A stretch of DNA of 64,000 nucleotides. Origin: Thermodesulfovibrio yellowstonii DSM 11347. Its GTDB lineage: Bacteria; Nitrospirota; Thermodesulfovibrionia; Thermodesulfovibrionales; Thermodesulfovibrionaceae. The notes beneath the pieces are model-generated. The model did not search any database, was not told the origin of the DNA, and saw only the letters and a list, made by a program, of their open reading frames with translations. Location: the NCBI RefSeq assembly GCF_000020985.1, contig NC_011296.1, forward strand, positions 982,001-1,046,000, in the 5' to 3' direction. Both the position numbers and the translations under genes were made by a program. Of this stretch, positions 1 through 64,000 are shown piece after piece (within the stretch, counting starts at the first letter, position 1; every line of letters starts with the position of its first letter).

Positions 1-207
1 GTGGTCAACAAGAACAAGTGTTTTCCCTGCAGCGTTCTCTAAAATTTCAGGGGCTGGAACACCGAACTGTTTAAGTGCGAATTCTGTTTCCTCATTAATT
101 GGACCTGCTGTTGCTGCTTTGTACCCCTTAATGCCAGCATAAACAATTGCTGAACAGACTGTGTCTGTGTCTGGTGCCTTATGGCCGATTACATAAATAT
201 CGCTCAT
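1..207 (-). CDS. ppaC: Manganese-dependent inorganic pyrophosphatase (N-terminal part)
   Basis: The first 69 codons of a DHH-family protein are present; the rest lies beyond the window edge. The N-terminus carries GHKAPDTDT at residues 8-16, the metal-binding motif of family II pyrophosphatases (His9, Asp13, Asp15), and the visible part ends in LVLVDH, the next conserved DHH-family segment. These soluble Mn2+ enzymes hydrolyse pyrophosphate to phosphate and pull biosynthetic reactions forward. In a sulfate reducer this would include removal of pyrophosphate made by ATP sulfurylase, which is inference. The ATG at 207 is preceded by a strong AGGAGG. A C-terminal CBS/DRTGG regulatory insert cannot be judged from this fragment. 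Confidence 0.9.
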   Translation of the reverse strand, partial: MSDIYVIGHKAPDTDTVCSAIVYAGIKGYKAATAGPINEETEFALKQFGVPAPEILENAAGKTLVLVDH

Positions 208-306
208 CTTTTCCCTCCTAAAAAAATTTTTTTAAAATTGTAAAATTTTGACAATTTCATACTTAAAATGTCAAGGAAAGAGCCATTAAAATTTAAAATA
301 GAGTTA

Positions 307-759
307 TTAAAGCTTTTCAAGTAATTTTCTTACTGATATTTTTAGTTCTGGATGAACAAAATCAGGTGCAATTTCGCAAAGAGGTTTTAATACAAAATCT
401 CTTTCATGCATCAGTGGATGGGGTATGGTTAGTTCATCACTTTTGAAAATCAAGTCATCATAGAATATTATGTCAATATCTATAATTCTGGGTCCATATC
501 TCACAGTTTTCTTTCTCCCAATCTTCTTCTCTATTTTTTTTATCTCTTTTAACAATTCAAGAGGCTCCAAAGAAGTCAGGCATTCAAGTGCCTGATTTAA
601 AAACTCAGGCTGTTCAGTATATCCCCAGGGCGAAGTATTATACAGAGAAGACTTTTTTGAAATCATTAACCCGCAGGCTTTCAGTTCATTTATAGCATTA
701 TCAATATTTTTTCCCCTGTTCCCTAAATTTGAACCAAGCAAAAGATAAACCTTATGCAT
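307..759 (-). CDS. folK: HPPK: 6-hydroxymethyl-dihydropterin pyrophosphokinase
   Basis: The 150-residue length is usual for a monofunctional HPPK. The enzyme transfers pyrophosphate from ATP to 6-hydroxymethyl-7,8-dihydropterin in folate synthesis. The N-terminus has the LLLGSNLGNR motif at about residues 6-15. The family signature PRIIDIDIIFYDD, with the Mg2+-binding Asp pair, lies at about 90-102, followed by the conserved HPLMHERDFVLKPL stretch. It lies between ppaC and a divergent small gene pair, with no other folate gene in view. Start is ATG. Confidence 0.95.
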   Translation of the reverse strand: MHKVYLLLGSNLGNRGKNIDNAINELKACGLMISKKSSLYNTSPWGYTEQPEFLNQALECLTSLEPLELLKEIKKIEKKIGRKKTVRYGPRIIDIDIIFYDDLIFKSDELTIPHPLMHERDFVLKPLCEIAPDFVHPELKISVRKLLEKL

Positions 760-853
760 AAAAGATATTTTAATGGTATAATTAGAAAAATTCTATAGTA
801 ATTTAATTGATAATTAAAGGGACAAAAAAACTTTAAATATTAATTAATAATTT

Positions 854-1117
854 ATGCCACTTGAAATTGAATTTAGCAAACATTCATTATTAAAAATAGA
901 TATACTGAAATCTCATGGGATTGAGATAACTAAAGAAAAAATTGAAGAAATTATCAAAACTCCTGATAAAATAGAATTAGGATATAAGGAAAGACTAATA
1001 GCTCAGAAGGTTATTGATGAAATCCATGTTCTCAGAGTTGTTTATGAATCCAGTTCAGAAAAGATTTATGTAGTAACAGTTTATCCGGGAAGGAGGTTAA
1101 GGTATGAGAAAGATTAG
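854..1117 (+). CDS. DUF4258-like small protein (possible toxin-type partner)
   Basis: The 87-residue product opens with a HSLLKIDILKSHGIEITKE-type segment and ends in VYPGRRLRYEKD. This pattern (an N-terminal His, then a beta-rich half ending in YPG-x-RLRY) fits DUF4258 proteins of the RelE/BrnT-like fold. It overlaps the following DUF2283 gene by 14 bases. Such pairs are common as mobile toxin-antitoxin-like cassettes, but no toxicity is demonstrated for this one. I see no clear Shine-Dalgarno before the ATG. Function is unproven. Confidence 0.6.
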   Translation: MPLEIEFSKHSLLKIDILKSHGIEITKEKIEEIIKTPDKIELGYKERLIAQKVIDEIHVLRVVYESSSEKIYVVTVYPGRRLRYEKD

Positions 1118-1313
1118 GTACAGTAAAGATGTTGACGCTCTTTTGATAGAACTTTCTGATAAACCTATAGACTATGCAGAAGAAGAAGGACAAATAATTA
1201 TTCATTTTTCAAAAGATGGAGAACCAGTTCTTTTGGAAATACTTGATGCAAAAGATTTTATTCTGAATTCTCTTTCAAGCGTTGTAAAAGAAAAAGTAAT
1301 AGCTATTCCATAA
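1104..1313 (+). CDS. DUF2283 family small protein
   Basis: A 69-residue protein beginning MRKIRYSKDVDALLIELSD, the usual opening of DUF2283 (Y-x-x-D-x-D-x-L-x-I). It then has a G-x-I-I-I-HF-S-x-D-G-x-P-V-x-L-E-I-L-D-A core, the middle motif of the same family. It is translationally coupled to the upstream DUF4258 gene by a 14-base overlap. An AAGGAGG-like stretch (ggaaggagg) at about 1088-1096 can serve as its ribosome site. In known genomes the two families often occur together, so an antitoxin-like or accessory role is plausible but not shown. Confidence 0.65.
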   Translation: MRKIRYSKDVDALLIELSDKPIDYAEEEGQIIIHFSKDGEPVLLEILDAKDFILNSLSSVVKEKVIAIP

Positions 1314-1365
1314 GAAAATAGACCATTAAGAATTTGTTGTGGTATATACAAAATGAAAAGATCAC

Positions 1366-1498
1366 TGATGCTGCTCAATTAATAACGGTCAGATTCCTCG
1401 CCTTCGGCTTGGAATGACATATAGAGGTAATTGAAAAATTTTAGGGCTTGTAATTTATTGAATTTCAATAGGTTACAAGTTTTTGAGGAAGTCTCATA
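1366..1498. repeat. Dispersed MITE-like repeat, short copy
   Basis: This non-coding block resembles the block at 50679-50913. Shared parts are the left end (GCTGCTCAATTAATAAC here, GCTGTTCAATTACTAAC there), the GGAATGACA-x-AT-x-GAGGTAA core, and a right end with TTGTAATTTATTGA and TTTTTGAGGAAGTCTCATA. The outer ends are roughly inverted relative to each other (CTCAA inwards). This copy lacks about 100 bases of the longer copy's palindromic middle. It ends about 10 bases before the ribosome site of the OsmC gene. It is an internally deleted non-autonomous element or a REP-like sequence; no transposase is present. Confidence 0.65.
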
Positions 1499-1516
1499 AC
1501 CAAAAAGGAGGTTTTC

Positions 1517-1939
1517 ATGCTTAAGGCAAAGGTAAAATGGACTGGTGGTTTACAGTTTGTGGGACAGTCTGGAACAGGTCATGCAATTGTTATGGATGGA
1601 AGTCCTGATTATGGTGGTGAAAACTCTGGAATGCGTCCAATGGAGCTTTTGCTTGTGGGTTTGGGTGGTTGCAGTGGTATGGATATTGCTTCAATTCTTG
1701 CAAAGAAAAAGCAGGATGTAAGAGGCATAGAGATAAATGTAAATGGCAAGCAGCCTGATGAATATCCAAAAAGATTTACAGAAATAGAAATAGAGTTTAT
1801 TGTGAAGGGGAAAAATTTATCAGAAGAGGCAGTAAAAAGGGCTATTCAGCTTTCAATGGAAAAATACTGTTCTGTTAAGGCAACGCTTGAACATTCAGCA
1901 AAAATTATTCATTCATACAAGATAGTTGAGGTGGATTAA
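1517..1939 (+). CDS. OsmC/Ohr family protein
   Basis: The 140-residue length and the pattern PMELLLVGLGGCSGMD, then a beta strand region, then SMEKYCSVKATL are characteristic of OsmC-like proteins. These are dimeric thiol peroxidases that reduce organic hydroperoxides. The two catalytic cysteines would be Cys52 and Cys118, both present. The sequence fits the YhfA-like general OsmC branch better than Ohr. A clear AAAGGAGG precedes the ATG. Its end overlaps the convergent hypD by four bases. A dispersed repeat directly upstream may carry its promoter. Confidence 0.85.
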   Translation: MLKAKVKWTGGLQFVGQSGTGHAIVMDGSPDYGGENSGMRPMELLLVGLGGCSGMDIASILAKKKQDVRGIEINVNGKQPDEYPKRFTEIEIEFIVKGKNLSEEAVKRAIQLSMEKYCSVKATLEHSAKIIHSYKIVEVD

Positions 1940-2994
1940 CTGCGTCCGTATTTGTAATAGGCTGCGCAGCTTCCTTCAGAACTTACCATACAGGCGCCAA
2001 CAGGATTTTCCGGAGTGCATATTTTCGCAAATAAGGGGCATTCGGTTGGTAGTTTAACACCTCTTAAAACAAGCCCACATTTACATCCCTGTGGTTCTCT
2101 TACTTTAATCCCTGAAATACTGAATATTTTTTGAGCATCTCTATAAGCATATTTTTCTTTTAGCTTAAGCCCGCTTTTTGGGATTATTCCAATGCCACGC
2201 CAGTTACTGTCAGCAGGTTCAAAGTATCTGTTTATAAATTCAATTGCTTTAGGATTTCCATCTGGTTTCACCGCATCCTTGTATTGTATCTCAACCTTTG
2301 GTTCATTATCCGAGATTTGTTTTAATAGCATTGCGATTGCATGAAGAATATCGTCAGCATCAAATCCTGTAATTACGCATGCTTTTTTATACTGTAAAGG
2401 AATGAACTCATAAACTTTGCTACCGATTATTGTGCTTACATGCCCTGGAAGAATAAAACCATCAAGTTTAAGCTCCTCTGTATTTACAAGGACTTCTAAT
2501 GCTGGAGGAACTAACTTATGCACAGAATAAATATAGAAATTTTCAATGTTTTTCCTGTCTGCCTCAAAAAGAGTACCAGCAATAAGTGGAGAAGTAGTTT
2601 CAAATCCTACAGCAAAAAAAACAATTCTTTTATTTTTATTGTTTTCAGCTATTTTTAAAGCATCAAGAGGGGAATAAACCATTCTTATATCAGCTCCTTC
2701 AGCTTTGGCTTTATACAGAGAACCATTACTTCCAGGGACTCTCATCATATCTCCAAAAGTTGTAAGAATAACATCAGGTTGTTTTGATATATAGAGCATT
2801 CTATCAACATCTTCAATCGGAGTTACGCATACAGGACATCCTGGTCCACTTAGTAGTTTTATATTTGAAGGTATCAGGCTTCTAATGCCATGCCTAAAAA
2901 TTGAGACAGTATGAGTCCCACATACTTCCATTAAATTTATCTGTCTTTGGATTTTTTTTGAAAGTTTTTCAATGACTCCTATAAACTCTTTCAA
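1936..2994 (-). CDS. hypD: Hydrogenase maturation protein HypD
   Basis: The 352-residue length is normal. HypD is the Fe-S scaffold that, with HypC, carries the Fe(CN)2CO unit for [NiFe]-hydrogenase assembly in the cytosol. MEVCGTHT is at residues 22-29 and GPGCPVC at 50-56, giving Cys25, Cys53 and Cys56. There are also FAVGFETTSP and LPGHVSTIIGS motifs and a C-terminal cysteine cluster (GCKCG through GSCAAYYKYG) for the [4Fe-4S] centre. The start is a TTG overlapping the upstream stop codon (TTGA), with GGGAGG eight bases away. Other hyp genes are not in the window, so this one is split from them or their cluster is elsewhere. Confidence 0.95.
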   Translation of the reverse strand: MKEFIGVIEKLSKKIQRQINLMEVCGTHTVSIFRHGIRSLIPSNIKLLSGPGCPVCVTPIEDVDRMLYISKQPDVILTTFGDMMRVPGSNGSLYKAKAEGADIRMVYSPLDALKIAENNKNKRIVFFAVGFETTSPLIAGTLFEADRKNIENFYIYSVHKLVPPALEVLVNTEELKLDGFILPGHVSTIIGSKVYEFIPLQYKKACVITGFDADDILHAIAMLLKQISDNEPKVEIQYKDAVKPDGNPKAIEFINRYFEPADSNWRGIGIIPKSGLKLKEKYAYRDAQKIFSISGIKVREPQGCKCGLVLRGVKLPTECPLFAKICTPENPVGACMVSSEGSCAAYYKYGRS

Positions 2995-4037
2995 TTCATT
3001 CCTCCCTCTTCAAATATTTTATCTGTTAAATTTTTAACTTCTTTAAATCCGTATATATTAAAAGTATTTAATATCTTTTCAAGATTGTTTTTCCATTTAT
3101 TAAATTCATTGACTCTTATTTCTTCTATCTTTTGCCAATCATTTAATATCAATGCTTTTTCAATTTGATGCATAGTAATTTTCAAAATTTTTTTCTGATA
3201 TACTCCCTGTGACAGAATATATAATCCAAGAAGCTTTCTATCCTTTTCAATAAATGCTCTATGAACAGGTCCATTTTCAGATAAATCAGCAACAAAATCT
3301 TTAATTCCTCTCAGAATATGTTCGGTTTTAGAGGTGTCACAATATTTTATAATTTCATTCCACTGAAGAGTATTTTCTTTTTGTTCTGCAATCTCATGAT
3401 AAAGCACGATTTTAGAATATTTATCAACAATATTTTTAAACTTTTCAAAGGGATATTTCCATTCATTGGGATTACCAAATTCTGATAAAATAATTTCGTA
3501 TATCACTCCTTTTTTACTAACCCAACTCTGTAAATTTTCCCATAACCTGTATTTTATATCAGTTAATCTTATAAAAATATTTTCCCCAATACTCATTCCG
3601 GGTGATGAGAAGATATCTCTTACAACTTCCTTATCAATAAAATAGACATTATAACCATCAATCTTTTCAAATCTATGTATTGAACCAATAAAAAAGCTCG
3701 GTTTCATAAATAAAGCATATCCTGCGCCATAAACAAAACCATTTTTTACAGTAATACTATTTATACTATCAATATCAAAGGGAGAGTAAAAATTGCCATT
3801 AATTTTAATTGGGATTAATTTAGCATTCTCAAGCTCTTTCCATCTTTTTTCTTTTTTTTCAATCCAGGGGAATATTTCCTCATTTTTTATATTTTCCCAT
3901 GGTTCAAGCTCTCTTTCAATTTTAAAGAGTTCTCTAAGACGCAAAAGTAACGTACAGATTGAAAAGTATCCCCAATAATTAGCATCTGAAACATCACAAT
4001 TATATTTAACAGTATTAAAAAATTCAGGATTTAACAT
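2991..4037 (-). CDS. Conserved hypothetical protein, translationally coupled to hypD
   Basis: I cannot assign a function to this 348-residue protein with confidence. It is a soluble-looking protein without signal peptide or membrane segment, rich in Trp, Tyr and Lys, with few cysteines and no obvious metal or nucleotide motif. The middle region (ESF-type IILSEFGNPNEWKYPFEKF) and the C-terminal half (VHRAFIEKDRKLLGLYILSQG) look like those of an uncharacterised family seen in sulfate-reducing deltaproteobacteria and relatives, but this is from memory and unsure. The stop overlaps the hypD TTG start by two bases, so the two are co-translated. That suggests a link to hydrogenase or related metallocentre work, as inference only. 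Confidence 0.6.
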   Translation of the reverse strand: MLNPEFFNTVKYNCDVSDANYWGYFSICTLLLRLRELFKIERELEPWENIKNEEIFPWIEKKEKRWKELENAKLIPIKINGNFYSPFDIDSINSITVKNGFVYGAGYALFMKPSFFIGSIHRFEKIDGYNVYFIDKEVVRDIFSSPGMSIGENIFIRLTDIKYRLWENLQSWVSKKGVIYEIILSEFGNPNEWKYPFEKFKNIVDKYSKIVLYHEIAEQKENTLQWNEIIKYCDTSKTEHILRGIKDFVADLSENGPVHRAFIEKDRKLLGLYILSQGVYQKKILKITMHQIEKALILNDWQKIEEIRVNEFNKWKNNLEKILNTFNIYGFKEVKNLTDKIFEEGGMN

Positions 4038-4068
4038 AGTTTTATCATATCATATTAGCAGGTTTTTC

Positions 4069-4098
4069 TTGAACAAATAGGTTACTGTGGTTTAACAT
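4069..4098 (+). promoter_or_regulatory. Candidate secA promoter placing the transcript start at the ATG
   Basis: TTGAAC at 4069-4074 and TAACAT at 4093-4098 are separated by 18 bases. Each hexamer matches four of six consensus positions. The expected transcription start would be at about 4105, which is exactly the secA ATG, and no Shine-Dalgarno lies upstream. The match is modest. Confidence 0.35.
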
Positions 4099-4104
4099 AC
4101 AAAT

Positions 4105-6747
4105 ATGGTTAAAATTTTAGAGAAAATTTTTGGCACAAAAAATGAGAGGGAGCTTAAGAGGTACTTTACAATTGTTGAAGACATAAACAGATTGGAGAGT
4201 CAGATATCCTCTCTTTCAGATGAAAAACTAAAGCAAAAAACAGATGAATTCAGAGAAAGACTTGCCAAAGGTGAAAGCCTTGATGACATTTTAAAAGAAG
4301 CTTTTGCAGTTGTTCGTGAAGTTGCAAAGAGAACTCTTGGAATGCGACATTTTGATGTTCAACTTGTTGGTGGACTGGTTTTGCATGAAGGCAAAATTGC
4401 TGAGATGAAGACAGGTGAAGGTAAAACCCTCGTTGCAACTCTTGCTGCCTATTTAAATGCCTTAGAAGGCAAGGGTGTACATATTGTAACTGTAAATGAT
4501 TATCTTGCCAGAAGAGATGTTCAATGGATGGGAGCAATATACAATTTTCTTGGATTAAGTGTTGGTGTAATTCAGCCGGATGCTTCATTTCTTTATGATC
4601 CTAATTACAGATTACCTGATAGACGTTTTGATAGACTTCGTCCTTGCAGTAAAAAAGAAGCTTATCTTGCAGATATAACTTATGGAACGAATAATGAATT
4701 TGGATTTGACTATCTCAGAGATAATATGCGATACAGCATAGATGAACTATGTCAGAGAGAACTTAATTATGCAATTGTTGATGAGGTTGACAGCATTCTT
4801 ATAGATGAAGCAAGGACACCCCTTATTATCTCAGGTCCATCAGAAGAATCAACAGATATTTATTATGCTGTAAACAGAATTATTAAATATTTAAAGCCTG
4901 AAAATGACTTCAAGCTTGACGAAAAACTTAAAACAGTTGTATTGACTGAGCAAGGCTCTCAAAAGGCTGAAAAACTTCTCGGAATAGATAATTTATATAA
5001 TCCTTCAAATATACAGGTTGTTCATCATATAAATCAGGCAATTAGAGCTCACTATTTCTTTAAAAAAGAGGTTGATTACGTTGTTAAGGATGGAAAGATC
5101 GTCATAGTTGATGAATTCACAGGAAGACTTTTAGAGGGAAGACGCTGGTCTGATGGACTGCATCAGGCAATAGAAGCAAAAGAAGGCTTAAAAATAGAAG
5201 CAGAGAATCAAACCCTTGCAACCATAACATTTCAGAATTATTTCAGAATGTATAAAAAACTTGCAGGAATGACAGGAACTGCTGATACTGAAGCATCAGA
5301 GTTTGCAGAGATATATAATCTTGAAGTTGTTGTTATTCCAACGCATAAACCAATGATAAGAGAGGATTATCCAGATGCAGTATATAAAACAGAAAAAGCA
5401 AAATATGAGGCTGTTGTAAAAGAGATTGAAGAATGTTATAAAGTTGGGAGACCTGTACTTGTTGGAACAACGTCAATTGAGAAATCTGAATTAATAAGTA
5501 AAATGCTCAAGAAAAAAGGAGTTCCTCATAATGTTCTCAATGCCAAATACCATGATAAAGAAGCCGAAATAGTAGCTCAGGCAGGAAGAATTGGTGCTGT
5601 GACAATTGCTACAAACATGGCAGGTAGAGGAACAGATATACTTCTTGGTGGAAACCCGGAATTTCTTGCAAGAGAAATGCTTGCGGGAAAGGACTATACA
5701 GAAGAGGAATATAAAAAAGCTTTAGAAAAAGCGAAAGAAATCTGTAAAGAAGAACATGACAAAGTTGTATCCCTTGGAGGATTGCATATTATTGGAACAG
5801 AAAGACATGAATCCCGTAGAATTGACAATCAGCTAAGGGGTAGGGCAGGTAGACAGGGTGACCCTGGTTCATCAAGGTTTTATCTTTCTCTTGAAGATGA
5901 ACTATTAAGGCTTTTTGGAGGAGAAAGACTTCAGAGTCTTATGCATTTTTTAAAGATTGAAGATGATACTCCCATTGAAAATAAAATGGTTTCAAAAGCC
6001 ATTGAGAACGCTCAAAAAAGAGTTGAGGCTCACAACTTTGATATAAGAAAACATTTACTTAAATATGATGATGTAATGAATAGTCAAAGGAATGAGATTT
6101 ATTCTTTTCGTAAAGAAGTATTAGAAAGTGATTCTTTAAAAGATAAAGTTTTTGAACTTCTTGAGATAGAAATTGATGAAATGGTTGATTTTTATTTAGC
6201 TCAAGAAAGTGAAGGAGTTGAAAAATTAAAAGAACAGCTAAGTGCAAGATTTGATATAGAAGTTGATTTAAGCAACAAATCAAAGGATGAGATAAAGGAA
6301 TATTTACTTGAAAAACTTAGAGAAGCTTATGAAAAGAAAGAGCAAAAAATTGGACAAGAACTTATGCGTGATGTGGAAAAGATGATTTTCCTTCATGTAA
6401 TAGATACAAAATGGAAGGACCATCTCTTAGGAATAGACCATATAAAAGAAGGAATAGGTTTAAGAGGATATGCTCAAAGGGATCCTCTTGTAGAATATAA
6501 AAAAGAGGCATTTGAACTTTTTGAGGAAATGTCAAGAAATATTATATCAGACATCCTTACAAGGCTGTTTAAGATTCAGATAAAAGAGGAATCTCAGGTC
6601 AAAGTAGCAAGGGCTCAAAAAATTCAGAGAAGTGACGGAGATGGTGCACGCCGTCCTGTAGAAAAACCTAAAAAAATTGGACGCAATGACCCATGTCCTT
6701 GTGGAAGCGGGAAAAAATATAAAAAATGCTGCGGTAAAAATAGTTAA
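4105..6747 (+). CDS. secA: Protein translocase ATPase SecA
   Basis: The 880-residue motor of the Sec system drives unfolded proteins through SecYEG. Walker A is TGEGKT at residues 103-108 and the DEAD-type box is [16 protein letters not shown] near 227-242. [11 protein letters not shown] and the [10 protein letters not shown] helicase motifs follow. A C-terminal zinc-binding SEC-C tail, [18 protein letters not shown], ends the protein and normally binds SecB or ribosomes. An insertion-like segment after [11 protein letters not shown] (about residues 155-180) is seen in several anaerobe SecAs. The N-terminus matches the family start, so the ATG is right although it lacks a Shine-Dalgarno. The gene stands alone and overlaps the convergent cupin gene by four bases. 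Confidence 0.98.
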
Positions 6748-7187
6748 TCTTTAATTTCCACTGGTTTATCTCTTTCTTTATCAACAATACATAAAAATCC
6801 AAAAGGTTCTTTATAGGGATTTAAAAGTTGATGAATTTCATTTGGTGCAATATAGGCTATATCAAGATATTTTAAAACTTTATATTTATTTCCTAATCTA
6901 ATCTTACCCTTACCCTTAAGGCATATAACAACATGAGCATGCTTATGATACTCCAAAGAAGAGCATCCTCCTTGAGCTATTTCAAAATATCTCACCTCAA
7001 ACTTAATTGCATTGCTTGCTATAAGGGGAAATCTTTCAATTAAAGCCCAGTTTCCAGATTTATCTTTATAAGGAATGCTTTTTATCGTATTCCATTGATT
7101 GTTTTTAAATCGTATAATTTTATTTTTTGATAAATTTTTTTTATTTTGAATATCACAAAAATTGTTTTGCTTTTTTATCTTTTCCAT
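6744..7187 (-). CDS. Cupin domain protein
   Basis: A 147-residue protein with a basic, Asn/Lys-rich N-terminal stretch of about 50 residues and a single cupin barrel after it. Cupin motif 1 is seen as [19 protein letters not shown] and motif 2 as [17 protein letters not shown]. Together they supply three His (two in HKHAH, one in IHQ) that could bind a metal. Small cupins of this type bind metals or sugars or act as sensor and isomerase modules; the substrate cannot be told from sequence. It runs divergently from the chemoreceptor gene and tail-to-tail with secA. Confidence 0.75.
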
Positions 7188-7249
7188 GTTATATAATTAT
7201 AATCCAAAATTGAAAATAATAAAAATTCTAAAATAAAAAGGAGGGGATT

Positions 7250-9232
7250 ATGTTTGAAAAGCTGGTGAATTTTTTTAATTCTTTCTCGTTGAGTAAAAAA
7301 GTCTTTATTCTTGCTGTTATCTCAATCCTTATTGTTTATTCTATTGTGGCATTGGTTATTTATCTTCAAACAAAATCCAAAATTGAGTATTATAATATTC
7401 AAGCACTAAAGAGAGAAGTAGCACTTATTAAAGAGCAGATTAGTTGTTTTGATGAAACTGCAAAGGATTCAGCGGAAAAATTTATGAAGATTTTCCAAAG
7501 CATGGCTCCAGGCATTAAACCTAATAATGATGTATGTGATAAATTCACTTCATTGACAGGTGGTTCAGTAGCAACAATTTTTGAGAAAAAAGGAGATGAC
7601 TTTTTAAGAATTGCTACATCTCTTAAAAAAGAAGATGGAACAAGAGCGGTAGGAACAACACTTGATAGAAATCATCCTGCTTATCCTTTGCTTCTTAAAG
7701 GTGAAACTTATGTTGGGAAAGCAACTCTTTTTGGTAAAGATTACATGACCAAGTATGTGCCTGTTAAAGATTCTTCAGGTAATGTAGTGGGTGTATATTT
7801 TATAGGATTTGATATATCAAAGACAATGAAGCATCTAAAAGATTTTATTCGCTCTATCAAAGTTGGTAAAACAGGATATATGTATGTTATTGATACATCT
7901 GAAAAAAATAAAGGTACACTAATTGTTCATCCTGCTTTAGAAGGGAAGAATATTATTGATAGCAAAGATGCCAAAGGAAAAGAGTTTATAAAAGAAATGA
8001 TACAAAAGAAAGAAGGTTTAATTTATTATCCATGGAAAAATCCAAATGAAATATTTGCAAAGGAAAAAGTTGTTGCTTATACTCATTATCCTGCATGGAA
8101 CTGGTTAATTGGTTCAGGGACATATGTAGATGAAATAGCAAGCGAAGTCGCGACTGTAAGAAATATAATGTTAGCAGTAAATATTCTTGGTGCTATTTTA
8201 GTATCCTTACTTATATTATTTGTCACGCAGAGGTCTTTAAAACCATTACCTGATATGGCATATAAGCTTGAGGATGTAGCAAGAGGAGACTTTAGTAAAA
8301 TAGGTTTTGGAAAAGGCTACAGAAACAGAAAAGACGAGATAGGACTTATTGCAAGAAGTATAATTAAAGTTCAAGAATTTACTCAGGCATTGGTTAAAGA
8401 AATAAAAAATTCAGCTACAATGGTCAATAGTGTTATAGGATCCTTAGAGCAAAACATTGATAATGTAAAGACTAAGACAGATGAACAGACAGCTCAGGCA
8501 CATCAGATTGCTACCGCTGCTGAGGAGATGAGTCAGACAATTACTGATATTGCTAAAAATGCAGCCAGTGCTTCTGACCTTGCAAATGAGTCAAGAAATG
8601 TTTCAAATGAGGGTGTTGCCCTTTCTGATAGTGCCATGAAAACAGTTCAATCTGCAAATAAATCAACAGTACAGTTAAAAAAGACAATGGATGCTTTAAA
8701 TAGCAGAGTTGAAGAGATTGGTGATATCGTAACAGTTATTAAAGACATAGCAGACCAGACAAATCTTCTCGCCTTAAATGCAGCAATTGAAGCAGCAAGA
8801 GCAGGGGAGCAGGGTAGGGGCTTTGCAGTTGTTGCTGATGAGGTAAGAAAACTTGCTGAAAGAACAATCAAAGCAACAGATGAAATAACAGAAAAAATTA
8901 CAGCTGTTCAGAACGAATCCCGTGAATCCCTTAAAAGCATGGATATTACTGCAAAGGAAGTTGCAGAGGCTTTAAAGTCTTTAAATGAAGTGAAAAAATC
9001 TCTCAACAAAATTGCTGATTTTTCCCAAAAAGTTAAAGACTCTATTACACAGATTGCAACGGCAACTGAAGAACAATCCTCAGCCAGTGAAGAGGTAGCG
9101 CGTTATGCAGAACGTTCAAGTGCACTTGCACAGGAAGTTAAAGGAACAACAGACATGGTGGTTCAGGAAGTTGAAAATCTCAATGATGTGATACGGAAAC
9201 TTACAGATTCAATAAAAGGTGTGAAAATATAA
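7250..9232 (+). CDS. Methyl-accepting chemotaxis protein with periplasmic Cache domain
   Basis: A 660-residue transmembrane chemoreceptor. Membrane segment 1 is at about residues 17-39 and segment 2 at about 304-326. Between them lies a Cache-type ligand domain ([11 protein letters not shown] through the conserved GYMYVIDTS and [10 protein letters not shown] stretches, with PYT/YPW-like Cache_2 features). A HAMP linker follows at about 327-380, then a long coiled-coil signalling domain whose hairpin tip contains [19 protein letters not shown] at about 500-520, the contact site for CheA and CheW. Q/E-rich methylation heptads flank the tip. A strong GGAGGGG precedes the ATG. The ligand is unknown; small carboxylates are usual for this Cache type. 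No che gene is adjacent. Confidence 0.93.
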
Positions 9233-10264
9233 TTGCGAGTAGCAAAACTTTATAAATTTGGAGATATAAGAATAGAAGAAATACCCTTACCAGAACCTTC
9301 ACCAAAAGAGGCTCTGGTAAGGGTAAAAGCATGCGGAATATGCTCTGGTGATGTAATGCCTTGGTATATTGAAAAGAAAGCACCTTTAGTTTTAGGACAT
9401 GAGATTTCAGGAGAGATTATAAAAATTGGAGATAAAATTAAATCAGAAATATCTTTGAAAGAAGGAGACAGAGTAGCGGTTCATCATCATGCGCCGTGTA
9501 TGAGCTGTTTTTTCTGCAAAAGAGGTGACTTTGTTCAGTGCGAAACATGGAAAAAATCAAAGATTATTCCTGGAGGACTCGCTGAATACATAGTTGTTCC
9601 AGAAGTTAATTTAAAAAATGACACTTTAAGGCTTCCAGATTCAGTATCCTTTGAAGAAGGAGCACTTGTTGAACCAGTTGCATGTGTTGTTAAGTCTTTA
9701 AAAAGAGCAAACATAAAAAAAGGTGATACTATAGTTGTAATCGGGCTTGGCGTAATGGGACAGATACATATAATGCTTGCTAAAGAATTCGGTGCTGAGA
9801 GAGTTATTGGTGCAGATATGGTAAGTTTTAGGCTTAAAAAAGCTTTACAAGCTGGTGCTGATTATGTAATTGATGTTTCACAGAAAAATATTTATGAAGA
9901 AATAAAAAAAATAACAGATGGACTAATGGCTCAAGAAGTAATTGTTGGTCCAGGAAATGTAAATTTAATTACGGATTCTTTGAAACTTGTTTCACGGGGT
10001 GGTACGCTTTTAATATTTACTCCAACACCACCTGAAGAAAAATTAAGTTTCTTTGTAAATGATATTTACTTTAATGATATAACTATTACCACAAGTTATT
10101 CATGTGGCTCTGATGATATGAAAAGAGCATTAAATTTTATAGAAACTGGTATAGTGCGTTCTAATTTGCTTATTACTCACAGATTCAAGCTTAACGAAAC
10201 TAAAAAAGCATATGATATTACATCACTTGCCAAAGATTCCCTAAAATGCATGATATTATTTTAA
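9233..10264 (+). CDS. Zinc-dependent medium-chain alcohol dehydrogenase
   Basis: A 343-residue MDR-superfamily dehydrogenase. Catalytic zinc ligands are Cys37 (in CGICSGD) and His56-Glu57 (in GHE). The structural zinc lobe has four cysteines at 89, 92, 95 and 103, exactly the family spacing. A Rossmann nucleotide-binding motif (VIGLGVMGQ) follows near 165. It resembles sorbitol or threonine dehydrogenase-like members that oxidise polyols or amino alcohols with NAD(P)+, but the substrate is undetermined. The start is a TTG immediately after the chemoreceptor stop codon, with AAAGGTG about 12 bases upstream, so it is likely co-transcribed with that gene. Confidence 0.85.
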   Translation: MRVAKLYKFGDIRIEEIPLPEPSPKEALVRVKACGICSGDVMPWYIEKKAPLVLGHEISGEIIKIGDKIKSEISLKEGDRVAVHHHAPCMSCFFCKRGDFVQCETWKKSKIIPGGLAEYIVVPEVNLKNDTLRLPDSVSFEEGALVEPVACVVKSLKRANIKKGDTIVVIGLGVMGQIHIMLAKEFGAERVIGADMVSFRLKKALQAGADYVIDVSQKNIYEEIKKITDGLMAQEVIVGPGNVNLITDSLKLVSRGGTLLIFTPTPPEEKLSFFVNDIYFNDITITTSYSCGSDDMKRALNFIETGIVRSNLLITHRFKLNETKKAYDITSLAKDSLKCMILF

Positions 10265-10287
10265 TTAATTGAATTTTTGTCTGTTAA

Positions 10288-11490
10288 TTATATTGCTAAA
10301 CTGTATTGCTGAATGTCTTTTAAATAGTTTTGCCTGTAATTTTGAATTATATTTTTATTTCCGTAATATTTGCCATTAATTGTTATAAAATGCTTTGCTC
10401 TTTTTATTACAACTCCAAGATTTTTCAATCCATCAAGTGTTAACATTGTATTTTTTCTTTCTTTTAAAATTCTTTTTGCAGAAGTAGGTCCTATTCCTGG
10501 AACTCTCAGAAGTGTTTCAAAAGAAGCTTTTTGAATTTCAATAGGAAATAAATTAATATTTTTTAATGCCCAATCAAGTTTGGGGTCTATTTTTTCATCT
10601 AAATAAGGCTTTTCATCTGAAACTATTTCTTCTGTATGAAATCCATAATATCTTATGAGCCAGTCAGCTTGATAGAGTCTATGTTCTTTAAGAAGTGGCG
10701 GTTTTGAAATTTGAGGAAGTCTCGGATCATCATTTACTGGAATATATGCTGAGTAATAAACTCTTTTAAGTCTACTGTTATTTCTATAAAGATTTTCAGA
10801 TAGTTTAAGAATTTGATAATCTGTATCTGGAGTGACTCCAACAATTAATTGAGTTGTCTGACTTTTTGCACCTATGGGCTTACTTTCAATAATTTTATTA
10901 ATCTTTTCAATTGCATTGACAATAGAAAGCAATCTTTTTTCAGGAGCAATTAATGAAAGAGATTTTTCAGTTGGCAATTCTAAATTTATGCTTACTCTAT
11001 CTGCTAATGTGATTGCTTCAGTGATGGCTGTTTCATCAGAATCTGGAATAATTTTTAAATGAATATACCCCTTAAATTGATATTTTGTTCTTAAAATTTT
11101 AACTGTATCTACCATCATTTCCATTGTTTTATTGGGATTACCAATTATTCCAGAACTTAAAAAAACTCCTTCAATCTGTTTTTTCCTATAAAATTCATAA
11201 GCAATTTTTGCAAATTCTTCAGGTTTTAGAACTGTTCTTGGAATATCGTTTCTTTTTCTATTTATGCAATAAGCACAATCATTTACACAAAAATTTGTAA
11301 GTAATACTTTAAGAAGAGCTACACATCTTCCATCAGATGTCCATGTGTTATGTATTCCAAATTTAGAAAAACTTTCTTTTTTTGAAAAATTTTTTCTATC
11401 AAATGATGGTGAACAAGAAACATCAAATTTTGCACCAGTTGCAAGAAGGGATAATCTCTCGTAGATATCAGGAATTTTTTTTACAATCAT
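10288..11490 (-). CDS. Putative DNA modification/repair radical SAM protein
   Basis: The 400-residue protein has the radical-SAM cluster Cys68-x3-Cys72-x2-Cys75 within LLTNFCVNDCAYCINRK. It also has a C-terminal helix-hairpin-helix, LLRVPGIGPTSAKRILKER, at about 325-343, which binds DNA without sequence specificity. The whole pattern (start at KIPDIYERLSLLATGAKFDVSC, then FLSSGI) fits the family known as the radical SAM protein linked to a uracil-DNA-glycosylase-like partner. In most genomes that partner gene is next door; here the neighbours are a dehydrogenase and rpsU, so it is an orphan. The reaction is not established. The gene has no close Shine-Dalgarno. Confidence 0.85.
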   Translation of the reverse strand: MIVKKIPDIYERLSLLATGAKFDVSCSPSFDRKNFSKKESFSKFGIHNTWTSDGRCVALLKVLLTNFCVNDCAYCINRKRNDIPRTVLKPEEFAKIAYEFYRKKQIEGVFLSSGIIGNPNKTMEMMVDTVKILRTKYQFKGYIHLKIIPDSDETAITEAITLADRVSINLELPTEKSLSLIAPEKRLLSIVNAIEKINKIIESKPIGAKSQTTQLIVGVTPDTDYQILKLSENLYRNNSRLKRVYYSAYIPVNDDPRLPQISKPPLLKEHRLYQADWLIRYYGFHTEEIVSDEKPYLDEKIDPKLDWALKNINLFPIEIQKASFETLLRVPGIGPTSAKRILKERKNTMLTLDGLKNLGVVIKRAKHFITINGKYYGNKNIIQNYRQNYLKDIQQYSLAI

Positions 11491-11525
11491 TTCAATTTAT
11501 ATATTAACATTTTTTAGGTTTTTTA

Positions 11526-11555
11526 TTGACTAAAATAATCTTTTGCTGGTAAAGT
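11526..11555 (+). promoter_or_regulatory. Candidate promoter of the rpsU-dnaG-rpoD operon
   Basis: TTGACT at 11526-11531 and TAAAGT at 11550-11555 are 18 bases apart, about 40 bases before the rpsU start and followed by a GAGGAGGGG ribosome site. This fits a housekeeping sigma-70 promoter, with a good -35 and a moderate -10. Confidence 0.5.
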
Positions 11556-11595
11556 ATTTATTAAAATTCTAAAAAGAGAGGAGGGGAGAAACTGG

Positions 11596-11793
11596 ATGCC
11601 CTCTGTAAATGTTAGGGATATGGATTCATTTGAGGCAGCGCTGAAAATGTTTAAAAAGCAGTGCGAAAGAGAAGGAATACTTTCTGAAATTAAAAAAAGA
11701 GAACATTATGAAAAGCCAAGTGTTAAAAGAAAGAAAAAAGTTCTTGCTGCCAGAAAAAAATTAGCAAAAAAAATGAAAATGTTATCAAGGTAA
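11596..11793 (+). CDS. rpsU: Small ribosomal subunit protein bS21
   Basis: A 65-residue, strongly basic protein. It begins [20 protein letters not shown], the standard S21 opening, and continues with [20 protein letters not shown] and a Lys/Arg-rich tail. S21 sits near the anti-Shine-Dalgarno of 16S rRNA and helps initiation. GAGGAGGGGAG lies just upstream of the ATG. It opens the classic macromolecular synthesis operon, with dnaG and rpoD downstream after one inserted gene. A hairpin follows it at 11814-11839. Confidence 0.97.
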
Positions 11794-11813
11794 TTTCTGT
11801 CTACTAATATGCG

Positions 11814-11839
11814 GGAGATTCTGTGAAAGCAGAATCTCC
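11814..11839 (+). terminator. Hairpin between rpsU and the dnaG part of the operon
   Basis: GGAGATTCTG and CAGAATCTCC form a perfect 10-bp stem around the loop TGAAAG, followed by TCAATTTTATTT. The weak T tract suggests a partial terminator or RNA-processing site rather than a full stop. In the E. coli operon a terminator and an RNase site separate rpsU from dnaG-rpoD, so a similar role is likely: more rpsU than rpoD message. Confidence 0.7.
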
Positions 11840-11868
11840 TCAATTTTATTTGATAACCAGGAGGATTC

Positions 11869-12825
11869 ATGAAACTGATAGAGCTATATAAAAAAGCCAT
11901 TCAAACAGGAATTGAAAATGATCCAAGAGGTAAAGAAGAAGTTTTAAAAGAACTTGAAAAAAGAAAAAAGGATTATGAGGGAATTCCTGATAAGAAAAAA
12001 GAATTTTTTGATACAGAATCTCTTGAAAATCCTTATAGCGATTCAAGAATTCTCTTTGGTACAGGTGATGAAGAGATAAAGACAATAATTGCTGGAATAG
12101 ATATGGAAGTAGGGGAATTGGTTTTAGCGGATTCTTTAAGGAAAAATGGCACTCAGGTAGATTTAGTTCTCTCACATCATCCCGAAGGCGGAGCTTATGC
12201 ACGACTTTTTTCTGTAATGTATATGCAGGCAGATATTCTTGGAAGATTTGGTGTCCCAATAAATATAGCTGAAAGCCTAATGGAAGGTAGAATAAAGGAA
12301 GTAGAAAGAAGATTAATGCCTGTTAATCATACAAGAGCTGTGGATGCAGCAAGATTACTCAATATACCTTTTATGTGTCTGCATACACCAGCAGATAATA
12401 TGGTTGCTACATATTTACAAAAACTTTTTGATGAAAAGAAACCTTATACATTGGACGATGTTATAGAATTACTTTTAGAGATTCCTGAATACAGAGATGC
12501 AGAAAAAAATAATGCAGGACCTAAAATTCTCATTGGAAGTAAAGAAAGAAAAGCAGGAAAAATATTTGTAGATATGACAGGTGGAACAGAGGGCTCAAAA
12601 GATATCTTCCAGAGTATGGCTTTAAGTGGTATAAATACAGTAGTTGCTATGCATTTAAGTGAAGACCATCGTAAAGAAGCAGAAAAAAATCATATAAATG
12701 TAGTTATTGCTGGACATATAGCCAGTGACACTGTTGGACTAAATTTACTTCTTGATAAAATAACTGAAGGGGAAGATATCAAAATTTTAGAATGTTCTGG
12801 ATTTAAACGTATTAAAAGGCATTAA
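11869..12825 (+). CDS. Nif3-like (DUF34) dinuclear-metal protein
   Basis: The 318-residue protein carries the spaced metal-binding signatures of the NIF3/YbgI group: SHHPEGGAYARL near residue 101, HTPADN near 162, and AGHIASDTVGLN near 288. These supply the His, Asp and Glu ligands for two metals. An extra N-terminal helical region of about 60 residues precedes the core. Family members form toroidal hexamers; their biochemical role is unsettled, with proposals ranging from GTP cyclohydrolase-like activity to metal handling. CAGGAGG gives a firm ATG start. It sits inside the macromolecular synthesis operon, in the place where many bacteria have yqeY. Confidence 0.75.
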   Translation: MKLIELYKKAIQTGIENDPRGKEEVLKELEKRKKDYEGIPDKKKEFFDTESLENPYSDSRILFGTGDEEIKTIIAGIDMEVGELVLADSLRKNGTQVDLVLSHHPEGGAYARLFSVMYMQADILGRFGVPINIAESLMEGRIKEVERRLMPVNHTRAVDAARLLNIPFMCLHTPADNMVATYLQKLFDEKKPYTLDDVIELLLEIPEYRDAEKNNAGPKILIGSKERKAGKIFVDMTGGTEGSKDIFQSMALSGINTVVAMHLSEDHRKEAEKNHINVVIAGHIASDTVGLNLLLDKITEGEDIKILECSGFKRIKRH

Positions 12826-12834
12826 GCCTTTGGA

Positions 12835-14535
12835 ATGGATTATCAGAAAGTTTTAGAAGAAATAAAACACAGATTAGATATAGTAGAACTTATTTCCGAA
12901 TACATAGATTTAAAAAAAACAGGTCAAAATTATAAGTCTCTTTGTCCTTTTCATTCAGAAAAAACTCCTTCATTTTTTGTAAACCCTTCAAAACAAATTT
13001 TCCATTGTTTCGGATGCGGAAAAGGTGGCGATATTGTCACTTTTGTGATGGAATATGAAAAAGTAAGCTTTCTTGAAGCTATCTCAATTCTTGCCCAAAA
13101 AACAGGTTTAGAATTTGAATCTGTAAAAAAAAGTATATCTCATATTTCCAAAGAAAGGCTTTATGCAATATACGAGAGTGCTACACGTTATTATATGGAA
13201 CAGTTGAACAATTCTGAAAACGCCAAGCAATATCTTATAAAAAGAGGAATTAATCAAAAAACTATAGAAATTTTTCAAATTGGATATGCTCCTGCAGAAA
13301 AAAATTCTTTATATAATTTTTTAAAAGAGAAAAATTTTGATGATATCTTAATTAACTCATCCAGACTGGTTAGCAACTCTTATGATTTTTTCAGAAACAG
13401 AATTATTATCCCAATTCATGATTTAACAGGTAGAGTTATAGGATTCGGAGGAAGACTGATAGATTCATCATCTGAACTCCCAAAGTATATTAATTCTCCA
13501 GATACGCCGATATTTAAAAAAGGAGAAAATCTTTTTGGATTATGGCATTCAAAACAACACATTAGAGAAAAAGGATATGTAATTGTAGTGGAAGGATATA
13601 TGGATGTAATCCTCTGTCATCAATATGGATTTAAAAATGTAGTTGCTCCTTTGGGAACTGCTCTTACCCAAGAACAGTTAGAAAAAACAAAAAGAATTTT
13701 GAATAATTTAAAAAAATTCACCAATAAAATATTATTAATATTTGATGGAGACGAAGCCGGAATTCATGCCGCACAAAGATCATTATTACCACTTTTTTAT
13801 GGTGGTTTTATAGCCAAGATAGTTTTATTACCTGAAAAAGAAGACCCAGCCAGTTTTTTACAAAAATATGGAGATAAAGCATTCAAAAATTATATTTCAA
13901 AAGCTCTGTCTCCTATTGATTTAATTATAAAAACCTATCCAAAAAATAAATTGAATGAAGGAATTCACAGTTTTCTTAATAGTTTAAGCTATCTCAAAGA
14001 CCTAATTTATAGGGATGAGCTTTTAAAAGAACTTTCAGAAAAAACGGGCATTAATGAAAAGACCCTCAGAGATGAACTTAAGCAAATTGTTCATAATAAA
14101 AACTTTAAAAAAGAAAAAATTAATATTAAAAATTATTTAGTCTCTAAAGAAGAAGAAATTCTTCTTCGTATAGCATTATCTTATCCTGAAAAAATCAATT
14201 ATATATTGCAAAAAATTAATATTGAAGATTTTGAAGTGACGATAATAAGGAATATTTTTTCTAAAATAGAAGAGTTACAAAAACATGGTCAATTTTCATT
14301 GAATAAACTTTTAAATATAATTGATGAAGAAGAAAAGACATTTATTTCAAAATTGATTATGACTTCTGAAATTGATGAAGAGTTAATAATGCAAAATATG
14401 AATGATTGTCTTAAAAGTCTTGCTATTAAATCTATTGATAAAAAAATCAAAAAAATTGCAAAATCAGGAGATGAAAAAACTCTTCAGGAACTAATTAGAA
14501 TGAAAAAAAATATTATAAAAAATCACAATGGATAA
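12835..14535 (+). CDS. dnaG: DNA primase DnaG
   Basis: The 566-residue primase lays RNA primers on the lagging strand at the fork with DnaB helicase. The N-terminal CHC2 zinc finger has Cys37, His40, Cys58 and Cys61. The catalytic TOPRIM domain shows VVEGYMDVI near 251 and IFDGDEAG near 301, with the acidic residues that bind Mg2+. The Lys- and Ile-rich C-terminal part (about 430-566) is the helicase-interaction domain, diverged as usual. It starts nine bases after the Nif3-like stop and overlaps rpoD by eight bases, so the pair is translationally coupled. No strong Shine-Dalgarno is seen. Confidence 0.97.
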
Positions 14536-15811
14536 AAGTAAGAATTTTTCAGAGGAACTTGCAGAAAAAGATCAAATAGTGAATAAAACTTCACCAACCT
14601 ATGATTCTTTAAACCTTTATTTTAAGTGTATTAGTTCATTTCCGGTTTTGTCAAAACAGGAAGAAAAAAATCTTGCCAAAACTATAACTGATAAAAAAAT
14701 GGAGCTCATAAAAGAACTGCTTCATATACCTTTTGTTCAGAAAAAAATTTATGAATTAAGTAATGTCTTTTCAAAAAATCCTGAAAAAGCTAAAGAAATG
14801 CTGGATGATGAAGAAGAGATTGATATTGAACAAATTAAGGAAAGATTTATTAAAGTTTCAGAAAACATAAAAAAAATTATGAGAAGGAAAAAAACTACAA
14901 AAGAATTTTTGAAAAAAATTTTTGATATTCCCTTAAGAGATGAGTTAACAAATATGTTTGTAGAAGAACTTGATAAATTCAGAAGAGAAATTATAAAAGG
15001 TGAGAATTTACAGCCTATTACAGGGATGACAAATGAAGAATTTCTTGATCATTTTATGACTATAAAAAAGATATTCAATGAATTTACTGAGGCTAAAAAT
15101 AAGATGATAGAATCAAATCTTAAACTTGTTGTAAGCATTGCTAAAAAGTATACAGGAAGAGGATTAAATCTTGAGGATTTAATTCAGGAAGGGAATATAG
15201 GACTTATGAAAGCAGTTGAAAAATTTGAATATAAAAAAGGATTTAAATTCAGCACATACTCAACATGGTGGATAAGACAATCAATCAATAGAGCAATTGC
15301 AGAACATTCAAAAACAATTAGAATTCCTGTGCATGTCATAGATAACATATGCAAAATAAATAAAATATATCGTGAGTTATATCAAAATTCTGAAAATGAA
15401 CCCGATATTGAAGAAATCTCATTAAATTTAAATATACCGAGCGATAAAATTGCAGATTTTCTTGCAATAAGTAAAGAACCTGTATCAATAGACATGTCAC
15501 TCAGAGATGATGATTCTTTGCTAAAAGAGTTTATAGAAGATATGAATTCTCCGAATCCCTATGAAGAAGCATTACATGATGATCTAAAACATTTAATTGA
15601 AAAAGTTTTTTCTTTATTGAGTAAAAGAGAAAAAGAAATATTGATGAGAAGATACGGAATAAATGAAGAAAAACCAAAAAGTCTTGATGAAGTTGGTAAG
15701 GAATTCTCAGTATCAAGGGAACGTATAAGACAGATTGAATTAAGAGCAATGAGAAAATTAAAACGGTTATGCAGGCTCAAATGGTTGCGGGAGTTTATTA
15801 GAGAATCTTGA
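14528..15811 (+). CDS. rpoD: Housekeeping RNA polymerase sigma factor RpoD (sigma-70)
   Basis: A 427-residue group 1 sigma factor. Region 1.2 is the [19 protein letters not shown] stretch near residue 30. Regions 2.1-2.4 run through [38 protein letters not shown] and [17 protein letters not shown]. Region 3 starts at [14 protein letters not shown], and region 4.2 is the helix-turn-helix [20 protein letters not shown]. Region 1.1 is very short and the linker between 1.2 and 2.1 is a charged coiled stretch of modest length. It is the third classic member of the macromolecular synthesis operon. The -35 of the following tRNA promoter overlaps its stop codon. Confidence 0.96.
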
Positions 15812-15837
15812 CTAATCTGCCTTTGTAAGGTTATAGT
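15808..15837 (+). promoter_or_regulatory. Candidate promoter for the CAT-anticodon tRNA
   Basis: TTGACT at 15808-15813 overlaps the rpoD stop codon. TATAGT lies at 15832-15837 with an 18-base spacer. Both hexamers match five of six consensus bases. The transcript would start near 15844, giving a leader of about 16 bases before the tRNA, so the tRNA and the genes after it can be expressed independently of rpoD. Confidence 0.65.
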
Positions 15838-15859
15838 AATTTTGTAGCAAGTATTTAAA

Positions 15860-15933
15860 GGGCCCATAGCTCAGCTGGCCAGAGCTACCGGCTCATAACC
15901 GGTTGGTCCCAGGTTCGAATCCTGGTGGGCCCA
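15860..15933 (+). tRNA. tRNA with CAT anticodon (elongator Met, or Ile2)
   Basis: A complete 74-base cloverleaf. The acceptor pairs GGGCCCA with TGGGCCC, with discriminator A at 15933. The D arm contains AGCTCAG, the anticodon stem is ACCGG/CCGGT with loop CTCATAA (anticodon CAT at 15894-15896), and the T arm carries GGTTCGAAT. The 3' CCA is not encoded. It is not initiator tRNA, because the acceptor starts with a G-C pair. C4-G69 and C5-G68 pairs are also features recognised by TilS in tRNA-Ile2, so Met versus lysidine-modified Ile2 cannot be settled by eye. Confidence 0.93.
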
Positions 15934-15956
15934 TATTTTATAAGGAGAAATGCAAC

Positions 15957-16694
15957 GTGAGTGAGGAATTAAACACTCTTATAAAGTTACAAAAAATTGA
16001 TTCTCTTATCATTTCTTTAAAACAAAAACTTGAAATAATTCCTCTGGAAATTAAAAAACTTGAAGAAAAAATACAAGAAATTGATAAACAGTTTGAAAAT
16101 GAAAAGAAAAAAATTATAAATTTAGAAAAAAATAAAAAAGAAAAGGAAAGAGAAATAGAGGATATAAATGAAAAAATAAAGAAACTAAAAGAAAAAACAT
16201 CACAAATAAAAACAAATAAAGAATACCAAGCACTATTAAAAGAAATTGAATTGATTGAGGAAAATTTAAAAAAAGAAGAGGAAAACCTTCTTTTAATTCT
16301 TTATAATCTTGATGAAACCCAGAAAAATCTTAATGAAGTTAAATCAAATCTTGAATTAAAGAAAAAAGAGATAGATGAACAGAAAAAAGAATTGGAAAAA
16401 GAAAGAAATATTATTAATCAAAAAATTGAAGCCCTTAAAGAAGATAGAAAAAAATTAATAAATGAATTGCCCCCAGAATTTTATGAAGAATATAGAGAAT
16501 TGATGAAAAAACATAAAGGACTGGCAGTTGTTGAGGTAAAAAACTTCATCTGTCAAGGTTGTTTTCTTCATATACCCCCCCAGCTTTATGTAGAAATAAA
16601 AATAAATCAATCCATTTATCACTGTCCTCAATGTGGACGATTTCTTTACTACAAACCTGAAGAAAAATTAGAGGAAGCTCAGGTTCAGTCTTAA
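15957..16694 (+). CDS. Coiled-coil protein with C-terminal C4 zinc ribbon (COG1579 type)
   Basis: The 245-residue protein starts with GTG at 15957, preceded by AAGGAG nine bases away. An open frame continues upstream into the tRNA, but those codons are tRNA sequence, not protein. Residues about 10-175 form a Lys/Glu-rich coiled-coil hairpin. The C-terminus has CQGCFLHIPPQ and, 23 residues later, HCPQCGRF, making a four-cysteine zinc ribbon. Family members bind nucleic acid or act as scaffolds; in chlamydiae the relative CdsZ serves the type III secretion system. It is followed with no gap by an RNase HI gene. Confidence 0.82.
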   Translation: MSEELNTLIKLQKIDSLIISLKQKLEIIPLEIKKLEEKIQEIDKQFENEKKKIINLEKNKKEKEREIEDINEKIKKLKEKTSQIKTNKEYQALLKEIELIEENLKKEEENLLLILYNLDETQKNLNEVKSNLELKKKEIDEQKKELEKERNIINQKIEALKEDRKKLINELPPEFYEEYRELMKKHKGLAVVEVKNFICQGCFLHIPPQLYVEIKINQSIYHCPQCGRFLYYKPEEKLEEAQVQS

Positions 16695-17093
16695 ATGAAA
16701 GCAAAGATTTACTGCGACGGTGCCTCGCGAGGAAATCCTGGAGATGCTGGTATCGGGTGTGTAATTATTTTTGATAACAAAAAAGTAGAAATCTCAGAAT
16801 ATATTGGTAAAACTACCAATAATGTAGCAGAATACACAGCATTAATTAAAGGACTGGAAGAAGCATTAAGACAAAAGGCACAGGAAATAGAGATTTTTTC
16901 AGATAGCGAACTTCTTGTCCATCAAATAAATGGAATTTATAAAGTTAGAAACAAAAATTTGGTTCCACTTTATGAAAAAGCTAAAAAACTTCTGAGTAAC
17001 TTTAAAAAATATCAGATATTTCATATCTATAGAGAAAATAATTTTATAGCAGACAAACTTGCTAAAGAAGCTTCATGGAAATCAAAAAAATAA
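16695..17093 (+). CDS. Ribonuclease HI family protein
   Basis: A 132-residue RNase H fold protein opening KIYCDGASRGNPGDAG, the hallmark of the family. The catalytic acidic residues are visible as Asp8, Glu46 (in NNVAEYTAL), Asp70 (in FSDSELLV) and Asp120 (in NNFIADKLA). It would cleave RNA in RNA-DNA hybrids. It lacks the basic handle loop of E. coli RNase HI and the N-terminal hybrid-binding domain, like the short archaeal and RNase-H-like bacterial forms. It begins right after the zinc-ribbon gene stop and overlaps the TtuA-like gene by 19 bases. Confidence 0.88.
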   Translation: MKAKIYCDGASRGNPGDAGIGCVIIFDNKKVEISEYIGKTTNNVAEYTALIKGLEEALRQKAQEIEIFSDSELLVHQINGIYKVRNKNLVPLYEKAKKLLSNFKKYQIFHIYRENNFIADKLAKEASWKSKK

Positions 17094-17989
17094 GATGTAA
17101 TTTCTGCGGATTTTTAAAGAAAGGACTTGTTTTAAAACACTATAATTTAAAAGTCTGCTTAGAATGTTTTCCTGCTTTTTTTAAAAAAAGAGTTCAAGAA
17201 ACAATAGAAAAATTCAAAATGTTTAGTAAAAAAGATAGTATTTTAATTGCTGTTTCAGGTGGAAAAGATAGTATGAGCATTCTTAAAGCACTAAAAGATA
17301 TGGAATATAATATAAAGGCATTGCACATAGATGTTGGAATAGGAGAAGTTTCCAAAAAATCAAAAGAGTTTGTTCAAGAATTCTGTGAAAAAGAAGATAT
17401 TTCATTAAAAACTATAAAATTACAGGAAGAAATTCAGTTACCACTTAAAGAACTATCAAAAATATCAAAAAGGCCTATTTGTGCAGTATGCGGAATGCTC
17501 AGAAGATATATTTTAAACAGGGAATCCTCAGGTCAAACAATTGTAACAGGTCATACTCTTAATGACGAAGTCGCTTTTATTTTGAAAAACATGATTTTTT
17601 GGAACGATGAACTTCTTGCAAGAATCTATCCTGTTTTGCATGAAAAAGAAGGTTTTAGTAGAAAAGTTAAACCCCTTTGCCTTATTACAGAAGAAGAAAC
17701 CAGATTTTTTTGTGAAACTTTATCTATAAAATATATTGACGAACCATGTCCATATAAATCAGAAGTTTATGAATTATTTAAAAAAGTTGTTTATGAAATA
17801 AATTATGACTTTCCAGGTTCAATTATAGGATTTTATAAAGGCTATTTAAAAAGAGCAAAAAGATTCTATCCAGAGAATATAAACAATATATCTCTTCAGT
17901 CATGTAAAAATTGTGGATATATGACAATTTCTGAACTGTGTAGCATTTGCAGACTTAAAGAAAAGTTGTTACAATATAAACATGGATGA
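17075..17989 (+). CDS. TtuA/TtcA-family tRNA thiolase, TtuA type
   Basis: A 304-residue PP-loop ATPase with SGGKDS at residues 61-66. Two zinc fingers bracket it: Cys8, Cys11, Cys28, Cys31 at the N-terminus and Cys277, Cys280, Cys289, Cys292 at the C-terminus. Three further cysteines, 136 and 139 (CAVC) and 225 (EPCPY), match the positions that hold the catalytic [4Fe-4S] cluster in TtuA. TtuA adenylates and thiolates U54 in the T loop to give 2-thioribothymidine, which stabilises tRNA at high temperature. The two flanking zinc fingers separate it from TtcA. The sulfur carrier TtuB is not adjacent. It overlaps rnhA and the next gene. Confidence 0.82.
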   Translation: MEIKKIRCNFCGFLKKGLVLKHYNLKVCLECFPAFFKKRVQETIEKFKMFSKKDSILIAVSGGKDSMSILKALKDMEYNIKALHIDVGIGEVSKKSKEFVQEFCEKEDISLKTIKLQEEIQLPLKELSKISKRPICAVCGMLRRYILNRESSGQTIVTGHTLNDEVAFILKNMIFWNDELLARIYPVLHEKEGFSRKVKPLCLITEEETRFFCETLSIKYIDEPCPYKSEVYELFKKVVYEINYDFPGSIIGFYKGYLKRAKRFYPENINNISLQSCKNCGYMTISELCSICRLKEKLLQYKHG

Positions 17990-18503
17990 AGTTTTAAAGG
18001 CAGTAAAAGAGAGAAGAAGCGTCAGATCTTTTCTTAAAAAAGATATCTCCGAAGATTTAGTCAAAAAGCTCATTGAAGCCTTAATATGGGCACCTTCTGC
18101 TGGTAATCTTCAGGCAAGGAAGTTCTATTTTGTAAAGAATAAAGAAATGAAAATTAAGCTCGCTCAGGCAGCATTAAGTCAGATGTTCATTGCAGATGCT
18201 CCTCTTGTTATTGTTGGATGCATAGACAAAGAAAAAATCTATCCAAGATATGGAGAAAGAGGTGTAAATCTTTATGCAATTCAAGATGTTGCCTGTAGTA
18301 TTACAAATGCTATGCTTGTAGCACATGAAAATGGTCTTGGTACTGTATGGGTAGGAGCTTTCAGAGAAGAAGAAGTTTCAAAAATTTTAGAATTACCAAA
18401 ACATTTAAGACCTGTCGTAATTATGCCTGTTGGTTATCCAGGTTATGTACCTTCAGTTCCTCCAAGAGTTTCAATTCATGAGGCTATAGAGTTTATTGAA
18501 TGA
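17982..18503 (+). CDS. Nitroreductase family flavoprotein
   Basis: A 173-residue protein beginning with the typical LKAVKERRSVRSF, which holds the FMN phosphate-binding Arg residues. It continues with APSAGNLQARKFYFV and NAMLVAHENGLGTVWVGAF, the second FMN-binding signature. Short members of this family are dimeric FMN oxidoreductases using NAD(P)H; physiological substrates are rarely known. It overlaps the TtuA-like gene by eight bases and the SuhB-like gene by four (ATGA), so it sits in one continuous operon. Confidence 0.88.
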   Translation: MDEVLKAVKERRSVRSFLKKDISEDLVKKLIEALIWAPSAGNLQARKFYFVKNKEMKIKLAQAALSQMFIADAPLVIVGCIDKEKIYPRYGERGVNLYAIQDVACSITNAMLVAHENGLGTVWVGAFREEEVSKILELPKHLRPVVIMPVGYPGYVPSVPPRVSIHEAIEFIE

Positions 18504-19291
18504 AAAATTTTCTTTTAGTTGCTATAGAAGCTGCAAAACAAGCAGAAAGTGTTATTAAAAATAGAATTGGCACAATTTCAAAGGAAGAAATAACACAAAA
18601 GAGCATTTCAGACTATGTCACAAAAGTTGATGTTCAATCAGAAAAAATAATAGTTGAGTGCATAAAAAAACAGTTTCCAACACATCAGATAATGTCTGAA
18701 GAATCATCAAATGACTATAAAAAAGCAGAATACCTATGGATAGTTGATCCTCTTGATGGAACAACAAATTTTATTCATGGATTTCCTGTCTTTGCAATAT
18801 CTATTGCTCTAATGTATAAAGGAGAACTTGTTTTAGGAGTTGTTCATGACCCGATAAAAAATGAGACTTTTTATGCTGAAAAAGGCAGTGGTGCATTTTT
18901 AAATGAACAAAAAATTAAAGTATCATCAATGAAAGAGCCTGCTCTGAGTCTTATTGCCACAGGGTTTCCTTTCAGACATAAACAATACATTGATACCTAT
19001 ATAAAAATATTTCGAGAACTACTTTACTCGGTCAGCGATCTTAGAAGAGCTGGTGCTGCGGCAATTGACCTTGCCTATGTTGCATGCGGAAGAGTTGATG
19101 GATTTTTTGAATTTGCACTGAGTCCTTGGGATATTGCAGCAGGTGTAATCTTAATAAAAGAAGCTGGTGGAGTGGTTTCAGATTTTAAAGGAGAAAATGA
19201 TTATTTAAAAACAGGGCATATAATTGCTGGTAATAGAGAAATTCATTTATTTTTGGTTGAAAAAATAAAAAAAGTTTTAGATTTTAAGTAA
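18500..19291 (+). CDS. Inositol monophosphatase family protein (SuhB-like)
   Basis: The 263-residue length is normal for the family. Metal- and phosphate-binding motifs are present: SEES near residue 72, then DPLDGTTNFIHG near 88-99, and WDIAAGVILIKEAGG near 211-225. The enzymes remove phosphate from inositol monophosphates, fructose-1,6-bisphosphate or related sugars using Mg2+. E. coli SuhB also takes part in rRNA antitermination. Which role applies here cannot be read from sequence. It is the last gene of the plus-strand run and overlaps the convergent YkgJ gene by eight bases. Confidence 0.9.
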   Translation: MKNFLLVAIEAAKQAESVIKNRIGTISKEEITQKSISDYVTKVDVQSEKIIVECIKKQFPTHQIMSEESSNDYKKAEYLWIVDPLDGTTNFIHGFPVFAISIALMYKGELVLGVVHDPIKNETFYAEKGSGAFLNEQKIKVSSMKEPALSLIATGFPFRHKQYIDTYIKIFRELLYSVSDLRRAGAAAIDLAYVACGRVDGFFEFALSPWDIAAGVILIKEAGGVVSDFKGENDYLKTGHIIAGNREIHLFLVEKIKKVLDFK

Positions 19292-19646
19292 AATTTTTAA
19301 TAAATTCTAAAACTTTTCTAACTCTTTCAGGAATATCAATATCTGGATTTTTTTCTTTTATTTTGAGCCATTTCCATAATCCAATAGGGCAGATTGTAGC
19401 AAAGCTTATTTTGAAATTCCGGCACACATCAGGACGGCTTTCATAAATTTTGCAAAATGCTTCTGTCCATTGATTTCCATTTTTTGATATGTTAACCAAA
19501 TATGGACATTCTTGATTTTCTGCTTTCTTTTTTCCATCAGGAAGAGGTACAGCCCATTGATAACAACACTCAGCGCATCTAAGACATATAAAATTTTGTT
19601 CAACTGTCCCAAGAATTTCATTCAGTAATTTATCATTCAGACTCAT
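19284..19646 (-). CDS. YkgJ-type cysteine cluster protein
   Basis: A 120-residue protein of the YkgJ/CxxCxxCC family, thought to bind Zn2+ or an Fe-S cluster. The N-terminal CLRCAECC at about residues 21-28, then CPYL, then CKIYESRPDVCRNF give the usual cysteine pattern, and a final Cys lies in ATICPIG. Function is not known for the family. It overlaps the 3' end of the RluA-family gene by 14 bases, with GGAGGAC as ribosome site, so it is translationally linked to it. Confidence 0.8.
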   Translation of the reverse strand: MSLNDKLLNEILGTVEQNFICLRCAECCYQWAVPLPDGKKKAENQECPYLVNISKNGNQWTEAFCKIYESRPDVCRNFKISFATICPIGLWKWLKIKEKNPDIDIPERVRKVLEFIKNFT

Positions 19647-20580
19647 ATCTGTCCTCCAAAATGTTTAAAATATATTGAATGTCATCAGGCAAGGAAGCCT
19701 CAAACTGAAGAAGTTTTTCAGTTATTGGATGTATTAGTTCAATTTTATGAGCATGAAGCATCTGTCTTGACACAGGTATTTTTTTATTTCCTATTTCAAT
19801 ATATGTTTTTCTTCCATAAGTTTTATCTCCTATAACAGGATGTCCGATTGATGAAAAGTGAACTCTTATCTGATGAGTTCTACCTGTAAGAATTTTTACT
19901 TTCAAAAAAGTATAGTTTTTAAAATTTTTTATCACTTCCCACTCAGTTATTGCTTCTTTAGCTTTTTTTGATTTTATAGACATTTTTTTTCTATCATAAA
20001 TTGCTCTTCCTACTGGAGTTGTTATTTTACCTGAACCTCTTAGTTGTCCATATACAAGAGCAAGATATTCTTTTTTTATTTCTCTTTTTTTAAAGGCTTC
20101 CACTAATTTATAATAAGTTTCATCATCCAATGCAACAACCATTACGCCTGATGTATCCTTATCAAGTCTATGAACAATTCCAGGTCTAAAAGGAGCACCA
20201 ACATTTGCAAGCTTCTTTACATGATAAGCTAATGCGTTCATAAGTGTTCCATCAGGATGCCCTGCGCAAGGATAAACAACCATTCCAGCAGGTTTTGATA
20301 AGACAATTAAGTAATCATCTTTATAAATAACTTGAATTGGTATATTTTGTGGAATTAGTTTTTCAGAGTTTTCTAATTTCAGAGAAAATTCATCTGAAAC
20401 TTCAATTAAATCATTAAATTTTATCTTATAACTCTTTGTTTTAACATAATTATTAACTTTTACAAACTTCTTTTCAATTGCTTCTTGAGCTTTTGCTCTA
20501 CTTATATTTAATTTGTCAGAAATAAAAATATCAAGTCTTTTACCTTCATCAGCTTTTTCAGTCTGTAACAAAATGCTCAT
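19633..20580 (-). CDS. RluA-family rRNA pseudouridine synthase (RluD-like)
   Basis: A 315-residue two-domain protein. The N-terminal S4 RNA-binding domain (RLDIFISDKLNISRAKAQEAI) spans about residues 13-75. The catalytic domain contains GIVHRLDKDTSGVMVVA, with the nucleophilic Asp in HRLDKDTSG, and GRTHQIRVHFSSIGHPVIGD. RluD in E. coli modifies uridines in helix 69 of 23S rRNA; the S4 domain and length fit RluD better than RluC or RluA, but the target is not proved. The start ATG overlaps the uvrA stop (ATGA). Confidence 0.9.
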   Translation of the reverse strand: MSILLQTEKADEGKRLDIFISDKLNISRAKAQEAIEKKFVKVNNYVKTKSYKIKFNDLIEVSDEFSLKLENSEKLIPQNIPIQVIYKDDYLIVLSKPAGMVVYPCAGHPDGTLMNALAYHVKKLANVGAPFRPGIVHRLDKDTSGVMVVALDDETYYKLVEAFKKREIKKEYLALVYGQLRGSGKITTPVGRAIYDRKKMSIKSKKAKEAITEWEVIKNFKNYTFLKVKILTGRTHQIRVHFSSIGHPVIGDKTYGRKTYIEIGNKKIPVSRQMLHAHKIELIHPITEKLLQFEASLPDDIQYILNILEDRYESE

Positions 20581-23078
20581 AACCCTAATTTTTCTTTTAA
20601 AAATTTTCCAGTATATGAATTTGGATTCAAAGCCACCTCTTCAGGAGTTCCTTTTGCTATTAGATAGCCTCCTGATGAACCACCCTCAGGTCCGAGGTCT
20701 ATTATATAATCTGCACATTTTATTATTTCAAGGTCATGTTCAATAACTATAACAGTGTTTCCCATATCAACAAGCCTTTGAAGTATATTAAGCAGTCTTT
20801 CTATATCAACCATGTGTAGTCCAGTTGTAGGTTCATCAAGTATGTAAAGAGTCTTTCCTGTTGGCTTTTTACTCAGTTCTTTAGCAAGCTTAACTCTTTG
20901 GGCTTCTCCTCCTGAAAGTGTTGTTGCTGGCTGTCCAAGTGTTATATATCCAAGTCCTATATCTTCCATTATTTGGAGTTTTTGATTAAGCTTTGGTACA
21001 GCAGAGAAAAATTCAAGAGCTTCACTTACTGTCATTTGAAGCACTTCACTTATATTTTTCCCTTTATACTTAATTTGAAGTGTTTCTTCATTGTATCTTT
21101 TTCCTTTACAGTTGTCACAAACAACATAAACATCTGGTAGCAGATGCATCTTTATTTTTTTTATTCCATCACCTTGACAGGACTCACATCTTCCACCCAG
21201 AAGATTGAAGCTAAAGCGAGATTTTGAATATCCACGAACTCTTGCGTCTGGAAGAAGTGAAAAAAGTTCTCTAATTTCAGTCATAACTTGAGTATATGTA
21301 GCAGGTGTTGAACGAGATGTTCTTCCAATTGGAGATTGATCAACGCATACAACTTTGTCTATCTGTTCAATCCCCTCAATTGCTTTATAGTTACCAGGAT
21401 AAACATTTGCATTATAAAGTTTTTTTACTAAAGCCTTATATAAAATTTCAAATATTAATGTGCTTTTACCAGAACCTGCAACACCTGTAACACATACAAA
21501 TACTCCAAGAGGAATTTCAACATTTATATTTTTAAGATTGTAGGCTTGTGCTCCGATAATTTTTATAAATTTCTGAGATTTTCTTCTTTCTTCGGGTATT
21601 GAAATCTTGCTTGAACCTGTTAAATACTGAGCAGTAATTGAATTTCTACTTTTTAAGAGCTTATCAGGAGGGTATACTCCAGTTAGATATCCTCCATCTC
21701 TTCCTCCTCCTGGACCAAGTTCAACTACTAAATCAGCATTCATTATTGTACTTTCATCATGCTCAACAACAATAAGAGTATTTCCTCTTATTGAAAGTTC
21801 TTTCATGCTTTCTATGAGTTTTAAGCAATCTCTTGGATGAAGTCCTATGCTTGGCTCATCAAGAACATAAAGAACTCCACTTAAATGTGATCCGAGCTGG
21901 GTTGCAAGTCTTATTCTTTGGGCCTCCCCACCTGAAAGACTAAATGAAGGCCTATTTAAGCTTAAATACCCAACTCCAATTTTTTGGAGAAAATCAATTT
22001 TTATAAAAATTTCTTTTAGTATTCTTTCCGCGATTGGAGCGTTATAAGAAGAAAATTTTAATCCATATAAAAAATTTTTTAATTCATCAATTGAAAAGGT
22101 TGATAGCTCTGCTATGTTTTTTCCATTAATTTTTATTGCAAGACTTTCTTCCCTGAGTCTTGTGCCTTCGCAAAGTTTACAAGGAATTAAACTTAAAACA
22201 TCTATTTCCTCCTCTTCTTCAATATTTTCATAACCCAATCCTTTACATCTCGGGCAAGCACCGTATTTGCTATTAAAAGAGAAAAGTCGTGGGTCAATGT
22301 CCGGTAAACTTATTCCACAATTGGGACAGGCAAGCACACTGCTAAAAATAATATCTCTATTTTCATTAACAATATTTACAACAACTGTCTGTGTATATTT
22401 CATTGCAAGTTCTAATGCTCTTTTTATTTGATTTTTGTATTTTTCTTTAACAATAATTCTATCAACAATGAGTTCAATCGTATGCCTTACATGTTTTTTT
22501 AGAGAAAATTCCTGTGTAAGTTCAACAATATTTCCATCAATTCTTGCCCTTATAAATCCTTCAGCTTTTGCTCTATCAAAAATTTCCTTATGTTCTCCTT
22601 TTTTTTCAATAACCACAGGTGCAAGAATCTGAATTTTAGTTCCTTCAGTCAAACTTAATATAAAATCAAGCATTTTATTTATATCCTGAGAAATAAGTCT
22701 TCTGCCGCATCTTGGACAGTAAGGTATTCCAATTTTAGCGTAAAGAAGTCTCAAATAATCGTAAATTTCGGTAATTGTTCCCACTGTTGAACGAGGACTT
22801 TTTGATATTGTTTTTTGGTCAACAGAGATTCCTGGTGAAAGTCCCTCAATAAAGTCAACATCTGGTTTTTGTAACTGATCAAAAATTGTTCTTAATTCTA
22901 TTGGAAGACTTTGAAGGTATCTTCTATGGGCTTCTGCAAAAATCGTATCCATAGCAAGAGATGATTTTCCAGAGCCAGAAGGTCCTGTAATGACAATAAT
23001 CTTATTTCTTGGAAGTATTAAATCAATATTTTTAAGATTGTGTTGTCTTGCTTTTTTTATTACAATGTTTTGCTGCAT
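20577..23078 (-). CDS. uvrA: Excinuclease ABC subunit UvrA, compact form
   Basis: An 833-residue damage-sensing ATPase of nucleotide excision repair. Walker A is GPSGSGKSS at 32-40 and the first ABC signature is LSGGEAQR at about 381. The second-half Walker A GVAGSGKST lies near 535, followed by a second LSGGEAQR. Zinc modules are visible at CPRCG (121), CPNCG (251) with CPRC (275), and the large DNA-binding module CESCQGDG with CDNCKG. The UvrB-binding region, about 130-245, is present. The roughly 110-residue insertion domain expected after GACPRCKGLG is missing; only 21 residues separate it from CKLCEGTRL. So it is about 100 residues shorter than usual. Whether a second uvrA exists cannot be seen here. 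Confidence 0.92.
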   Translation of the reverse strand: MQQNIVIKKARQHNLKNIDLILPRNKIIVITGPSGSGKSSLAMDTIFAEAHRRYLQSLPIELRTIFDQLQKPDVDFIEGLSPGISVDQKTISKSPRSTVGTITEIYDYLRLLYAKIGIPYCPRCGRRLISQDINKMLDFILSLTEGTKIQILAPVVIEKKGEHKEIFDRAKAEGFIRARIDGNIVELTQEFSLKKHVRHTIELIVDRIIVKEKYKNQIKRALELAMKYTQTVVVNIVNENRDIIFSSVLACPNCGISLPDIDPRLFSFNSKYGACPRCKGLGYENIEEEEEIDVLSLIPCKLCEGTRLREESLAIKINGKNIAELSTFSIDELKNFLYGLKFSSYNAPIAERILKEIFIKIDFLQKIGVGYLSLNRPSFSLSGGEAQRIRLATQLGSHLSGVLYVLDEPSIGLHPRDCLKLIESMKELSIRGNTLIVVEHDESTIMNADLVVELGPGGGRDGGYLTGVYPPDKLLKSRNSITAQYLTGSSKISIPEERRKSQKFIKIIGAQAYNLKNINVEIPLGVFVCVTGVAGSGKSTLIFEILYKALVKKLYNANVYPGNYKAIEGIEQIDKVVCVDQSPIGRTSRSTPATYTQVMTEIRELFSLLPDARVRGYSKSRFSFNLLGGRCESCQGDGIKKIKMHLLPDVYVVCDNCKGKRYNEETLQIKYKGKNISEVLQMTVSEALEFFSAVPKLNQKLQIMEDIGLGYITLGQPATTLSGGEAQRVKLAKELSKKPTGKTLYILDEPTTGLHMVDIERLLNILQRLVDMGNTVIVIEHDLEIIKCADYIIDLGPEGGSSGGYLIAKGTPEEVALNPNSYTGKFLKEKLGL

Positions 23079-23080
23079 AG

Positions 23081-24067
23081 TTATTCTTTTTTGTATTCTT
23101 TTAACTCAGCAGTCACTCTTCCAACAGGAACTTTTGTCTCAATTTTTAGTGGAATTTTACTGTCATCTTTGCTGAGCCAGATAATAATGTCTCCTTTTCT
23201 TTTGAAAAGTCCTTCTGTATCAAGCAAAGGTTTTATAACAATTGCATCAATTTCTTTTTTATTTGATAATTCTATCTTTTCTTCTTTAATTGGTTGAACC
23301 TGGACAGTCGTAAACTTATTACTATCAAAAATATCTACTGATACAGGTTCTTTCAGGCTTATTGGTAATGTTCTAAGATAAAAAAATCCTGAAAGAACAT
23401 CCATGAATACTTTATCTATTCCCTTGTGATATGTTGTATTATTTTTAAGGTGATTAATAAAGATTATTTCCTTCTGATTATAATCAAATATGGTTTCTTT
23501 ATTGCCTCTATATTTACCTTCTACTTGAACTAATTTAAAGTGTTTCGGTTTACCATATTCTATTTTACTTTCCGCATGGTCATTTACATAGTAAAAATTT
23601 GAAATAAAGCTCGCTGATTTAACCATAGAAGTTATCGTAACCTCACTTGAATCTCCCTTAACAGAAACAATTGCTGAACCGACATAAATTCCCATCCAGT
23701 ATATATCAAATTTCATTGACTCATTAATAAACCGATTAAAAGGATTATTTTTTATTTCAGATTGTATTTTTTCATTTTCTTGACTAAATTCGGTCTGAGA
23801 AGATTCTTCTGTATTTTTTGTAAAATTTTCAGGTTTAACATTTTCAGAAACTTTTTCATTATTATTTTCTTTTTTATCTAAGTTTTTTAATTGTTCTGTA
23901 TTGGGAATAATTTTATGCTTCTCGCTTTCTTTTTTGCTTTCAAAGATATATGTATCTATAAAATCTGTAAAAGATAGATTCAACTGAATTTTACCAAGAG
24001 CCATCATTATACTTATATGAACAATTATTGAAATTAATATTCCTGCTATAATCCATTTGGGTTTCAT
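23081..24067 (-). CDS. DUF3108 domain protein, membrane-anchored
   Basis: A 328-residue protein. A single N-terminal membrane segment (about residues 5-27) anchors it. A Lys/Glu/Asn-rich low-complexity linker of about 80 residues follows. The globular part, about 112-325, has the DUF3108 pattern: FDIYWMGIYVGSA, then YGKPKHFKL, KVFMDVLSGFFYLRTLP, and GDIIIWLSKDDSKIPLKI. This fold is predicted to be periplasmic and lipocalin-like or LolA-like; its function is unknown. The gene is two bases upstream of uvrA and diverges from the TamB gene, so it may belong to envelope biology rather than repair. Confidence 0.75.
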   Translation of the reverse strand: MKPKWIIAGILISIIVHISIMMALGKIQLNLSFTDFIDTYIFESKKESEKHKIIPNTEQLKNLDKKENNNEKVSENVKPENFTKNTEESSQTEFSQENEKIQSEIKNNPFNRFINESMKFDIYWMGIYVGSAIVSVKGDSSEVTITSMVKSASFISNFYYVNDHAESKIEYGKPKHFKLVQVEGKYRGNKETIFDYNQKEIIFINHLKNNTTYHKGIDKVFMDVLSGFFYLRTLPISLKEPVSVDIFDSNKFTTVQVQPIKEEKIELSNKKEIDAIVIKPLLDTEGLFKRKGDIIIWLSKDDSKIPLKIETKVPVGRVTAELKEYKKE

Positions 24068-24087
24068 AAAAATAGTATAACACTTAG

Positions 24088-24117
24088 TTGACCAATAGAT
24101 TAAAACATATATAGAAT
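24088..24117 (+). promoter_or_regulatory. Candidate promoter of the tamB-bamA operon
   Basis: TTGACC at 24088-24093 with TAGAAT at 24112-24117, 18 bases apart (TATAGA at 24110 with 16 is an alternative -10). It lies about 30 bases before the tamB TTG start and its AGGAGG. Confidence 0.45.
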
Positions 24118-24143
24118 GAAAAGATTATAAAGGAGGCTATGTT

Positions 24144-27100
24144 TTGAAAAAAAAGATTTTAATATTGCTGATAATTTCAGCTCTTATAATTTTTTTTATT
24201 ATCGGCAAAGCTGATGTTTCCTCTATTTTTCTTAAACCAGCTATTAATGAGCTTAAAGATATACTTGGAATGGAAGTATCAATTGATAAAGTTTATATAC
24301 ATTTTATACCTCTTTATTTTGAATTTAAAAATGTCACTACATTTAATTCGGTAACAGATGAAAAAGATAATTTTAAGTTTAAAAAAGTAAAACTTTATAT
24401 AGGTTTAACCAAAATTTTCAATAAAGAAATAGAAATAAGAAAAGCAGTTCTGTATTCAGCTGATTTTTCAGTAAAATACTCAACATTAAACAGATATATA
24501 GAAAATATTTCTGAATACTTGAAAAAGCCTTCAAAGTTTCCATTAAAAGTGAAGATTAATTCTCTTGAAATAGAAAACTTTTCTGGTTCAATTTATGACA
24601 GTGATTTAAAATTAAATCTGAAAGATCTTTATGGAAGAGTAATTCTAAAGGGAGAACCTGACATCTCAGTCCTTTCCAACATAAAACTTATCTCATTTAA
24701 ATATCCTAATATTGATACTAATCTAAAAGCATCTTTTAAAATTAAAAATCAAGAAGTAATTCTTGAAGAACTTAAATTTTTTGATATTAACTCTTTGTTA
24801 AAAGCTTCTGGAAGAATAAACTACAGCAATTTCTTAGGAGAGTTTGTTGTTTCAAGTAAGATATTTTTTAAATCTCTCATGAAAATTTTTGGTATAGATA
24901 GAGAAGGTTATGGAGAAGTTAACATTGATGGGAAGTTAATATTTGATAAAGGTAAAAAATGGCAAGATAGAATAAGGTTAAATTTAACATTCAATAGTTC
25001 ATTTTTTCTTGAAGAATTAATGCAGATTTTGAAAGTTTCTGAAAAACTAAGTGGATTCACTGAATCTGAAGGAAAAGTAGAAGGCACAATTTCTTCGCCT
25101 CAAATTTCTGCCAAAGCAAGTCTAAAAAAAGGAAACATTCTTGGAGTGAAAGTAGATGAGATAAATACTCAAGCTTTTTACAAAGATGGAATATTAGAGT
25201 TTAAAAATGGGAAAGTAAGGCTTTACGGAGGAGTTGCACAGGCGTATGTCTGGATAACTCTTCCTAAAGTAATAAAACACTATGTTTTTATAGACATGGA
25301 TAATGTATCAAGTAATGGAATTTTTGAAGTTATTCATTGGAACCCTAACATTGCAGAAGGAACAGTAAAAGGATGGTTGATATCCGAGGGAGAAAATTTT
25401 TCTCCCAAAGGTTCATTTGTTTATTTAAGAAAATCTCAAAAACCTGATGATTTAAGAGGGAAAATTGAATGGATAAAGGGTGATTTTAGCTCAATAAATG
25501 AAATTTATAAATTTAGTTCATTAGAGATTGCTTTATCTAAAACTATGGCAAAAGCAAGTGGATATATAGATGTGCATAATAATCATCTTAACATTGAGTT
25601 TATTGCATTCAGTAAAGATATAAATGAACTTTTAATCCCATATCAAAAGGGTATCTATGGAGATATGAATATTAAAGGTAGGCTGTATGGAAATACTGAA
25701 AATCCAGAAATAGCTATTAACTTTTCATCAGAAAAAATTCATATCCTGGCACATGAAATTGAAAAATCTATTCCAGAACATCCAGTTACATTTGACCATC
25801 TTAAAGGCGACATTGTCTATAAAAAGAATCTTTTACTAATAAATAACATTGCGGGAAAGGATATTTCCATAAAAGGAAAAATTTTATTTCCTCAGGCAAA
25901 AAATATGTTTGAGATAACAAATCCTATATATGATATTTTATTTTCAGCAAAAAACATACCTATCCGAAATTTATATATAGAAGGTATTGATAAAGAAGTT
26001 AATACTTACATATCCGTGGATGGTTCCATAAAAGATAAAGGGAATATTACAGGAAAAATTATTTTTAGTCCGATATTTTTTAGAGATAATAAAATTATTG
26101 ATAAACTTACTGCATTGATTGTATTTGATAGAAATTTTATTTTTATAAAAAATCTGGATATTAATAATAATGGAAATATATTAAATGCATCAGGGTATGT
26201 AGATTTACGCGGGGAACTAAATATTTCAGGCAAATCAAAAGCTTTTGATATAACAAATATAACAAAAGATTATGTCAAAAAATTAGGTATACACTACATG
26301 GAAAAAATGAATCTAACTAATTTGCATTTTAATATTTTGGGTTCAATAAAAAAACCAACAGTCACTGTAAATACAGGACTAATAACAAAACTTAAAAATG
26401 GTAAAAAAATAGATGGATTAATTAGTCTTAATTATGAAAAAAATCATTTGATTGCTAAGGCTAATATTACAAAGGGTATTTTGTTTAGCCTTGAAGGTTT
26501 TACAGATAAAAAAGAATGGAATATAGCAGGTAATTTTAGTTCAGCAAGAGTAGACCCATTAGTTGGACTTTTCATTAATAATCTTCCAGAGGATTTAGTA
26601 ATCTTAATTGATGGAAAAATAAAAGCTTCATTGGTCAATCAAAATCTAAATGCTCAGATTGATTTAAAACAAATATTTACAAGACTCTATGGAATAGGAC
26701 TTAATAATAAAAATCCTGTAAACATAAATATAGAAAAGGGAAATGTATATTTTAATCCTATAACTCTTTTAGGACAATCTACAGAACTAACAATAAAAGG
26801 TAAAATAGTTGATTACTTTGACATCCTCATTGAGGGCTCTACTGATTTGAGACCCCTTAAAGCTTTATTTAAAGTTGATGACATAAAAGGCAGAGCATCA
26901 ATGCAAGTTTATATTTATGAGAGCAGAAAAAATCCTGAAATAGCAGGAGAAGTTGATATAGACAATGCATCAATCACTTTAAGGAAGGATATTCCCAGTT
27001 TAAATAATTTGAATGCTATTGTATCTTTCAATGAGAATAAAGTTGTGATAGAAAAAGCTTATGGCACATTTTCAGAAGGTAATATTCAGATGGACGGAAC

Positions 27101-28076
27101 TGTATATCTTGAAAAGTTTGCTATAAAACAGCTTGCTCTTTCAGGAAAAATTTCTCAAGTTAGATGGATTTTTGCTCCCAGATGTTGGGCATATCTTAAT
27201 GGACAGATTTATCTTTCAGGCTCTTATAATCAACCTTTTTTATCAGGTCAGGTAAATATTCAAAATGGTGTCTATACAGAAAGATTTGATTGGACAAAAC
27301 TGGCTCTTAAATCAAGTTCTTCAAAAACAGTTGTAACAAAAGACAGCTGGTTTAACAATTTAAGATTTAATTTGCGTGTCCAGACCAACAATTTTTTTGT
27401 TAATAATAATCTTGCTACGGTAAACCTTAATAGCGATATGGTTTTAAAAGGAAGCATTCCTGAACCTTCTTTAATTGGTTGGATAAATGCCAAAGATGGA
27501 TGGATTTATTTTAGAGGGAATAAATTTGAGATTTCAAAGCTTTTTATCCAGTTCAATGATCCTACTTCAATAAAACCATATCTCAATATTTCCGCAAGAA
27601 CAAGCATATCTCAATACAATATAAATTTGAATATTAATGGATATATTGACCAATTTAATCTTATACTCAGCTCAAATCCACCTCTTTCAGAATCAGAACT
27701 ACTTAATATGTTGGTATTGGGACAAAATGGCGTAACAGGCAAAGGAATTCCAGGAGCTTCCGAAGCTGCTTCATTTATTACAGGACAAATGCAAGAAGTC
27801 ATAGAAGAAAGAGTTAGAGGACTAACAGGGCTTGATGTTATGACAGTTGAACCAGGGATATCAAAAACAACAGGTTCTATCGGTCCAAGGGTAACAGTTG
27901 GTAAGAAACTTATGGATGGGAGAATGACAGTTACTTATTCAACCACAACAGGAACCACAGCTGAACAAATTATAAAAATAGAATATTTAGTGAAAAAGGG
28001 TATTTCTCTTGTAGGAACAAAGGATGAAATTGGAGGGCTTTCAGGTGCAATTAAGTTTCGTTTTGAGTTTCATTAG
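24144..28076 (+). CDS. tamB: TamB-like translocation and assembly module protein
   Basis: A 1310-residue AsmA/TamB-type protein. Residues about 3-22 form the inner-membrane anchor. The middle is long, beta-rich and repetitive, as expected for the extended hydrophobic beta-taco groove across the periplasm. The C-terminal DUF490 region has RGNKFEISKLFIQFNDPTSIKPYLNI-like and LSESELLNMLVLGQNG features, and the protein ends in Phe-Glu-Phe-His. TamB-type proteins work with an Omp85 partner and move lipids or help insert outer-membrane proteins. The Omp85-family gene follows and overlaps it. Start is TTG, with AGGAGG seven bases upstream; the nearby ATG is in another frame with an immediate stop. 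Confidence 0.88.
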   Translation: MKKKILILLIISALIIFFIIGKADVSSIFLKPAINELKDILGMEVSIDKVYIHFIPLYFEFKNVTTFNSVTDEKDNFKFKKVKLYIGLTKIFNKEIEIRKAVLYSADFSVKYSTLNRYIENISEYLKKPSKFPLKVKINSLEIENFSGSIYDSDLKLNLKDLYGRVILKGEPDISVLSNIKLISFKYPNIDTNLKASFKIKNQEVILEELKFFDINSLLKASGRINYSNFLGEFVVSSKIFFKSLMKIFGIDREGYGEVNIDGKLIFDKGKKWQDRIRLNLTFNSSFFLEELMQILKVSEKLSGFTESEGKVEGTISSPQISAKASLKKGNILGVKVDEINTQAFYKDGILEFKNGKVRLYGGVAQAYVWITLPKVIKHYVFIDMDNVSSNGIFEVIHWNPNIAEGTVKGWLISEGENFSPKGSFVYLRKSQKPDDLRGKIEWIKGDFSSINEIYKFSSLEIALSKTMAKASGYIDVHNNHLNIEFIAFSKDINELLIPYQKGIYGDMNIKGRLYGNTENPEIAINFSSEKIHILAHEIEKSIPEHPVTFDHLKGDIVYKKNLLLINNIAGKDISIKGKILFPQAKNMFEITNPIYDILFSAKNIPIRNLYIEGIDKEVNTYISVDGSIKDKGNITGKIIFSPIFFRDNKIIDKLTALIVFDRNFIFIKNLDINNNGNILNASGYVDLRGELNISGKSKAFDITNITKDYVKKLGIHYMEKMNLTNLHFNILGSIKKPTVTVNTGLITKLKNGKKIDGLISLNYEKNHLIAKANITKGILFSLEGFTDKKEWNIAGNFSSARVDPLVGLFINNLPEDLVILIDGKIKASLVNQNLNAQIDLKQIFTRLYGIGLNNKNPVNINIEKGNVYFNPITLLGQSTELTIKGKIVDYFDILIEGSTDLRPLKALFKVDDIKGRASMQVYIYESRKNPEIAGEVDIDNASITLRKDIPSLNNLNAIVSFNENKVVIEKAYGTFSEGNIQMDGTVYLEKFAIKQLALSGKISQVRWIFAPRCWAYLNGQIYLSGSYNQPFLSGQVNIQNGVYTERFDWTKLALKSSSSKTVVTKDSWFNNLRFNLRVQTNNFFVNNNLATVNLNSDMVLKGSIPEPSLIGWINAKDGWIYFRGNKFEISKLFIQFNDPTSIKPYLNISARTSISQYNINLNINGYIDQFNLILSSNPPLSESELLNMLVLGQNGVTGKGIPGASEAASFITGQMQEVIEERVRGLTGLDVMTVEPGISKTTGSIGPRVTVGKKLMDGRMTVTYSTTTGTTAEQIIKIEYLVKKGISLVGTKDEIGGLSGAIKFRFEFH

Positions 28077-30681
28077 TATTTTTTTAATCTTATTTAATGT
28101 TGCTTACGCAGAAGAGATTATAAAAAAAATTGAAATTGAAGGTTTAAAATCTATATCAAAAGAAGAGTTCCTTTATCTTTTCGGAATAAAAGAAAATGAA
28201 CCCTTTACTCAGGATCAAATAACTCAGGGAATCAAAAGAGTTTTTTTAAAAAATTTATTTGATGATATCATTGTTGAGCATAAAGAGCAAATAATAAAAA
28301 TTTTAATTAAAGAAAAAATCGTGATCAATAAAATAGAAATACAAGGTAATGAACATTTTTCAGAGAGCTTTTTTAGAAAACTACTTACTTTCAAAAAAGG
28401 TGATAGATTAAAAGAACTGGAGATTAAAAAAACAAAGGATAACATAGAAAAAGAACTCAAAAAACATGGATTTACAAACTCCAGTGTCCAGATAAATAAA
28501 AACTTTAATGAAAACCATGTCAATATAGTAATTTATATACATGAAGGGGAACCTTTGAAAATAAAAAATATAAAATGGGAAGGATATTTTGAAGATTACA
28601 TTACAAATTTTCTCTCTTTGAATGTTGGAGAACCTTTTGATGAAGTGTTACTTGAAGATTTTATTAATAAAGTAAAAAAATACTTTACTAAACAAGGGTT
28701 AATTGGCTCAGACATTACATATTCCTTTAAAGATGGAGAACTCATTTTAAAAATTAAAGAAGGTAAAAAACTAAATATAGAATTTAAAGGAGTTAATTCT
28801 TTAAATGAAAAAGACTTAAAAGATATAACAATAGCTCATTTTCAGGATAAAATAAATGAGAACATTATAAAAGATAGTATAAATAGTTTAATCACTTTTT
28901 ATAAAATAAACGGCTTTCTTGAAATAAAAGTCATTCCTCTTATAGAAGAATCAGAAAAGGAATGGAAAATAACATACTTTATAAATGAAGGTGACAGGAA
29001 GTTTATTGAAAAAATTGGAATAGACACAGAATTTCCTAAAGAAGAATTGAAAAATATTCTTGTAAACAAAGAAGGGTTACCATTTAATCCAGAAGAGTTA
29101 GATAATGATAGACAGAGAATAGAAGAATATCTTAAAACAAAAGGATATTTTTATGCTAAAGTGTTTCCTCCTCAACTAAAAGATGAAGATAACAAAATAA
29201 ACATTTTATTTAAAATTCAAGAAGGTAAGCAAGTTAAAATAAAACTAATAAATATTGAAGTAAAAGATAATTTATTAAAATCAGAAGTATCAGAAGTATT
29301 AAAAACATATAAAGATTATCCATTTAGCGAGACAATTTTTCTTGAAATAAAAAGAAAAATCAGAGAAATATATATCAAAAATGGATATTCTGATGTGTAT
29401 ATTGAAGGGAAGTATGAAATTAAAGAAGCTGATGCATATATAAATTTTAAAATTGACGCAGGTAATAAAAAATATTTTGGTAAATCAATTATTCTTGGTA
29501 ACGAAAAAACAAAAACTAAATTTATTTATAAAAGACTCCTACCAAAAGAAGGCAAACCTTATAATCCATATACCTTAGAAGAAGAAAGACAGATGCTTTA
29601 TAAAACAGGACTTTTTTCACGAATAGAACTTCAACCTGAATCTAAGGATGAATCAATAGATTTAATTTATAACTTTGAAGAAATGCCAGCAGGAGCGTTT
29701 GAGTTTGGACTTGGATATGGAGAATATGAGAAAGCAAAAGGTTTTATAGACTTATCTTATATAAATCTCTTCGGTATGAATAAACAAATATTTTCAAGAA
29801 TTGAATTAAGTACTCTTGAAAATAGAGCTTACATAACCTATGTTGACCCTTGGTTATGGAAAGATCTGACATTTAAATCATCTTTGCTTTTTGAGAAAAT
29901 GGATGTTAAAAACATTGATACTAAAGATATTATTTATAAAATAAGGAGATATAATGCTTCTGCAGGTTTTGAAAAAAAGTTTTTTGAATCTTTTAAGGCT
30001 GAACTTCTTTATGAAGCAACTTATTCAAAAACATGGGATGTTATGCCTGAAGTCGTTATTTCTGATCAAGATATTGGAGAATTATTCATAAGTGGAATAA
30101 AAGCCTCATTAATTTATGATAACAGGGACAACCCTTTTGATCCAACAAAAGGATGGCTTGCTGGAGTTACATCAAAACTTAGCAATGAGTTCTTAGGTTC
30201 TGATATTAATTTTATAAAATCATCATTCTACATTAATAAATATACAGAAATAACAAAAGGACTGGTTTTAGCAACATCTTTGAGAGGAGGGTGGGCATGG
30301 CTTTATGGAGGTACAGACAATTTACCAATATCTGAAAGATATTTTCTTGGTGGAAGAGATACTGTCAGGGGTTATGCTCAAAATACACTCGGTCCAAAAC
30401 AGAATAATCAACCGACTGGTGGAAATGCTTTTTTTATGGGAAACTTTGAGTTTAGAACTTACTTAGGCAAAAACTTTTTTATAGTTAATTTTCTTGATTT
30501 TGGTAATGTATGGAAAAGGGTAGGAGATATAGATATTTCAAACCTTAAATATACCACAGGAGCTGGGTTAAGATATAAAACCCCTGTTGGTCCAATAAGA
30601 ATAGATTATGGATACAAATTAAATAGACAGGCAGGTGAATCACATGGTGAAATTCATTTTAGTATTGGTCATGCTTTTTAA
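28045..30681 (+). CDS. bamA: Omp85/BamA-family outer-membrane protein with about seven POTRA domains
   Basis: I place the start at the GTG at 28045, because GGAGGG lies seven bases upstream and the product then opens with a clean signal peptide ending in VAYA. The frame is open from 28024. The periplasmic part, to about residue 545, shows seven POTRA-like repeats, each ending in a G-E/D-G-like turn, where E. coli BamA has five and TamA three. The barrel follows, with the conserved ERYFLGGRDTVRGY motif and a final Phe. It inserts outer-membrane proteins or serves as the TamB partner. It is named bamA as the likeliest role, but could serve both. Confidence 0.85.
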   Translation: MQLSFVLSFISIFLILFNVAYAEEIIKKIEIEGLKSISKEEFLYLFGIKENEPFTQDQITQGIKRVFLKNLFDDIIVEHKEQIIKILIKEKIVINKIEIQGNEHFSESFFRKLLTFKKGDRLKELEIKKTKDNIEKELKKHGFTNSSVQINKNFNENHVNIVIYIHEGEPLKIKNIKWEGYFEDYITNFLSLNVGEPFDEVLLEDFINKVKKYFTKQGLIGSDITYSFKDGELILKIKEGKKLNIEFKGVNSLNEKDLKDITIAHFQDKINENIIKDSINSLITFYKINGFLEIKVIPLIEESEKEWKITYFINEGDRKFIEKIGIDTEFPKEELKNILVNKEGLPFNPEELDNDRQRIEEYLKTKGYFYAKVFPPQLKDEDNKINILFKIQEGKQVKIKLINIEVKDNLLKSEVSEVLKTYKDYPFSETIFLEIKRKIREIYIKNGYSDVYIEGKYEIKEADAYINFKIDAGNKKYFGKSIILGNEKTKTKFIYKRLLPKEGKPYNPYTLEEERQMLYKTGLFSRIELQPESKDESIDLIYNFEEMPAGAFEFGLGYGEYEKAKGFIDLSYINLFGMNKQIFSRIELSTLENRAYITYVDPWLWKDLTFKSSLLFEKMDVKNIDTKDIIYKIRRYNASAGFEKKFFESFKAELLYEATYSKTWDVMPEVVISDQDIGELFISGIKASLIYDNRDNPFDPTKGWLAGVTSKLSNEFLGSDINFIKSSFYINKYTEITKGLVLATSLRGGWAWLYGGTDNLPISERYFLGGRDTVRGYAQNTLGPKQNNQPTGGNAFFMGNFEFRTYLGKNFFIVNFLDFGNVWKRVGDIDISNLKYTTGAGLRYKTPVGPIRIDYGYKLNRQAGESHGEIHFSIGHAF

Positions 30682-31132
30682 TATAGTTGTTGTTTCATCA
30701 GTTTTTCCTGAAACTATAGATAGAGTAATTGCTTATGTAGATTCCAATGCAATAACACTCAGGGATTTTGAAAAAGTAGCTTCTAAGATGAAAGAAAAAA
30801 TCCCACAAATTAAAAATGAAGAAATATTAGAAACGATGATTAACAGGGTTCTTCTTCTTAGGAAAGCTAAGGAACTTTTTATTGAAGGGAAAGATGAGGA
30901 ATTGATTAATAACTATGTTGATTTAAAAATAAAATCAGGCATTATAATTCCAGAAAACAAAATAAGAGAATATTACGAAGAAAATAAAATTAAATTTAAA
31001 GATACACCCTATATATACATAAGAGATGAGATAGAAAAATATTTGTTTGAAAAAGAGTTTAATCAAAAACTTAAAGAATATATTGAAGAATTAAGACAGA
31101 ATACAGAGATTAAAATAATTTTTATACCTTAA
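30644..31132 (+). CDS. SurA-N-like periplasmic chaperone stub without PPIase domain
   Basis: A 162-residue protein with an N-terminal signal sequence (VKFILVLVMLFNIVVVSSVF). The following ETIDRVIAYVDSNAITLRDFEKV matches the start of the SurA chaperone domain, and LETMINRVLLLRKAKEL continues it. The parvulin domains of SurA are absent; the tail is a helical segment that would complete the chaperone fold. It likely escorts outer-membrane proteins to the BamA-like protein just upstream, whose 3' end it overlaps. ATG at 30644 is preferred because AGGTG lies six bases upstream; a GTG at 30635 is also in frame. Confidence 0.7.
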   Translation: MVKFILVLVMLFNIVVVSSVFPETIDRVIAYVDSNAITLRDFEKVASKMKEKIPQIKNEEILETMINRVLLLRKAKELFIEGKDEELINNYVDLKIKSGIIIPENKIREYYEENKIKFKDTPYIYIRDEIEKYLFEKEFNQKLKEYIEELRQNTEIKIIFIP

Positions 31133-31580
31133 ATTCATAAATAAGAGCTACTTCGTCACATTCTGGGAATTTTGGACATCTTATGCAATCACCCCAAATT
31201 TTTTGTGGAAGCTTTGATTTATCCAATTCCATAAATCCTGTTTTTTTAAAAAATTCTGGAATGTATGTCAAAACAAAAACTTTATTAACACCAAGTTTTT
31301 TAGCTTCATTAAGACATTTTTTAACAAGAAGACTTCCGATTCCCTTTTTCTGTGACTCTTTTTTTACAGCAAGAGATCTTATTTCAGCAAGGTCCTCCCA
31401 TAATATATGTAAAGCACATACTCCTTTTATTTCATTGTCCTGTTCAGCAATTAAAAAATCTCTAATATTTTCATAGAGTTCATTCAAAGAACGAGGAAGC
31501 ATTTCACCTTTTTTGGCAAATTCATTGATTAGTTTGTGGATCAATTTTATATCAGATACTGTTGCTTTTCTAATCTTCAA
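31122..31580 (-). CDS. GNAT N-acetyltransferase, short NAGS type (arginine pathway)
   Basis: A 152-residue GNAT enzyme. The acetyl-CoA binding motif is LAVKKESQKKGIGSLLVKKCL, with the R/Q-x-x-G-x-G/A pattern. The C-terminus LPQKIWGDCIRCPKFPECDEVAL is the signature of short N-acetylglutamate synthases (ArgA-like) that lack the kinase-like domain. It would acetylate glutamate as the first step of arginine synthesis; argG is elsewhere in this window. It overlaps korC by 11 bases and the SurA-like gene tail-to-tail by 11. Confidence 0.8.
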   Translation of the reverse strand: MKIRKATVSDIKLIHKLINEFAKKGEMLPRSLNELYENIRDFLIAEQDNEIKGVCALHILWEDLAEIRSLAVKKESQKKGIGSLLVKKCLNEAKKLGVNKVFVLTYIPEFFKKTGFMELDKSKLPQKIWGDCIRCPKFPECDEVALIYEFKV

Positions 31581-32109
31581 TAATGGAAAAACCTCTTAAT
31601 ATAAGATTTTTATTTATTTCAATCATTGTTTTTCTTTTGGCAGGAATTATTTCTTCAATGGTTTCAATGATTTTTTCAATGTTTAGTATTTTAGATATTT
31701 TTATAAAAGCTCCAAGAAGAATCATATTAGCAAGTTTTGGATTTGCAATTAAAGAGGCTTCCTTAGAAGCTTCAATCGGATACACATTAATATTATTCTG
31801 ATATTTAGAATCTTTTATTATTGACGCATCATAAATAAGACAACCATTTTTTGCCACTCTATTAATAAATTTATTATAAGAAGCTTCATTCAAAACTATA
31901 AGATAATCAGCATTTTTGACTATTGGTGAACCTATAAGCTCATCAGAAATAACAACTATACAATTAGCTGTTCCTCCGCGCATTTCTGCACCATATGAAG
32001 GAAACCATGTTACTTCTTTATTTTCCTTCATAGCAGCATGGGCAATGACCTTGCCTAAAAAAAGAATCCCTTGTCCACCAGAACCTGCTATTATTATGCG
32101 TTGCTCCAT
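31570..32109 (-). CDS. korC: 2-oxoacid:ferredoxin oxidoreductase, gamma subunit
   Basis: A 179-residue protein of the pyruvate/ketoisovalerate oxidoreductase gamma family. Its signature is RIIIAGSGGQGILFLGKVIAHAA at the N-terminus (residues 4-26), followed by the typical WFPSYGAEMRGGTANC stretch. It is part of a complex that makes acyl-CoA from a 2-oxoacid with ferredoxin reduction. It overlaps korB by 16 bases. Substrate assignment to 2-oxoglutarate rests on resemblance to KorC and the neighbouring KorB; 2-oxoisovalerate cannot be excluded. No alpha subunit gene lies in this operon. Confidence 0.88.
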   Translation of the reverse strand: MEQRIIIAGSGGQGILFLGKVIAHAAMKENKEVTWFPSYGAEMRGGTANCIVVISDELIGSPIVKNADYLIVLNEASYNKFINRVAKNGCLIYDASIIKDSKYQNNINVYPIEASKEASLIANPKLANMILLGAFIKISKILNIEKIIETIEEIIPAKRKTMIEINKNLILRGFSIIED

Positions 32110-32840
32110 TTATCCTTAAATATTCCTAATTTAAATTCATTCATCATATTTTCTCTAAGCCATTTTAAAGCTTCTTCAGGTGACATACCCCAATCAGTAG
32201 GGCAGGGTGAAAGCATCTCAACAAGGCTAAATCCTTTTCCTTCAATCTGATATTTAAAAGCTTTTTCAATATATTTTTTAGCCATAACAATATTTTTATA
32301 ACTGTCAAGAGCTCCTCTCGCGACAAAAGCTGTGCCTTCAAGGACAGCAAGAAGTTCTGATACATGAATTGGATATCCTGCAACCTTAGGATCTCTACCC
32401 AATGGAGTGGTTGTAGTTTTTTGTCCTTTAAGAGTTGTAGGAGCCATTTGTCCGCCTGTCATTCCATAGTTTGCATTATTTATAAAAAATATTGTTATAT
32501 TCTCTCCACGATTAGCAGCATGAATTATTTCAGCAGTTCCAATTGCAGCAAGATCGCCGTCTCCTTGGTAGGCAAATATCACTTTATCAGGACATGCTCT
32601 TTTCATGCCAGTTGCTGCTGCTGGCGGTCTTCCATGAGGAATTTCAAGTATATCTATATCAAAATAGTCATAGGCAAAGACAGCACATCCAACTGGTGCT
32701 ATTCCAATTGTTATCTCTTTTATTCTGAGTTTATCAATAACTTCTGCAATAAGTCTGTGAGCAATACTATGTCCGCAACCAGGGCAGTATCTAAAAGGAA
32801 CATTTTTTAGTGATTCAGGTCTTGAAAAGATTTTTTTCAT
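32094..32840 (-). CDS. korB: 2-oxoacid:ferredoxin oxidoreductase, beta subunit (TPP-binding)
   Basis: The 248-residue catalytic subunit binds thiamine pyrophosphate and a [4Fe-4S] cluster. FRYCPGCGHSIAHRL near the N-terminus supplies two cluster cysteines. PVGCAVFAYD supplies another. The TPP motif is GDGDLAAIGTAEIIHAANR through NNANYGMTGGQ. In anaerobes this activity runs the 2-oxoglutarate synthase step of a reductive or incomplete TCA cycle. The ATG overlaps the ppx stop (ATGA). The usual korA upstream neighbour is absent; ppx and proS lie there instead. Confidence 0.9.
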   Translation of the reverse strand: MKKIFSRPESLKNVPFRYCPGCGHSIAHRLIAEVIDKLRIKEITIGIAPVGCAVFAYDYFDIDILEIPHGRPPAAATGMKRACPDKVIFAYQGDGDLAAIGTAEIIHAANRGENITIFFINNANYGMTGGQMAPTTLKGQKTTTTPLGRDPKVAGYPIHVSELLAVLEGTAFVARGALDSYKNIVMAKKYIEKAFKYQIEGKGFSLVEMLSPCPTDWGMSPEEALKWLRENMMNEFKLGIFKDKWSNA

Positions 32841-33772
32841 AACAAATCATTATAGCAGAAATTCTTATATTTTTTCATTATTCCCTCAAGAATTCCATTT
32901 TCACTTATGATCACTTTATCTATATTCAAATATTCTATAATTTGTCTTAAAATAAGCAATCCAGAACATATTATGTCTGCTCTATTAGATGGTATTCCTT
33001 TAATTTTTTTTCGTTCTTCCAGAGAAATAGATAGTAATTTTTTAAGTATTTCTTTAATTTTATCAGTACCAATTTCGCTCATATGAGTTTTTTCAGGGCA
33101 ATAGTTAGATAATTCCATATTAATCATACCAAGAGTTGAAGCTGTTCCACCTATTGCTATAAACTTGTCACTTTTTATTTTGGGTAAAGATTTTTCTATT
33201 TCTTTTTTTATGAATTCTTCCGCTTTAGATATAGATTCGTGAGAATAGGGGTCTATATTTAAAAATTTCTCTTTGATTTTTAATGCGCCTAAAAGTAAAG
33301 AGCCACTATTAACACTTTGCTTTTTCCAGTAAACCCATTCTGTACTTCCTCCTCCTATATCAAGTAGAAAAATAGAATCTTCTTTGTTAAATTTTTCATC
33401 CATAACTCCACATAGAGTATAATATGCCTCTTCTTTTCCGGAAATTATATGGATATTAATTCCCATGAGTTTTTTTATAGTTTCACAAAAATCTTTACTA
33501 TTTTTTGCTTCTCTTAAAGCGCTTGTTCCAATGGCAATAATGCACGAAACATTGAATTTTTCAGATATTTTTTTGAATTTTTTTAAAGTATTAATTGATT
33601 TTTTTGATGATTCAGCTGAAAGAAGTCCACTTTTAATAATATTCTTGCCCAGACGAGTTACTACTCTATCAGAATAAAGCTTATTAATTTTATTTTCTTT
33701 TAAATTTCCTATTAACAGTCTTAAAGTATTACTTCCAATATCTATAACTGCAATATTTTCAATATGTTTCAT
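32837..33772 (-). CDS. Ppx/GppA-family exopolyphosphatase
   Basis: A 311-residue protein of the ASKHA fold. The phosphate motifs are seen in VIDIGSNTLRLLIG (residues 10-23) and FLLDIGGGSTEW (near 139-150), and the helix region contains AIGGTASTLGMI. These enzymes cleave polyphosphate or convert pppGpp to ppGpp. It corresponds to the short form that has only the two-domain ASKHA core and lacks the C-terminal HD-like domain of Ppx. It overlaps proS by 14 bases and korB by four bases, so it is in one operon. Confidence 0.87.
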   Translation of the reverse strand: MKHIENIAVIDIGSNTLRLLIGNLKENKINKLYSDRVVTRLGKNIIKSGLLSAESSKKSINTLKKFKKISEKFNVSCIIAIGTSALREAKNSKDFCETIKKLMGINIHIISGKEEAYYTLCGVMDEKFNKEDSIFLLDIGGGSTEWVYWKKQSVNSGSLLLGALKIKEKFLNIDPYSHESISKAEEFIKKEIEKSLPKIKSDKFIAIGGTASTLGMINMELSNYCPEKTHMSEIGTDKIKEILKKLLSISLEERKKIKGIPSNRADIICSGLLILRQIIEYLNIDKVIISENGILEGIMKKYKNFCYNDLL

Positions 33773-35474
33773 AATAGCTGTTGACTATTTCAACAACTGC
33801 TTTATTCACAGAAACTTTTTTAGTTTCTTTTGTCCTTCTTTTTTTGATTTCCACTTTATTTTCTTTCAATCCCTTTTTTCCTATTACAATTTGAATCGGT
33901 ATTCCGATTAAATCAGCATCTTTAAATTTAACTCCTGGTCGTTCATCTCTATCATCAATTAAAACTTCCATATGTCTGTCTGCAAAACTATTATATATTT
34001 CAGTAACTTTTTCATATAATTCTTCTGCTATACTAACGGTTTTTTCATCATCCATATTGAGAGGAATAATCTCAATGTCAAAAGGAGATATGCTTTTAGG
34101 CCATATTATTCCATCACTGTCATGATTCTGTTCTATTGCAGCTGCAGCAACCCTTGCTGGTCCTATTCCGTAACTTCCCATGATAATTGGTTTTTCCTTT
34201 CCATCTTTATCTAAAAAATAAGCATGCAAAGGCTCAGTATATTTTGTGCCAAGTTTAAAGATATTTCCAACTTCAATTGCTTTCTCAATTTTTAAAGAGT
34301 TGCCACATTTAGGACATCTGTCTTCTTCTTTAACTCTTCTTATATCCGCCCATTGAGCATCAAAGTGAATCCCTGGAATAATTCCCTGTAGATGATAATT
34401 CTTTTTATTTGCTCCTGAAATATAGGAAATTTCCTTTTGAATTGAAAAATCTGCTATTTTTTTGATTTTATGTCCTACAGGTCCGACAAATCCAAGTTCT
34501 ACACCAAGTATTTCTAATGCCTGTTCTGATGTGGCAAAGCTGAATTCTCCAATAATTCTTGCAAGCTTTTTTTCATTTAACTCTTGGTCTCCTCTAAGCA
34601 TAACCAATACAGGACCGTTTTTTTCAGATATAACTATAAGAGTTTTTATAAAATATTTTTCACTTAATCCTAAAAAATCCGATACTTCTTTTACTGACTT
34701 TTTCTCTGGAGTGTATATTTCTTTGTATTCAAAATTTAAAGAAGGTAGGGTAGGTAATTCAGATTTAGCTACTTCTATATTGGCAGAATATCCGCAGCTA
34801 TCACATAAAACAATTTCATCTTCACCAGCTGGAGTTGGAGCCATAAACTCATGAGATTCCATGTCACCCATTATTCCAGGATCTGATTCAACTTGATAGT
34901 ATTTTAACCCACATTTTGTAAAAATTCTATGATATGCTTCTGCATGAAGATTATAACTTTTATCCAGTCCTTCCCAGTCAATATCAAAACTGTAACTGTC
35001 CTTCATGATAAATTCTCTTGTCCTTAAAACACCCCCGCGCGGTCTTGCTTCATCTCTTAATTTTGTTTGAATTTGATACCATATTTGAGGTAGTTGTCTA
35101 TAGGACTTTATTTCTTTAGAAGCTATCCATGTCATAATTTCTTCATGAGTCATTCCAAGACACATATCTCTACCAGTTCTATCTTTGAGTCTGAACATTT
35201 CCTCTTTTATGGTATACCATCTACCTGTTTCTTGCCATATCTCTGCTGGATGGAGAATGGGCATTGAAATTTCTTGTGCACCAATTCGTTCCATTTCTTC
35301 TTTCAATATCATGTTTATTTTATTTAAAACACGCCAACCAAGTGGCAAAAAAATGAACAATCCTGCAGCAAGCTGCCTTACATATCCAGCCTTAAGCATT
35401 AAAATATGAGATATTGCATTGATTCCAGAAGGAATTTCTCTCATTGTAGGAATAAACAACTTAGAATATCTCAT
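33759..35474 (-). CDS. proS: Prolyl-tRNA synthetase, bacterial type
   Basis: A 571-residue class II aminoacyl-tRNA synthetase. Class II motifs 1 and 2 are seen around LPLGWRVLNKI and QIWYQIQTKLRDEARPRGGVLRTREF, motif 3 near GSYGIGPAR. The YbaK-like editing insertion that clears Ala-tRNA-Pro is present between motifs 2 and 3 (about 235-385). The anticodon-binding domain is at the C-terminus. The start is the ATG at 35474, five bases from GGAGG; a TTG at 35477 is in frame but too close to the ribosome site. The gene leads an operon with ppx, korB, korC and the NAGS-like gene. Confidence 0.95.
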   Translation of the reverse strand: MRYSKLFIPTMREIPSGINAISHILMLKAGYVRQLAAGLFIFLPLGWRVLNKINMILKEEMERIGAQEISMPILHPAEIWQETGRWYTIKEEMFRLKDRTGRDMCLGMTHEEIMTWIASKEIKSYRQLPQIWYQIQTKLRDEARPRGGVLRTREFIMKDSYSFDIDWEGLDKSYNLHAEAYHRIFTKCGLKYYQVESDPGIMGDMESHEFMAPTPAGEDEIVLCDSCGYSANIEVAKSELPTLPSLNFEYKEIYTPEKKSVKEVSDFLGLSEKYFIKTLIVISEKNGPVLVMLRGDQELNEKKLARIIGEFSFATSEQALEILGVELGFVGPVGHKIKKIADFSIQKEISYISGANKKNYHLQGIIPGIHFDAQWADIRRVKEEDRCPKCGNSLKIEKAIEVGNIFKLGTKYTEPLHAYFLDKDGKEKPIIMGSYGIGPARVAAAAIEQNHDSDGIIWPKSISPFDIEIIPLNMDDEKTVSIAEELYEKVTEIYNSFADRHMEVLIDDRDERPGVKFKDADLIGIPIQIVIGKKGLKENKVEIKKRRTKETKKVSVNKAVVEIVNSYYETY

Positions 35475-35718
35475 CAAATCCTCCCATACATTAAAGTAAT
35501 AAATAAGTATAGCACATTTTTAAAAACAACAACAGCATAAACCAGAATTTATCTACAAAATTATAAAATTTAACATAATATACATTATCAGACATAATTT
35601 CAATAATAAAAATTGTTGAAAAGTTGTCAGTATTTTTGTGTGAAAAATTCAAAAGTTAATAAATTTTTTGGAAAAATCTTAAATTGAGTATTAGTTAGGC
35701 AAATTGATTTTTTAGATG
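35475..35718. other. AT-rich intergenic region between mtaB and proS
   Basis: This stretch of about 240 bases is almost entirely A and T and holds no open frame worth calling. I see no T-box specifier pattern, although proS lies downstream. The only signal is the extended -10 element near its proS end. It also contains the 3' end region of the mtaB transcript, for which no clear terminator hairpin is visible. Confidence 0.6.
35506..35511 (-). promoter_or_regulatory. Candidate extended -10 promoter of proS
   Basis: On the minus strand TGC precedes TATACT (AGTATA on the plus strand), an extended -10 element. A weak TTGTTG-like -35 lies 15 bases further upstream. Transcription would start near 35499, about 25 bases before proS. 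Confidence 0.45.
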
Positions 35719-36942
35719 TTATCTATTCTTAATTAAACTTGTTAAAGCATATTCTCCTTTAATATTATTTACAATGACTTTAAAAATATTTCCAGCGACA
35801 AGTTTCTTATTATCAACAAAACATTTTATGTAATTATCAGAAGTTCCTGAGAAAAACCCATTTTTCTTATTTTCAATAATAACTTCAAGCTCAGAACCTA
35901 TAAATTTTTTAATATATTCTAATTTTTTTCTTTTCCCCACTTCTATCAAGCAGTCAGCTCTTTGTCTTTTTATATTCTCAGGAATTTGTTCAGTCATTTC
36001 GGATGCTTTTGTAAAAGGTCGTTTTGAATATGGAAAGACATGTAAATATGAAAAGCCTATCTTTTCAATTAGTTGCAATGTTCTTTTAAAATCATCTTCA
36101 GTCTCTGAAGGAAAACCTACCATAACATCAGTTCCAATTGAAATATCAGGATAAAGTTTAAAAATTTTTTCTATTATTTGACTAAATTGAAAAGCATCAT
36201 ATCGTCTATTCATTAACCCCAAAATTCTATCACTACCATGCTGAAGCGGAATATGAAGATGCTTACAAATTCTATTATCAGATATTATTTCAAGAAATTC
36301 CTGATCAATATGATTAATTTCAATAGAACTTAATCTTATTCTAAACCCAGAGGTTTCTTTAAGTATTGCTTTAAGAAGTTTATTTAAACTTATTTTATTC
36401 TCATAATCTATTCCATATAATCCTATGTTAATTCCGCTTAACACAACTTCTTTAATTCCAATTGATTGATAATCTTTTATTTCTTTCATAATTTGTTCAA
36501 TTTTATAACTTCTTGGTTTTCTTCTCAAATATGGAACAATGCAATAACTACAATACTGATTACATCCATCTTGAACCTTAATAATAGCTCTATGCCTTGA
36601 TATTTTTAAGGTGTCACTTTTATTTAAATTTTCAAAGTTATTGATTATACTGTCTTTTTCAAAATTTGAAAAAACTTTTAAATTTTCTGAATTTTCAATT
36701 CTACAAAGCTCTACATAGCAACCCGTAACAAAAGCTTTTTTACCAAGTTTTTTCGCTTTATTTATTATATGTCTTGACTGAACTTCTGCTTTGTGCGTAA
36801 CAGCACAGGTATTTATAATCCAAAGACTTGCTTCTTCTGGATTGCTGGTAACAACATATCCCTTAGTTGTCAAAAGTTTTTCCAATCTCTGAGCCTCTGC
36901 CTGATTAACTCTGCATCCATAAGTGATAAAACATACTTTCAT
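35719..36942 (-). CDS. mtaB: tRNA t6A37 methylthiotransferase MtaB
   Basis: A 407-residue radical-SAM methylthiotransferase. The UPF0004 domain has Cys10, Cys46 and Cys75 for the auxiliary cluster. The radical-SAM motif is CNQYCSYC, Cys127-x3-Cys131-x2-Cys134. A short TRAM-like RNA-binding tail follows (about residues 345-405). The N-terminal VCFITYGCRVNQAEAQRLE is typical of MtaB rather than MiaB, which starts with TFGCQMN. It converts t6A37 to ms2t6A37 in tRNAs reading ANN codons. Its ATG overlaps the miaB stop (ATGA). Confidence 0.93.
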   Translation of the reverse strand: MKVCFITYGCRVNQAEAQRLEKLLTTKGYVVTSNPEEASLWIINTCAVTHKAEVQSRHIINKAKKLGKKAFVTGCYVELCRIENSENLKVFSNFEKDSIINNFENLNKSDTLKISRHRAIIKVQDGCNQYCSYCIVPYLRRKPRSYKIEQIMKEIKDYQSIGIKEVVLSGINIGLYGIDYENKISLNKLLKAILKETSGFRIRLSSIEINHIDQEFLEIISDNRICKHLHIPLQHGSDRILGLMNRRYDAFQFSQIIEKIFKLYPDISIGTDVMVGFPSETEDDFKRTLQLIEKIGFSYLHVFPYSKRPFTKASEMTEQIPENIKRQRADCLIEVGKRKKLEYIKKFIGSELEVIIENKKNGFFSGTSDNYIKCFVDNKKLVAGNIFKVIVNNIKGEYALTSLIKNR

Positions 36943-38234
36943 GTGCTGATAATGTCTCCCTCTAAGGAGTGTCTGTGAGTTTTTGCAATTTTAACATTAA
37001 CAATTTCACCAGCTTTAATATCTGAATAAATTTTTACAACTTTATTTGTTCTTGTTTTACCTGTTGTAAATCCTTCTTCATCTTTCCCTTCAACCAGAAC
37101 TTCTTGGATTTTTCCTTCTAATCTTTTGTTTTTTCTTTCAGTTATTTCATCCTGAAGCTTTAAAACCTCTATAAGTCTTGCGGCTTTAACTTCTTCTGAA
37201 ATATGCCCATCAAGTTTTGCAGCAGCAGTTCCAAGTCTTGGTGAAAATTTGAAAGCAAAAATGCCATCAAATCTAATTTCTTTTAAAGCATTAATTGTTT
37301 TTTCAAAATCTTCATGCTGTTCTTGAGGAAATCCGACGATAATATCTGAAGTAATTGCAATATCTGGAATTGCCTCACGAAGCCAGCAGATTTTTTCAAA
37401 ATATTCTTCATATGTATATTTTCTGTTCATAAGTTTAAGAATTTTGTTTGAACCTGCTTGAAGTGGAAGATGAATATGTTCGCATATCTTTTTATAATCT
37501 TTCATTACATCAACAAGTTCTTTTGATAAATCCTTAGGATGTGAGGTTATAAAACGAATTCTTTTAATACCTTCAATTTTTTCAACTTTTTCAAGTAATA
37601 AAGGGAAATTAGTATTTCCATCTTTATAAGAATTTACATTTTGTCCAAGAAGTGTGACTTCCTTGTATCCTTGTTCTGCAAGAAGACTGATCTCTTTAAT
37701 AATATCATCTACAGGTCTGCTTCTTTCTTTTCCTCTGGTATATGGAACAACACAGTAGGTACAGTAGTTATTGCATCCATAAATTATATTCACCCATGCT
37801 TTTACACAGTCTTTTCTTTTCACCGGTAGATTAATGTTAGCTACTTCAGGATTTTCATCAGTAAATATTCTATGCGAAACTTGATTTTCAATAATATTTT
37901 CAATAACATGAAGATTGTCAGGTCCTATAATATAATCAATATATGGTAATTTATTTAAAAGTTTTTCACCTTGAAGTTGAGCTGAACATCCTGCTACTAT
38001 AATCTTTAATTGAGGATTTTTCTTTTTAAGATGTTTTACTCTTCCAAGACTGCTAAAAAATTTTTGTTCAGCTTTATGTCTTATTGCACAGGTATTAAAA
38101 ATAACAATATCTGCTTTTTTAGGTTCATCAACTTCAATAAATCCTTTAGTCCCAAGAATACCAAGCATTCTCTCACTATCATGTTCATTCATTTGACAGC
38201 CAAATGTTTTTATATAAACTGCCCTACCCTTCAT
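36939..38234 (-). CDS. miaB: tRNA-2-methylthio-N6-isopentenyladenosine synthase MiaB
   Basis: A 431-residue radical-SAM enzyme that turns i6A37 into ms2i6A37. The N-terminal TFGCQMNEHDSERM is a MiaB hallmark. Auxiliary cluster cysteines are 13, 49 and 83. The radical-SAM triad is Cys154, Cys158 and Cys161 in CNNYCTYC, followed by VPYTRGKERSR. The C-terminal TRAM domain is about 365-428. It is directly coupled to mtaB, so both tRNA position-37 methylthiolations are made from one transcript. miaA, which makes the substrate, is not in the window. Confidence 0.95.
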   Translation of the reverse strand: MKGRAVYIKTFGCQMNEHDSERMLGILGTKGFIEVDEPKKADIVIFNTCAIRHKAEQKFFSSLGRVKHLKKKNPQLKIIVAGCSAQLQGEKLLNKLPYIDYIIGPDNLHVIENIIENQVSHRIFTDENPEVANINLPVKRKDCVKAWVNIIYGCNNYCTYCVVPYTRGKERSRPVDDIIKEISLLAEQGYKEVTLLGQNVNSYKDGNTNFPLLLEKVEKIEGIKRIRFITSHPKDLSKELVDVMKDYKKICEHIHLPLQAGSNKILKLMNRKYTYEEYFEKICWLREAIPDIAITSDIIVGFPQEQHEDFEKTINALKEIRFDGIFAFKFSPRLGTAAAKLDGHISEEVKAARLIEVLKLQDEITERKNKRLEGKIQEVLVEGKDEEGFTTGKTRTNKVVKIYSDIKAGEIVNVKIAKTHRHSLEGDIIST

Positions 38235-38317
38235 GTTTTATTATAACAGGCAAGAATACTACGTTTTCAAACTCTGAATATTTGAATGATTTTTCATACT
38301 TAAAGCATAATATAAAA

Positions 38318-40303
38318 ATGATTTATGAATTCTTACAAGCCATACTTATTATCTTCGGTATTTCTGGTGTAATTATTTATATTCTTAGACAACTTAAAAT
38401 CCCTTCCATTGTAGGATTTTTAATAGCAGGAACAGTTATAGGTCCTTATGGTATGGGATTAATAAAAGATCCTAATGAAGTAGAAATAATCGCAGAAATA
38501 GGCGTAATTCTACTTATGTTTACTATAGGTATTGAATTCTCTATCCCAAGACTTATGGCATTAAAAAAAGAAGTCTTTTTATTAGGAAGTCTTCAAGTTG
38601 CATTAACCATAATTGTTATAAGCATTATAAGTGAATTGGTATTGAATGTTTCTTTAAATAACTCAATTTTTTATGGGTTTATAATTGCTTTGAGCAGTAC
38701 TGCCATTGTTATGAAACTTCTCTCTGACAAAGGAGAATTAAATTCTCCTCATGGTAAAATCTGTCTTGGAATCCTTCTTTTTCAAGATATTTGTGTTGTC
38801 CCACTTATGCTTTTTACTCAATTGCTTGCTGGACAAGGAGAAAGCTATTATAACTTTTTTACGGTCATTTTAAAAGCATCTATAATACTTTCAATAGTTT
38901 TTATATTTTCCAGGTTAGCTGTGCCTTATATTCTTCATGAAATTGTTAAAACAAAAAGCAGAGAACTTTTTATAATCACAACCATTTTTATATGTCTTGG
39001 AACTGCTTATTTTACCTCTAAATTAGGGCTTTCCCTTGCTCTTGGAGCTTTCTTAGCTGGAATAGTCATATCAGAGTCTGAATACTCAGCTCAGGCTGTA
39101 TCAGACATATTGCCCTTTAAAGAAACTTTTTCAGGGATATTTTTTATCTCTGTTGGAATGCTTTTGAATATTGATTATATAAAAGCTCATCTATTAGAAG
39201 AAGTTATTCTTGTCGGTAGCATTTTCTTTTTTAAAGCCTTGGTCATTATTGTTATTGCTTACATTTTTATTCACTCATTAAGAGTATCGTTAAAATCTGC
39301 TCTATCATTATCTCAAATAGGTGAATTTTCATTTATACTGGCATTCACAGGAAAATCCTTAGGTCTTTTAAATGAAAATGCTTACCAAAGCTTTATTTCT
39401 GCTTCTGTAGTTACCATGTTATTTACTCCTTTGATAATTAAATATTCTCCAAAATTAATTGATTATTTAGTTCAGATGAAACCATTTAAAAGTCTTGAAA
39501 AGACGAGGAAAATAAAAGAATCAGATATAATTGTAAAAAAATCAAATCATGTTATTATTATTGGTTTTGGATTAAATGGAAGGAATCTTGCAAGAGTTCT
39601 TAAAGAAACTAATATACCTTACATAATTTTAGAGCTTAATCCTGATACAGTAAGAAAAATGAAAAAGAAAGGTGAGCCAATATATTATGGAGACGGAACA
39701 AGTCAGGAAATATTACATAAACTTGGTATTAAAAGAGCAAATGTCCTTGTTATTGCCATATCCGATCCTTCTGCGACAAGAAAGATAGTTCAACTTGCAA
39801 AGACTGAAAATCCTAAAATACATATAATTGTCAGAACTCGTTTTATTGCTGAAATTGAAGAATTGAAAAAATTAGGTGCAGATGAAGTTATACCAGAAGA
39901 GTTTGAAACATCACTGGAGATTTTTGCAAGAGTATTACATCATTTTGGGATACCCAGAAATCAAATATTACAAATGATAGAAAAAATTAGAGCTGAAGGC
40001 TATGAAATTTTAAGAATTACTGATATACCAAAAACCAGGGCTGGGGTTGAATGCGTAATATTTGAAGGTCTTGATATGGATAGTTTTTTAGTAAAAAAAG
40101 GCTCGTGGCTAATTGGACATTCTCTTAAATCTCTGGATATAAGACACAAAGCCAAAGTTACAGTAATTGCTGTTCAAAGGGGGGAAGAGACGATTCTAAA
40201 CCCTTCTGCTGATTTTGTTCTAAAAGAGGGAGATATAATAATTTATGTGGGTAGCAAGAAACAATTAATTGATGCATTTAATTTTTTCCAGAAAAAAGAT
40301 TAA
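38318..40303 (+). CDS. Monovalent cation:proton antiporter of the CPA2/Kef family with RCK domain
   Basis: The 661-residue protein starts at the ATG at 38318; an open frame runs further upstream over the miaB start region, but those codons show no family match. Residues about 5-385 hold some 12 membrane segments with the CPA2 motifs LRQLKIPSIVGFLIAGTVIGP and GIVISESEYSAQ. An RCK (TrkA-N) Rossmann domain with VIIIGFGLNGRNLARVL follows near 415, and a TrkA-C domain lies at about 570-655. It probably exchanges K+ or Na+ for H+ and is gated by nucleotide. No KefF or KefG ancillary protein is adjacent, although a flavoprotein lies next door, convergent. Confidence 0.88.
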   Translation: MIYEFLQAILIIFGISGVIIYILRQLKIPSIVGFLIAGTVIGPYGMGLIKDPNEVEIIAEIGVILLMFTIGIEFSIPRLMALKKEVFLLGSLQVALTIIVISIISELVLNVSLNNSIFYGFIIALSSTAIVMKLLSDKGELNSPHGKICLGILLFQDICVVPLMLFTQLLAGQGESYYNFFTVILKASIILSIVFIFSRLAVPYILHEIVKTKSRELFIITTIFICLGTAYFTSKLGLSLALGAFLAGIVISESEYSAQAVSDILPFKETFSGIFFISVGMLLNIDYIKAHLLEEVILVGSIFFFKALVIIVIAYIFIHSLRVSLKSALSLSQIGEFSFILAFTGKSLGLLNENAYQSFISASVVTMLFTPLIIKYSPKLIDYLVQMKPFKSLEKTRKIKESDIIVKKSNHVIIIGFGLNGRNLARVLKETNIPYIILELNPDTVRKMKKKGEPIYYGDGTSQEILHKLGIKRANVLVIAISDPSATRKIVQLAKTENPKIHIIVRTRFIAEIEELKKLGADEVIPEEFETSLEIFARVLHHFGIPRNQILQMIEKIRAEGYEILRITDIPKTRAGVECVIFEGLDMDSFLVKKGSWLIGHSLKSLDIRHKAKVTVIAVQRGEETILNPSADFVLKEGDIIIYVGSKKQLIDAFNFFQKKD

Positions 40304-40318
40304 ATCCTCTCCCAAAAG

Positions 40319-40951
40319 TTATCGTATAAAATTAGTGAATATTTTAGCCTCTCTTTCAGGATTTATTATTTTGTCTTTTCCATTTTCAACAAGTTTTAAT
40401 GTCCATGCCATATTTTTTCCAAATATTCTCATTATCTGCATTCCTTCCTCATCCTTTAAAACCTCTCCTGGATTCATTCCGTATATGACGTTCCAGTAAT
40501 TAGAAGATGGAACAATCATTTCTGCATAATGTAGATAATGTAAAAGTTGATCAAAGGTTGTTACACCTCCAGAACGTCTATCAGCTACAACCGCTGCTCC
40601 AACTTTGTGTCTGAATAGTCCATCATTAACAGATGCAACCAAAAAAGCTCTATCTAAAAAGCATTTAAATGTACCTGCGATTCCTGAAAAGTAAACTGGA
40701 GAACCTAATATTATGCCATCAGATTCTTTTATTTTTTGAATCCATTCATTAACTTCATCATTAATACTACATTTCTCATTTTTATTTTTAGCACATTTAT
40801 AACAAGCTATGCATCCTCTTATTCTTTTATTTCCCACTTGAATTATTTCTACTTTTATATTTTCTTTTTTAAGTTCTTCAGCTACAACTTTAATAGCATG
40901 ATAGGTATTGCCATTTTTTCTTGGACTTCCATTAAAAGCTACTACTTTCAT
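40319..40951 (-). CDS. Iron-sulfur flavoprotein / flavodoxin-family NAD(P)H reductase
   Basis: A 210-residue flavodoxin-fold protein. The FMN phosphate loop is GSPRKNGNTYHAI at residues 8-20. The cysteine cluster Cys47, Cys50, Cys53, Cys61 in the pattern C-x2-C-x2-C-x7-C is that of Isf-type iron-sulfur flavoproteins, which hold a [4Fe-4S] cluster next to FMN. GSPVYFSGIAGTFKCFLDRA is the second FMN motif. In anaerobes Isf-type proteins pass electrons from ferredoxin to oxygen or peroxide, which would fit the nearby peroxiredoxin, though that is inference. GGAGGG precedes the ATG. Confidence 0.85.
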   Translation of the reverse strand: MKVVAFNGSPRKNGNTYHAIKVVAEELKKENIKVEIIQVGNKRIRGCIACYKCAKNKNEKCSINDEVNEWIQKIKESDGIILGSPVYFSGIAGTFKCFLDRAFLVASVNDGLFRHKVGAAVVADRRSGGVTTFDQLLHYLHYAEMIVPSSNYWNVIYGMNPGEVLKDEEGMQIMRIFGKNMAWTLKLVENGKDKIINPEREAKIFTNFIR

Positions 40952-41052
40952 TTTGCCCTCCTACTTCATTTTTTTATTAATATATTAAATTTATCCTACT
41001 TTTGTCACTCAGCACTTTTGCAGGGAATTTATTTTAATACAGTCTTTTTAAT

Positions 41053-42186
41053 TTATTTTTTCAACAAATCAATAACAGTAATCTCTGGTGGAGCAAATAT
41101 TCTTACTGGTGGTCCCCATGTGCCTGTGCCTCTACTTATATAAAGATAAACATCTTTGTTAATTTTTGTTAATCCAGAATCATTATTATTGTAGTGTAGC
41201 TTTGTTGCTATACTAAAAGGAAAAAACTGCCCTTTATGAGTATGCCCTGAAAGTTGCAAATCAAAATATTCTATTAATTCTTTATCAATCAATGGTCTAT
41301 GTTTAAGAAGTATAGTAAAACCTTTATTTTTGAAATAGTTTAAAAGAGAGACTTTATCTTGATTTACCTTTAAACCATATCTTTCAGATTCTGTATCATC
41401 TAATCCTGCTATATTAATGTTTAACTCCTTTATTTTCGCTCCAGCATTCCTTAAGACCTTGAATCCAGCTTTTTCAGTGAAAAAAAGAGCCTTATTTAAG
41501 CCAGCGTAAAACTCATGATTTCCTGTAATTGCAAATTTTCCATAGGGGGTTTTTATCTCTTTTAATAGTTCCGCTATATGATTCATTCTATCTATCTGCG
41601 CATCAACAAGATCGCCAGTTGAAACAAGAATATCAGGATTAACTTCTTTAATTTTTTCAACAATCTTTTTAATTCTTCCCTCTCTCACGATTAAACCAAT
41701 ATGCACATCTGATATCTGAACAATTCTTACATTTTTTGTTATTTTGTCAGATTTGATATAAAATCTCTCAACTCGTATATTCATTGCTTCCAAATAACCA
41801 TAGATTAGAAAAATAACTGATAAACCTAAGGGGAATAAAAAGTACACTGTTTTAGGAATTTTTTGTAATATAATAAATAAATTCTTTCCTGATATTTTTG
41901 ATATTACAAGCATTGATAATCTTCCAAAATCAGTTAGAATTCCAAAAAATAAAAATAGAACAACAAAAGCCATCCATAGATACCCAATCCATGAAAGCCC
42001 TATTGCAAAAGTCTCATAACCATTTTTTTCAGATACTCTAATAATTAATGGAGAAAATATCATCAGTAATAAAAAAACGCTTATAATTAGCTGAAATTGC
42101 CATCCAAAATTTAAAATTGATTTCAGTTTAACAAAAAAATAGAAATTAATTATTCCATAAATAGTAAAAAATATTATGAAAAACAT
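41053..42186 (-). CDS. Membrane-anchored calcineurin-type metallophosphoesterase
   Basis: A 377-residue protein. The first about 135 residues hold four hydrophobic segments that place it in the membrane. The catalytic domain has the full metallophosphoesterase set: ISDVHIG, GDLVD, GNHEFYAG, and SGHTHKGQFFP. These bind two metals and cleave phosphoesters. The layout (membrane helices followed by the catalytic domain on the cytosolic side) is that of YaeI/YkuE-like proteins and of some lipid A precursor hydrolases; the substrate is not known. Start is ATG with AAAGAAGG directly before it. Confidence 0.82.
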   Translation of the reverse strand: MFFIIFFTIYGIINFYFFVKLKSILNFGWQFQLIISVFLLLMIFSPLIIRVSEKNGYETFAIGLSWIGYLWMAFVVLFLFFGILTDFGRLSMLVISKISGKNLFIILQKIPKTVYFLFPLGLSVIFLIYGYLEAMNIRVERFYIKSDKITKNVRIVQISDVHIGLIVREGRIKKIVEKIKEVNPDILVSTGDLVDAQIDRMNHIAELLKEIKTPYGKFAITGNHEFYAGLNKALFFTEKAGFKVLRNAGAKIKELNINIAGLDDTESERYGLKVNQDKVSLLNYFKNKGFTILLKHRPLIDKELIEYFDLQLSGHTHKGQFFPFSIATKLHYNNNDSGLTKINKDVYLYISRGTGTWGPPVRIFAPPEITVIDLLKK

Positions 42187-42281
42187 CCTTCTTTAACTCC
42201 TCTGTTAAAAAAATGTTAGTTCAAAACTTTTATTTTTCATTATAACAATTATTTAGTTGGAGATAAATTTTTAATTTTCTA

Positions 42282-42310
42282 TTGACTTTTATCTTTTATT
42301 AAATTATAAT
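42282..42310 (+). promoter_or_regulatory. Strong sigma-70 promoter of the peroxiredoxin gene
   Basis: TTGACT at 42282-42287 and a perfect TATAAT at 42305-42310 are 17 bases apart. This is the best promoter match I found in the window. The start of transcription would be near 42317. The peroxiredoxin ribosome site GGAGGTGG follows at 42329-42336. Confidence 0.8.
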
Positions 42311-42318
42311 AATTATAA
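42304..42318 (+). promoter_or_regulatory. PerR-box-like operator over the peroxiredoxin -10
   Basis: TTATAATAATTATAA is a perfect 7-1-7 inverted repeat and identical to the published PerR box consensus TTATAATNATTATAA. It covers the -10 hexamer, so a bound repressor would block RNA polymerase. PerR is a peroxide-sensing Fur-family repressor that controls peroxide-defence genes. A Fur-family protein gene is not in the window. Confidence 0.7.
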
Positions 42319-42340
42319 AATAAATTTTGGAGGTGGATTT

Positions 42341-42982
42341 ATGGAAACAAAAATGCCTTTATTAGGAGAAAAAGTGGATGACAGAAAAATTAAAACTACT
42401 CACGGTATCATCAATTTCCCTTCTGATTATAAGGGGAAATGGGTAATTCTTTTCAGTCACCCTGCAGATTTTACTCCTGTTTGCACAACTGAATTTGTAG
42501 CTTTTCAGAAAAGAATTGATGAATTTAAATCGTTAAATTGTGAGTTAATTGGACTATCTATTGATCAAGTTTTTTCTCACATCAAATGGGTTGAGTGGAT
42601 TAAGGAAAAACTTGGAGTAGAGATTACTTTTCCAATTATTTCTGATGATATGGGAGAGATTGCAAAATCATTTGGGATGATAAGTCCAGCTAAGGGAACT
42701 AATACAATAAGAGCAGTATTTGTTATTGATCCAAATGGAATATTGAGAGTTATTCTCTATTATCCACAGGAAATTGGAAGAAATATTGATGAAATCGTAA
42801 GAACTGTAAAAGCATTGCAGATTTCGGATGCAAATAAGGTAGCTATTCCAGCTGGTTGGCCTAATAATGAACTAATCGGAGACAAAGTTATAGTTCCTCC
42901 TGCATCAGATGTAAAGACAGCACAGGAAAGACCGAAGCAATTTGAATGCTTTGATTGGTGGTTTTGTTATAAAAAACTATAA
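42341..42982 (+). CDS. Peroxiredoxin of the Prx6 type
   Basis: A 213-residue thiol peroxidase. The peroxidatic cysteine is Cys48 in [13 protein letters not shown], the usual signature. The C-terminal arm carries Cys203 and Cys209 in the pattern C-x5-C. Archaeal thermophilic relatives such as that of Aeropyrum pernix have a C-terminal pair at similar places that supports the catalytic cycle. It reduces hydrogen peroxide and alkyl hydroperoxides. It stands alone as a single-gene transcript with its own promoter, an apparent PerR operator and a strong terminator. Confidence 0.93.
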
Positions 42983-42990
42983 TATTTTTT

Positions 42991-43017
42991 AAGAGAGCTC
43001 GTTTATCGGGCTCTCTT
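42991..43017 (+). terminator. Rho-independent terminator after the peroxiredoxin gene
   Basis: AAGAGAGCTCG and CGGGCTCTCTT form an 11-bp stem with one G-U pair and a TTTAT loop, followed by ATTTTTC. It lies eight bases after the stop codon and also separates the gene from the tRNA-Ser on the other strand. Confidence 0.85.
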
Positions 43018-43073
43018 ATTTTTCATGAATAAGAATTCTTCGGAGAGACACCGTAAATCTTCCAGATAAAAAA

Positions 43074-43164
43074 CGGAGAGGGAGGGATTTGAACCCTCGG
43101 TGGAGCTTTTAGACCCCACACGCGATTTCCAGTCGCGCCCGTTCGGCCACTCCGGCACCTCTCC
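43074..43164 (-). tRNA. tRNA-Ser (GGA anticodon)
   Basis: A 91-base tRNA with the long variable arm typical of serine. The acceptor stem GGAGAGG pairs with CCTCTCC, the discriminator is G, and the anticodon loop is CTGGAAA. The anticodon GGA is encoded at 43128-43130 on the minus strand. The T arm contains GGTTCAAAT. CCA is not encoded. It reads UCC and UCU codons. Confidence 0.95.
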
Positions 43165-43176
43165 ACAGATTTTTTT

Positions 43177-43206
43177 ATTTTAGCATTTAGAGGGTTATAT
43201 TTTCAA
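43177..43206 (-). promoter_or_regulatory. Candidate promoter of the tRNA-Ser gene
   Basis: On the minus strand TTGAAA (TTTCAA at 43201-43206) and TAAAAT (ATTTTA at 43177-43182) are separated by 18 bases. They give a leader of only a few bases before the tRNA. The -35 lies inside the 3' end of the neighbouring hypothetical gene. Confidence 0.5.
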
Positions 43207-43504
43207 AGAATTTTAAGAGTTTTTCTTCATTTTTCTTTAAGAACTGTTCAAGTTCTTCCTTTGTAAGAGGAGAACACTCATCTGGATTTTCTTTGTTTAG
43301 TTTAACTAACATTATTCTTTTAATTTTTCCATTAAGTACAGCAACACACATAACAATATCATCTATTAAAAATTCAATTTCTTCAAACTCTTCTATTTTC
43401 TCAGGAATGTTTTGACAACAGATTGAAAGACTTTTTAAGAATTCAGGATTTTGAATATATTCTAATTTAAAAGGTTTACCAATAAACTTTTTGAATTTTT
43501 CCAT
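43187..43504 (-). CDS. Hypothetical small acidic protein
   Basis: I do not recognise this 105-residue protein. It has no signal peptide and no membrane segment. It has two adjacent cysteines in SICCQN and a hydrophobic central strand region (EEIEFLIDDIVMCVAVLNGKIKR), then a charged, helical, Lys/Glu-rich C-terminus. The middle has the look of a small alpha/beta domain. The start is an ATG with GGAG upstream. It lies between a shared bidirectional terminator and the tRNA-Ser gene, and is transcribed on the same strand as both. Confidence 0.6.
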   Translation of the reverse strand: MEKFKKFIGKPFKLEYIQNPEFLKSLSICCQNIPEKIEEFEEIEFLIDDIVMCVAVLNGKIKRIMLVKLNKENPDECSPLTKEELEQFLKKNEEKLLKFFENITL

Positions 43505-43519
43505 TCATTCATTCTCCAT

Positions 43520-43553
43520 AAAAAAGCCGGGAATTTCATTTCCCGGCTTTTTT
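43520..43553 (-). terminator. Bidirectional terminator after the cytochrome operon
   Basis: The stem AAAAAAGCCGGGAA pairs perfectly with TTCCCGGCTTTTTT around the loop TTTCAT, giving 14 base pairs and a T tract in either direction. It ends the minus-strand cytochrome operon, about 20 bases after the c3 stop. Confidence 0.93.
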
Positions 43554-43571
43554 AAGCATATTAAGACAATA

Positions 43572-43943
43572 TTATCCTTTCTTATGACATTCATTACATT
43601 TTGTTGGAGCAGCTTTACCTTCCTCAACCGCTTTTTTATGGCAGTCTATACAATTTTTGTGATAAGCGTCCATAGCTTTTGATGCTCCATTTTTAGCTTC
43701 TGCAGGATCATGACAATCAGTGCATTTTTGGACTTTTACCTTAGGGTCAGCTTCTTTGTGATGGCATACTTTACAGTCTACTTTATAATCTGTGGAATGT
43801 TTAGCATGTGAAAATTTTACAGGTGGAAATTTTGCACCTTCAAGCTTTAAATCGTATACATCCTGAGGTTGAGCATATACAAAAGAAATTGCAAACAGAA
43901 AAGTGACAGCAATAAGAACTATCAAACCTTTTTTAGATTTCAC
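43572..43943 (-). CDS. Tetrahaem cytochrome c3-like protein, periplasmic
   Basis: A 123-residue protein with a signal peptide ending in VYA-Q. It has four haem sites (CKVCH, CTDCH, CIDCH, CNECH) and His residues in FSHAKH and CHHKE that can serve as axial ligands, the pattern of class III cytochromes c3. In sulfate reducers c3 is the periplasmic electron hub between hydrogenase or formate dehydrogenase and membrane complexes. The start is the GTG at 43943, because AGGAGG lies eight bases upstream; an earlier in-frame GTG at 43952 overlaps that ribosome site. It is the last gene of the cytochrome operon. Confidence 0.9.
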   Translation of the reverse strand: MKSKKGLIVLIAVTFLFAISFVYAQPQDVYDLKLEGAKFPPVKFSHAKHSTDYKVDCKVCHHKEADPKVKVQKCTDCHDPAEAKNGASKAMDAYHKNCIDCHKKAVEEGKAAPTKCNECHKKG

Positions 43944-43975
43944 TTTTTTCACCTCCTTTCATTTATTTTTATATA

Positions 43976-44608
43976 TCAATGCTCTTCATGTTCCTCTTCA
44001 TAACCTGTAAACATGGCTTTAATATGAGCCATAGGGGTATGTCCTAATGTAGCAAGATAGAAATGCACTATTATAAAAGCACTGAAAAATATCCACAATC
44101 CTGTATGAATAAGAGTAGCAATCTGAATTCCTCCAATTAAACTGATTATTGAGCTAAATAATTGAGGATCCCAAAGCATTAATCCAGTAATAATTTGTAG
44201 AGGAATAAGAAGAACCATAATCATTAAATAAGATATCTGCTGCATTGGATTAAATTTATGCTCTGGCGTTGGATGATGAGGATTCTTATCGCCAACCATT
44301 ATTCCATATCCGTAATATTTTGCCTGTCTGATTGAATTCTTAATAAATTCTACAGGCCTCCAAAATGGTGGAATATATATTTTGAAAAGTTTACCTGTAA
44401 AAAGATAGTAAAGAAGCCATATAAAATAGTTAGCAAGAAGAATAAATCCAAGCCAACTATGAACATCTACCGCTGTTTCAAAACTCATAATTCCCATGTT
44501 CTCAGCAAATCTAATTTGTGCTCCTGTTATTATTAAAATTATAAATCCTAATGCATTTATCCAGTGCCATATTCTAACTGGCAACGGATGAAGATAAATC
44601 TTTTTCAT
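43976..44608 (-). CDS. Dihaem cytochrome b (hydrogenase or thiosulfate-reductase type)
   Basis: A 210-residue membrane protein with four to five hydrophobic segments. The N-terminal HPLPVRIWHWINALGF contains the first haem-ligating His residues, typical of cytochrome b561/Ni-hydrogenase cytochrome b proteins. Further His occur in VDVHSWLGF, LIHTGLW and IIVHFYLATLGH. It would accept electrons from the quinone pool or give electrons to it and exchange them with the periplasmic cytochromes encoded on either side. The ATG overlaps the stop of the 17-haem gene. The C-terminus is acidic and His-rich. Confidence 0.86.
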   Translation of the reverse strand: MKKIYLHPLPVRIWHWINALGFIILIITGAQIRFAENMGIMSFETAVDVHSWLGFILLANYFIWLLYYLFTGKLFKIYIPPFWRPVEFIKNSIRQAKYYGYGIMVGDKNPHHPTPEHKFNPMQQISYLMIMVLLIPLQIITGLMLWDPQLFSSIISLIGGIQIATLIHTGLWIFFSAFIIVHFYLATLGHTPMAHIKAMFTGYEEEHEEH

Positions 44609-46608
44609 TATTTGCCCTCCCTTCTCTTTCTTCTAATTGGAGCTGTTAAAATTCTGAGCGTTAAATGTCCCACAGGAACTGCCACACCGCCTAATAAAGC
44701 TATGAAGAATAAAATATCAAGTATTTTTATTTTTGTCAGTCCTAATACATAAAAATCTTTAATATTTGGAATTGCATAGGCTGAGTTTATTGCACTTCTT
44801 TCCAAATCAAATTTAACAGCCTTTCCCCCTTCCCTATTAATTTCAATCTTTGCTGCAAAAGAAGCTGAAGGATCGTGACAGGCTGCACAGTCTTTAATAG
44901 CTTTAGATTTTGGTTCAATTTTATGAGCATCATTAGAATTTATAACATCAATTCTTCCAGAAAGATTTGCCTTTGCTTTTGCCTTAACTGAAGACATAAA
45001 CTGCCAGAGTTCTTGTTCTTGAATTTTCCCGTCATTATTGTAATCAATTTTACCTTTAACCTCTTTTGGATCAACACCAAAAATTTTAGCAACTTCAGAT
45101 TCTGTTAATGGTTTTTTCTTAGCTCTATCAAAAAGTGTAAGATAAATAGCTTTATTAACTGTGGTATGACATGCAGCACAGGATGCTGAATTAAAGTGAG
45201 CATCTACAAATGTAGTGAGTTTTACAGGAGGATTCCAGAGCCATTTGTTATGGCTTGTTTTGACATCTTTATGGCATTTAACACATGAATTACCAAGTTG
45301 AGCAATATTTGCTGCAAGAACATCGTGAGAATTATGGCAGGATGCACAGGTTGGAGCATTCTGCTTACCATCATTTATGGCTTTCTGATGAACGCTTTCT
45401 TTAAATGCCCGTCCTGACTCATTGTGACATTTTACACAAAGCTCTGAGCTTGCAGATTTATCTTTAGTGATTAATACAACTTTATGATAATCATGACATT
45501 TTAGGCAATCTGGTGATTGTTGATTTCCTTTCTTAAGAGCTTCAGCATGAATGCTAATATCGTATTTTTTAACTGCATCTTGATGGCAGTTGTTGCAAAC
45601 ATCTTTTGCCTTTGCTCTGTAATTCGCCACAGACTCAAAGCTTCTCACCGGATGTTGCGTTGTAGAAAATTCTTTATGACATTCCGTACATTTAAGTTTC
45701 TTATGAACCGAATTTAAAATATCTGTCTCTTTTACCTGAACTGATAATGTTTCTCCATTTTTCATTTTCATTGAAATAGGTCTGCTATGGCAGTTTAAGC
45801 AATATTGATTTTCTGGAAGTGTCTTGGCAACCTTAGTTGGCTTTACACCGTGATAGCCATGACATTCAATACAGGATGTTGTCTTAGTAAGAGCATAATG
45901 AGCTGGATTTTTCTGTAATTCTTTGTCTGTATGACATTTTGTGCATATTCTTGTCATTTCTTTTCTGTATTGATTTTTATCTTTATAATTATATATAGGA
46001 TGGTTTACCTTTGAAAAATCATCGTGGCAGACAAGACATTGAAACTTGGCATGGACTGATTTTTTAATTTCGGACTCATTAACTTTAAGAGAAATCTTTT
46101 CTTTGCTTGGCAAAGTTTTAGTAATGTTAGACTGATGACATGTTAGACAATATTCAGAAAAACTTGCTTTCTTTTTCCAATCCTTCATTGAAGTTATGTA
46201 ATGTGAACCATGACATTCAGAACAGAAAACTTCACCTTTTTTCACTACTTCTCCATGAACTTTAGGTTTCATTAATGAATCTTGAGGGTGACAGTTCAAA
46301 CAGTTTTTAGAAAATTCTTTAATATATACCTTCCTGTCAGTTATTTTTTTGGGTTTTGGATGATTTTTTAATGTGATATCTGGATGACAGGATGAACAAT
46401 CCATCGCGCCATGAACAGATTTTTCAAATTTGTTACCATCAATATAAAGGGAAAGGGATCCACCACTATCTAACGCTTTCTGTAATGTTTTCATTCCATG
46501 ACATCGTAAACAAGCTTTAGTATCATCCGAAATTGCATCATTTAAAGGAACTAAGTAGGAGATTAAGAAACACAATATTACTACCCCACTAATAACAATT
46601 GCCCTCAT
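44608..46608 (-). CDS. Seventeen-haem membrane-anchored cytochrome c
   Basis: The 666-residue protein has a signal sequence and 17 CxxCH sites: positions 33, 71, 103, 129, 154, 191, 222, 246, 270, 307, 338, 368, 391, 421, 442, 477 and 574. Residues about 50-157, 171-274 and 286-396 are three tandem repeats, each with four haems and the shared SVH-x6-CxxCH...HP...YR order. An EF-hand-like loop DYNNDGKIQEQE lies at 522-533. A membrane helix near 627-650 anchors it with a basic cytosolic tail. It heads the operon with the cytochrome b and c3 genes, so it probably links quinol oxidation to the periplasmic electron pool. Confidence 0.93.
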   Translation of the reverse strand: MRAIVISGVVILCFLISYLVPLNDAISDDTKACLRCHGMKTLQKALDSGGSLSLYIDGNKFEKSVHGAMDCSSCHPDITLKNHPKPKKITDRKVYIKEFSKNCLNCHPQDSLMKPKVHGEVVKKGEVFCSECHGSHYITSMKDWKKKASFSEYCLTCHQSNITKTLPSKEKISLKVNESEIKKSVHAKFQCLVCHDDFSKVNHPIYNYKDKNQYRKEMTRICTKCHTDKELQKNPAHYALTKTTSCIECHGYHGVKPTKVAKTLPENQYCLNCHSRPISMKMKNGETLSVQVKETDILNSVHKKLKCTECHKEFSTTQHPVRSFESVANYRAKAKDVCNNCHQDAVKKYDISIHAEALKKGNQQSPDCLKCHDYHKVVLITKDKSASSELCVKCHNESGRAFKESVHQKAINDGKQNAPTCASCHNSHDVLAANIAQLGNSCVKCHKDVKTSHNKWLWNPPVKLTTFVDAHFNSASCAACHTTVNKAIYLTLFDRAKKKPLTESEVAKIFGVDPKEVKGKIDYNNDGKIQEQELWQFMSSVKAKAKANLSGRIDVINSNDAHKIEPKSKAIKDCAACHDPSASFAAKIEINREGGKAVKFDLERSAINSAYAIPNIKDFYVLGLTKIKILDILFFIALLGGVAVPVGHLTLRILTAPIRRKRREGK

Positions 46609-46648
46609 CCCTCACTCCTTATGTATAGATTTTAAATTAAATTGCAAA

Positions 46649-46679
46649 ATTATAACACAAATGAGTGAAAGAATATCAA
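46649..46679 (-). promoter_or_regulatory. Candidate promoter of the multihaem cytochrome operon
   Basis: On the minus strand TATAAT (ATTATA at 46649-46654) follows TTGATA (TATCAA at 46674-46679) at a slightly long spacing of 19 bases. It is about 40 bases before the ATG, whose ribosome site is AAGGAGTGAGGG. Confidence 0.4.
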
Positions 46680-46723
46680 TGTATTTTAATGAGAAGAGCT
46701 ATAAAAATTTTTTAAAGAATTAA

Positions 46724-47149
46724 TTAATACTTTTTATAAAAAAGAGGGTCTTCGCAGGTCTTTTTAAGGCATGATTTTAAAATTAGTTCAATTTTTGAAG
46801 CAATTTCCTCATTAAACCCAACAAAACTTTTGTCGCCTATGAAAGTAACAGGTACTCCTGTTGGACTTATACCATAAGACCTTGACATTGTCATTAAAAG
46901 TTCTCTGGGAGCTTGATTATGTATAACCTCATAATCTTTTATTTCAAGTCTTGGATATTTCTTTTTTAGGGTAGTCAAAAAAATTTTTTCCTTCGCACAG
47001 TAAGGGCAACCCTCACCCCAGAAAAAATAAAGAATTACAGATTTTTTGTTTTCAGCAAAAGAGAGATTAGAGGAAAAAGTCAATAAAAATACGAATGTTA
47101 ATATTAAAACATACCAACTTTTGACCTTAATCATAGAAAAATATAGCAT
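46724..47149 (-). CDS. Periplasmic thioredoxin/glutaredoxin-like protein (CPYC)
   Basis: A 141-residue protein with an N-terminal signal sequence (about residues 10-30) ending in LSFAEN. The redox motif CPYC in FFWGEGCPYCAKEK belongs to a thioredoxin fold, with the cis-Pro stretch GVPVTFIGD. A second cysteine pair occurs near the C-terminus (SCLKKTCEDP). It could reduce disulfides of apocytochrome haem-binding sites for the System II machinery encoded divergently, as CcsX/ResA do; the CPYC active site differs from the usual one in ResA, so this is inference. The ATG at 47134 (residue 6) is an alternative start; neither has a clear ribosome site. Confidence 0.72.
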   Translation of the reverse strand: MLYFSMIKVKSWYVLILTFVFLLTFSSNLSFAENKKSVILYFFWGEGCPYCAKEKIFLTTLKKKYPRLEIKDYEVIHNQAPRELLMTMSRSYGISPTGVPVTFIGDKSFVGFNEEIASKIELILKSCLKKTCEDPLFYKKY

Positions 47150-47208
47150 ATATATGATAAATTAATCAATTCATAGTCTTTCACAACTATTGTATTTAGG
47201 AGGCTTTA

Positions 47209-48615
47209 ATGTCAAAAATTGATAGATGGAATGAAAAGATTTGGAATTTCTTCGCATCAGTTGATCTTGCCATAGCTTTGTTTATTATTATCTCAATTGG
47301 TGCAGCAATCGGAACAATCATCCCACAACAAACAGACCCTGAAGCAATAGTAAGGTTTTTTTCTAAATTTCTTCCTCCTGTAAGTGCTATGAAAGCTTAT
47401 GAGATAGTAAACCTTTTAGATTTGAATAATCTTTATCACAGTTGGTGGTTTACTTTTTTACTTTTTATGTTTGCTTTAAACTTAATTGTTTGCTCTACGG
47501 ACAGACTGCCTTCACTTTTAAAATCATTTAAAACCTCTTCCCATCCTCTGCCGGCTCAAGTTTTAGAGAAAATGCCAATAAAGAAAAAAATAGATAATAT
47601 TCAACCTAATATTTTGGATAAAATTAATGGAATATTAAAAAATAAAGGTTTTTCAATACATGTTTTTGAAACCCAAGAAGGGATACAAATTCAAGCTCAA
47701 AAATGGAGTAAAACAAGATTAGCTGTATATTTAACTCATTTGAGCATCCTTATTATACTTGTCGGAACTCTCATGGGAACTTTTTGGGGTTTTAGAGGCT
47801 CTATGAATATAGTAGAGGGAACAGGATTAAACTTTGCAATTTCTGATAGTGGCAAAGCAATTCCTTTAGATTTTGAAGTTAGATGCGATAAATTTGAAGC
47901 TGAATACTATGAAAATTCTTCTATACCAAAGGCTTATAGAAGTTACATAAGAATTTTAGAAAATGGACAAGTTATAAAATTTGATAATAAAGAAAATGTT
48001 ATAATTGAAGTTAATCAACCATTTTCATATAAAGGAATCACTTTTTATCAGGCAAGTTATGGTTTTCAACCTTCAGAACATGCTGAATTTAGATTCACCT
48101 ATTTTGATAAAACAGGTAAAGAACATAAAATAAATGCCCGCTTTGAAGAGAAATTTAATATTCCTGGTACATCTGCTATCGCTTCTGTTATTGATTTTTC
48201 ACCTGCATTAGGGATTGATGAACAGGGAAAACTTTTCAATATGGATACAAATATGATAAATCCTGCTGTTTTAGTGCAATTTGATGACAAAGGCAAGAAA
48301 ACTGAACAATGGATACTAACAAGAATTCCTGAAACATGGGTAACCCCTTATGGAAAACTAAAGTTTAATGAACTATGGGGAGCACAATTTACAGGACTTC
48401 AGATAAGAAAAGACCCTGGAATTCCTTTAATTTATATAGGTTCAATCTTTCTGTGTATAGGTCTTTTTATTTCTCTTTTTTTACGACCTATTACATTATT
48501 TGTAACCATAAGTAAAGATAATTTAATATTTTATTGTCCATCTTCAAAAACTTCTTTAATAATTGAAAAACAGATTAATGAAATTATCAACAAACTGAAA
48601 GGAGAAAATATATGA
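47209..48615 (+). CDS. resB: Cytochrome c biogenesis protein ResB/Ccs1
   Basis: A 468-residue membrane protein with four membrane segments: three near the N-terminus (about 20-40, 75-95, 165-190) and one at about 395-420, with a large extracytoplasmic domain between the last two. The N-terminal FFASVDLAIALFIIISIGAAIGTIIPQ is the ResB signature. With CcsA it forms the System II haem-transfer complex that attaches haem to CxxCH sites outside the membrane. A TAGGAGG precedes the ATG. It is directly followed by ccsB and lies beside the multihaem cytochrome genes. Confidence 0.93.
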   Translation: MSKIDRWNEKIWNFFASVDLAIALFIIISIGAAIGTIIPQQTDPEAIVRFFSKFLPPVSAMKAYEIVNLLDLNNLYHSWWFTFLLFMFALNLIVCSTDRLPSLLKSFKTSSHPLPAQVLEKMPIKKKIDNIQPNILDKINGILKNKGFSIHVFETQEGIQIQAQKWSKTRLAVYLTHLSILIILVGTLMGTFWGFRGSMNIVEGTGLNFAISDSGKAIPLDFEVRCDKFEAEYYENSSIPKAYRSYIRILENGQVIKFDNKENVIIEVNQPFSYKGITFYQASYGFQPSEHAEFRFTYFDKTGKEHKINARFEEKFNIPGTSAIASVIDFSPALGIDEQGKLFNMDTNMINPAVLVQFDDKGKKTEQWILTRIPETWVTPYGKLKFNELWGAQFTGLQIRKDPGIPLIYIGSIFLCIGLFISLFLRPITLFVTISKDNLIFYCPSSKTSLIIEKQINEIINKLKGENI

Positions 48616-49670
48616 GCTATCAAACAATCTCAATTGCGGGATTACTTTACATACTTGCAATGCCTATTTATATTGTTTACGTTCTAACTAAAAATAATAA
48701 AGTTGGATACATTGCAACTGCTACATTGTCTTTTGGCGCTTTAATTCATATTTATGGATTTATTCAAAGATTTAAGGAAATGTATGCAATAAATCATTCA
48801 ATTATGAGAAGCATTCCTATTACAAATCTCTACGAAAGTTTGATTTTCTTTGTTTTGTGTTTAATAGTGGGATATTTATTTATTGAGTGGAAATATAAAA
48901 AGAAAAGTTTTGGAGTTTTTATCTCTATAGTAGCAGGAATTACAATTGGACTTACAGACCTTCTTGGAATTTCAAAAGAAGTTCAACCTTTAGTGCCTGC
49001 ATTAAAAAGTAATTGGCTTCTTGCACATGTAACGCTCAGTTTTATATCCTATGCTGCCTTTGGAATAAGTTTTATAACAGGACTGCTTCATGTTATTATG
49101 GAATCGCAGGATAAAAAATCCTTTAAATATATCTTCTCAACAACTTTGCTTGGATTTATGCTGTTTATGTTTATATCTGTGATAATTGATATCATTACTG
49201 CATCAAATCCAAAAACTGTTAAAATTTTTCATTCTACAATTGGCAATCCGTCAGTTTTCATATCAATAATAAGCTGGATGATATTAATATTTTTGATTTT
49301 TATTACATGGAAATTTGGTCATATATTAAATAAAATTCTCAATAGTTTCAAAATAGATTCAAATTTTCTTGAAGATATAACCTATAAAGGAATAGCTTTC
49401 GGCTTTCCTATATTTACTATTGGTGGACTTGTTTTTGGAGCAATATGGGCTGATCAGGCATGGGGAAGATACTGGGGATGGGACCCAAAGGAAACATGGT
49501 CTTTGATTACATGGTTTGTCTACGCCTTTTATTTTCATGCAAAATTTATCAGAGGATGGCGGGGAACAAAAACTTCAATGATTGCTGTAGTCGGATTTAT
49601 TGTTACAATATTCACATATCTTGGAGTAAATTTATTTTTAAGCGGACTCCACTCTTACGGAAGCATGTAG
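48612..49670 (+). CDS. ccsB: Cytochrome c biogenesis protein CcsB (CcsA/ResC family)
   Basis: A 352-residue polytopic protein with eight predicted membrane segments. The haem-handling WWD motif is seen as WGRYWGWDPKETW near residues 286-298, and His residues in HVTLSF and FYFHAKF flank it. It carries haem across the membrane and, with ResB, ligates it to apocytochromes. The ATG overlaps the resB stop (ATGA), with AAAGGAG ahead. The naming CcsA, CcsB and ResC varies by organism; it is the WWD-containing partner. Confidence 0.93.
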   Translation: MSYQTISIAGLLYILAMPIYIVYVLTKNNKVGYIATATLSFGALIHIYGFIQRFKEMYAINHSIMRSIPITNLYESLIFFVLCLIVGYLFIEWKYKKKSFGVFISIVAGITIGLTDLLGISKEVQPLVPALKSNWLLAHVTLSFISYAAFGISFITGLLHVIMESQDKKSFKYIFSTTLLGFMLFMFISVIIDIITASNPKTVKIFHSTIGNPSVFISIISWMILIFLIFITWKFGHILNKILNSFKIDSNFLEDITYKGIAFGFPIFTIGGLVFGAIWADQAWGRYWGWDPKETWSLITWFVYAFYFHAKFIRGWRGTKTSMIAVVGFIVTIFTYLGVNLFLSGLHSYGSM

Positions 49671-49674
49671 ACCC

Positions 49675-50676
49675 ATGCTTATACTTGGAATTGACACATC
49701 TTGTGATGATACTTCTGTCGCAGTACTTGAAAATAGAAATATCTTGAGTAATATTGTTTCATCACAGATAAAATTTCATAGCAAATACGGAGGAATTGTC
49801 CCAGAGATTGCCTCACGAAAGCATATTGAATGGATATGGGATGTGACAGAAAAAGCTCTATCAGAGGCAAAGACTGATTTAAAAGATATTGATTTGATTG
49901 CAGTTTGTTATGGTCCTGGACTTATTGGTTCGCTTTTAGTAGGGCTTTGTTTTGCAAAATCTTTAAGTTATGCTTCAGGAAAACCATTAGTTGGAGTAAA
50001 TCACATTGAAGGGCATATTCAGGCAATCTTTCTTGAAAAATCTTATCCAGAATATCCATTCCTTTGCCTGATTGTTTCAGGTGGACATACAAGTCTGTAC
50101 AGAGTGAATGATTTCGGTGCTTATAAAGAACTTGGAAGAACCCGTGATGATGCTGCTGGTGAAGCCTATGACAAAGTAGCAAAAATGCTTGGACTTGGAT
50201 ATCCAGGAGGACCTGTAATTGATGCATTAGCAAAGGAAGGTTGTAATGAAAAATTTAATCTTCCAAGACCGTATCTTCATGGAAGTTTGGATTTTAGCTT
50301 TAGTGGTTTAAAAACAGCTATTAAAGTTCTTTTAAAAAATCTTGGATATAAAGAAGGTAATGTCCCAGATGAAATAAAAAAAGATATTGCAGCATCATTT
50401 CAAACTTCAGTTGTTGATGTATTGATTGAAAAAATAAAATGGGCGATATCTTCAGAAAAGTTAAATAGAGTTGTTATCACAGGAGGAGTTGCTGCAAATA
50501 GTGAATTACGAAGACGTGCTGAAATGTTAAAAGACAAAGGAATAAATGTTTATCTTCCTTCTAAATCTTTGTGTACAGACAATGCTGCCATGATAGCTAT
50601 TACTGGATATAATAAATTTTTAAAGGGTGAAATTTCTGATCTTTTTCTTAATGCCAGAGCTTATTTACCTTTATAA
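49675..50676 (+). CDS. tsaD: tRNA t6A37 threonylcarbamoyltransferase TsaD
   Basis: A 333-residue member of the Kae1/TsaD family that transfers the threonylcarbamoyl group to A37 of ANN-decoding tRNAs, with TsaB and TsaE. ILGIDTSCDDTSVAV opens the protein and VNHIEGHIQA (residues about 108-117) provides the metal-binding His pair. The ATP site is seen in VSGGHTSLY and CTDNAAMIA. It starts four bases after ccsB without a strong ribosome site. Its product t6A is the substrate of MtaB, whose gene is also in this window. Confidence 0.96.
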   Translation: MLILGIDTSCDDTSVAVLENRNILSNIVSSQIKFHSKYGGIVPEIASRKHIEWIWDVTEKALSEAKTDLKDIDLIAVCYGPGLIGSLLVGLCFAKSLSYASGKPLVGVNHIEGHIQAIFLEKSYPEYPFLCLIVSGGHTSLYRVNDFGAYKELGRTRDDAAGEAYDKVAKMLGLGYPGGPVIDALAKEGCNEKFNLPRPYLHGSLDFSFSGLKTAIKVLLKNLGYKEGNVPDEIKKDIAASFQTSVVDVLIEKIKWAISSEKLNRVVITGGVAANSELRRRAEMLKDKGINVYLPSKSLCTDNAAMIAITGYNKFLKGEISDLFLNARAYLPL

Positions 50677-50678
50677 GA

Positions 50679-50913
50679 AGCTGTTCAATTACTAACTATC
50701 ATTCCGAAGGGATGATGCCCCGAGGAATCTGACCCTAAAGGGTTATCCCAAGGGCATTGCCCGAAGGATCTCCTTTGTTGAAAAATGAAGGAGATTTCTC
50801 GCTTTCGCTCGGAATGACAAATGGAGGTAAATAACAAACATTATGAGTTAAAATATTAAATACGTTGTAATTCATTGATTTATAAGAAGTTGTAAATTTT
50901 TGAACAGGCTCAT
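50679..50913. repeat. Dispersed MITE-like repeat, long copy
   Basis: This is a non-coding block of about 235 bases. Its ends are imperfect inverted repeats: AGCTGTTCAATTA at the left and, on the other strand, AGCCTGTTCAAAAATT at the right. Inside are a palindromic region built from CATTCCGA, CCGAGGAATCTGA, CCCGAAGGATCTCC and GAAGGAGATTTCTCGCTTTCGCTCGGAATGACA, the last given in part. Much of it could fold into an RNA hairpin. It begins just after the tsaD stop. A shorter relative is at 1366-1498. Confidence 0.7.
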
Positions 50914-50918
50914 ATAAA
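50890..50918 (+). promoter_or_regulatory. Candidate argG promoter at the right end of the repeat
   Basis: TTGTAA at 50890-50895 lies inside the right end of the repeat and TATAAA at 50913-50918 straddles its edge, with a 17-base spacer. The ribosome site TTAGGAGGG follows. The promoter therefore seems to be partly supplied by the element. Confidence 0.5.
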
Positions 50919-50936
50919 AAATTAGGAGGGTAAAAT

Positions 50937-52124
50937 ATGAAAATTATTCTTGCATATTCAGGAGGTCTTGATACCTCTGTTGCAATTAAATGGTTAAAAG
51001 AAAAATATGGTGCAGATGTTATTGCTTTCTGTGCAGATATTGGACAGGAAGAAAACTTTCAAGAAATTGCTGAAAAGGCTATTAAAACAGGTGCTTCTAA
51101 TGTATATATAGAGGATCTTAAAGAAGAATTTATCCGGAATTTTGTGTTTCCAATGTTGAGAGCAAATGCAGTATATGAAACAGGATATCTTATGGGAACA
51201 TCTATTGCCAGACCTCTTATTGCAAAAACACAGATTGATATAGCTATAAAAGAGAAAGCTGAAGCAGTTGCTCATGGCGCTACGGGAAAAGGAAATGATC
51301 AGGTAAGATTTGAATTAACTTATTATGCTCTGAAACCTGACATAAAAGTAATTGCACCATGGCGTGAATGGGAGTTTGACTCACGAAGCTCTCTTATTGA
51401 ATATGCTCAAAAACATAATATACCCGTGCAGGCAACAAAGGAAAAACCTTATAGTATAGACAGAAATCTTTTTCATATAAGCTATGAAGGTGGAATTCTT
51501 GAAGACCCATGGAATGAACCACCCCAGGACATGTATACAATGGTAATACCACCTGAGAAAGCTCCAGATAAACCTGTTTATATTGAAATAACATATGAAA
51601 GCGGTAATCCTGTAGTATTAAATGGTGAAAAACTTTCAAGTGTAGAATTGTTTAATAAATTAAATAAAATTGCAGGAGAAAATGGGATTGGAAGAGTAGA
51701 TATTGTGGAAAATCGTTATGTTGGAATAAAATCAAGAGGAGTATATGAAACTCCTGCCGGGACGGTTCTTCATATTGCTCATAAAGCAATTGAATCAATA
51801 ACAATGGATAGAGAATTAATGCATTTAAGAGATAGCCTTATTCCACGATATTCTGAACTAATCTATTATGGATACTGGTTTTCACCTGAAAGAGAAGCTT
51901 TGCAGAAGTTAATTGACGAAACTCAAAAAAATGTAACAGGAACTGTAAGGCTCAAACTTTACAAAGGTAATTGTATTGTTGTCGGAAGAAAATCCCCCTA
52001 CTCTCTTTATAGTATAGAGCATGCGACCTTTGAAAAAGACAGGGTTTATAATCAGAAAGACGCTGAAGGATTTATAAAAATTAATGCATTAAGATTAAGG
52101 ATGTTAAAAAAGAGTAATGATTAG
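50937..52124 (+). CDS. argG: Argininosuccinate synthase
   Basis: A 395-residue enzyme that joins citrulline and aspartate using ATP in arginine synthesis. The ATP-binding PP-loop is [15 protein letters not shown] at residues 5-19. [17 protein letters not shown] and the citrulline and aspartate sites in [20 protein letters not shown] follow the family pattern closely. The ATG has a perfect TTAGGAGGG. It lies directly after a repeat that seems to carry its promoter and overlaps dprA by eight bases. argH and other arg genes are not adjacent. Confidence 0.97.
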
Positions 52125-53223
52125 TGAAGAAATAAGATATTGTCTTGCTTTAAATGAGATAAAAGACATAGGTCCTGTTCTTCTAAAAAGGCTTTTTTCA
52201 AGGTTTGGTTTAGCAAAACAGATTTTTAATGCAACCATTGATGAACTTGCTTATGTTGAAGGAATAGGTATAGAAAAAGCAAAAAGAATAAAAAATTTTG
52301 ACAAATGGAATGTTATAGAAAAATTAATAAAACTCTGCGAAAATAGAGATATAGCAATTTATTCATTTAGTGATGAGAAATATCCCAAGCTTTTAAGAGA
52401 AATCTATGATCCACCTGTAGTTTTATTCTGCAGAGGGGAACTAATATCAGAGAATGATGCTGCCCTATCCATTGTTGGTTCAAGAAGACTAAGCGAATAT
52501 GGCAGAAGAATAACAGAAAGATTAGCATATGACCTTGCATGTCTTGGGATAACCATAGTAAGCGGGCTTGCAAGAGGAATTGACTCAGTTGCTCATAACT
52601 CCACTCTTTCAGCAGGAGGAAGAACTATCGCTATTCTTGGAAGCGGAGTTTCATGTATATATCCTCCTGAAAATAAAATGCTTGCAGAAAAAATTATAAA
52701 AAATGGTGCCATTATAAGTGAATTTTATCCAGATGAAGGACCAAGAAAAGAGAATTTTCCAAGAAGAAATAGAATAATAAGTGGATTATCATTCGGAACT
52801 CTTGTTACAGAAGCTACGATAAATTCTGGTGCATTAATAACAGCATCTTTTGCTTTGGAACAGGGTAGAGAAGTTTTTGCAGTTCCTGGAAACATTACTT
52901 CAAAAAACTCTGAAGGAACAAATTATTTAATACAAAAAGGAGCAAAACTTGTAACAAAAGTAGAAGATATACTTGAGGAGATTGAACAATTTATTCCATT
53001 ATTAAAAAAAATAACAACTGAGTTATCAAACGAAACAACTAAAACTGACAGGCTTGATAATGATGAAAAAATAGTATTTAATATATTGAATGAGCCTTTG
53101 TATCTGGATGAAATAATATTAAAAACAGGCATGAATACAGCTAAGGTTCTTGAAATACTTCTCAGCCTTGAAATAGATGGATTAATCAATAAAATAGAAG
53201 GCAAATATGTAAGGAGGATATGA
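52117..53223 (+). CDS. dprA: DNA-processing protein DprA
   Basis: A 368-residue protein that loads RecA on incoming single-stranded DNA during transformation. Residues about 5-70 form a helix-hairpin-helix-like SAM domain. The Rossmann-like core has [28 protein letters not shown] and [12 protein letters not shown], then [12 protein letters not shown]. The C-terminal winged-helix domain is at about 305-366. The start ATG lies inside the argG tail. In many bacteria dprA precedes topA, as here, with one small gene between. Confidence 0.95.
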
Positions 53224-53499
53224 ATGAAGCTTCTTGATTTTCTGAGAGTTCTTGCAAGAGAGCTTATTGATAACGATTATAACGATGAAACATTAAAAGA
53301 TTTCTCTCTTCTGGACATTGATTTACATCAGATTAAAGAAGAACTGAATTTCATTGAAGGAAGCGAACTTCTTGACCGTGAAGAAATTGATATGATTAGA
53401 GCACTGCTTGTTTATTTACTCATGAGGGAAACAGAACTTCATGATGATGACATATATAGTTTCATTTTTAGTAAAGGGAAACAGATAGTATGGAATTGA
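53224..53499 (+). CDS. Small acidic protein between dprA and topA
   Basis: The 91-residue protein is unlike any family I can name with confidence. It is acidic, probably helical, and has no signal or membrane segment. The N-terminal MKLLDFLRVLARELIDNDYND and the middle LDIDLHQIKEELNFIEG suggest a small helical bundle. Proteobacteria carry the DUF494 gene smg at the same place between dprA and topA, so this could be a diverged equivalent, but I see no convincing sequence match. It begins directly after the dprA stop (AGGAGG is within the dprA tail) and overlaps topA by 10 bases. Confidence 0.6.
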   Translation: MKLLDFLRVLARELIDNDYNDETLKDFSLLDIDLHQIKEELNFIEGSELLDREEIDMIRALLVYLLMRETELHDDDIYSFIFSKGKQIVWN

Positions 53500-55823
53500 A
53501 AGGAAAAAATCTCATAATTGTTGAATCACCTGCAAAAGCAAAAACAATTAATAAAATCGTTGGGAAAGATTTTCAGGTGAAAGCATCTATTGGACATATA
53601 AAAGACCTCCCAGAAGACAGACTTGGTGTTGATATAGAAAAAGGATTTCAGCCTGACTATATCATAATTCCAGGTAAAGAAAAAATTGTAAAAGAACTCA
53701 AAGATTCAGCAAAGAATGCTCAAAAAATTTTTATTGCTACTGACCCTGATAGAGAAGGCGAAGCAATAGCCTATCATATTGCAGAAGAAATAAAAGTGCC
53801 AGAAAATAAAGTTTATAGAGCCATTTTTCATGAAATAACTCCAAATGCTGTGAAAGCAGCGATAGCAAATCCCTCAAAAATAGATATAAACAAAGTATAT
53901 TCACAGCAAGCAAGAAGAATTCTGGACAGACTTGTAGGTTATAATCTAAGCCCATTTCTATGGAAAAAGGTAAAAAAAGGACTTTCTGCTGGAAGAGTTC
54001 AGTCTGTTGCCTTAAGAATGGTTGTTGAGAGAGAAAAAGAGATTCTTATATTTCAGCCAGAAAATTACTGGACCATTGTTGGTAATTTTAAAAATGATGA
54101 AAATCTAAAAGAACTTCGTGCAAATCTTTATAAATATAAAGGTAAACTGATTATTGACCGTAAAGAAGAAAAAGCAAAATTTTTAATTACTGATGAAGAA
54201 ACTGCTCAAAAAATTATTGAAGAACTTAAAAAATTAAATTATATACTTACAAAAGTAGAAAAAAAGAAGAAAAAGAAAAATCCACCAGAACCTTTCAGAA
54301 CAGCAACACTGCAAGCACAGGCTTCTTCAACTTTGGGTTTTTCTCCTAAAAAAACCATGATGCTTGCACAACAGCTTTATGAAGGCATAGATATAGAAGG
54401 TACAAGGATCGGTCTTATCACGTACATGAGAACTGACTCAACAAGAGTTGCTGAAGAAGCAAAAAAATGGGCAAAAAATATCATAGAAAAAAATTTCGGC
54501 AAAGAGTTTGTTGGTAATCATAAAATCCACGAAACAAAAAAACAGAAAACTCCAATACAAGATGCTCACGAATGTATAAGACCTACTTATCCTGATAAAT
54601 CGCCTGAAAGCATTAAAAAATATCTTACAAAGGAGCAGTATAGTCTTTATAAGCTTATATGGGATAGGTTTCTGGCAAGCCAGATGTCGCCAGCTGAAGT
54701 AGAGCAAACTACATATATAATTGAAGATTTGGATAGTATTGCTCAATTTAGAGTAACTGGCTCTGTAATTACATTTCCAGGTTTTCTAATTATCTATAAA
54801 GACGAAGAATCCGAAGAAGATACTGTTTTACCTCAATTGAATGAAAAAACTTCACTCAAAATTTCAGAACTTGAAGCTCAAAAACATACAACAGAGCCAC
54901 CTCCAAGATATACAGAAGCAACTCTTGTTAAAGCACTTGAAGAAAAGGGAATCGGAAGACCATCCACTTACGCGACTATATTAAGCACTATTCAGGAAAG
55001 AGGATATGTAAAAAAAGTTAAACAAAAGCTTCAGCCCACCTACTTAGGCTTTGTTGTTAATGACCTTCTTGAAGAAAAATTTCCAGAACTGATGGATTAT
55101 AGCTTCACTGCAAAGATGGAAGAAGATCTTGATAAAATTTCATTAAATGAAGCAAAGTGGAATAAAGTAATAGAGGAATTTTATAAAGAATTTGAAAATG
55201 ACCTTGACCAAGCATCCAAAATATCAAAAGTAATAAAACCAAAGGAAATAAAAACCTCTTTTAAATGTGAAAAATGCGGCAAAGACATGGTTATAAGATG
55301 GAGTAAGGGAGTGCCATTTTTAGCATGTTCTGGATATCCTGAATGTAAAAATACCAGATCTTTAAATAATAATGAAAATGGATCTACAAAGAAAACCTTA
55401 GATAAAAAGTGTCCTCAATGCGGAGCTCAACTTGTAGTTAGAAATGGTAAAAGAGGAGAATTTATCGCATGTTCAAACTATCCTAAATGTAAATTCACCC
55501 AATCAATAACTGCACAAGTAAAATGTCCCCAATGTGGAGGTGATATTTTAAAAAAACAAACTAAAAAAGGTAGAACTTTCTGGGCATGTGCAAATTATCC
55601 AAAATGTAAATTTACACTTTCAAATGAACCAGTTCCTGCAGAATGTCCTAAATGTAAGTCTTCATATATGTTAAAAAAGAAAGATAGAAATGGAACTGAA
55701 TTTTTAATTTGCCATAATAAAGCATGTAAAGGTAAAATAGAAATAAAAGAACATTCAACTGGGACCGACCCTGCGCAACAGAAGGATGCAAACCCCGCCA
55801 GGTCCGGAAGGAAGCAACGGTAA
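53490..55823 (+). CDS. topA: DNA topoisomerase I
   Basis: A 777-residue type IA topoisomerase that relaxes negative supercoils. The TOPRIM motifs are IVESPAKAKTI near residue 10 and DPDREGEAIAYH near 87. The active-site Tyr lies in GLITYMRTDSTR near 313. Four C-terminal zinc-ribbon repeats follow from about residue 592 (starting at CEKCG, CPQCG, CPQCG and CPKCK). The last 20 residues are unusual: they are encoded by the 5' half of the SRP RNA gene at 55761-55823. The frame has no earlier stop. The gene overlaps the small upstream gene. Confidence 0.95.
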   Translation: MELKGKNLIIVESPAKAKTINKIVGKDFQVKASIGHIKDLPEDRLGVDIEKGFQPDYIIIPGKEKIVKELKDSAKNAQKIFIATDPDREGEAIAYHIAEEIKVPENKVYRAIFHEITPNAVKAAIANPSKIDINKVYSQQARRILDRLVGYNLSPFLWKKVKKGLSAGRVQSVALRMVVEREKEILIFQPENYWTIVGNFKNDENLKELRANLYKYKGKLIIDRKEEKAKFLITDEETAQKIIEELKKLNYILTKVEKKKKKKNPPEPFRTATLQAQASSTLGFSPKKTMMLAQQLYEGIDIEGTRIGLITYMRTDSTRVAEEAKKWAKNIIEKNFGKEFVGNHKIHETKKQKTPIQDAHECIRPTYPDKSPESIKKYLTKEQYSLYKLIWDRFLASQMSPAEVEQTTYIIEDLDSIAQFRVTGSVITFPGFLIIYKDEESEEDTVLPQLNEKTSLKISELEAQKHTTEPPPRYTEATLVKALEEKGIGRPSTYATILSTIQERGYVKKVKQKLQPTYLGFVVNDLLEEKFPELMDYSFTAKMEEDLDKISLNEAKWNKVIEEFYKEFENDLDQASKISKVIKPKEIKTSFKCEKCGKDMVIRWSKGVPFLACSGYPECKNTRSLNNNENGSTKKTLDKKCPQCGAQLVVRNGKRGEFIACSNYPKCKFTQSITAQVKCPQCGGDILKKQTKKGRTFWACANYPKCKFTLSNEPVPAECPKCKSSYMLKKKDRNGTEFLICHNKACKGKIEIKEHSTGTDPAQQKDANPARSGRKQR
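55709..55738 (+). promoter_or_regulatory. Candidate SRP RNA promoter within topA
   Basis: TTGCCA at 55709-55714 and TAAAAT at 55733-55738 are 18 bases apart, inside the coding region of topA. Transcription from it would begin near 55745 and give a leader of about 16 bases to be removed, probably by RNase P, as is known for E. coli 4.5S RNA. Confidence 0.45.
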
Positions 55824-55858
55824 GCATTTAATTCTGTGTGCCGCAGTAAGTCGGTCCC
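55761..55858 (+). ncRNA. ffs: Signal recognition particle RNA, 4.5S type
   Basis: The 98-base segment holds the universally conserved SRP domain IV, CCAGGTCCGGAAGGAAGCA, at 55798-55816, with the GGAA tetraloop and the asymmetric loop that bind Ffh. The ends GGGACCGAC (55761-55769) and GTCGGTCCC (55850-55858) pair perfectly. The RNA pairs with Ffh to target membrane proteins. The 5' 63 bases are also the last codons of topA. dnaX follows 18 bases later, the same order (scr, dnaX, yaaK, recR) seen in Bacillus subtilis. Confidence 0.95.
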
Positions 55859-55876
55859 TTTATTAAAGGAAACAAT

Positions 55877-57415
55877 ATGGAATATCTTGGACTTGCAAGA
55901 AAATATAGACCACAAAAATTTTCAGACCTTACAGGACAAGATGTTGTTATAAAAATTCTTCAAAACTCATTGCAAACTGGTAAAATTTCTCATGCCTATG
56001 TTTTTTCAGGACCAAAAGGTGTTGGTAAAACATCAACAGCAAGAATTCTTGCAAAAGCTTTAAACTGCATAGACTCCCAAAATAAGCCATGTGATAAATG
56101 TCCTTCATGTGTTGCAATAAAAGAAGGTAGAGCAATGAGTGTTATAGAAATAGATGCCGCATCCCATACTTCTGTAGAAAACATAAGAGATTTAAGAGAA
56201 AATATTCGTTATGCTTCTGCGGAAGGATTTTATAAAGTTTATATAATTGATGAAGCTCATATGCTCAGCCAATCAGCTTTTAATGCCTTTCTTAAAACCC
56301 TTGAAGAGCCTCCTCCACATGTAGTATTTGTTTTAGCAACAACTGAACCAAGAAAAATTCCCCTTACTGTGTTAAGTCGTTGTCAACATTTACAATTTAA
56401 AAGAATTCCGATTAATTTAATAAAACAAAGACTTCAATTTATCTGCAATCAGGAAAATATAAATGCTACAGAAGAAGCACTTTATACTATAGCTTCAAAT
56501 TCTGAAGGAAGTATGAGAGATGCATTGACAATGCTTGATCAAGTTACATCATTTACAGAAAATGTAACACAGGATAATGTAAATTTATTAATTGGTGGCA
56601 CAGATGTGAATGTGCTTTATGAACTTACAGAATGTTTAATTGATGGTAATAGAGAAAAAATTATTCTAAAAGTAGAAGAACTTAATAATTTTGGAACAGA
56701 TTTCAAACGACTTGTAGGTGACCTAATCAACTTTATAAGAAATACTCTTATTAGTAAAATTACAAAAAGTTTTAAACTTTACATAAGCGAATCAGAGGCA
56801 TCTTTGATAGAAAAGTTGAATAAAAAAACATCTGAGGAGCATTTAGTTGTTCTTTTAAAAGAATTGATTAATTCAGAATTTGCAATCAGGAGTTCATTTT
56901 TTCCCAGAGTTATTTTTGAAATAACTCTACTCAAACTCAGTTTTCTTGCTCATTTTAAAAATATAGATGATATTATAGAGGAAGCGAAAAAAAAATCACC
57001 ATTACAGCCTCCTTCTCTCCCTTTAAATAATAATGATGATATATCTTTATCTCAAAATTGGTTTAAATTTCTTGAAAAACTTGAAGCTCAAAATCATTTA
57101 CTTGCTATGAAAATCAAACATGCTAAAGTTAACTTTGCAGACAAAGAAATCCAACTTATTTATAATGGAGGAGCGTCATTTTATGCTGAATCAATAAAGG
57201 AAAATTTATCAGAAATTCAAAACATATTGAAAGAATTTATTTCTGATGTTAAGATAACTATACATTCTTATGAGGATATGAGCTCAAAGGATTCAAAACA
57301 GACAGAAAATTTAAAACAGGAGGCAATTAACCATCCAATTGTAAAAAAAACATTACAACTTTTTGAAGGAAGAATTTTCAATATAATACCTAAAAAAGGA
57401 GGCAATAATGTCTAA
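55877..57415 (+). CDS. dnaX: DNA polymerase III subunits gamma and tau
   Basis: The 512-residue clamp loader ATPase has GPKGVGKTSTARILAKAL as Walker A near residue 45. Its zinc site is built from Cys64, Cys73, Cys76 and Cys79 in the PCDKCPSC region, and IIDEAHMLSQSAFNAFLKTLEEPP is the Walker B to sensor part. Domain III ends near 365. A run of nine A residues (56987-56995) encodes Lys371-Lys373. One base added or lost there puts a stop about 12 codons later in both alternative frames, giving a product of about 382-384 residues that resembles gamma, while the full frame gives tau. The gene overlaps ybaB by eight bases. Confidence 0.95.
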   Translation: MEYLGLARKYRPQKFSDLTGQDVVIKILQNSLQTGKISHAYVFSGPKGVGKTSTARILAKALNCIDSQNKPCDKCPSCVAIKEGRAMSVIEIDAASHTSVENIRDLRENIRYASAEGFYKVYIIDEAHMLSQSAFNAFLKTLEEPPPHVVFVLATTEPRKIPLTVLSRCQHLQFKRIPINLIKQRLQFICNQENINATEEALYTIASNSEGSMRDALTMLDQVTSFTENVTQDNVNLLIGGTDVNVLYELTECLIDGNREKIILKVEELNNFGTDFKRLVGDLINFIRNTLISKITKSFKLYISESEASLIEKLNKKTSEEHLVVLLKELINSEFAIRSSFFPRVIFEITLLKLSFLAHFKNIDDIIEEAKKKSPLQPPSLPLNNNDDISLSQNWFKFLEKLEAQNHLLAMKIKHAKVNFADKEIQLIYNGGASFYAESIKENLSEIQNILKEFISDVKITIHSYEDMSSKDSKQTENLKQEAINHPIVKKTLQLFEGRIFNIIPKKGGNNV

Positions 57416-57752
57416 AAAAATGTTTGGTGAAATAATGAGACAGGCTCAGAAAATTCAAGAAGAAATTCAGAAAAAACAAGAAGAAGTAAAAAAAATGACT
57501 GTTGAAGCAACATCAGGTGGTGGCATGGTTACTGTTCAAGCAAATGGTGCTGGAGAGATAGTTTCAATAAAAATTGATAGAGAAGTTGTAAACCCTGATG
57601 ATATTGAAATGCTTGAAGATTTAGTTCTTGCTGCTGTAAATGAAGCAATAAAAAGAGCTCATGAACTCGCCCAAAGTGAAATGGCTAAGGTTTCCATGCC
57701 ATTTAATCTTCCTGGCATGCCTGATTTAAGCAGTCTTTTTGGCAAACTATGA
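57408..57752 (+). CDS. YbaB/EbfC nucleoid-associated protein
   Basis: A 114-residue DNA-binding protein of the YbaB family. It has an N-terminal helical region (MRQAQKIQEEIQKKQEEV), then VEATSGGGMVTVQANGAGEIVSIKIDREVV and LEDLVLAAVNEAIKRA, the standard order. The dimer forms a tweezer-like shape and binds DNA with little specificity. It belongs to the conserved dnaX-ybaB-recR cluster. AAAGGAGG lies seven bases ahead of the ATG, within the dnaX tail. Confidence 0.95.
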   Translation: MSKKMFGEIMRQAQKIQEEIQKKQEEVKKMTVEATSGGGMVTVQANGAGEIVSIKIDREVVNPDDIEMLEDLVLAAVNEAIKRAHELAQSEMAKVSMPFNLPGMPDLSSLFGKL

Positions 57753-58342
57753 GCAATCCCTTAGAAAATCTTATTGAAAACCTGTGTAAATTGCCAGGCA
57801 TTGGCAGAAAAACTGCTCAAAGACTGGCATTTTTTATAATGAATATGCCTGAAAACGAAGCTCTTGAAATTGCTGAGGCAATTATAAATTTGAAAAAGAA
57901 AGCCAAATTTTGCTCTGTTTGTTTTAATATAACTGAAAATGAAAAATGTAACATATGCAGTAATTCTATAAGAGACCATTCAATTATCTGCGTGGTAGAA
58001 GAACCGAGCAATATAATTTTATTTGAAAAAACAGGTTATAAAGGTGTATATCATGTTCTTGGTGGAAATATATCACCTGTTGATGGATTAACTCCTGATA
58101 AACTAAAAATAAAAGAACTGGAAGAAAGAGTTAAAACAGGACAAATCCGTGAAGTAATTATTTCAACAAGTCCAAACACCAAAGGAGAACTTACAGCTCA
58201 ATGGATTGCTGATTTATTAAAAAAATACAATGTAAAAATTTCAAGAATTGCTTATGGACTTCCAATAGGTATTGACATTGAATTTGCAGATGAAGTAACA
58301 TTGTCAAAGGCTTTGGAAGGAAGGAAGCCAGTTAATGTATGA
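57749..58342 (+). CDS. recR: Recombination protein RecR
   Basis: A 197-residue protein of the RecFOR pathway that loads RecA at gaps. The N-terminal helix-hairpin-helix is LCKLPGIGRKTAQRLAFFI. The C4 zinc finger is CSVCFNITENEKCNICSN, with Cys54, Cys57, Cys66 and Cys69. The TOPRIM domain has ICVVEEPSNIILFEKTGY and the Walker-like segment RIAYGLPIGIDIEFADEVTL. The ATG overlaps the ybaB stop (ATGA). Its 3' end overlaps the next gene by eight bases. Confidence 0.96.
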   Translation: MSNPLENLIENLCKLPGIGRKTAQRLAFFIMNMPENEALEIAEAIINLKKKAKFCSVCFNITENEKCNICSNSIRDHSIICVVEEPSNIILFEKTGYKGVYHVLGGNISPVDGLTPDKLKIKELEERVKTGQIREVIISTSPNTKGELTAQWIADLLKKYNVKISRIAYGLPIGIDIEFADEVTLSKALEGRKPVNV

Positions 58343-59108
58343 AGAATTAAAAAAAAGAAGATTAGAGCTTAAAAAAACATTAGAAGAAATTGCTGAAAAA
58401 ACAAAAATAAAAAAACATTGTCTACAGTTAATAGAAGAAGGTAAATTTGATGAATTACCAATTGAAGTTTACACAAGAGCATATATTAAAACATATGCTG
58501 AAAGCATCGGAATTGATCCATCTATTATCTTAAAAGACTATGAAGAATACCTTAAAACAAAAAAACAAAATGTGCAACAAATTGAACTTAAACCTAAATT
58601 TGAATCTGAACCTGAACCTAAACCTGAAATTTTAAAAAAATCCTCAGATAAAAAAATTTTTTCTCTTAAAAAATTTCCTGCTTGGGCAATGACTGCGGGG
58701 ATTATTTTTGCTGTTATTTTTGTTATAATTTTTCTTATTCAATTTGACAAAAAAGAATATGAAATACCTCCACCTCCCTCTATAAAACAAGAAGTAATAT
58801 CAGAAAATACGAAAGTTCAAGAAAAAATAGATAAAAATGAACAAAAACAAGAAATATCTGTACATCAACAAAGTCTTAAAATTGAAGCTATTGATAAGGT
58901 ATGGATGAGAATTACAATAGATGATAAAGAAAAAAAGGAGTTTCTCCTCAATCCAGGACAAAAAATAGAACTTCAAGCGGATAAATCTTTTAAACTCCAT
59001 ATAGGAAATGCTGGAGGCGTCAAAATCTTATTTAATGACAAAGATTTGGGAAAACTTGGAGAAACAGGACAGGTAGTATACCTTAATCTTCCACAGGACA
59101 AAAATTGA
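58335..59108 (+). CDS. RodZ-like helix-turn-helix membrane protein
   Basis: A 257-residue protein. Residues about 1-70 form a Cro/C1-type helix-turn-helix (MYEELKKRRLELKKTLEEIAEKTKIKK). A Glu/Pro-rich spacer follows with an EPEPKPE repeat. A membrane segment lies at about 117-136, then a charged linker, and a C-terminal DUF4115 domain at about 180-255 (VWMRITIDDKEKKEFLLNPGQ). In rod-shaped bacteria RodZ links MreB to the wall. The start ATG overlaps the recR end and it ends in the rnr TTG start, so it is part of the same operon. Confidence 0.83.
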   Translation: MYEELKKRRLELKKTLEEIAEKTKIKKHCLQLIEEGKFDELPIEVYTRAYIKTYAESIGIDPSIILKDYEEYLKTKKQNVQQIELKPKFESEPEPKPEILKKSSDKKIFSLKKFPAWAMTAGIIFAVIFVIIFLIQFDKKEYEIPPPPSIKQEVISENTKVQEKIDKNEQKQEISVHQQSLKIEAIDKVWMRITIDDKEKKEFLLNPGQKIELQADKSFKLHIGNAGGVKILFNDKDLGKLGETGQVVYLNLPQDKN

Positions 59109-61192
59109 AACCCGAAGAAGTTTTAGATTTCATAAAAAAATCTGGAAGACCTTTGAGTTTTAGAGAAATATCAGAGTCCTTTGGTCTTAAAGCCTCGGAA
59201 AGAAAAAAACTGAAACGTATGCTTAAAGAACTTCTCTCGCAGGGAAAAATTTTAAGAAATAGAAAAGGACTCTATCTAACCATTAAAGAAGCAAAATTAA
59301 TAACAGGATTTTTTGAGGCTCACAAAAATGGATTTGGTTTTGTCATTCCTGATTCTCCCAAAGAAACGGACATATTTATCCCTCCTCATGCAACTATGGG
59401 AGCAATGCATGGAGACAGAGTAGTAGCGAGGGTAGAACAGAGAAAAAAAAGAGAAGGGAGAATAGTAAGAATTCTTGAAAGAGCTACAAGAAGAGTTGTT
59501 GGGATAGTTGAAAAATCAGGTCCTATTTTTTACATTCAACCCCGGAAAAAAAATATAAATCAGCAAATAGTTATTGCTTCAGGAGATATTAAAGTAAATC
59601 CAGGAAGTCTGGTACTTGCTGAAATAGTTACATATCAAGCAGTAAATAAACCTCTTGTTGCAAAGATATTGAAAGTTTTTGAAAAACCTAAAACTCCTAA
59701 AGAGGACATTGAAATATTAACATATGAATATGAATTACCCAAAAAATTCTCTAAGGAAGTTTCAAATTTTTCTGAAGAACTTTCTCTTAAAGGCATTTCC
59801 AAAAAACAGTTTAAAAATAGAGTTGACTTGAGAGAACTGCCAACTGTAACCATAGATGGAGAAAATGCAAAAGATTTTGACGATGCTGTATCAATTAAAA
59901 AAATACGAAATGGGTTCATTCTTTGGGTTCATATTGCAGATGTAAGTCACTATATAAAATGGAATTCTACAATAGATGGCGAAGCAAGACATAGAGGAAC
60001 AAGTGTTTATCTTCCAGACAGAGTGATACCAATGCTTCCTCCTGAATTAAGTGAAAATCTTTGTAGTTTACTTCCAAAAATCCCAAGACTTACCTTTACA
60101 GTTGAAATGCATTTTAGTAATTCAGGAGAAAGAAAAGAATCTCTTTTTTATCCGAGTATCATTCAAACAGCTGAAAGAATGACCTATACTTCAGTAAAAA
60201 AAATATTAATAGATAAAGACAAAGAGGAAATTAAAAGATACAAACCACTTGTACCTTACTTTGAAAAAATGGCTGAACTCTGTGAAATTCTTAAAAACAA
60301 AAGAAAAAAAAGAGGTAGCCTTGACTTTGATTTACCTGAACCTGAAGTTTTACTTGATATAAAAGGAGATCCTCATGCAATCATCAAAGCTGAAAGAAAT
60401 CTTGCTCATTTTATAATAGAAGAATTCATGATAGCAGCTAATGAAGCAGTAGCAGAGTTTTTATACTCAAATAACATCCCATCTCTTTATCGCGTCCATG
60501 AAGAACCGGAAACTAATAAAATTCAGTATATCACACGAATTGTAAAGAATCTCGGAATTTTGAAGCAAGATTTAAAACCATCTGATTTTCATGAATTTAT
60601 TGAAATAATTAAAGGAACACCTTATGAAGAAATAGTAAACTATCTAATTTTAAGAAGTCTAAAACAGGCACGTTACAGTTCAGAAAATGTTGGACACTTT
60701 GGACTGGCTTCTGAATGTTATACTCATTTTACCTCTCCAATAAGAAGATATCCTGATCTTGTTGTTCACAGAATTTTAAAAGAGTTTTTACAAAAAGGAA
60801 AAATAACAAAGGAAAGACAAAAAGAGCTTAAAGAAATTTTGCCTCATATCGCAATACACAGTTCAAGAATGGAAAGAAGAGCTGATGAGGTTGAAAGGGA
60901 CGCTATTCAGATAATGAGAGTTTGGTTTATGAAAGATAAAGTTGGTGAAGAATTTGAAGGTAGGGTTACAATGGTTACTCCTGAAGGCTTGCGAGTAAGA
61001 CTTGAAGAATATTATATTGAAGGATTTCTACATCTTTCTCACATGATTGATGATTTTTATCAATTTGATGAGAAGAGATACTGTTTAATAGGACTAAAAA
61101 AGAAAAGAAAATTCACAATAGGAACCAAGCTTAATGTAAGAGTTTCAAAGGTTAGCCTTGAGGAAAGAGAGATAATTTTTGACCTTCTATAA
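59105..61192 (+). CDS. rnr: Ribonuclease R
   Basis: A 695-residue 3'-to-5' exoribonuclease of the RNB family. An N-terminal winged helix (about 1-65) and cold-shock OB domains come before the catalytic core. The core has the active-site pattern DLRELPTVTIDGENAKDFDDAVS near 240-262. ERNLAHFIIEEFMIAANEAVA and YTHFTSPIRRYPDLVVHRIL are conserved RNB blocks. A C-terminal S1 domain begins at about 615. It degrades structured RNA in quality control. Start is TTG, overlapping the stop of the RodZ-like gene. The 3' end overlaps the convergent BioC-like gene by 41 bases. Confidence 0.94.
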   Translation: MKPEEVLDFIKKSGRPLSFREISESFGLKASERKKLKRMLKELLSQGKILRNRKGLYLTIKEAKLITGFFEAHKNGFGFVIPDSPKETDIFIPPHATMGAMHGDRVVARVEQRKKREGRIVRILERATRRVVGIVEKSGPIFYIQPRKKNINQQIVIASGDIKVNPGSLVLAEIVTYQAVNKPLVAKILKVFEKPKTPKEDIEILTYEYELPKKFSKEVSNFSEELSLKGISKKQFKNRVDLRELPTVTIDGENAKDFDDAVSIKKIRNGFILWVHIADVSHYIKWNSTIDGEARHRGTSVYLPDRVIPMLPPELSENLCSLLPKIPRLTFTVEMHFSNSGERKESLFYPSIIQTAERMTYTSVKKILIDKDKEEIKRYKPLVPYFEKMAELCEILKNKRKKRGSLDFDLPEPEVLLDIKGDPHAIIKAERNLAHFIIEEFMIAANEAVAEFLYSNNIPSLYRVHEEPETNKIQYITRIVKNLGILKQDLKPSDFHEFIEIIKGTPYEEIVNYLILRSLKQARYSSENVGHFGLASECYTHFTSPIRRYPDLVVHRILKEFLQKGKITKERQKELKEILPHIAIHSSRMERRADEVERDAIQIMRVWFMKDKVGEEFEGRVTMVTPEGLRVRLEEYYIEGFLHLSHMIDDFYQFDEKRYCLIGLKKKRKFTIGTKLNVRVSKVSLEEREIIFDLL

Positions 61193-61937
61193 ATAAAACT
61201 TCATAGGTAGCATAAATTCCCTCATGATTACCAAAAAGTCTTTTATATGTATCGCAAAAATTTTTAAATGAATTTTTTCCTGAAAATTTACTATTTTTCG
61301 TATAATTTGTGCCCGTGAGCTTATGTGTAAGAAGCAAATCTGTAGGAGAATCATAAACTTCTCTGTAAGTTTTTATTTTATAATCAAAATGAAATCCTGT
61401 TTTTTGAATTATTTTCAAATAAAAATCTGCTTCTTTTAAAGGATATACTGAACCAAATCGTGTAATTTCTGAAACTTCTTTAAGTTCTTTCAAAGTACCT
61501 GAAGTAAAAATTGAAAAATGAAATTTTCCATTTTTTTTAAGAACATCAAAAAGTTTGATAAAATTTTTTTCAGGATTTTGAATCCAGTGAAGTGTTGATG
61601 AACTTATCAATAAATCTGCCAAACTATCTTTAATTGGCATAGCCTCAGCACAGGCATTTATAAAAAAATGTTTGTTTATTGAATTTGTTTTCAGTCTTTT
61701 AAGGAATTCAAAAGATATATCAACATGTATAAATTTTTCAAATGAGAGAGTCTCTGAGAGAGGAATAGTTAAAAATCCTCTTCCGCTTCCAATTTCAATA
61801 ATAGTTGAATAATGTTTTTTCTCAATTTTTTTTAAAACTTCCTCAGCTACTTTTTTTTGTATTTTGCCTGCTTTCTCATAAGTTTCTACTGCTCTGTCAA
61901 AGTAATATTTAAGAGGTTTCATTTTTAATTTTAACAC
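61152..61937 (-). CDS. BioC-like malonyl-ACP O-methyltransferase (SAM-dependent)
   Basis: A 261-residue class I methyltransferase. Its N-terminal FDRAVETYEKAGKIQKKVAEEVL and the SAM motif IIEIGSGRGFLTIPL match BioC. The later SSSTLHWIQNPEKNF, LLLTHKLTGTNY and the closing YATYEVLFIEG match the whole-length BioC pattern, so biotin pimelate-chain initiation is likely. No other bio gene is adjacent. The start is a GTG at 61937 with AAGG upstream; an ATG at 61922 (residue 6) is another option. Its 3' end is on the opposite strand to the end of rnr, over 41 bases. I rate the family high, the exact substrate less so. Confidence 0.72.
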   Translation of the reverse strand: MLKLKMKPLKYYFDRAVETYEKAGKIQKKVAEEVLKKIEKKHYSTIIEIGSGRGFLTIPLSETLSFEKFIHVDISFEFLKRLKTNSINKHFFINACAEAMPIKDSLADLLISSSTLHWIQNPEKNFIKLFDVLKKNGKFHFSIFTSGTLKELKEVSEITRFGSVYPLKEADFYLKIIQKTGFHFDYKIKTYREVYDSPTDLLLTHKLTGTNYTKNSKFSGKNSFKNFCDTYKRLFGNHEGIYATYEVLFIEGQKLSLFPQG

Positions 61938-61940
61938 AGC

Positions 61941-63785
61941 CTAACCTTTATGAGTTTTAACAATGTTTAAAAGACTTTCACTTTTGAGTGAATCTATTGA
62001 ATGATATGTTGCTTGAAGCCATTCTGCAATCTCAATTGCTAAATCCATTTTCATAAATTTGTCCTTTTTTTCTGTATCAATAACAATGAAATCTGTTAAC
62101 GGAAAATCTTTTAACATAAAACAAACACTTTTAAGTTCTTCCAAAACAGGTTTATCACTCAAGGATACATTTGGTTTTCCATCTGTAATAATCAAAATTA
62201 ATAATCTATTTTCAGGATACTTAAAATGTGTTATTTTCATTAATTTATAAGCCTCCATAAGTCCAGCTGAAAGAGGAGTTTTACCTCCAGTCGGAATCTC
62301 TCTCAGACGTTTTAACGCGAGTTCCACTGAAGATGTAAGCGGAAGTAATATCTCAGCTTTATCTTTTCTGAAAACAATCATAGCCACTTTATCACGCTTT
62401 TTATAGCAATCTATAAGCAACGAAAGCACTGCTCCTTTTGTTGCCTTCATTCTCTGCTCTACACCCATAGAACCTGAACCATCAACAACAAAAATTACAT
62501 TATGGCTCATTCTTCTCTCTTTTTCTTTGTATCTAAGGTCATCATCAAAAATTACTACATTATCCTTCATTGCTCTGAGTTTTTGAAAAGGTGCTGCGGC
62601 TCTCAGAGTTGCATCAATTGCAATATCTGGTCTTTTTTGCATAAGACTTCTTACATATCTACCTCCCCTACCCTTTGTTTTAGTCTTTGTTCTTCTTCCT
62701 GTTGTTTGCCTTACTATTCTATCTTTCTTGAAAATAAATCTCTTTACTTTAAATTTTTCACCAATTGGGAAAATTTCCTCTTTTTCAGAAGAAGGAATAC
62801 TCTGAGATTTACCATCATGGGATTCTTGGCTTTGGGAAAGAGGAGTTTTTTGTTCTCTGTCTTTTTGCTCTTGTCTGTTTTCTGAATTATTTGAACTGTC
62901 GGTTTCATGTTCTTGTTCGTGTTTCTTTTCTTCAGGCTCTGGTTCAATAGCTCTTCTTCTATGATTTAAAACAAGGTGTGCCACTGCTTTAACATGCTCC
63001 TCAGTAACAGTCTCCTCTTCCCTGTATGCAGCAAAGGCTTTAGAGGCATAGTAAAGATAAATATCTCCTCTATGCCCAGAAACAGCTTCATTTAAAATCA
63101 AATTTGCAATAAATTCTTTTATCTCATCTGAAACTTTAACTTTTTTTATAAACTCTTTGTATTTTAATATTTTTCTAAATAATTGATGTTGCTCTGTAAA
63201 ATGGCATTCATCTAAAGCATTTAACTTCAATATTTCGACTTTTTTATCTTTATCCCTTACTTCATCCATAATCACGCACATGCCGAATCTGTCAAGAAAG
63301 TGAGATGAAAAATCAGCCTCTTCAGGATTCATGGTTGCAATAATCTGAAACTGAGCAGGCTCTCTCAAAGTAATTCCTTCTCTTTCAATGATATTTTCTT
63401 CTCTTGCCTGAACTTCAAAAACAATTGAGAGAATATCCTGTGGAAAAAGATTAATATCTTCAACGATAAGAAAACCTCTGTTTGCCCTTGAAAGAAGTCC
63501 TTTCTGAAAAACTCTTTTCCCAGTTTTTATAGTTTCTTCAATATCAATTCCACCCAAAACCGCCTCTTCAGTAGAATTCATTGGAAGTAGAACAGAGGGA
63601 ATTTTCAGCTGTCTCAACATATCGCAAAATGCTCTAAGAAGAGTTGATTTTCCTGTGCCTCTTTTTCCAGCCAGTAAAACACCGCCAGATTTTGGCTCAA
63701 TTAAATTAAGTAAGAGAGCAAGTTTGGCATTTTCCTGATTTACGAAGTTAAAAAAGTTTATTTTATATTCTTTCAAGGATTGCAT
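61941..63785 (-). CDS. Magnesium/cobalt-chelatase-type subunit D with AAA+ and VWA domains
   Basis: A protein of about 614 residues. It opens with an AAA+ domain containing AGKRGTGKST (Walker A) and GFLIVEDINLFPQD (Walker B) at about residues 34-115. A linker rich in Glu, Gln, Pro and Ser follows at about 290-350. The C-terminal VWA domain has the MIDAS motif FVVDGSGSMG at about 430-440. This is the architecture of BchD/ChlD and of the CobT-like chelatase partners. With the I-type subunit upstream, it may serve a cobalt or other metal chelatase. The ATG at 63785 is preferred to an earlier GTG region at 63818, as it opens at the family start. The frame overlaps the upstream gene. Confidence 0.82.
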   Translation of the reverse strand: MQSLKEYKINFFNFVNQENAKLALLLNLIEPKSGGVLLAGKRGTGKSTLLRAFCDMLRQLKIPSVLLPMNSTEEAVLGGIDIEETIKTGKRVFQKGLLSRANRGFLIVEDINLFPQDILSIVFEVQAREENIIEREGITLREPAQFQIIATMNPEEADFSSHFLDRFGMCVIMDEVRDKDKKVEILKLNALDECHFTEQHQLFRKILKYKEFIKKVKVSDEIKEFIANLILNEAVSGHRGDIYLYYASKAFAAYREEETVTEEHVKAVAHLVLNHRRRAIEPEPEEKKHEQEHETDSSNNSENRQEQKDREQKTPLSQSQESHDGKSQSIPSSEKEEIFPIGEKFKVKRFIFKKDRIVRQTTGRRTKTKTKGRGGRYVRSLMQKRPDIAIDATLRAAAPFQKLRAMKDNVVIFDDDLRYKEKERRMSHNVIFVVDGSGSMGVEQRMKATKGAVLSLLIDCYKKRDKVAMIVFRKDKAEILLPLTSSVELALKRLREIPTGGKTPLSAGLMEAYKLMKITHFKYPENRLLILIITDGKPNVSLSDKPVLEELKSVCFMLKDFPLTDFIVIDTEKKDKFMKMDLAIEIAEWLQATYHSIDSLKSESLLNIVKTHKG

Positions 63786-64000
63786 GAAGTTTCTCTGCCT
63801 CTTGCGAGATATCCTCAAAGGGAAGCCTTTTAAGTCTGTGTCTCAGAGCAAGCGGAGCAATCTTTTTTATATCTTCCTGGGTTATTTCAGCTCTTCCACT
63901 GAATGCAGCAAAAGCTCTTGCAGCCTTAAGCATGACTATGTCTGCCCTGTGACCATCAAGGTTTAGCTCCGCGGTGATATCCACAACAGCTGAGACTGAT
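63763..64000 (-). CDS. Chelatase-type AAA+ ATPase subunit I, C-terminal fragment
   Basis: Only the last about 79 codons are visible; the rest lies beyond the window. The fragment has NLDGHRADIVMLKAARAFAA, then FSGRAEITQEDIKKIAPLAL, then RHRLKRLPFED, the standard C-terminal lid region of BchI/ChlI-type ATPases. It would be the motor that acts with the D-type subunit encoded next, which it overlaps by about 20 bases. The third large chelatase subunit (CobN or ChlH) is not in the window. Confidence 0.85.
   Translation of the reverse strand, partial: SVSAVVDITAELNLDGHRADIVMLKAARAFAAFSGRAEITQEDIKKIAPLALRHRLKRLPFEDISQEAEKLHAILERI

Follow-up and report, generated by a model that had tools for sequence, protein, structure and literature searches.

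A class of bacterial 3'-end RNAs is transcribed from promoters embedded in an upstream open reading frame, as is the case for DapZ in dapB, MicL in cutC, and MicX (reviewed in PMC9438474). A precedent of a different kind concerns the SRP RNA of Thermoproteus, whose gene is described in the abstract of the corresponding report as rearranged, the RNA being circularised and thus reaching its mature form by a new route (PMC4731332); the same abstract makes no mention of an overlap with a protein gene. An SRP RNA whose gene begins within the end of a protein-coding gene was not encountered in searches of the open-access literature.

Such an overlap is present in Thermodesulfovibrio yellowstonii DSM 11347, in the 64,000-nucleotide stretch of DNA that was analysed (positions 982,001 to 1,046,000 of NC_011296.1, hereafter the window), where the following features meet.

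53490..55823, plus strand: topA, encoding DNA topoisomerase I, an open reading frame of 777 residues with its TAA inside the SRP RNA
55762..55860, plus strand: small bacterial SRP RNA gene, recognised by Rfam RF00169, by its fold and by covariation across the genus
55762..55823, plus strand: the overlap, in which the 5' 62 bases of the SRP RNA are also the last topA codons and the stop

The arrangement resembles that of DapZ, MicL and MicX in that a noncoding RNA has a promoter, here a putative one, inside the upstream coding sequence (PMC9438474). However, those three are regulatory RNAs of Gammaproteobacteria while this one is the essential housekeeping SRP RNA, and, unlike in their case, over half of the mature RNA doubles as coding sequence, stop codon included. 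Since pairing with target mRNAs is not expected of an SRP RNA, the likeness is confined to biogenesis. With RNAs of the RF00169/4.5S type it shares sequence, fold, the conserved Ffh-binding core and the dnaX neighbourhood, but it departs from the usual ones in having a shorter outer closing stem, in having lost the upstream tRNA-Ser and in sharing its 5' half with a protein gene. As in Thermoproteus, judging from the abstract, a rearrangement disturbed the gene and a new biogenesis route, which is here a proposed one, followed, although the Thermoproteus RNA is archaeal and was circularised to restore function (PMC4731332).

Both partners in the overlap look like ordinary members of their families. 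TopA matches TIGR01051 at 790 bits in a profile search and contains Toprim (PF01751), Topoisom_bac (PF01131) and Zn_ribbon_Top1 (PF01396) domains in a Pfam search; with Toprim and topoisomerase domains followed by C-terminal C4 zinc ribbons, it is a normal TopA. The RNA is matched over its full length by the RF00169 covariance model (80 bits, twice the gathering score of 40) and has a folding energy of -45.7 kcal/mol (z -4.3). It is a canonical small bacterial SRP RNA, predicted to bind Ffh and to act in targeting, and the genome encodes ffh (TIGR00959, 620 bits). A second copy that might free the overlapped one was sought in the whole genome of 2,003,803 bases and there is none, the SRP RNA gene being single. 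Immediately upstream, a 91-residue open reading frame (53224-53499), which overlaps the topA start by 10 bases, was labelled smg from its position and has no Pfam match at 0.001.

An earlier note, made from the window alone, had claimed that the topA frame runs through 63 bases of the SRP RNA and that TopA therefore ends in about 20 residues read from an RNA gene. This is borne out: the sense overlap measures 62 bases by the Rfam match, or 63 if the RNA begins at 55761, the topA stop (TAA, 55821-55823) lies inside the RNA, and according to the reading frame the final 19-20 residues of TopA, (G)TDPAQQKDANPARSGRKQR, come from SRP RNA bases.

A survey of genomes within the phylum revealed that the overlap is common to the genus; a scan of named genomes yielded one Thermodesulfovibrio locus and five distant TopA genes. 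In all 14 Thermodesulfovibrio genomes with an SRP RNA hit, topA has an intact frame upstream of the RNA, runs into it in one common phase and ends at SRP position 62 (two further genomes, 56% and 63% complete, gave no SRP hit and were left out). The comparison of topA stop positions between species that had been suggested as a check thus returns one and the same stop, and a local sequencing error as the source of the open frame is ruled out because the 14 genomes all agree in frame and stop. In the stretch that leads from the last zinc finger to the RNA, insertions and deletions occur only in multiples of three (minus 6 in L005 and minus 9 in L010).

The length of the open run within the RNA might be taken as a sign that the two genes have adapted to each other, but this was rejected, as SRP RNAs from outside the genus are open in that frame anyway: in 27 of 29 distinct ones the frame corresponding to that of topA stays open to a TAA at position 62. 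Because this frame is generic, any gene entering an SRP RNA in the phase of topA nearly always gains about 20 residues and a stop. The surprise thus lies with the junction and with how well it is conserved rather than with how far the frame runs on. Chance open reading frames reaching SRP RNAs elsewhere were also considered: 13 sense frames of at least 60 residues terminate within an SRP RNA from outside the genus or at its end, but most of them span the tRNA-Ser or the spacer, and judgement by eye identified no gene among them. As a side observation, spurious-looking open reading frames at four of the loci (L023, L111, L112 and L132) end in tails of the SVRSGRKQR or NPVRSGRKQR type because the SRP frame stays open until its TAA, and are a source of false gene calls.

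The neighbourhoods of the two genes in relatives suggest how they came together, and here two more features of the window matter.

55877..57415, plus strand: dnaX, ancestral downstream neighbour of the SRP RNA (a dnaX-like start follows the RNA in 62 of 63 non-genus loci)
43073..43165, minus strand: tRNA-Ser(GGA), found by ARAGORN, standing alone and displaced from the SRP RNA, which it adjoins in most relatives

An argG-dprA-topA block is present in all seven loci examined in relatives of the same order, and TopA of 30 relatives has its own stop shortly past the last finger, with tails that vary freely. A separate block has the order SRP-dnaX-ybaB in 20 of 20 loci of relatives, mostly with recR next; across the 63 non-genus loci, a dnaX-like start follows the SRP RNA in all but one, and most have upstream of the RNA a tRNA-Ser, nearly always with a GGA anticodon where this was read. 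In the window, the argG-dprA-topA block is joined directly to an SRP-dnaX-ybaB-recR block and the tRNA-Ser(GGA) lies about 12 kb from the SRP RNA. The RNA itself has been shortened at the junction: its closing helix starts a median of about 24 nt further out in relatives, while in the genus it starts at position -1 in 6 of 14 members (median -5.5), the others having scattered longer-range pairs. The overlap thus looks like the scar of an old genome rearrangement, the simplest reading of the gene orders being one event that broke the DNA at the 5' boundary of the SRP RNA. In an ancestral Thermodesulfovibrio, it would have placed argG-dprA-(smg)-topA against the 5' edge of SRP-dnaX-ybaB-recR, with the result that topA lost its stop codon and the SRP RNA lost both the outer half of its stem and the tRNA-Ser(GGA) usually found in front of it. 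Translation of topA would then have entered the SRP RNA and terminated at the UAA common to most SRP RNAs, thereby adding a disordered basic tail to TopA.

Whether anything besides the RNA keeps the frame open can be judged from the stretch that precedes it.

55740..55761, plus strand: TopA linker from the last finger to the RNA, which would also hold the transcription start (probably near 55745) and the 5' leader of the SRP precursor

For its seven codons, the tree gives 13 first-position, 5 second-position and 16 third-position changes (P 0.013 for a second-position count this low). The chance that all tips lack a stop in the linker, simulated neutrally along the third-position tree, was 0.02-0.09 at the full to half third-position rate and 0.20-0.30 at slower rates. 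The junction might be a neutral scar, in which the missing early stop is due to chance or to promoter and RNA constraints that leave little room. This has some appeal, as the simulated chance of a stop-free linker climbs to 0.09-0.30 when the linker is given between half and one fifth of the third-position rate, and as SRP RNAs in general share the open run and its stop, but it is rather doubtful, because the asymmetry between codon positions and the in-frame indels point to a translated and constrained sequence. Together with the lack of in-frame stops, these favour, if not overwhelmingly, a linker that is translated and mildly constrained. In keeping with the earlier note, the topA frame before the RNA stays open; it also looks protein-coding, and as far as the SRP RNA it is apparently under selection.

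Inside the overlap it is the RNA that leads. Five of its base pairs have changed on both sides across the genus, a level of compensatory change reached by 1 of 500 shuffles (slid structures give 0-2), which shows the hairpin to covary. Four of the five pair changes alter TopA (Asp to Glu, Ala to Thr, Lys to Arg and Ala to Val) and the fifth is silent (Gln), so that the fold is kept while the residues follow and the RNA constrains the protein. No sign of the protein constraining the RNA was seen in the genus comparison, since the open frame and its stop are generic to SRP RNAs. Of the proposition that the two genes constrain each other, the half that has the RNA constraining TopA therefore stands and the converse found no support. 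This bears on the idea that the RNA-encoded tail has been put to use, for example if its basic SGRKQR contacts nucleic acid or RNA polymerase, and that selection on the protein keeps the frame. The 14 genomes without an in-frame stop, the indels in threes and the protein-like codon pattern of the linker would all fit. Nevertheless, a useful tail is unlikely, because the tail is predicted to be disordered (pLDDT <50 for residues 175-198 of the modelled fragment), its residues inside the RNA change with base pairing and the corresponding tails of relatives are under no visible restraint.

The earlier note had reasoned that an RNA so placed needs its own promoter inside topA and had put forward a candidate, TTGCCA-18-TAAAAT at 55709-55738.

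55709..55714, plus strand: putative -35 box of the SRP RNA, TTGCCA, in codons of the last zinc finger (TTGC in 14 of 14 genomes)
55733..55738, plus strand: putative -10 box, TAAAAT, or TACAAT in three species (TA[A/C]AAT in 14 of 14)

The single match is not significant in AT-rich DNA (two promoter-like matches of such strength were found against 1.8 expected by chance in this stretch) and the case for a promoter therefore rests on conservation, in which the candidate has fared well. The pattern TTGCNN-18-TA[A/C]AAT (TTGC-N20-TA[A/C]AAT) is found in all 14 genomes, always with a spacing of 18 nt. The Cys codon in the -35 box is TGC in every one of them against 48 of 216 (22%) elsewhere in topA, a comparison that ignores the relatedness of the species. 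On a tree of the 12 ungapped genus genomes, the four third codon positions within the boxes are unchanged, while 6.9% of topA third positions are so stable. In three species, the Lys codon of the -10 box has become a Thr codon, which gives TACAAT and keeps the promoter pattern. There is good evidence, from this comparison of sequences, that selection acts on the DNA at the boxes, and a putative sigma70-like promoter in the last finger of TopA that serves the SRP RNA would be a natural reason for it; a conserved promoter-type sequence inside the upstream coding sequence is also what characterizes the ORF-embedded-promoter class of 3'-end RNAs. A promoter motif shared by SRP RNAs of the whole order was sought as well, and TA[A/C]AAT precedes the RNA in 10 of 63 loci where 3.5 would be expected, a signal too weak to use.

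Alternatively, the SRP RNA could have no promoter of its own and be released by RNase III, or by an activity of the RNase P type, from a long argG-dprA-smg-topA-SRP-dnaX transcript, as may also hold for many tRNA-linked SRP RNAs of relatives. In many relatives, the SRP RNA lies just downstream of a tRNA-Ser(GGA) on the same strand, making co-transcription possible, and its long stem is a possible RNase III substrate. However, translation of the long transcript would open up the 5' half of the RNA, and the hexamers and their 18-nt spacing have been kept against codon drift in 14 of 14 genomes. They have even survived the loss of part of the zinc fingers in L010 (from G007, an incomplete genome), whose TopA is missing some two fingers together with most of the final finger's cysteines but whose topA frame, boxes and spacing are retained. 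Excision as the sole source of the RNA is thus quite improbable.

The reading that we prefer, and hold with good confidence, combines an ancestral fusion of the two blocks, topA read into the SRP RNA and a separate SRP transcript from the finger-embedded promoter. Most likely, the SRP RNA would be made as its own transcript from the sigma70-type promoter, starting near 55745 and folding untranslated, with a leader of about 16 nt that is trimmed away. The length of the leader differs by 6 and 9 nt between genus members, as expected of one that is discarded. On transcripts that read through from topA, ribosomes would pass along the RNA's 5' half and stop at the UAA, and these transcripts would serve both topA and dnaX. 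The 3' end of the RNA would be set by its closing stem and a T run.

55849..55866, plus strand: 3' closing strand of the SRP RNA with a short T run, a possible terminator

In all 14 genomes, GTCGGTCC(C) or a close variant precedes this short T run. Next to it (55854-55880), most genus members would allow pairing between the CCCTTT that lies 3' in the SRP RNA and the AAGG ribosome-binding sequence of dnaX; this may reflect a small hairpin or simply follow from the two motifs being what they are.

In E. coli, the 5' leader of the 4.5S RNA precursor is removed by RNase P. A search of the T. yellowstonii genome for RNase P RNA of type A alone found none, and a homologue of the protein-only RNase P HARP (TIGR03875) is encoded at G000:C1:309261-309803. 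HARP has been reported from Thermodesulfovibrionales (PMC12153264). If RNase P trims the SRP leader here, HARP would have to do so.

A more speculative extension is that the overlap acts as a switch, in which, on transcripts begun upstream at topA, the ribosomes that complete the protein melt the RNA's 5' half, block its formation and termination and let transcription reach dnaX, while transcripts started at the promoter fold and end. Although this is very unlikely, it would, if true, tie translation of the topoisomerase to DnaX supply and SRP RNA yield.

This locus is a genus-wide case in which a housekeeping RNA and an essential protein are encoded by the same bases in the same orientation, and in which what appear to be the parts of a repair are visible, namely a stop of the kind that SRP RNAs generally carry, a promoter accommodated by the codons of a zinc finger and an RNA stem cut short. 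It also offers a natural test of whether the reading of an SRP RNA by ribosomes is tolerated. Annotators should take the last 20 residues of this TopA as genuinely part of its frame and as having their origin in an RNA.

Follow-up and report, generated by a model that had tools for sequence, protein, structure and literature searches.

A nine-adenine run at the core/tail border of Thermodesulfovibrio yellowstonii dnaX: a candidate slip site absent from its congeners

The gamma form of DnaX is made by frameshift, slippage or proteolysis in different bacteria, and the need for gamma is debated. In Thermus thermophilus, dnaX carries a run of nine A residues (A9) at which programmed transcriptional realignment takes place (Larsen et al. 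2000, as presented in PMC1088944 and PMC5009743); slippage, a roughly 1:1 ratio and both proteins have been shown there, whereas the T. yellowstonii site is a candidate. The two systems have in common a sense-strand A9 in a one-frame tau gene with nearby stops in both shifted frames, a thermophilic host and two Lys tRNAs. The run lies about seven-eighths of the way through the Thermus gene, as compared with codon 371 of 512 in T. yellowstonii, whose congeners are without it. Of the features that mark a site of the Thermus type, the present gene has an in-frame run of at least nine A residues in the C-terminal half of dnaX, one frame for tau, nearby stops and genome-wide avoidance of A9, but not the conservation of the run in related species (0 of 13 congeners).

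Three further systems are informative for comparison. In Escherichia coli dnaX, which uses a -1 frameshift, the short product ends at the equivalent border and a purine-rich element lies upstream, as here; unlike it, T. yellowstonii has neither the heptamer A_AAA_AAG nor a hairpin, its stop comes 11 codons on instead of one, and it has two Lys tRNAs instead of one. In Chlorobi and other bacteria, two-ORF dnaX genes contain A7-A10 runs (GeneTack survey, PMC3711429), and these resemble our case in that a poly-A slip site, here a candidate one, separates the parts for gamma and tau, although there tau requires a frame change, whereas in T. yellowstonii it is the zero-frame product. Finally, Caulobacter crescentus gamma is described as a product of tau proteolysis (as cited in PMC5009743), a gamma-like product being obtained there out of a single tau frame, as is proposed here, but without a recoding signal. 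Proteolysis of this type could apply to the congeners that are without A9.

The dnaX gene, its domain border and the shifted frames

The stretch of DNA analyzed here (the window, 64,000 nucleotides) comes from a genome of 2,003,803 bp on a single contig, and the relatives identified by sequence are Thermodesulfovibrio. The dnaX gene (55877..57415, on the + strand, as are all dnaX features given below) is a single open frame for a tau-type DnaX of 512 aa (TIGR02397, E 6.5e-132; Pfam delta2, AAA, lid and domain III). The gene order around it is topA, SRP RNA, dnaX, ybaB and recR, the last two being named from their sequences. Here topA (53490-55823) overlaps the SRP RNA gene (55762-55860) by 62 nt, with the C-terminus of TopA (...GTDPAQQKDANPARSGRKQR) encoded within the RNA gene, and all 13 congeners checked share this 62-nt overlap.

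The clamp-loader core, which Foldseek matches to E. coli gamma/tau (e.g. 1jr3), ends with domain III (residues 230-363, 56564..56965, PF12169). In an AlphaFold2 model built with 37 order members as input (mean pLDDT 82), it is followed by a linker at residues 373-388 (56993..57040), predicted to be disordered with pLDDT < 50, and by the tau C-terminal tail at residues 388-512 (57038..57412), which can be aligned across the order and for which the models predict a folded part at 388-464 and a C-terminal helix at 487-496. Searched alone, the tail gives weak Foldseek matches, including chain E of 5fkv and 5fku, both E. coli Pol III complexes (117-120 residues, 114-116 columns aligned, E 0.17-0.35), which we have taken as the tau C-terminal domain.

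A sequence-only reading of this DNA had placed A9 at 56987-56995 (56987..56995), as codons for Lys371-373 in the dnaX frame, at the border between core and tail and just 3' of a purine-rich stretch. All of this holds. The context is gcg AAA AAA AAA tca, the last residue of Pfam domain III is 363 and the low-confidence stretch of the model starts at 373, while purine-rich AGAGGAAG, weakly Shine-Dalgarno-like and made of Glu-Glu codons, occupies 56977-56984 (56977..56984). Moreover, this candidate slip site is the sole A9 on both strands of the window, for which dinucleotide shuffles give 37. If one A were lost or two gained, translation would end at the TAA at 57024..57026 with a product of 382 aa (predicted C-terminal peptide of the missing-A product, ...KKNHHYSLLLSL). 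With one A gained, it would end at the TAA at 57028..57030 with a product of 384 aa (predicted peptide ...KKKITITASFSPFK); the sequence-only reading had given about 382-384 residues for both shifts, but its stop for the extra A, put in the region of 57029-57031, was off by one. Given where domain III ends and where the models place linker and tail, a product of 382-384 aa would therefore retain the clamp-loader core and drop the polymerase-binding tail, which is to say that it would be gamma-like.

Does the rapid closure of both shifted frames point to selection, as had been suggested? Evidently not: both frames are closed within 11 codons or fewer at 47% of codon positions in the ORFs of the genome and at 57-60% of those inside dnaX, and quick closure in T. 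yellowstonii dnaX is thus at chance level. A second run in the gene, A8 at 57343..57350, is not expected to slip, since A8 is not avoided in the genome.

Adenine runs among congeners, in the genome and in dnaX across the order

The sequence-only reading had proposed comparison across related genomes and had named loss of the run in close relatives as a result that would refute the idea, and such a loss is what we see. When the linker codons are aligned, none of the 13 congeners that yielded a dnaX sequence has A9 (two incomplete congener genomes gave no dnaX), including those that are 82-84% identical. Of the two closest, the one at 84% identity has aaa gaa aca at the site and the one at 82% has aaa gaa aaa atc, and both the length and the sequence of the linker are poorly conserved. 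As far as can be seen from these sequences, A9 is private to T. yellowstonii within the congeners compared. Four congeners (L011, L013, L014 and L015) have an in-frame A_AAA_AAG at one and the same place in the tail, 111 residues past domain III.

The genome as a whole contains 39 A/T runs of nine or more, of which 22 are sense A runs, 5 are T runs and 12 are intergenic by our ORF calls, some of the short ORFs possibly being spurious. Synonymous shuffling of a coding sample of 133,000 codons predicts 99 runs of A8, as against 105 observed, and 52 runs of at least nine A residues, which scales to approximately 200-240 for the genome; gene-by-gene shuffles give 38 per 113,000 codons. Taking the genome-wide 22 sense runs as the observed count, runs of at least nine are avoided about tenfold, while A8 is unaffected. 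The sample's own count, 1 observed against 52 expected, was set aside as biased, its stretches having been picked between known A9 runs. A similar drop is seen elsewhere in the order: the ratio of runs of at least nine to A8 is 0.04-0.18 in 20 genomes (from counts of A7, A8 and at least A9), and coding samples from ten relatives contain 1 run of at least nine where 21 are expected. Furthermore, while AAA makes up a fraction of 0.78 of Lys codons in the genome, only 1 of 67 Lys-Lys-Lys triples is all-AAA (32 expected), the sample again being biased and the one triple being that of dnaX, and in ten relatives it is 0 of 101. It looks as if all-AAA Lys triples were removed by selection, as they would be if they slipped. 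Indeed, the cliff at A9 agrees with what one would expect if A9 slips, and Baranov et al. (PMC1088944) attribute a drop of this kind to selection against slippage, at the level of either RNA or DNA. Two other sources of the avoidance are possible, namely the risk of indels in the DNA and ribosome sliding.

We next consider dnaX itself in 109 species of the order Thermodesulfovibrionales. Here we find 21 A9/A10 runs, every one of them C-terminal to domain III: 6 of the 21 lie within 60 residues past it (T. yellowstonii, G022, G034, G130, G131 and G123, with G130 and G131 sharing an identical linker site) and 15 lie in the tail; in many of these the sequence is xxA AAA AAA AAG, placed within a Lys stretch directly before the C-terminal helix. 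The ratio of runs of at least nine to A8 is 21:14 in the C-terminal halves as compared with a genomic 608:6160 (Fisher P 9e-14, odds ratio 15), the genome counts taking in non-coding and antisense runs. With one species per genus, the ratio is 15:9 in the C-terminal half (P 1e-10) and 4:2 in its first 40 residues (P 9e-4); these P values all ignore deeper relatedness. Against synonymous shuffles, there are 6 such runs in the linker where 2.8 are expected, 15 in the tail where 9.2 are expected (in total 21 versus about 12, a slight excess), and 0 in the core where 1.0 is expected. Taken together, the ratio and the shuffle counts mean that, across the order, A9 is not avoided in the C-terminal half of dnaX as it is elsewhere. 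No clear extra concentration of the runs at the gamma/tau border was found among these 21 runs from 109 species; their positions track Lys composition. At the 21 sites, both frames close slightly sooner than expected by chance (combined P 0.012, mean percentile 0.30).

Some individual sites deserve mention. At codon 489 of the L019 dnaX, an A10 is followed almost at once by stops in both shifted frames, with predicted products of 491 and 493 of 532 aa, and, of the A runs found across the order, this is the one whose sequence most resembles a programmed site. Nine tails (L218, L220, L227, L230, L232, L233, L234, L238 and L246), from several families and at 45-56% GC, contain xxA AAA AAA AAG, that is, A9 together with the E. 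coli heptamer; a slip there would cost only the last 30-50 residues. The heptamer was also considered as a C-terminal signal in its own right and was discarded: its enrichment in the C-terminal halves is mild (46 versus 22) and the core is enriched too (13 versus 5.7).

Is dnaX the only gene in which long A runs are tolerated? Control genes weaken this idea. Runs of at least nine number 6 in 30 coaBC orthologues (8.6 expected), 3 in 46 of recR (3.5 expected; all three in congeners) and 2 in 30 of lptD (3.8 expected), coaBC and lptD having been picked because T. yellowstonii has A9 in both, and there are none in rnr (9.1 expected), part of topA (8.9) and ybaB (1.4). Tolerance of A9 therefore varies by gene, and dnaX, though among the most tolerant, is not alone. 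The runs recur in coaBC as A9/A10 (L322, L331, L335, L345, L347 and L349), three of them at residues 196-207, possibly close to where CoaC joins CoaB, whereas the recR runs lie near codon 50 in congeners L008, L010 and L014 and T. yellowstonii is without one. We know of no short product of either coaBC or recR, recurrent as A9 is in both.

Tolerance of slippage as the proposed reading, and its alternatives

If anything slips on A9, RNA polymerase is a likelier agent than the ribosome, because the site (GCG AAA AAA AAA TCA) is without A_AAA_AAG and without a hairpin, ribosomes slide little on A9 and the genome has two tRNA-Lys genes (anticodons CUU and UUU), a pair which, in Thermus, may bear on the use of slippage instead of frameshifting (Atkins et al., PMC5009743). 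Namely, no stable hairpin was found in the 80 nt 3' of the run (-6.4 kcal/mol, z -0.31), and we dropped such a stimulator from consideration, as the folding is no better than that of shuffles. A -1 frameshift of the E. coli type, or ribosome sliding on A9, would find some encouragement in purine-rich AGAGGAAG, whose GAGG ends 7 nt 5' of the last A_AAA_AAA heptamer, and in a -1 frame that stops after 11 codons. However, this element is not conserved in congeners, the stop is not immediate, a CUU Lys tRNA is present, A_AAA_AAA is far less shift-prone in E. coli (PMC5009743), and in E. coli extract an A9 coding for three Lys residues slides little, A11 being needed (PMC4363877); we consider the ribosomal route very improbable. 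As an aside on the tRNA genes, a tRNA cluster holds a low-scoring tRNA-Cys-like gene (29.3 bits; L296 1646-1738, G000:C1:966729-966816) besides an ordinary tRNA-Cys.

How, then, is the run best understood? The claim of a gamma-like product made by slippage retains its site at the border, the avoidance of A9 and the two Lys tRNAs, while it has lost quick closure, which is chance, the run itself in congeners and the E. coli signals. The reading we favor, to which we give an even chance, is that A9 is a recently arisen, probably slip-prone and tolerated Lys run, which may leak some gamma-like protein and need not be programmed. According to it, a Lys-Lys-Lys codon run, so far in T. yellowstonii only, would have arisen recently in a fast-evolving, disordered linker; some slippage of RNA polymerase on it is probable, and an mRNA in which the run has 8, 10 or 11 A's would meet a stop within approximately 11 codons to give a gamma-like protein of 382-384 aa. 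If stable and functional, as we infer, this truncated DnaX would do no harm as a clamp-loader subunit or would be of mild use, and for this reason the run is probably tolerated. That slippage occurs at an appreciable rate we hold to be somewhat more likely than not, an estimate that overlaps with the one for programmed gamma below.

One alternative is programmed realignment of the Thermus kind, in which selection keeps A9 and sets the gamma/tau ratio and sites turn over fast between species. Run length and general place are as in Thermus (PMC1088944), A9 is avoided elsewhere in the genome, the two Lys tRNAs are present, the excess in the C-terminal half of dnaX is order-wide (odds ratio 15; 15 genera versus 9 with A8), and both the identical linker site of G130 and G131 and the L019 site with its immediate stops speak for it. 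Nevertheless, tolerance is favored over a programme by the absence of the run from all 13 congeners, by closure at chance level and by the similar tolerance of coaBC and recR, and the dnaX runs follow Lys composition, not the border. Simple tolerance, in turn, does not predict that long A runs in the C-terminal half of dnaX slightly exceed the shuffle expectation. Baranov et al. (PMC1088944) note that slip sites leading only to truncation are hard to judge comparatively. We think a programme possible but rather doubtful. The other alternative, that A9 is a silent Lys codon run, of chance origin and with too little slippage to be of consequence, would be in keeping with a Lys-rich linker, with AAA as the preferred Lys codon (78%) and with 21 further ORFs of the genome that contain sense A9 or A10 and mostly close both frames fast. 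The near-absence of all-AAA Lys triples here and in the ten relatives argues against it, and it seems to us equally open to doubt.

What would these readings mean? If the run is not programmed, it illustrates how little an A9 at a suggestive place says about recoding in an AT-rich genome, even where stops follow quickly. If slippage is confirmed, the mechanism is of the known Thermus kind. Of more interest is the turnover of A9 sites in dnaX across the order. In particular, one may tentatively picture dnaX in Thermodesulfovibrionales as repeatedly gaining and losing programmed A9/A10 slip sites, with gamma-like proteins arising from transcriptional slippage in many lineages and at shifting positions, the run of T. 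yellowstonii being a recent case that lies exactly at the border of gamma and tau. A lineage in which dnaX slip sites come and go, while the genome avoids them, would make it possible to test directly whether gamma is under selection or only tolerated.
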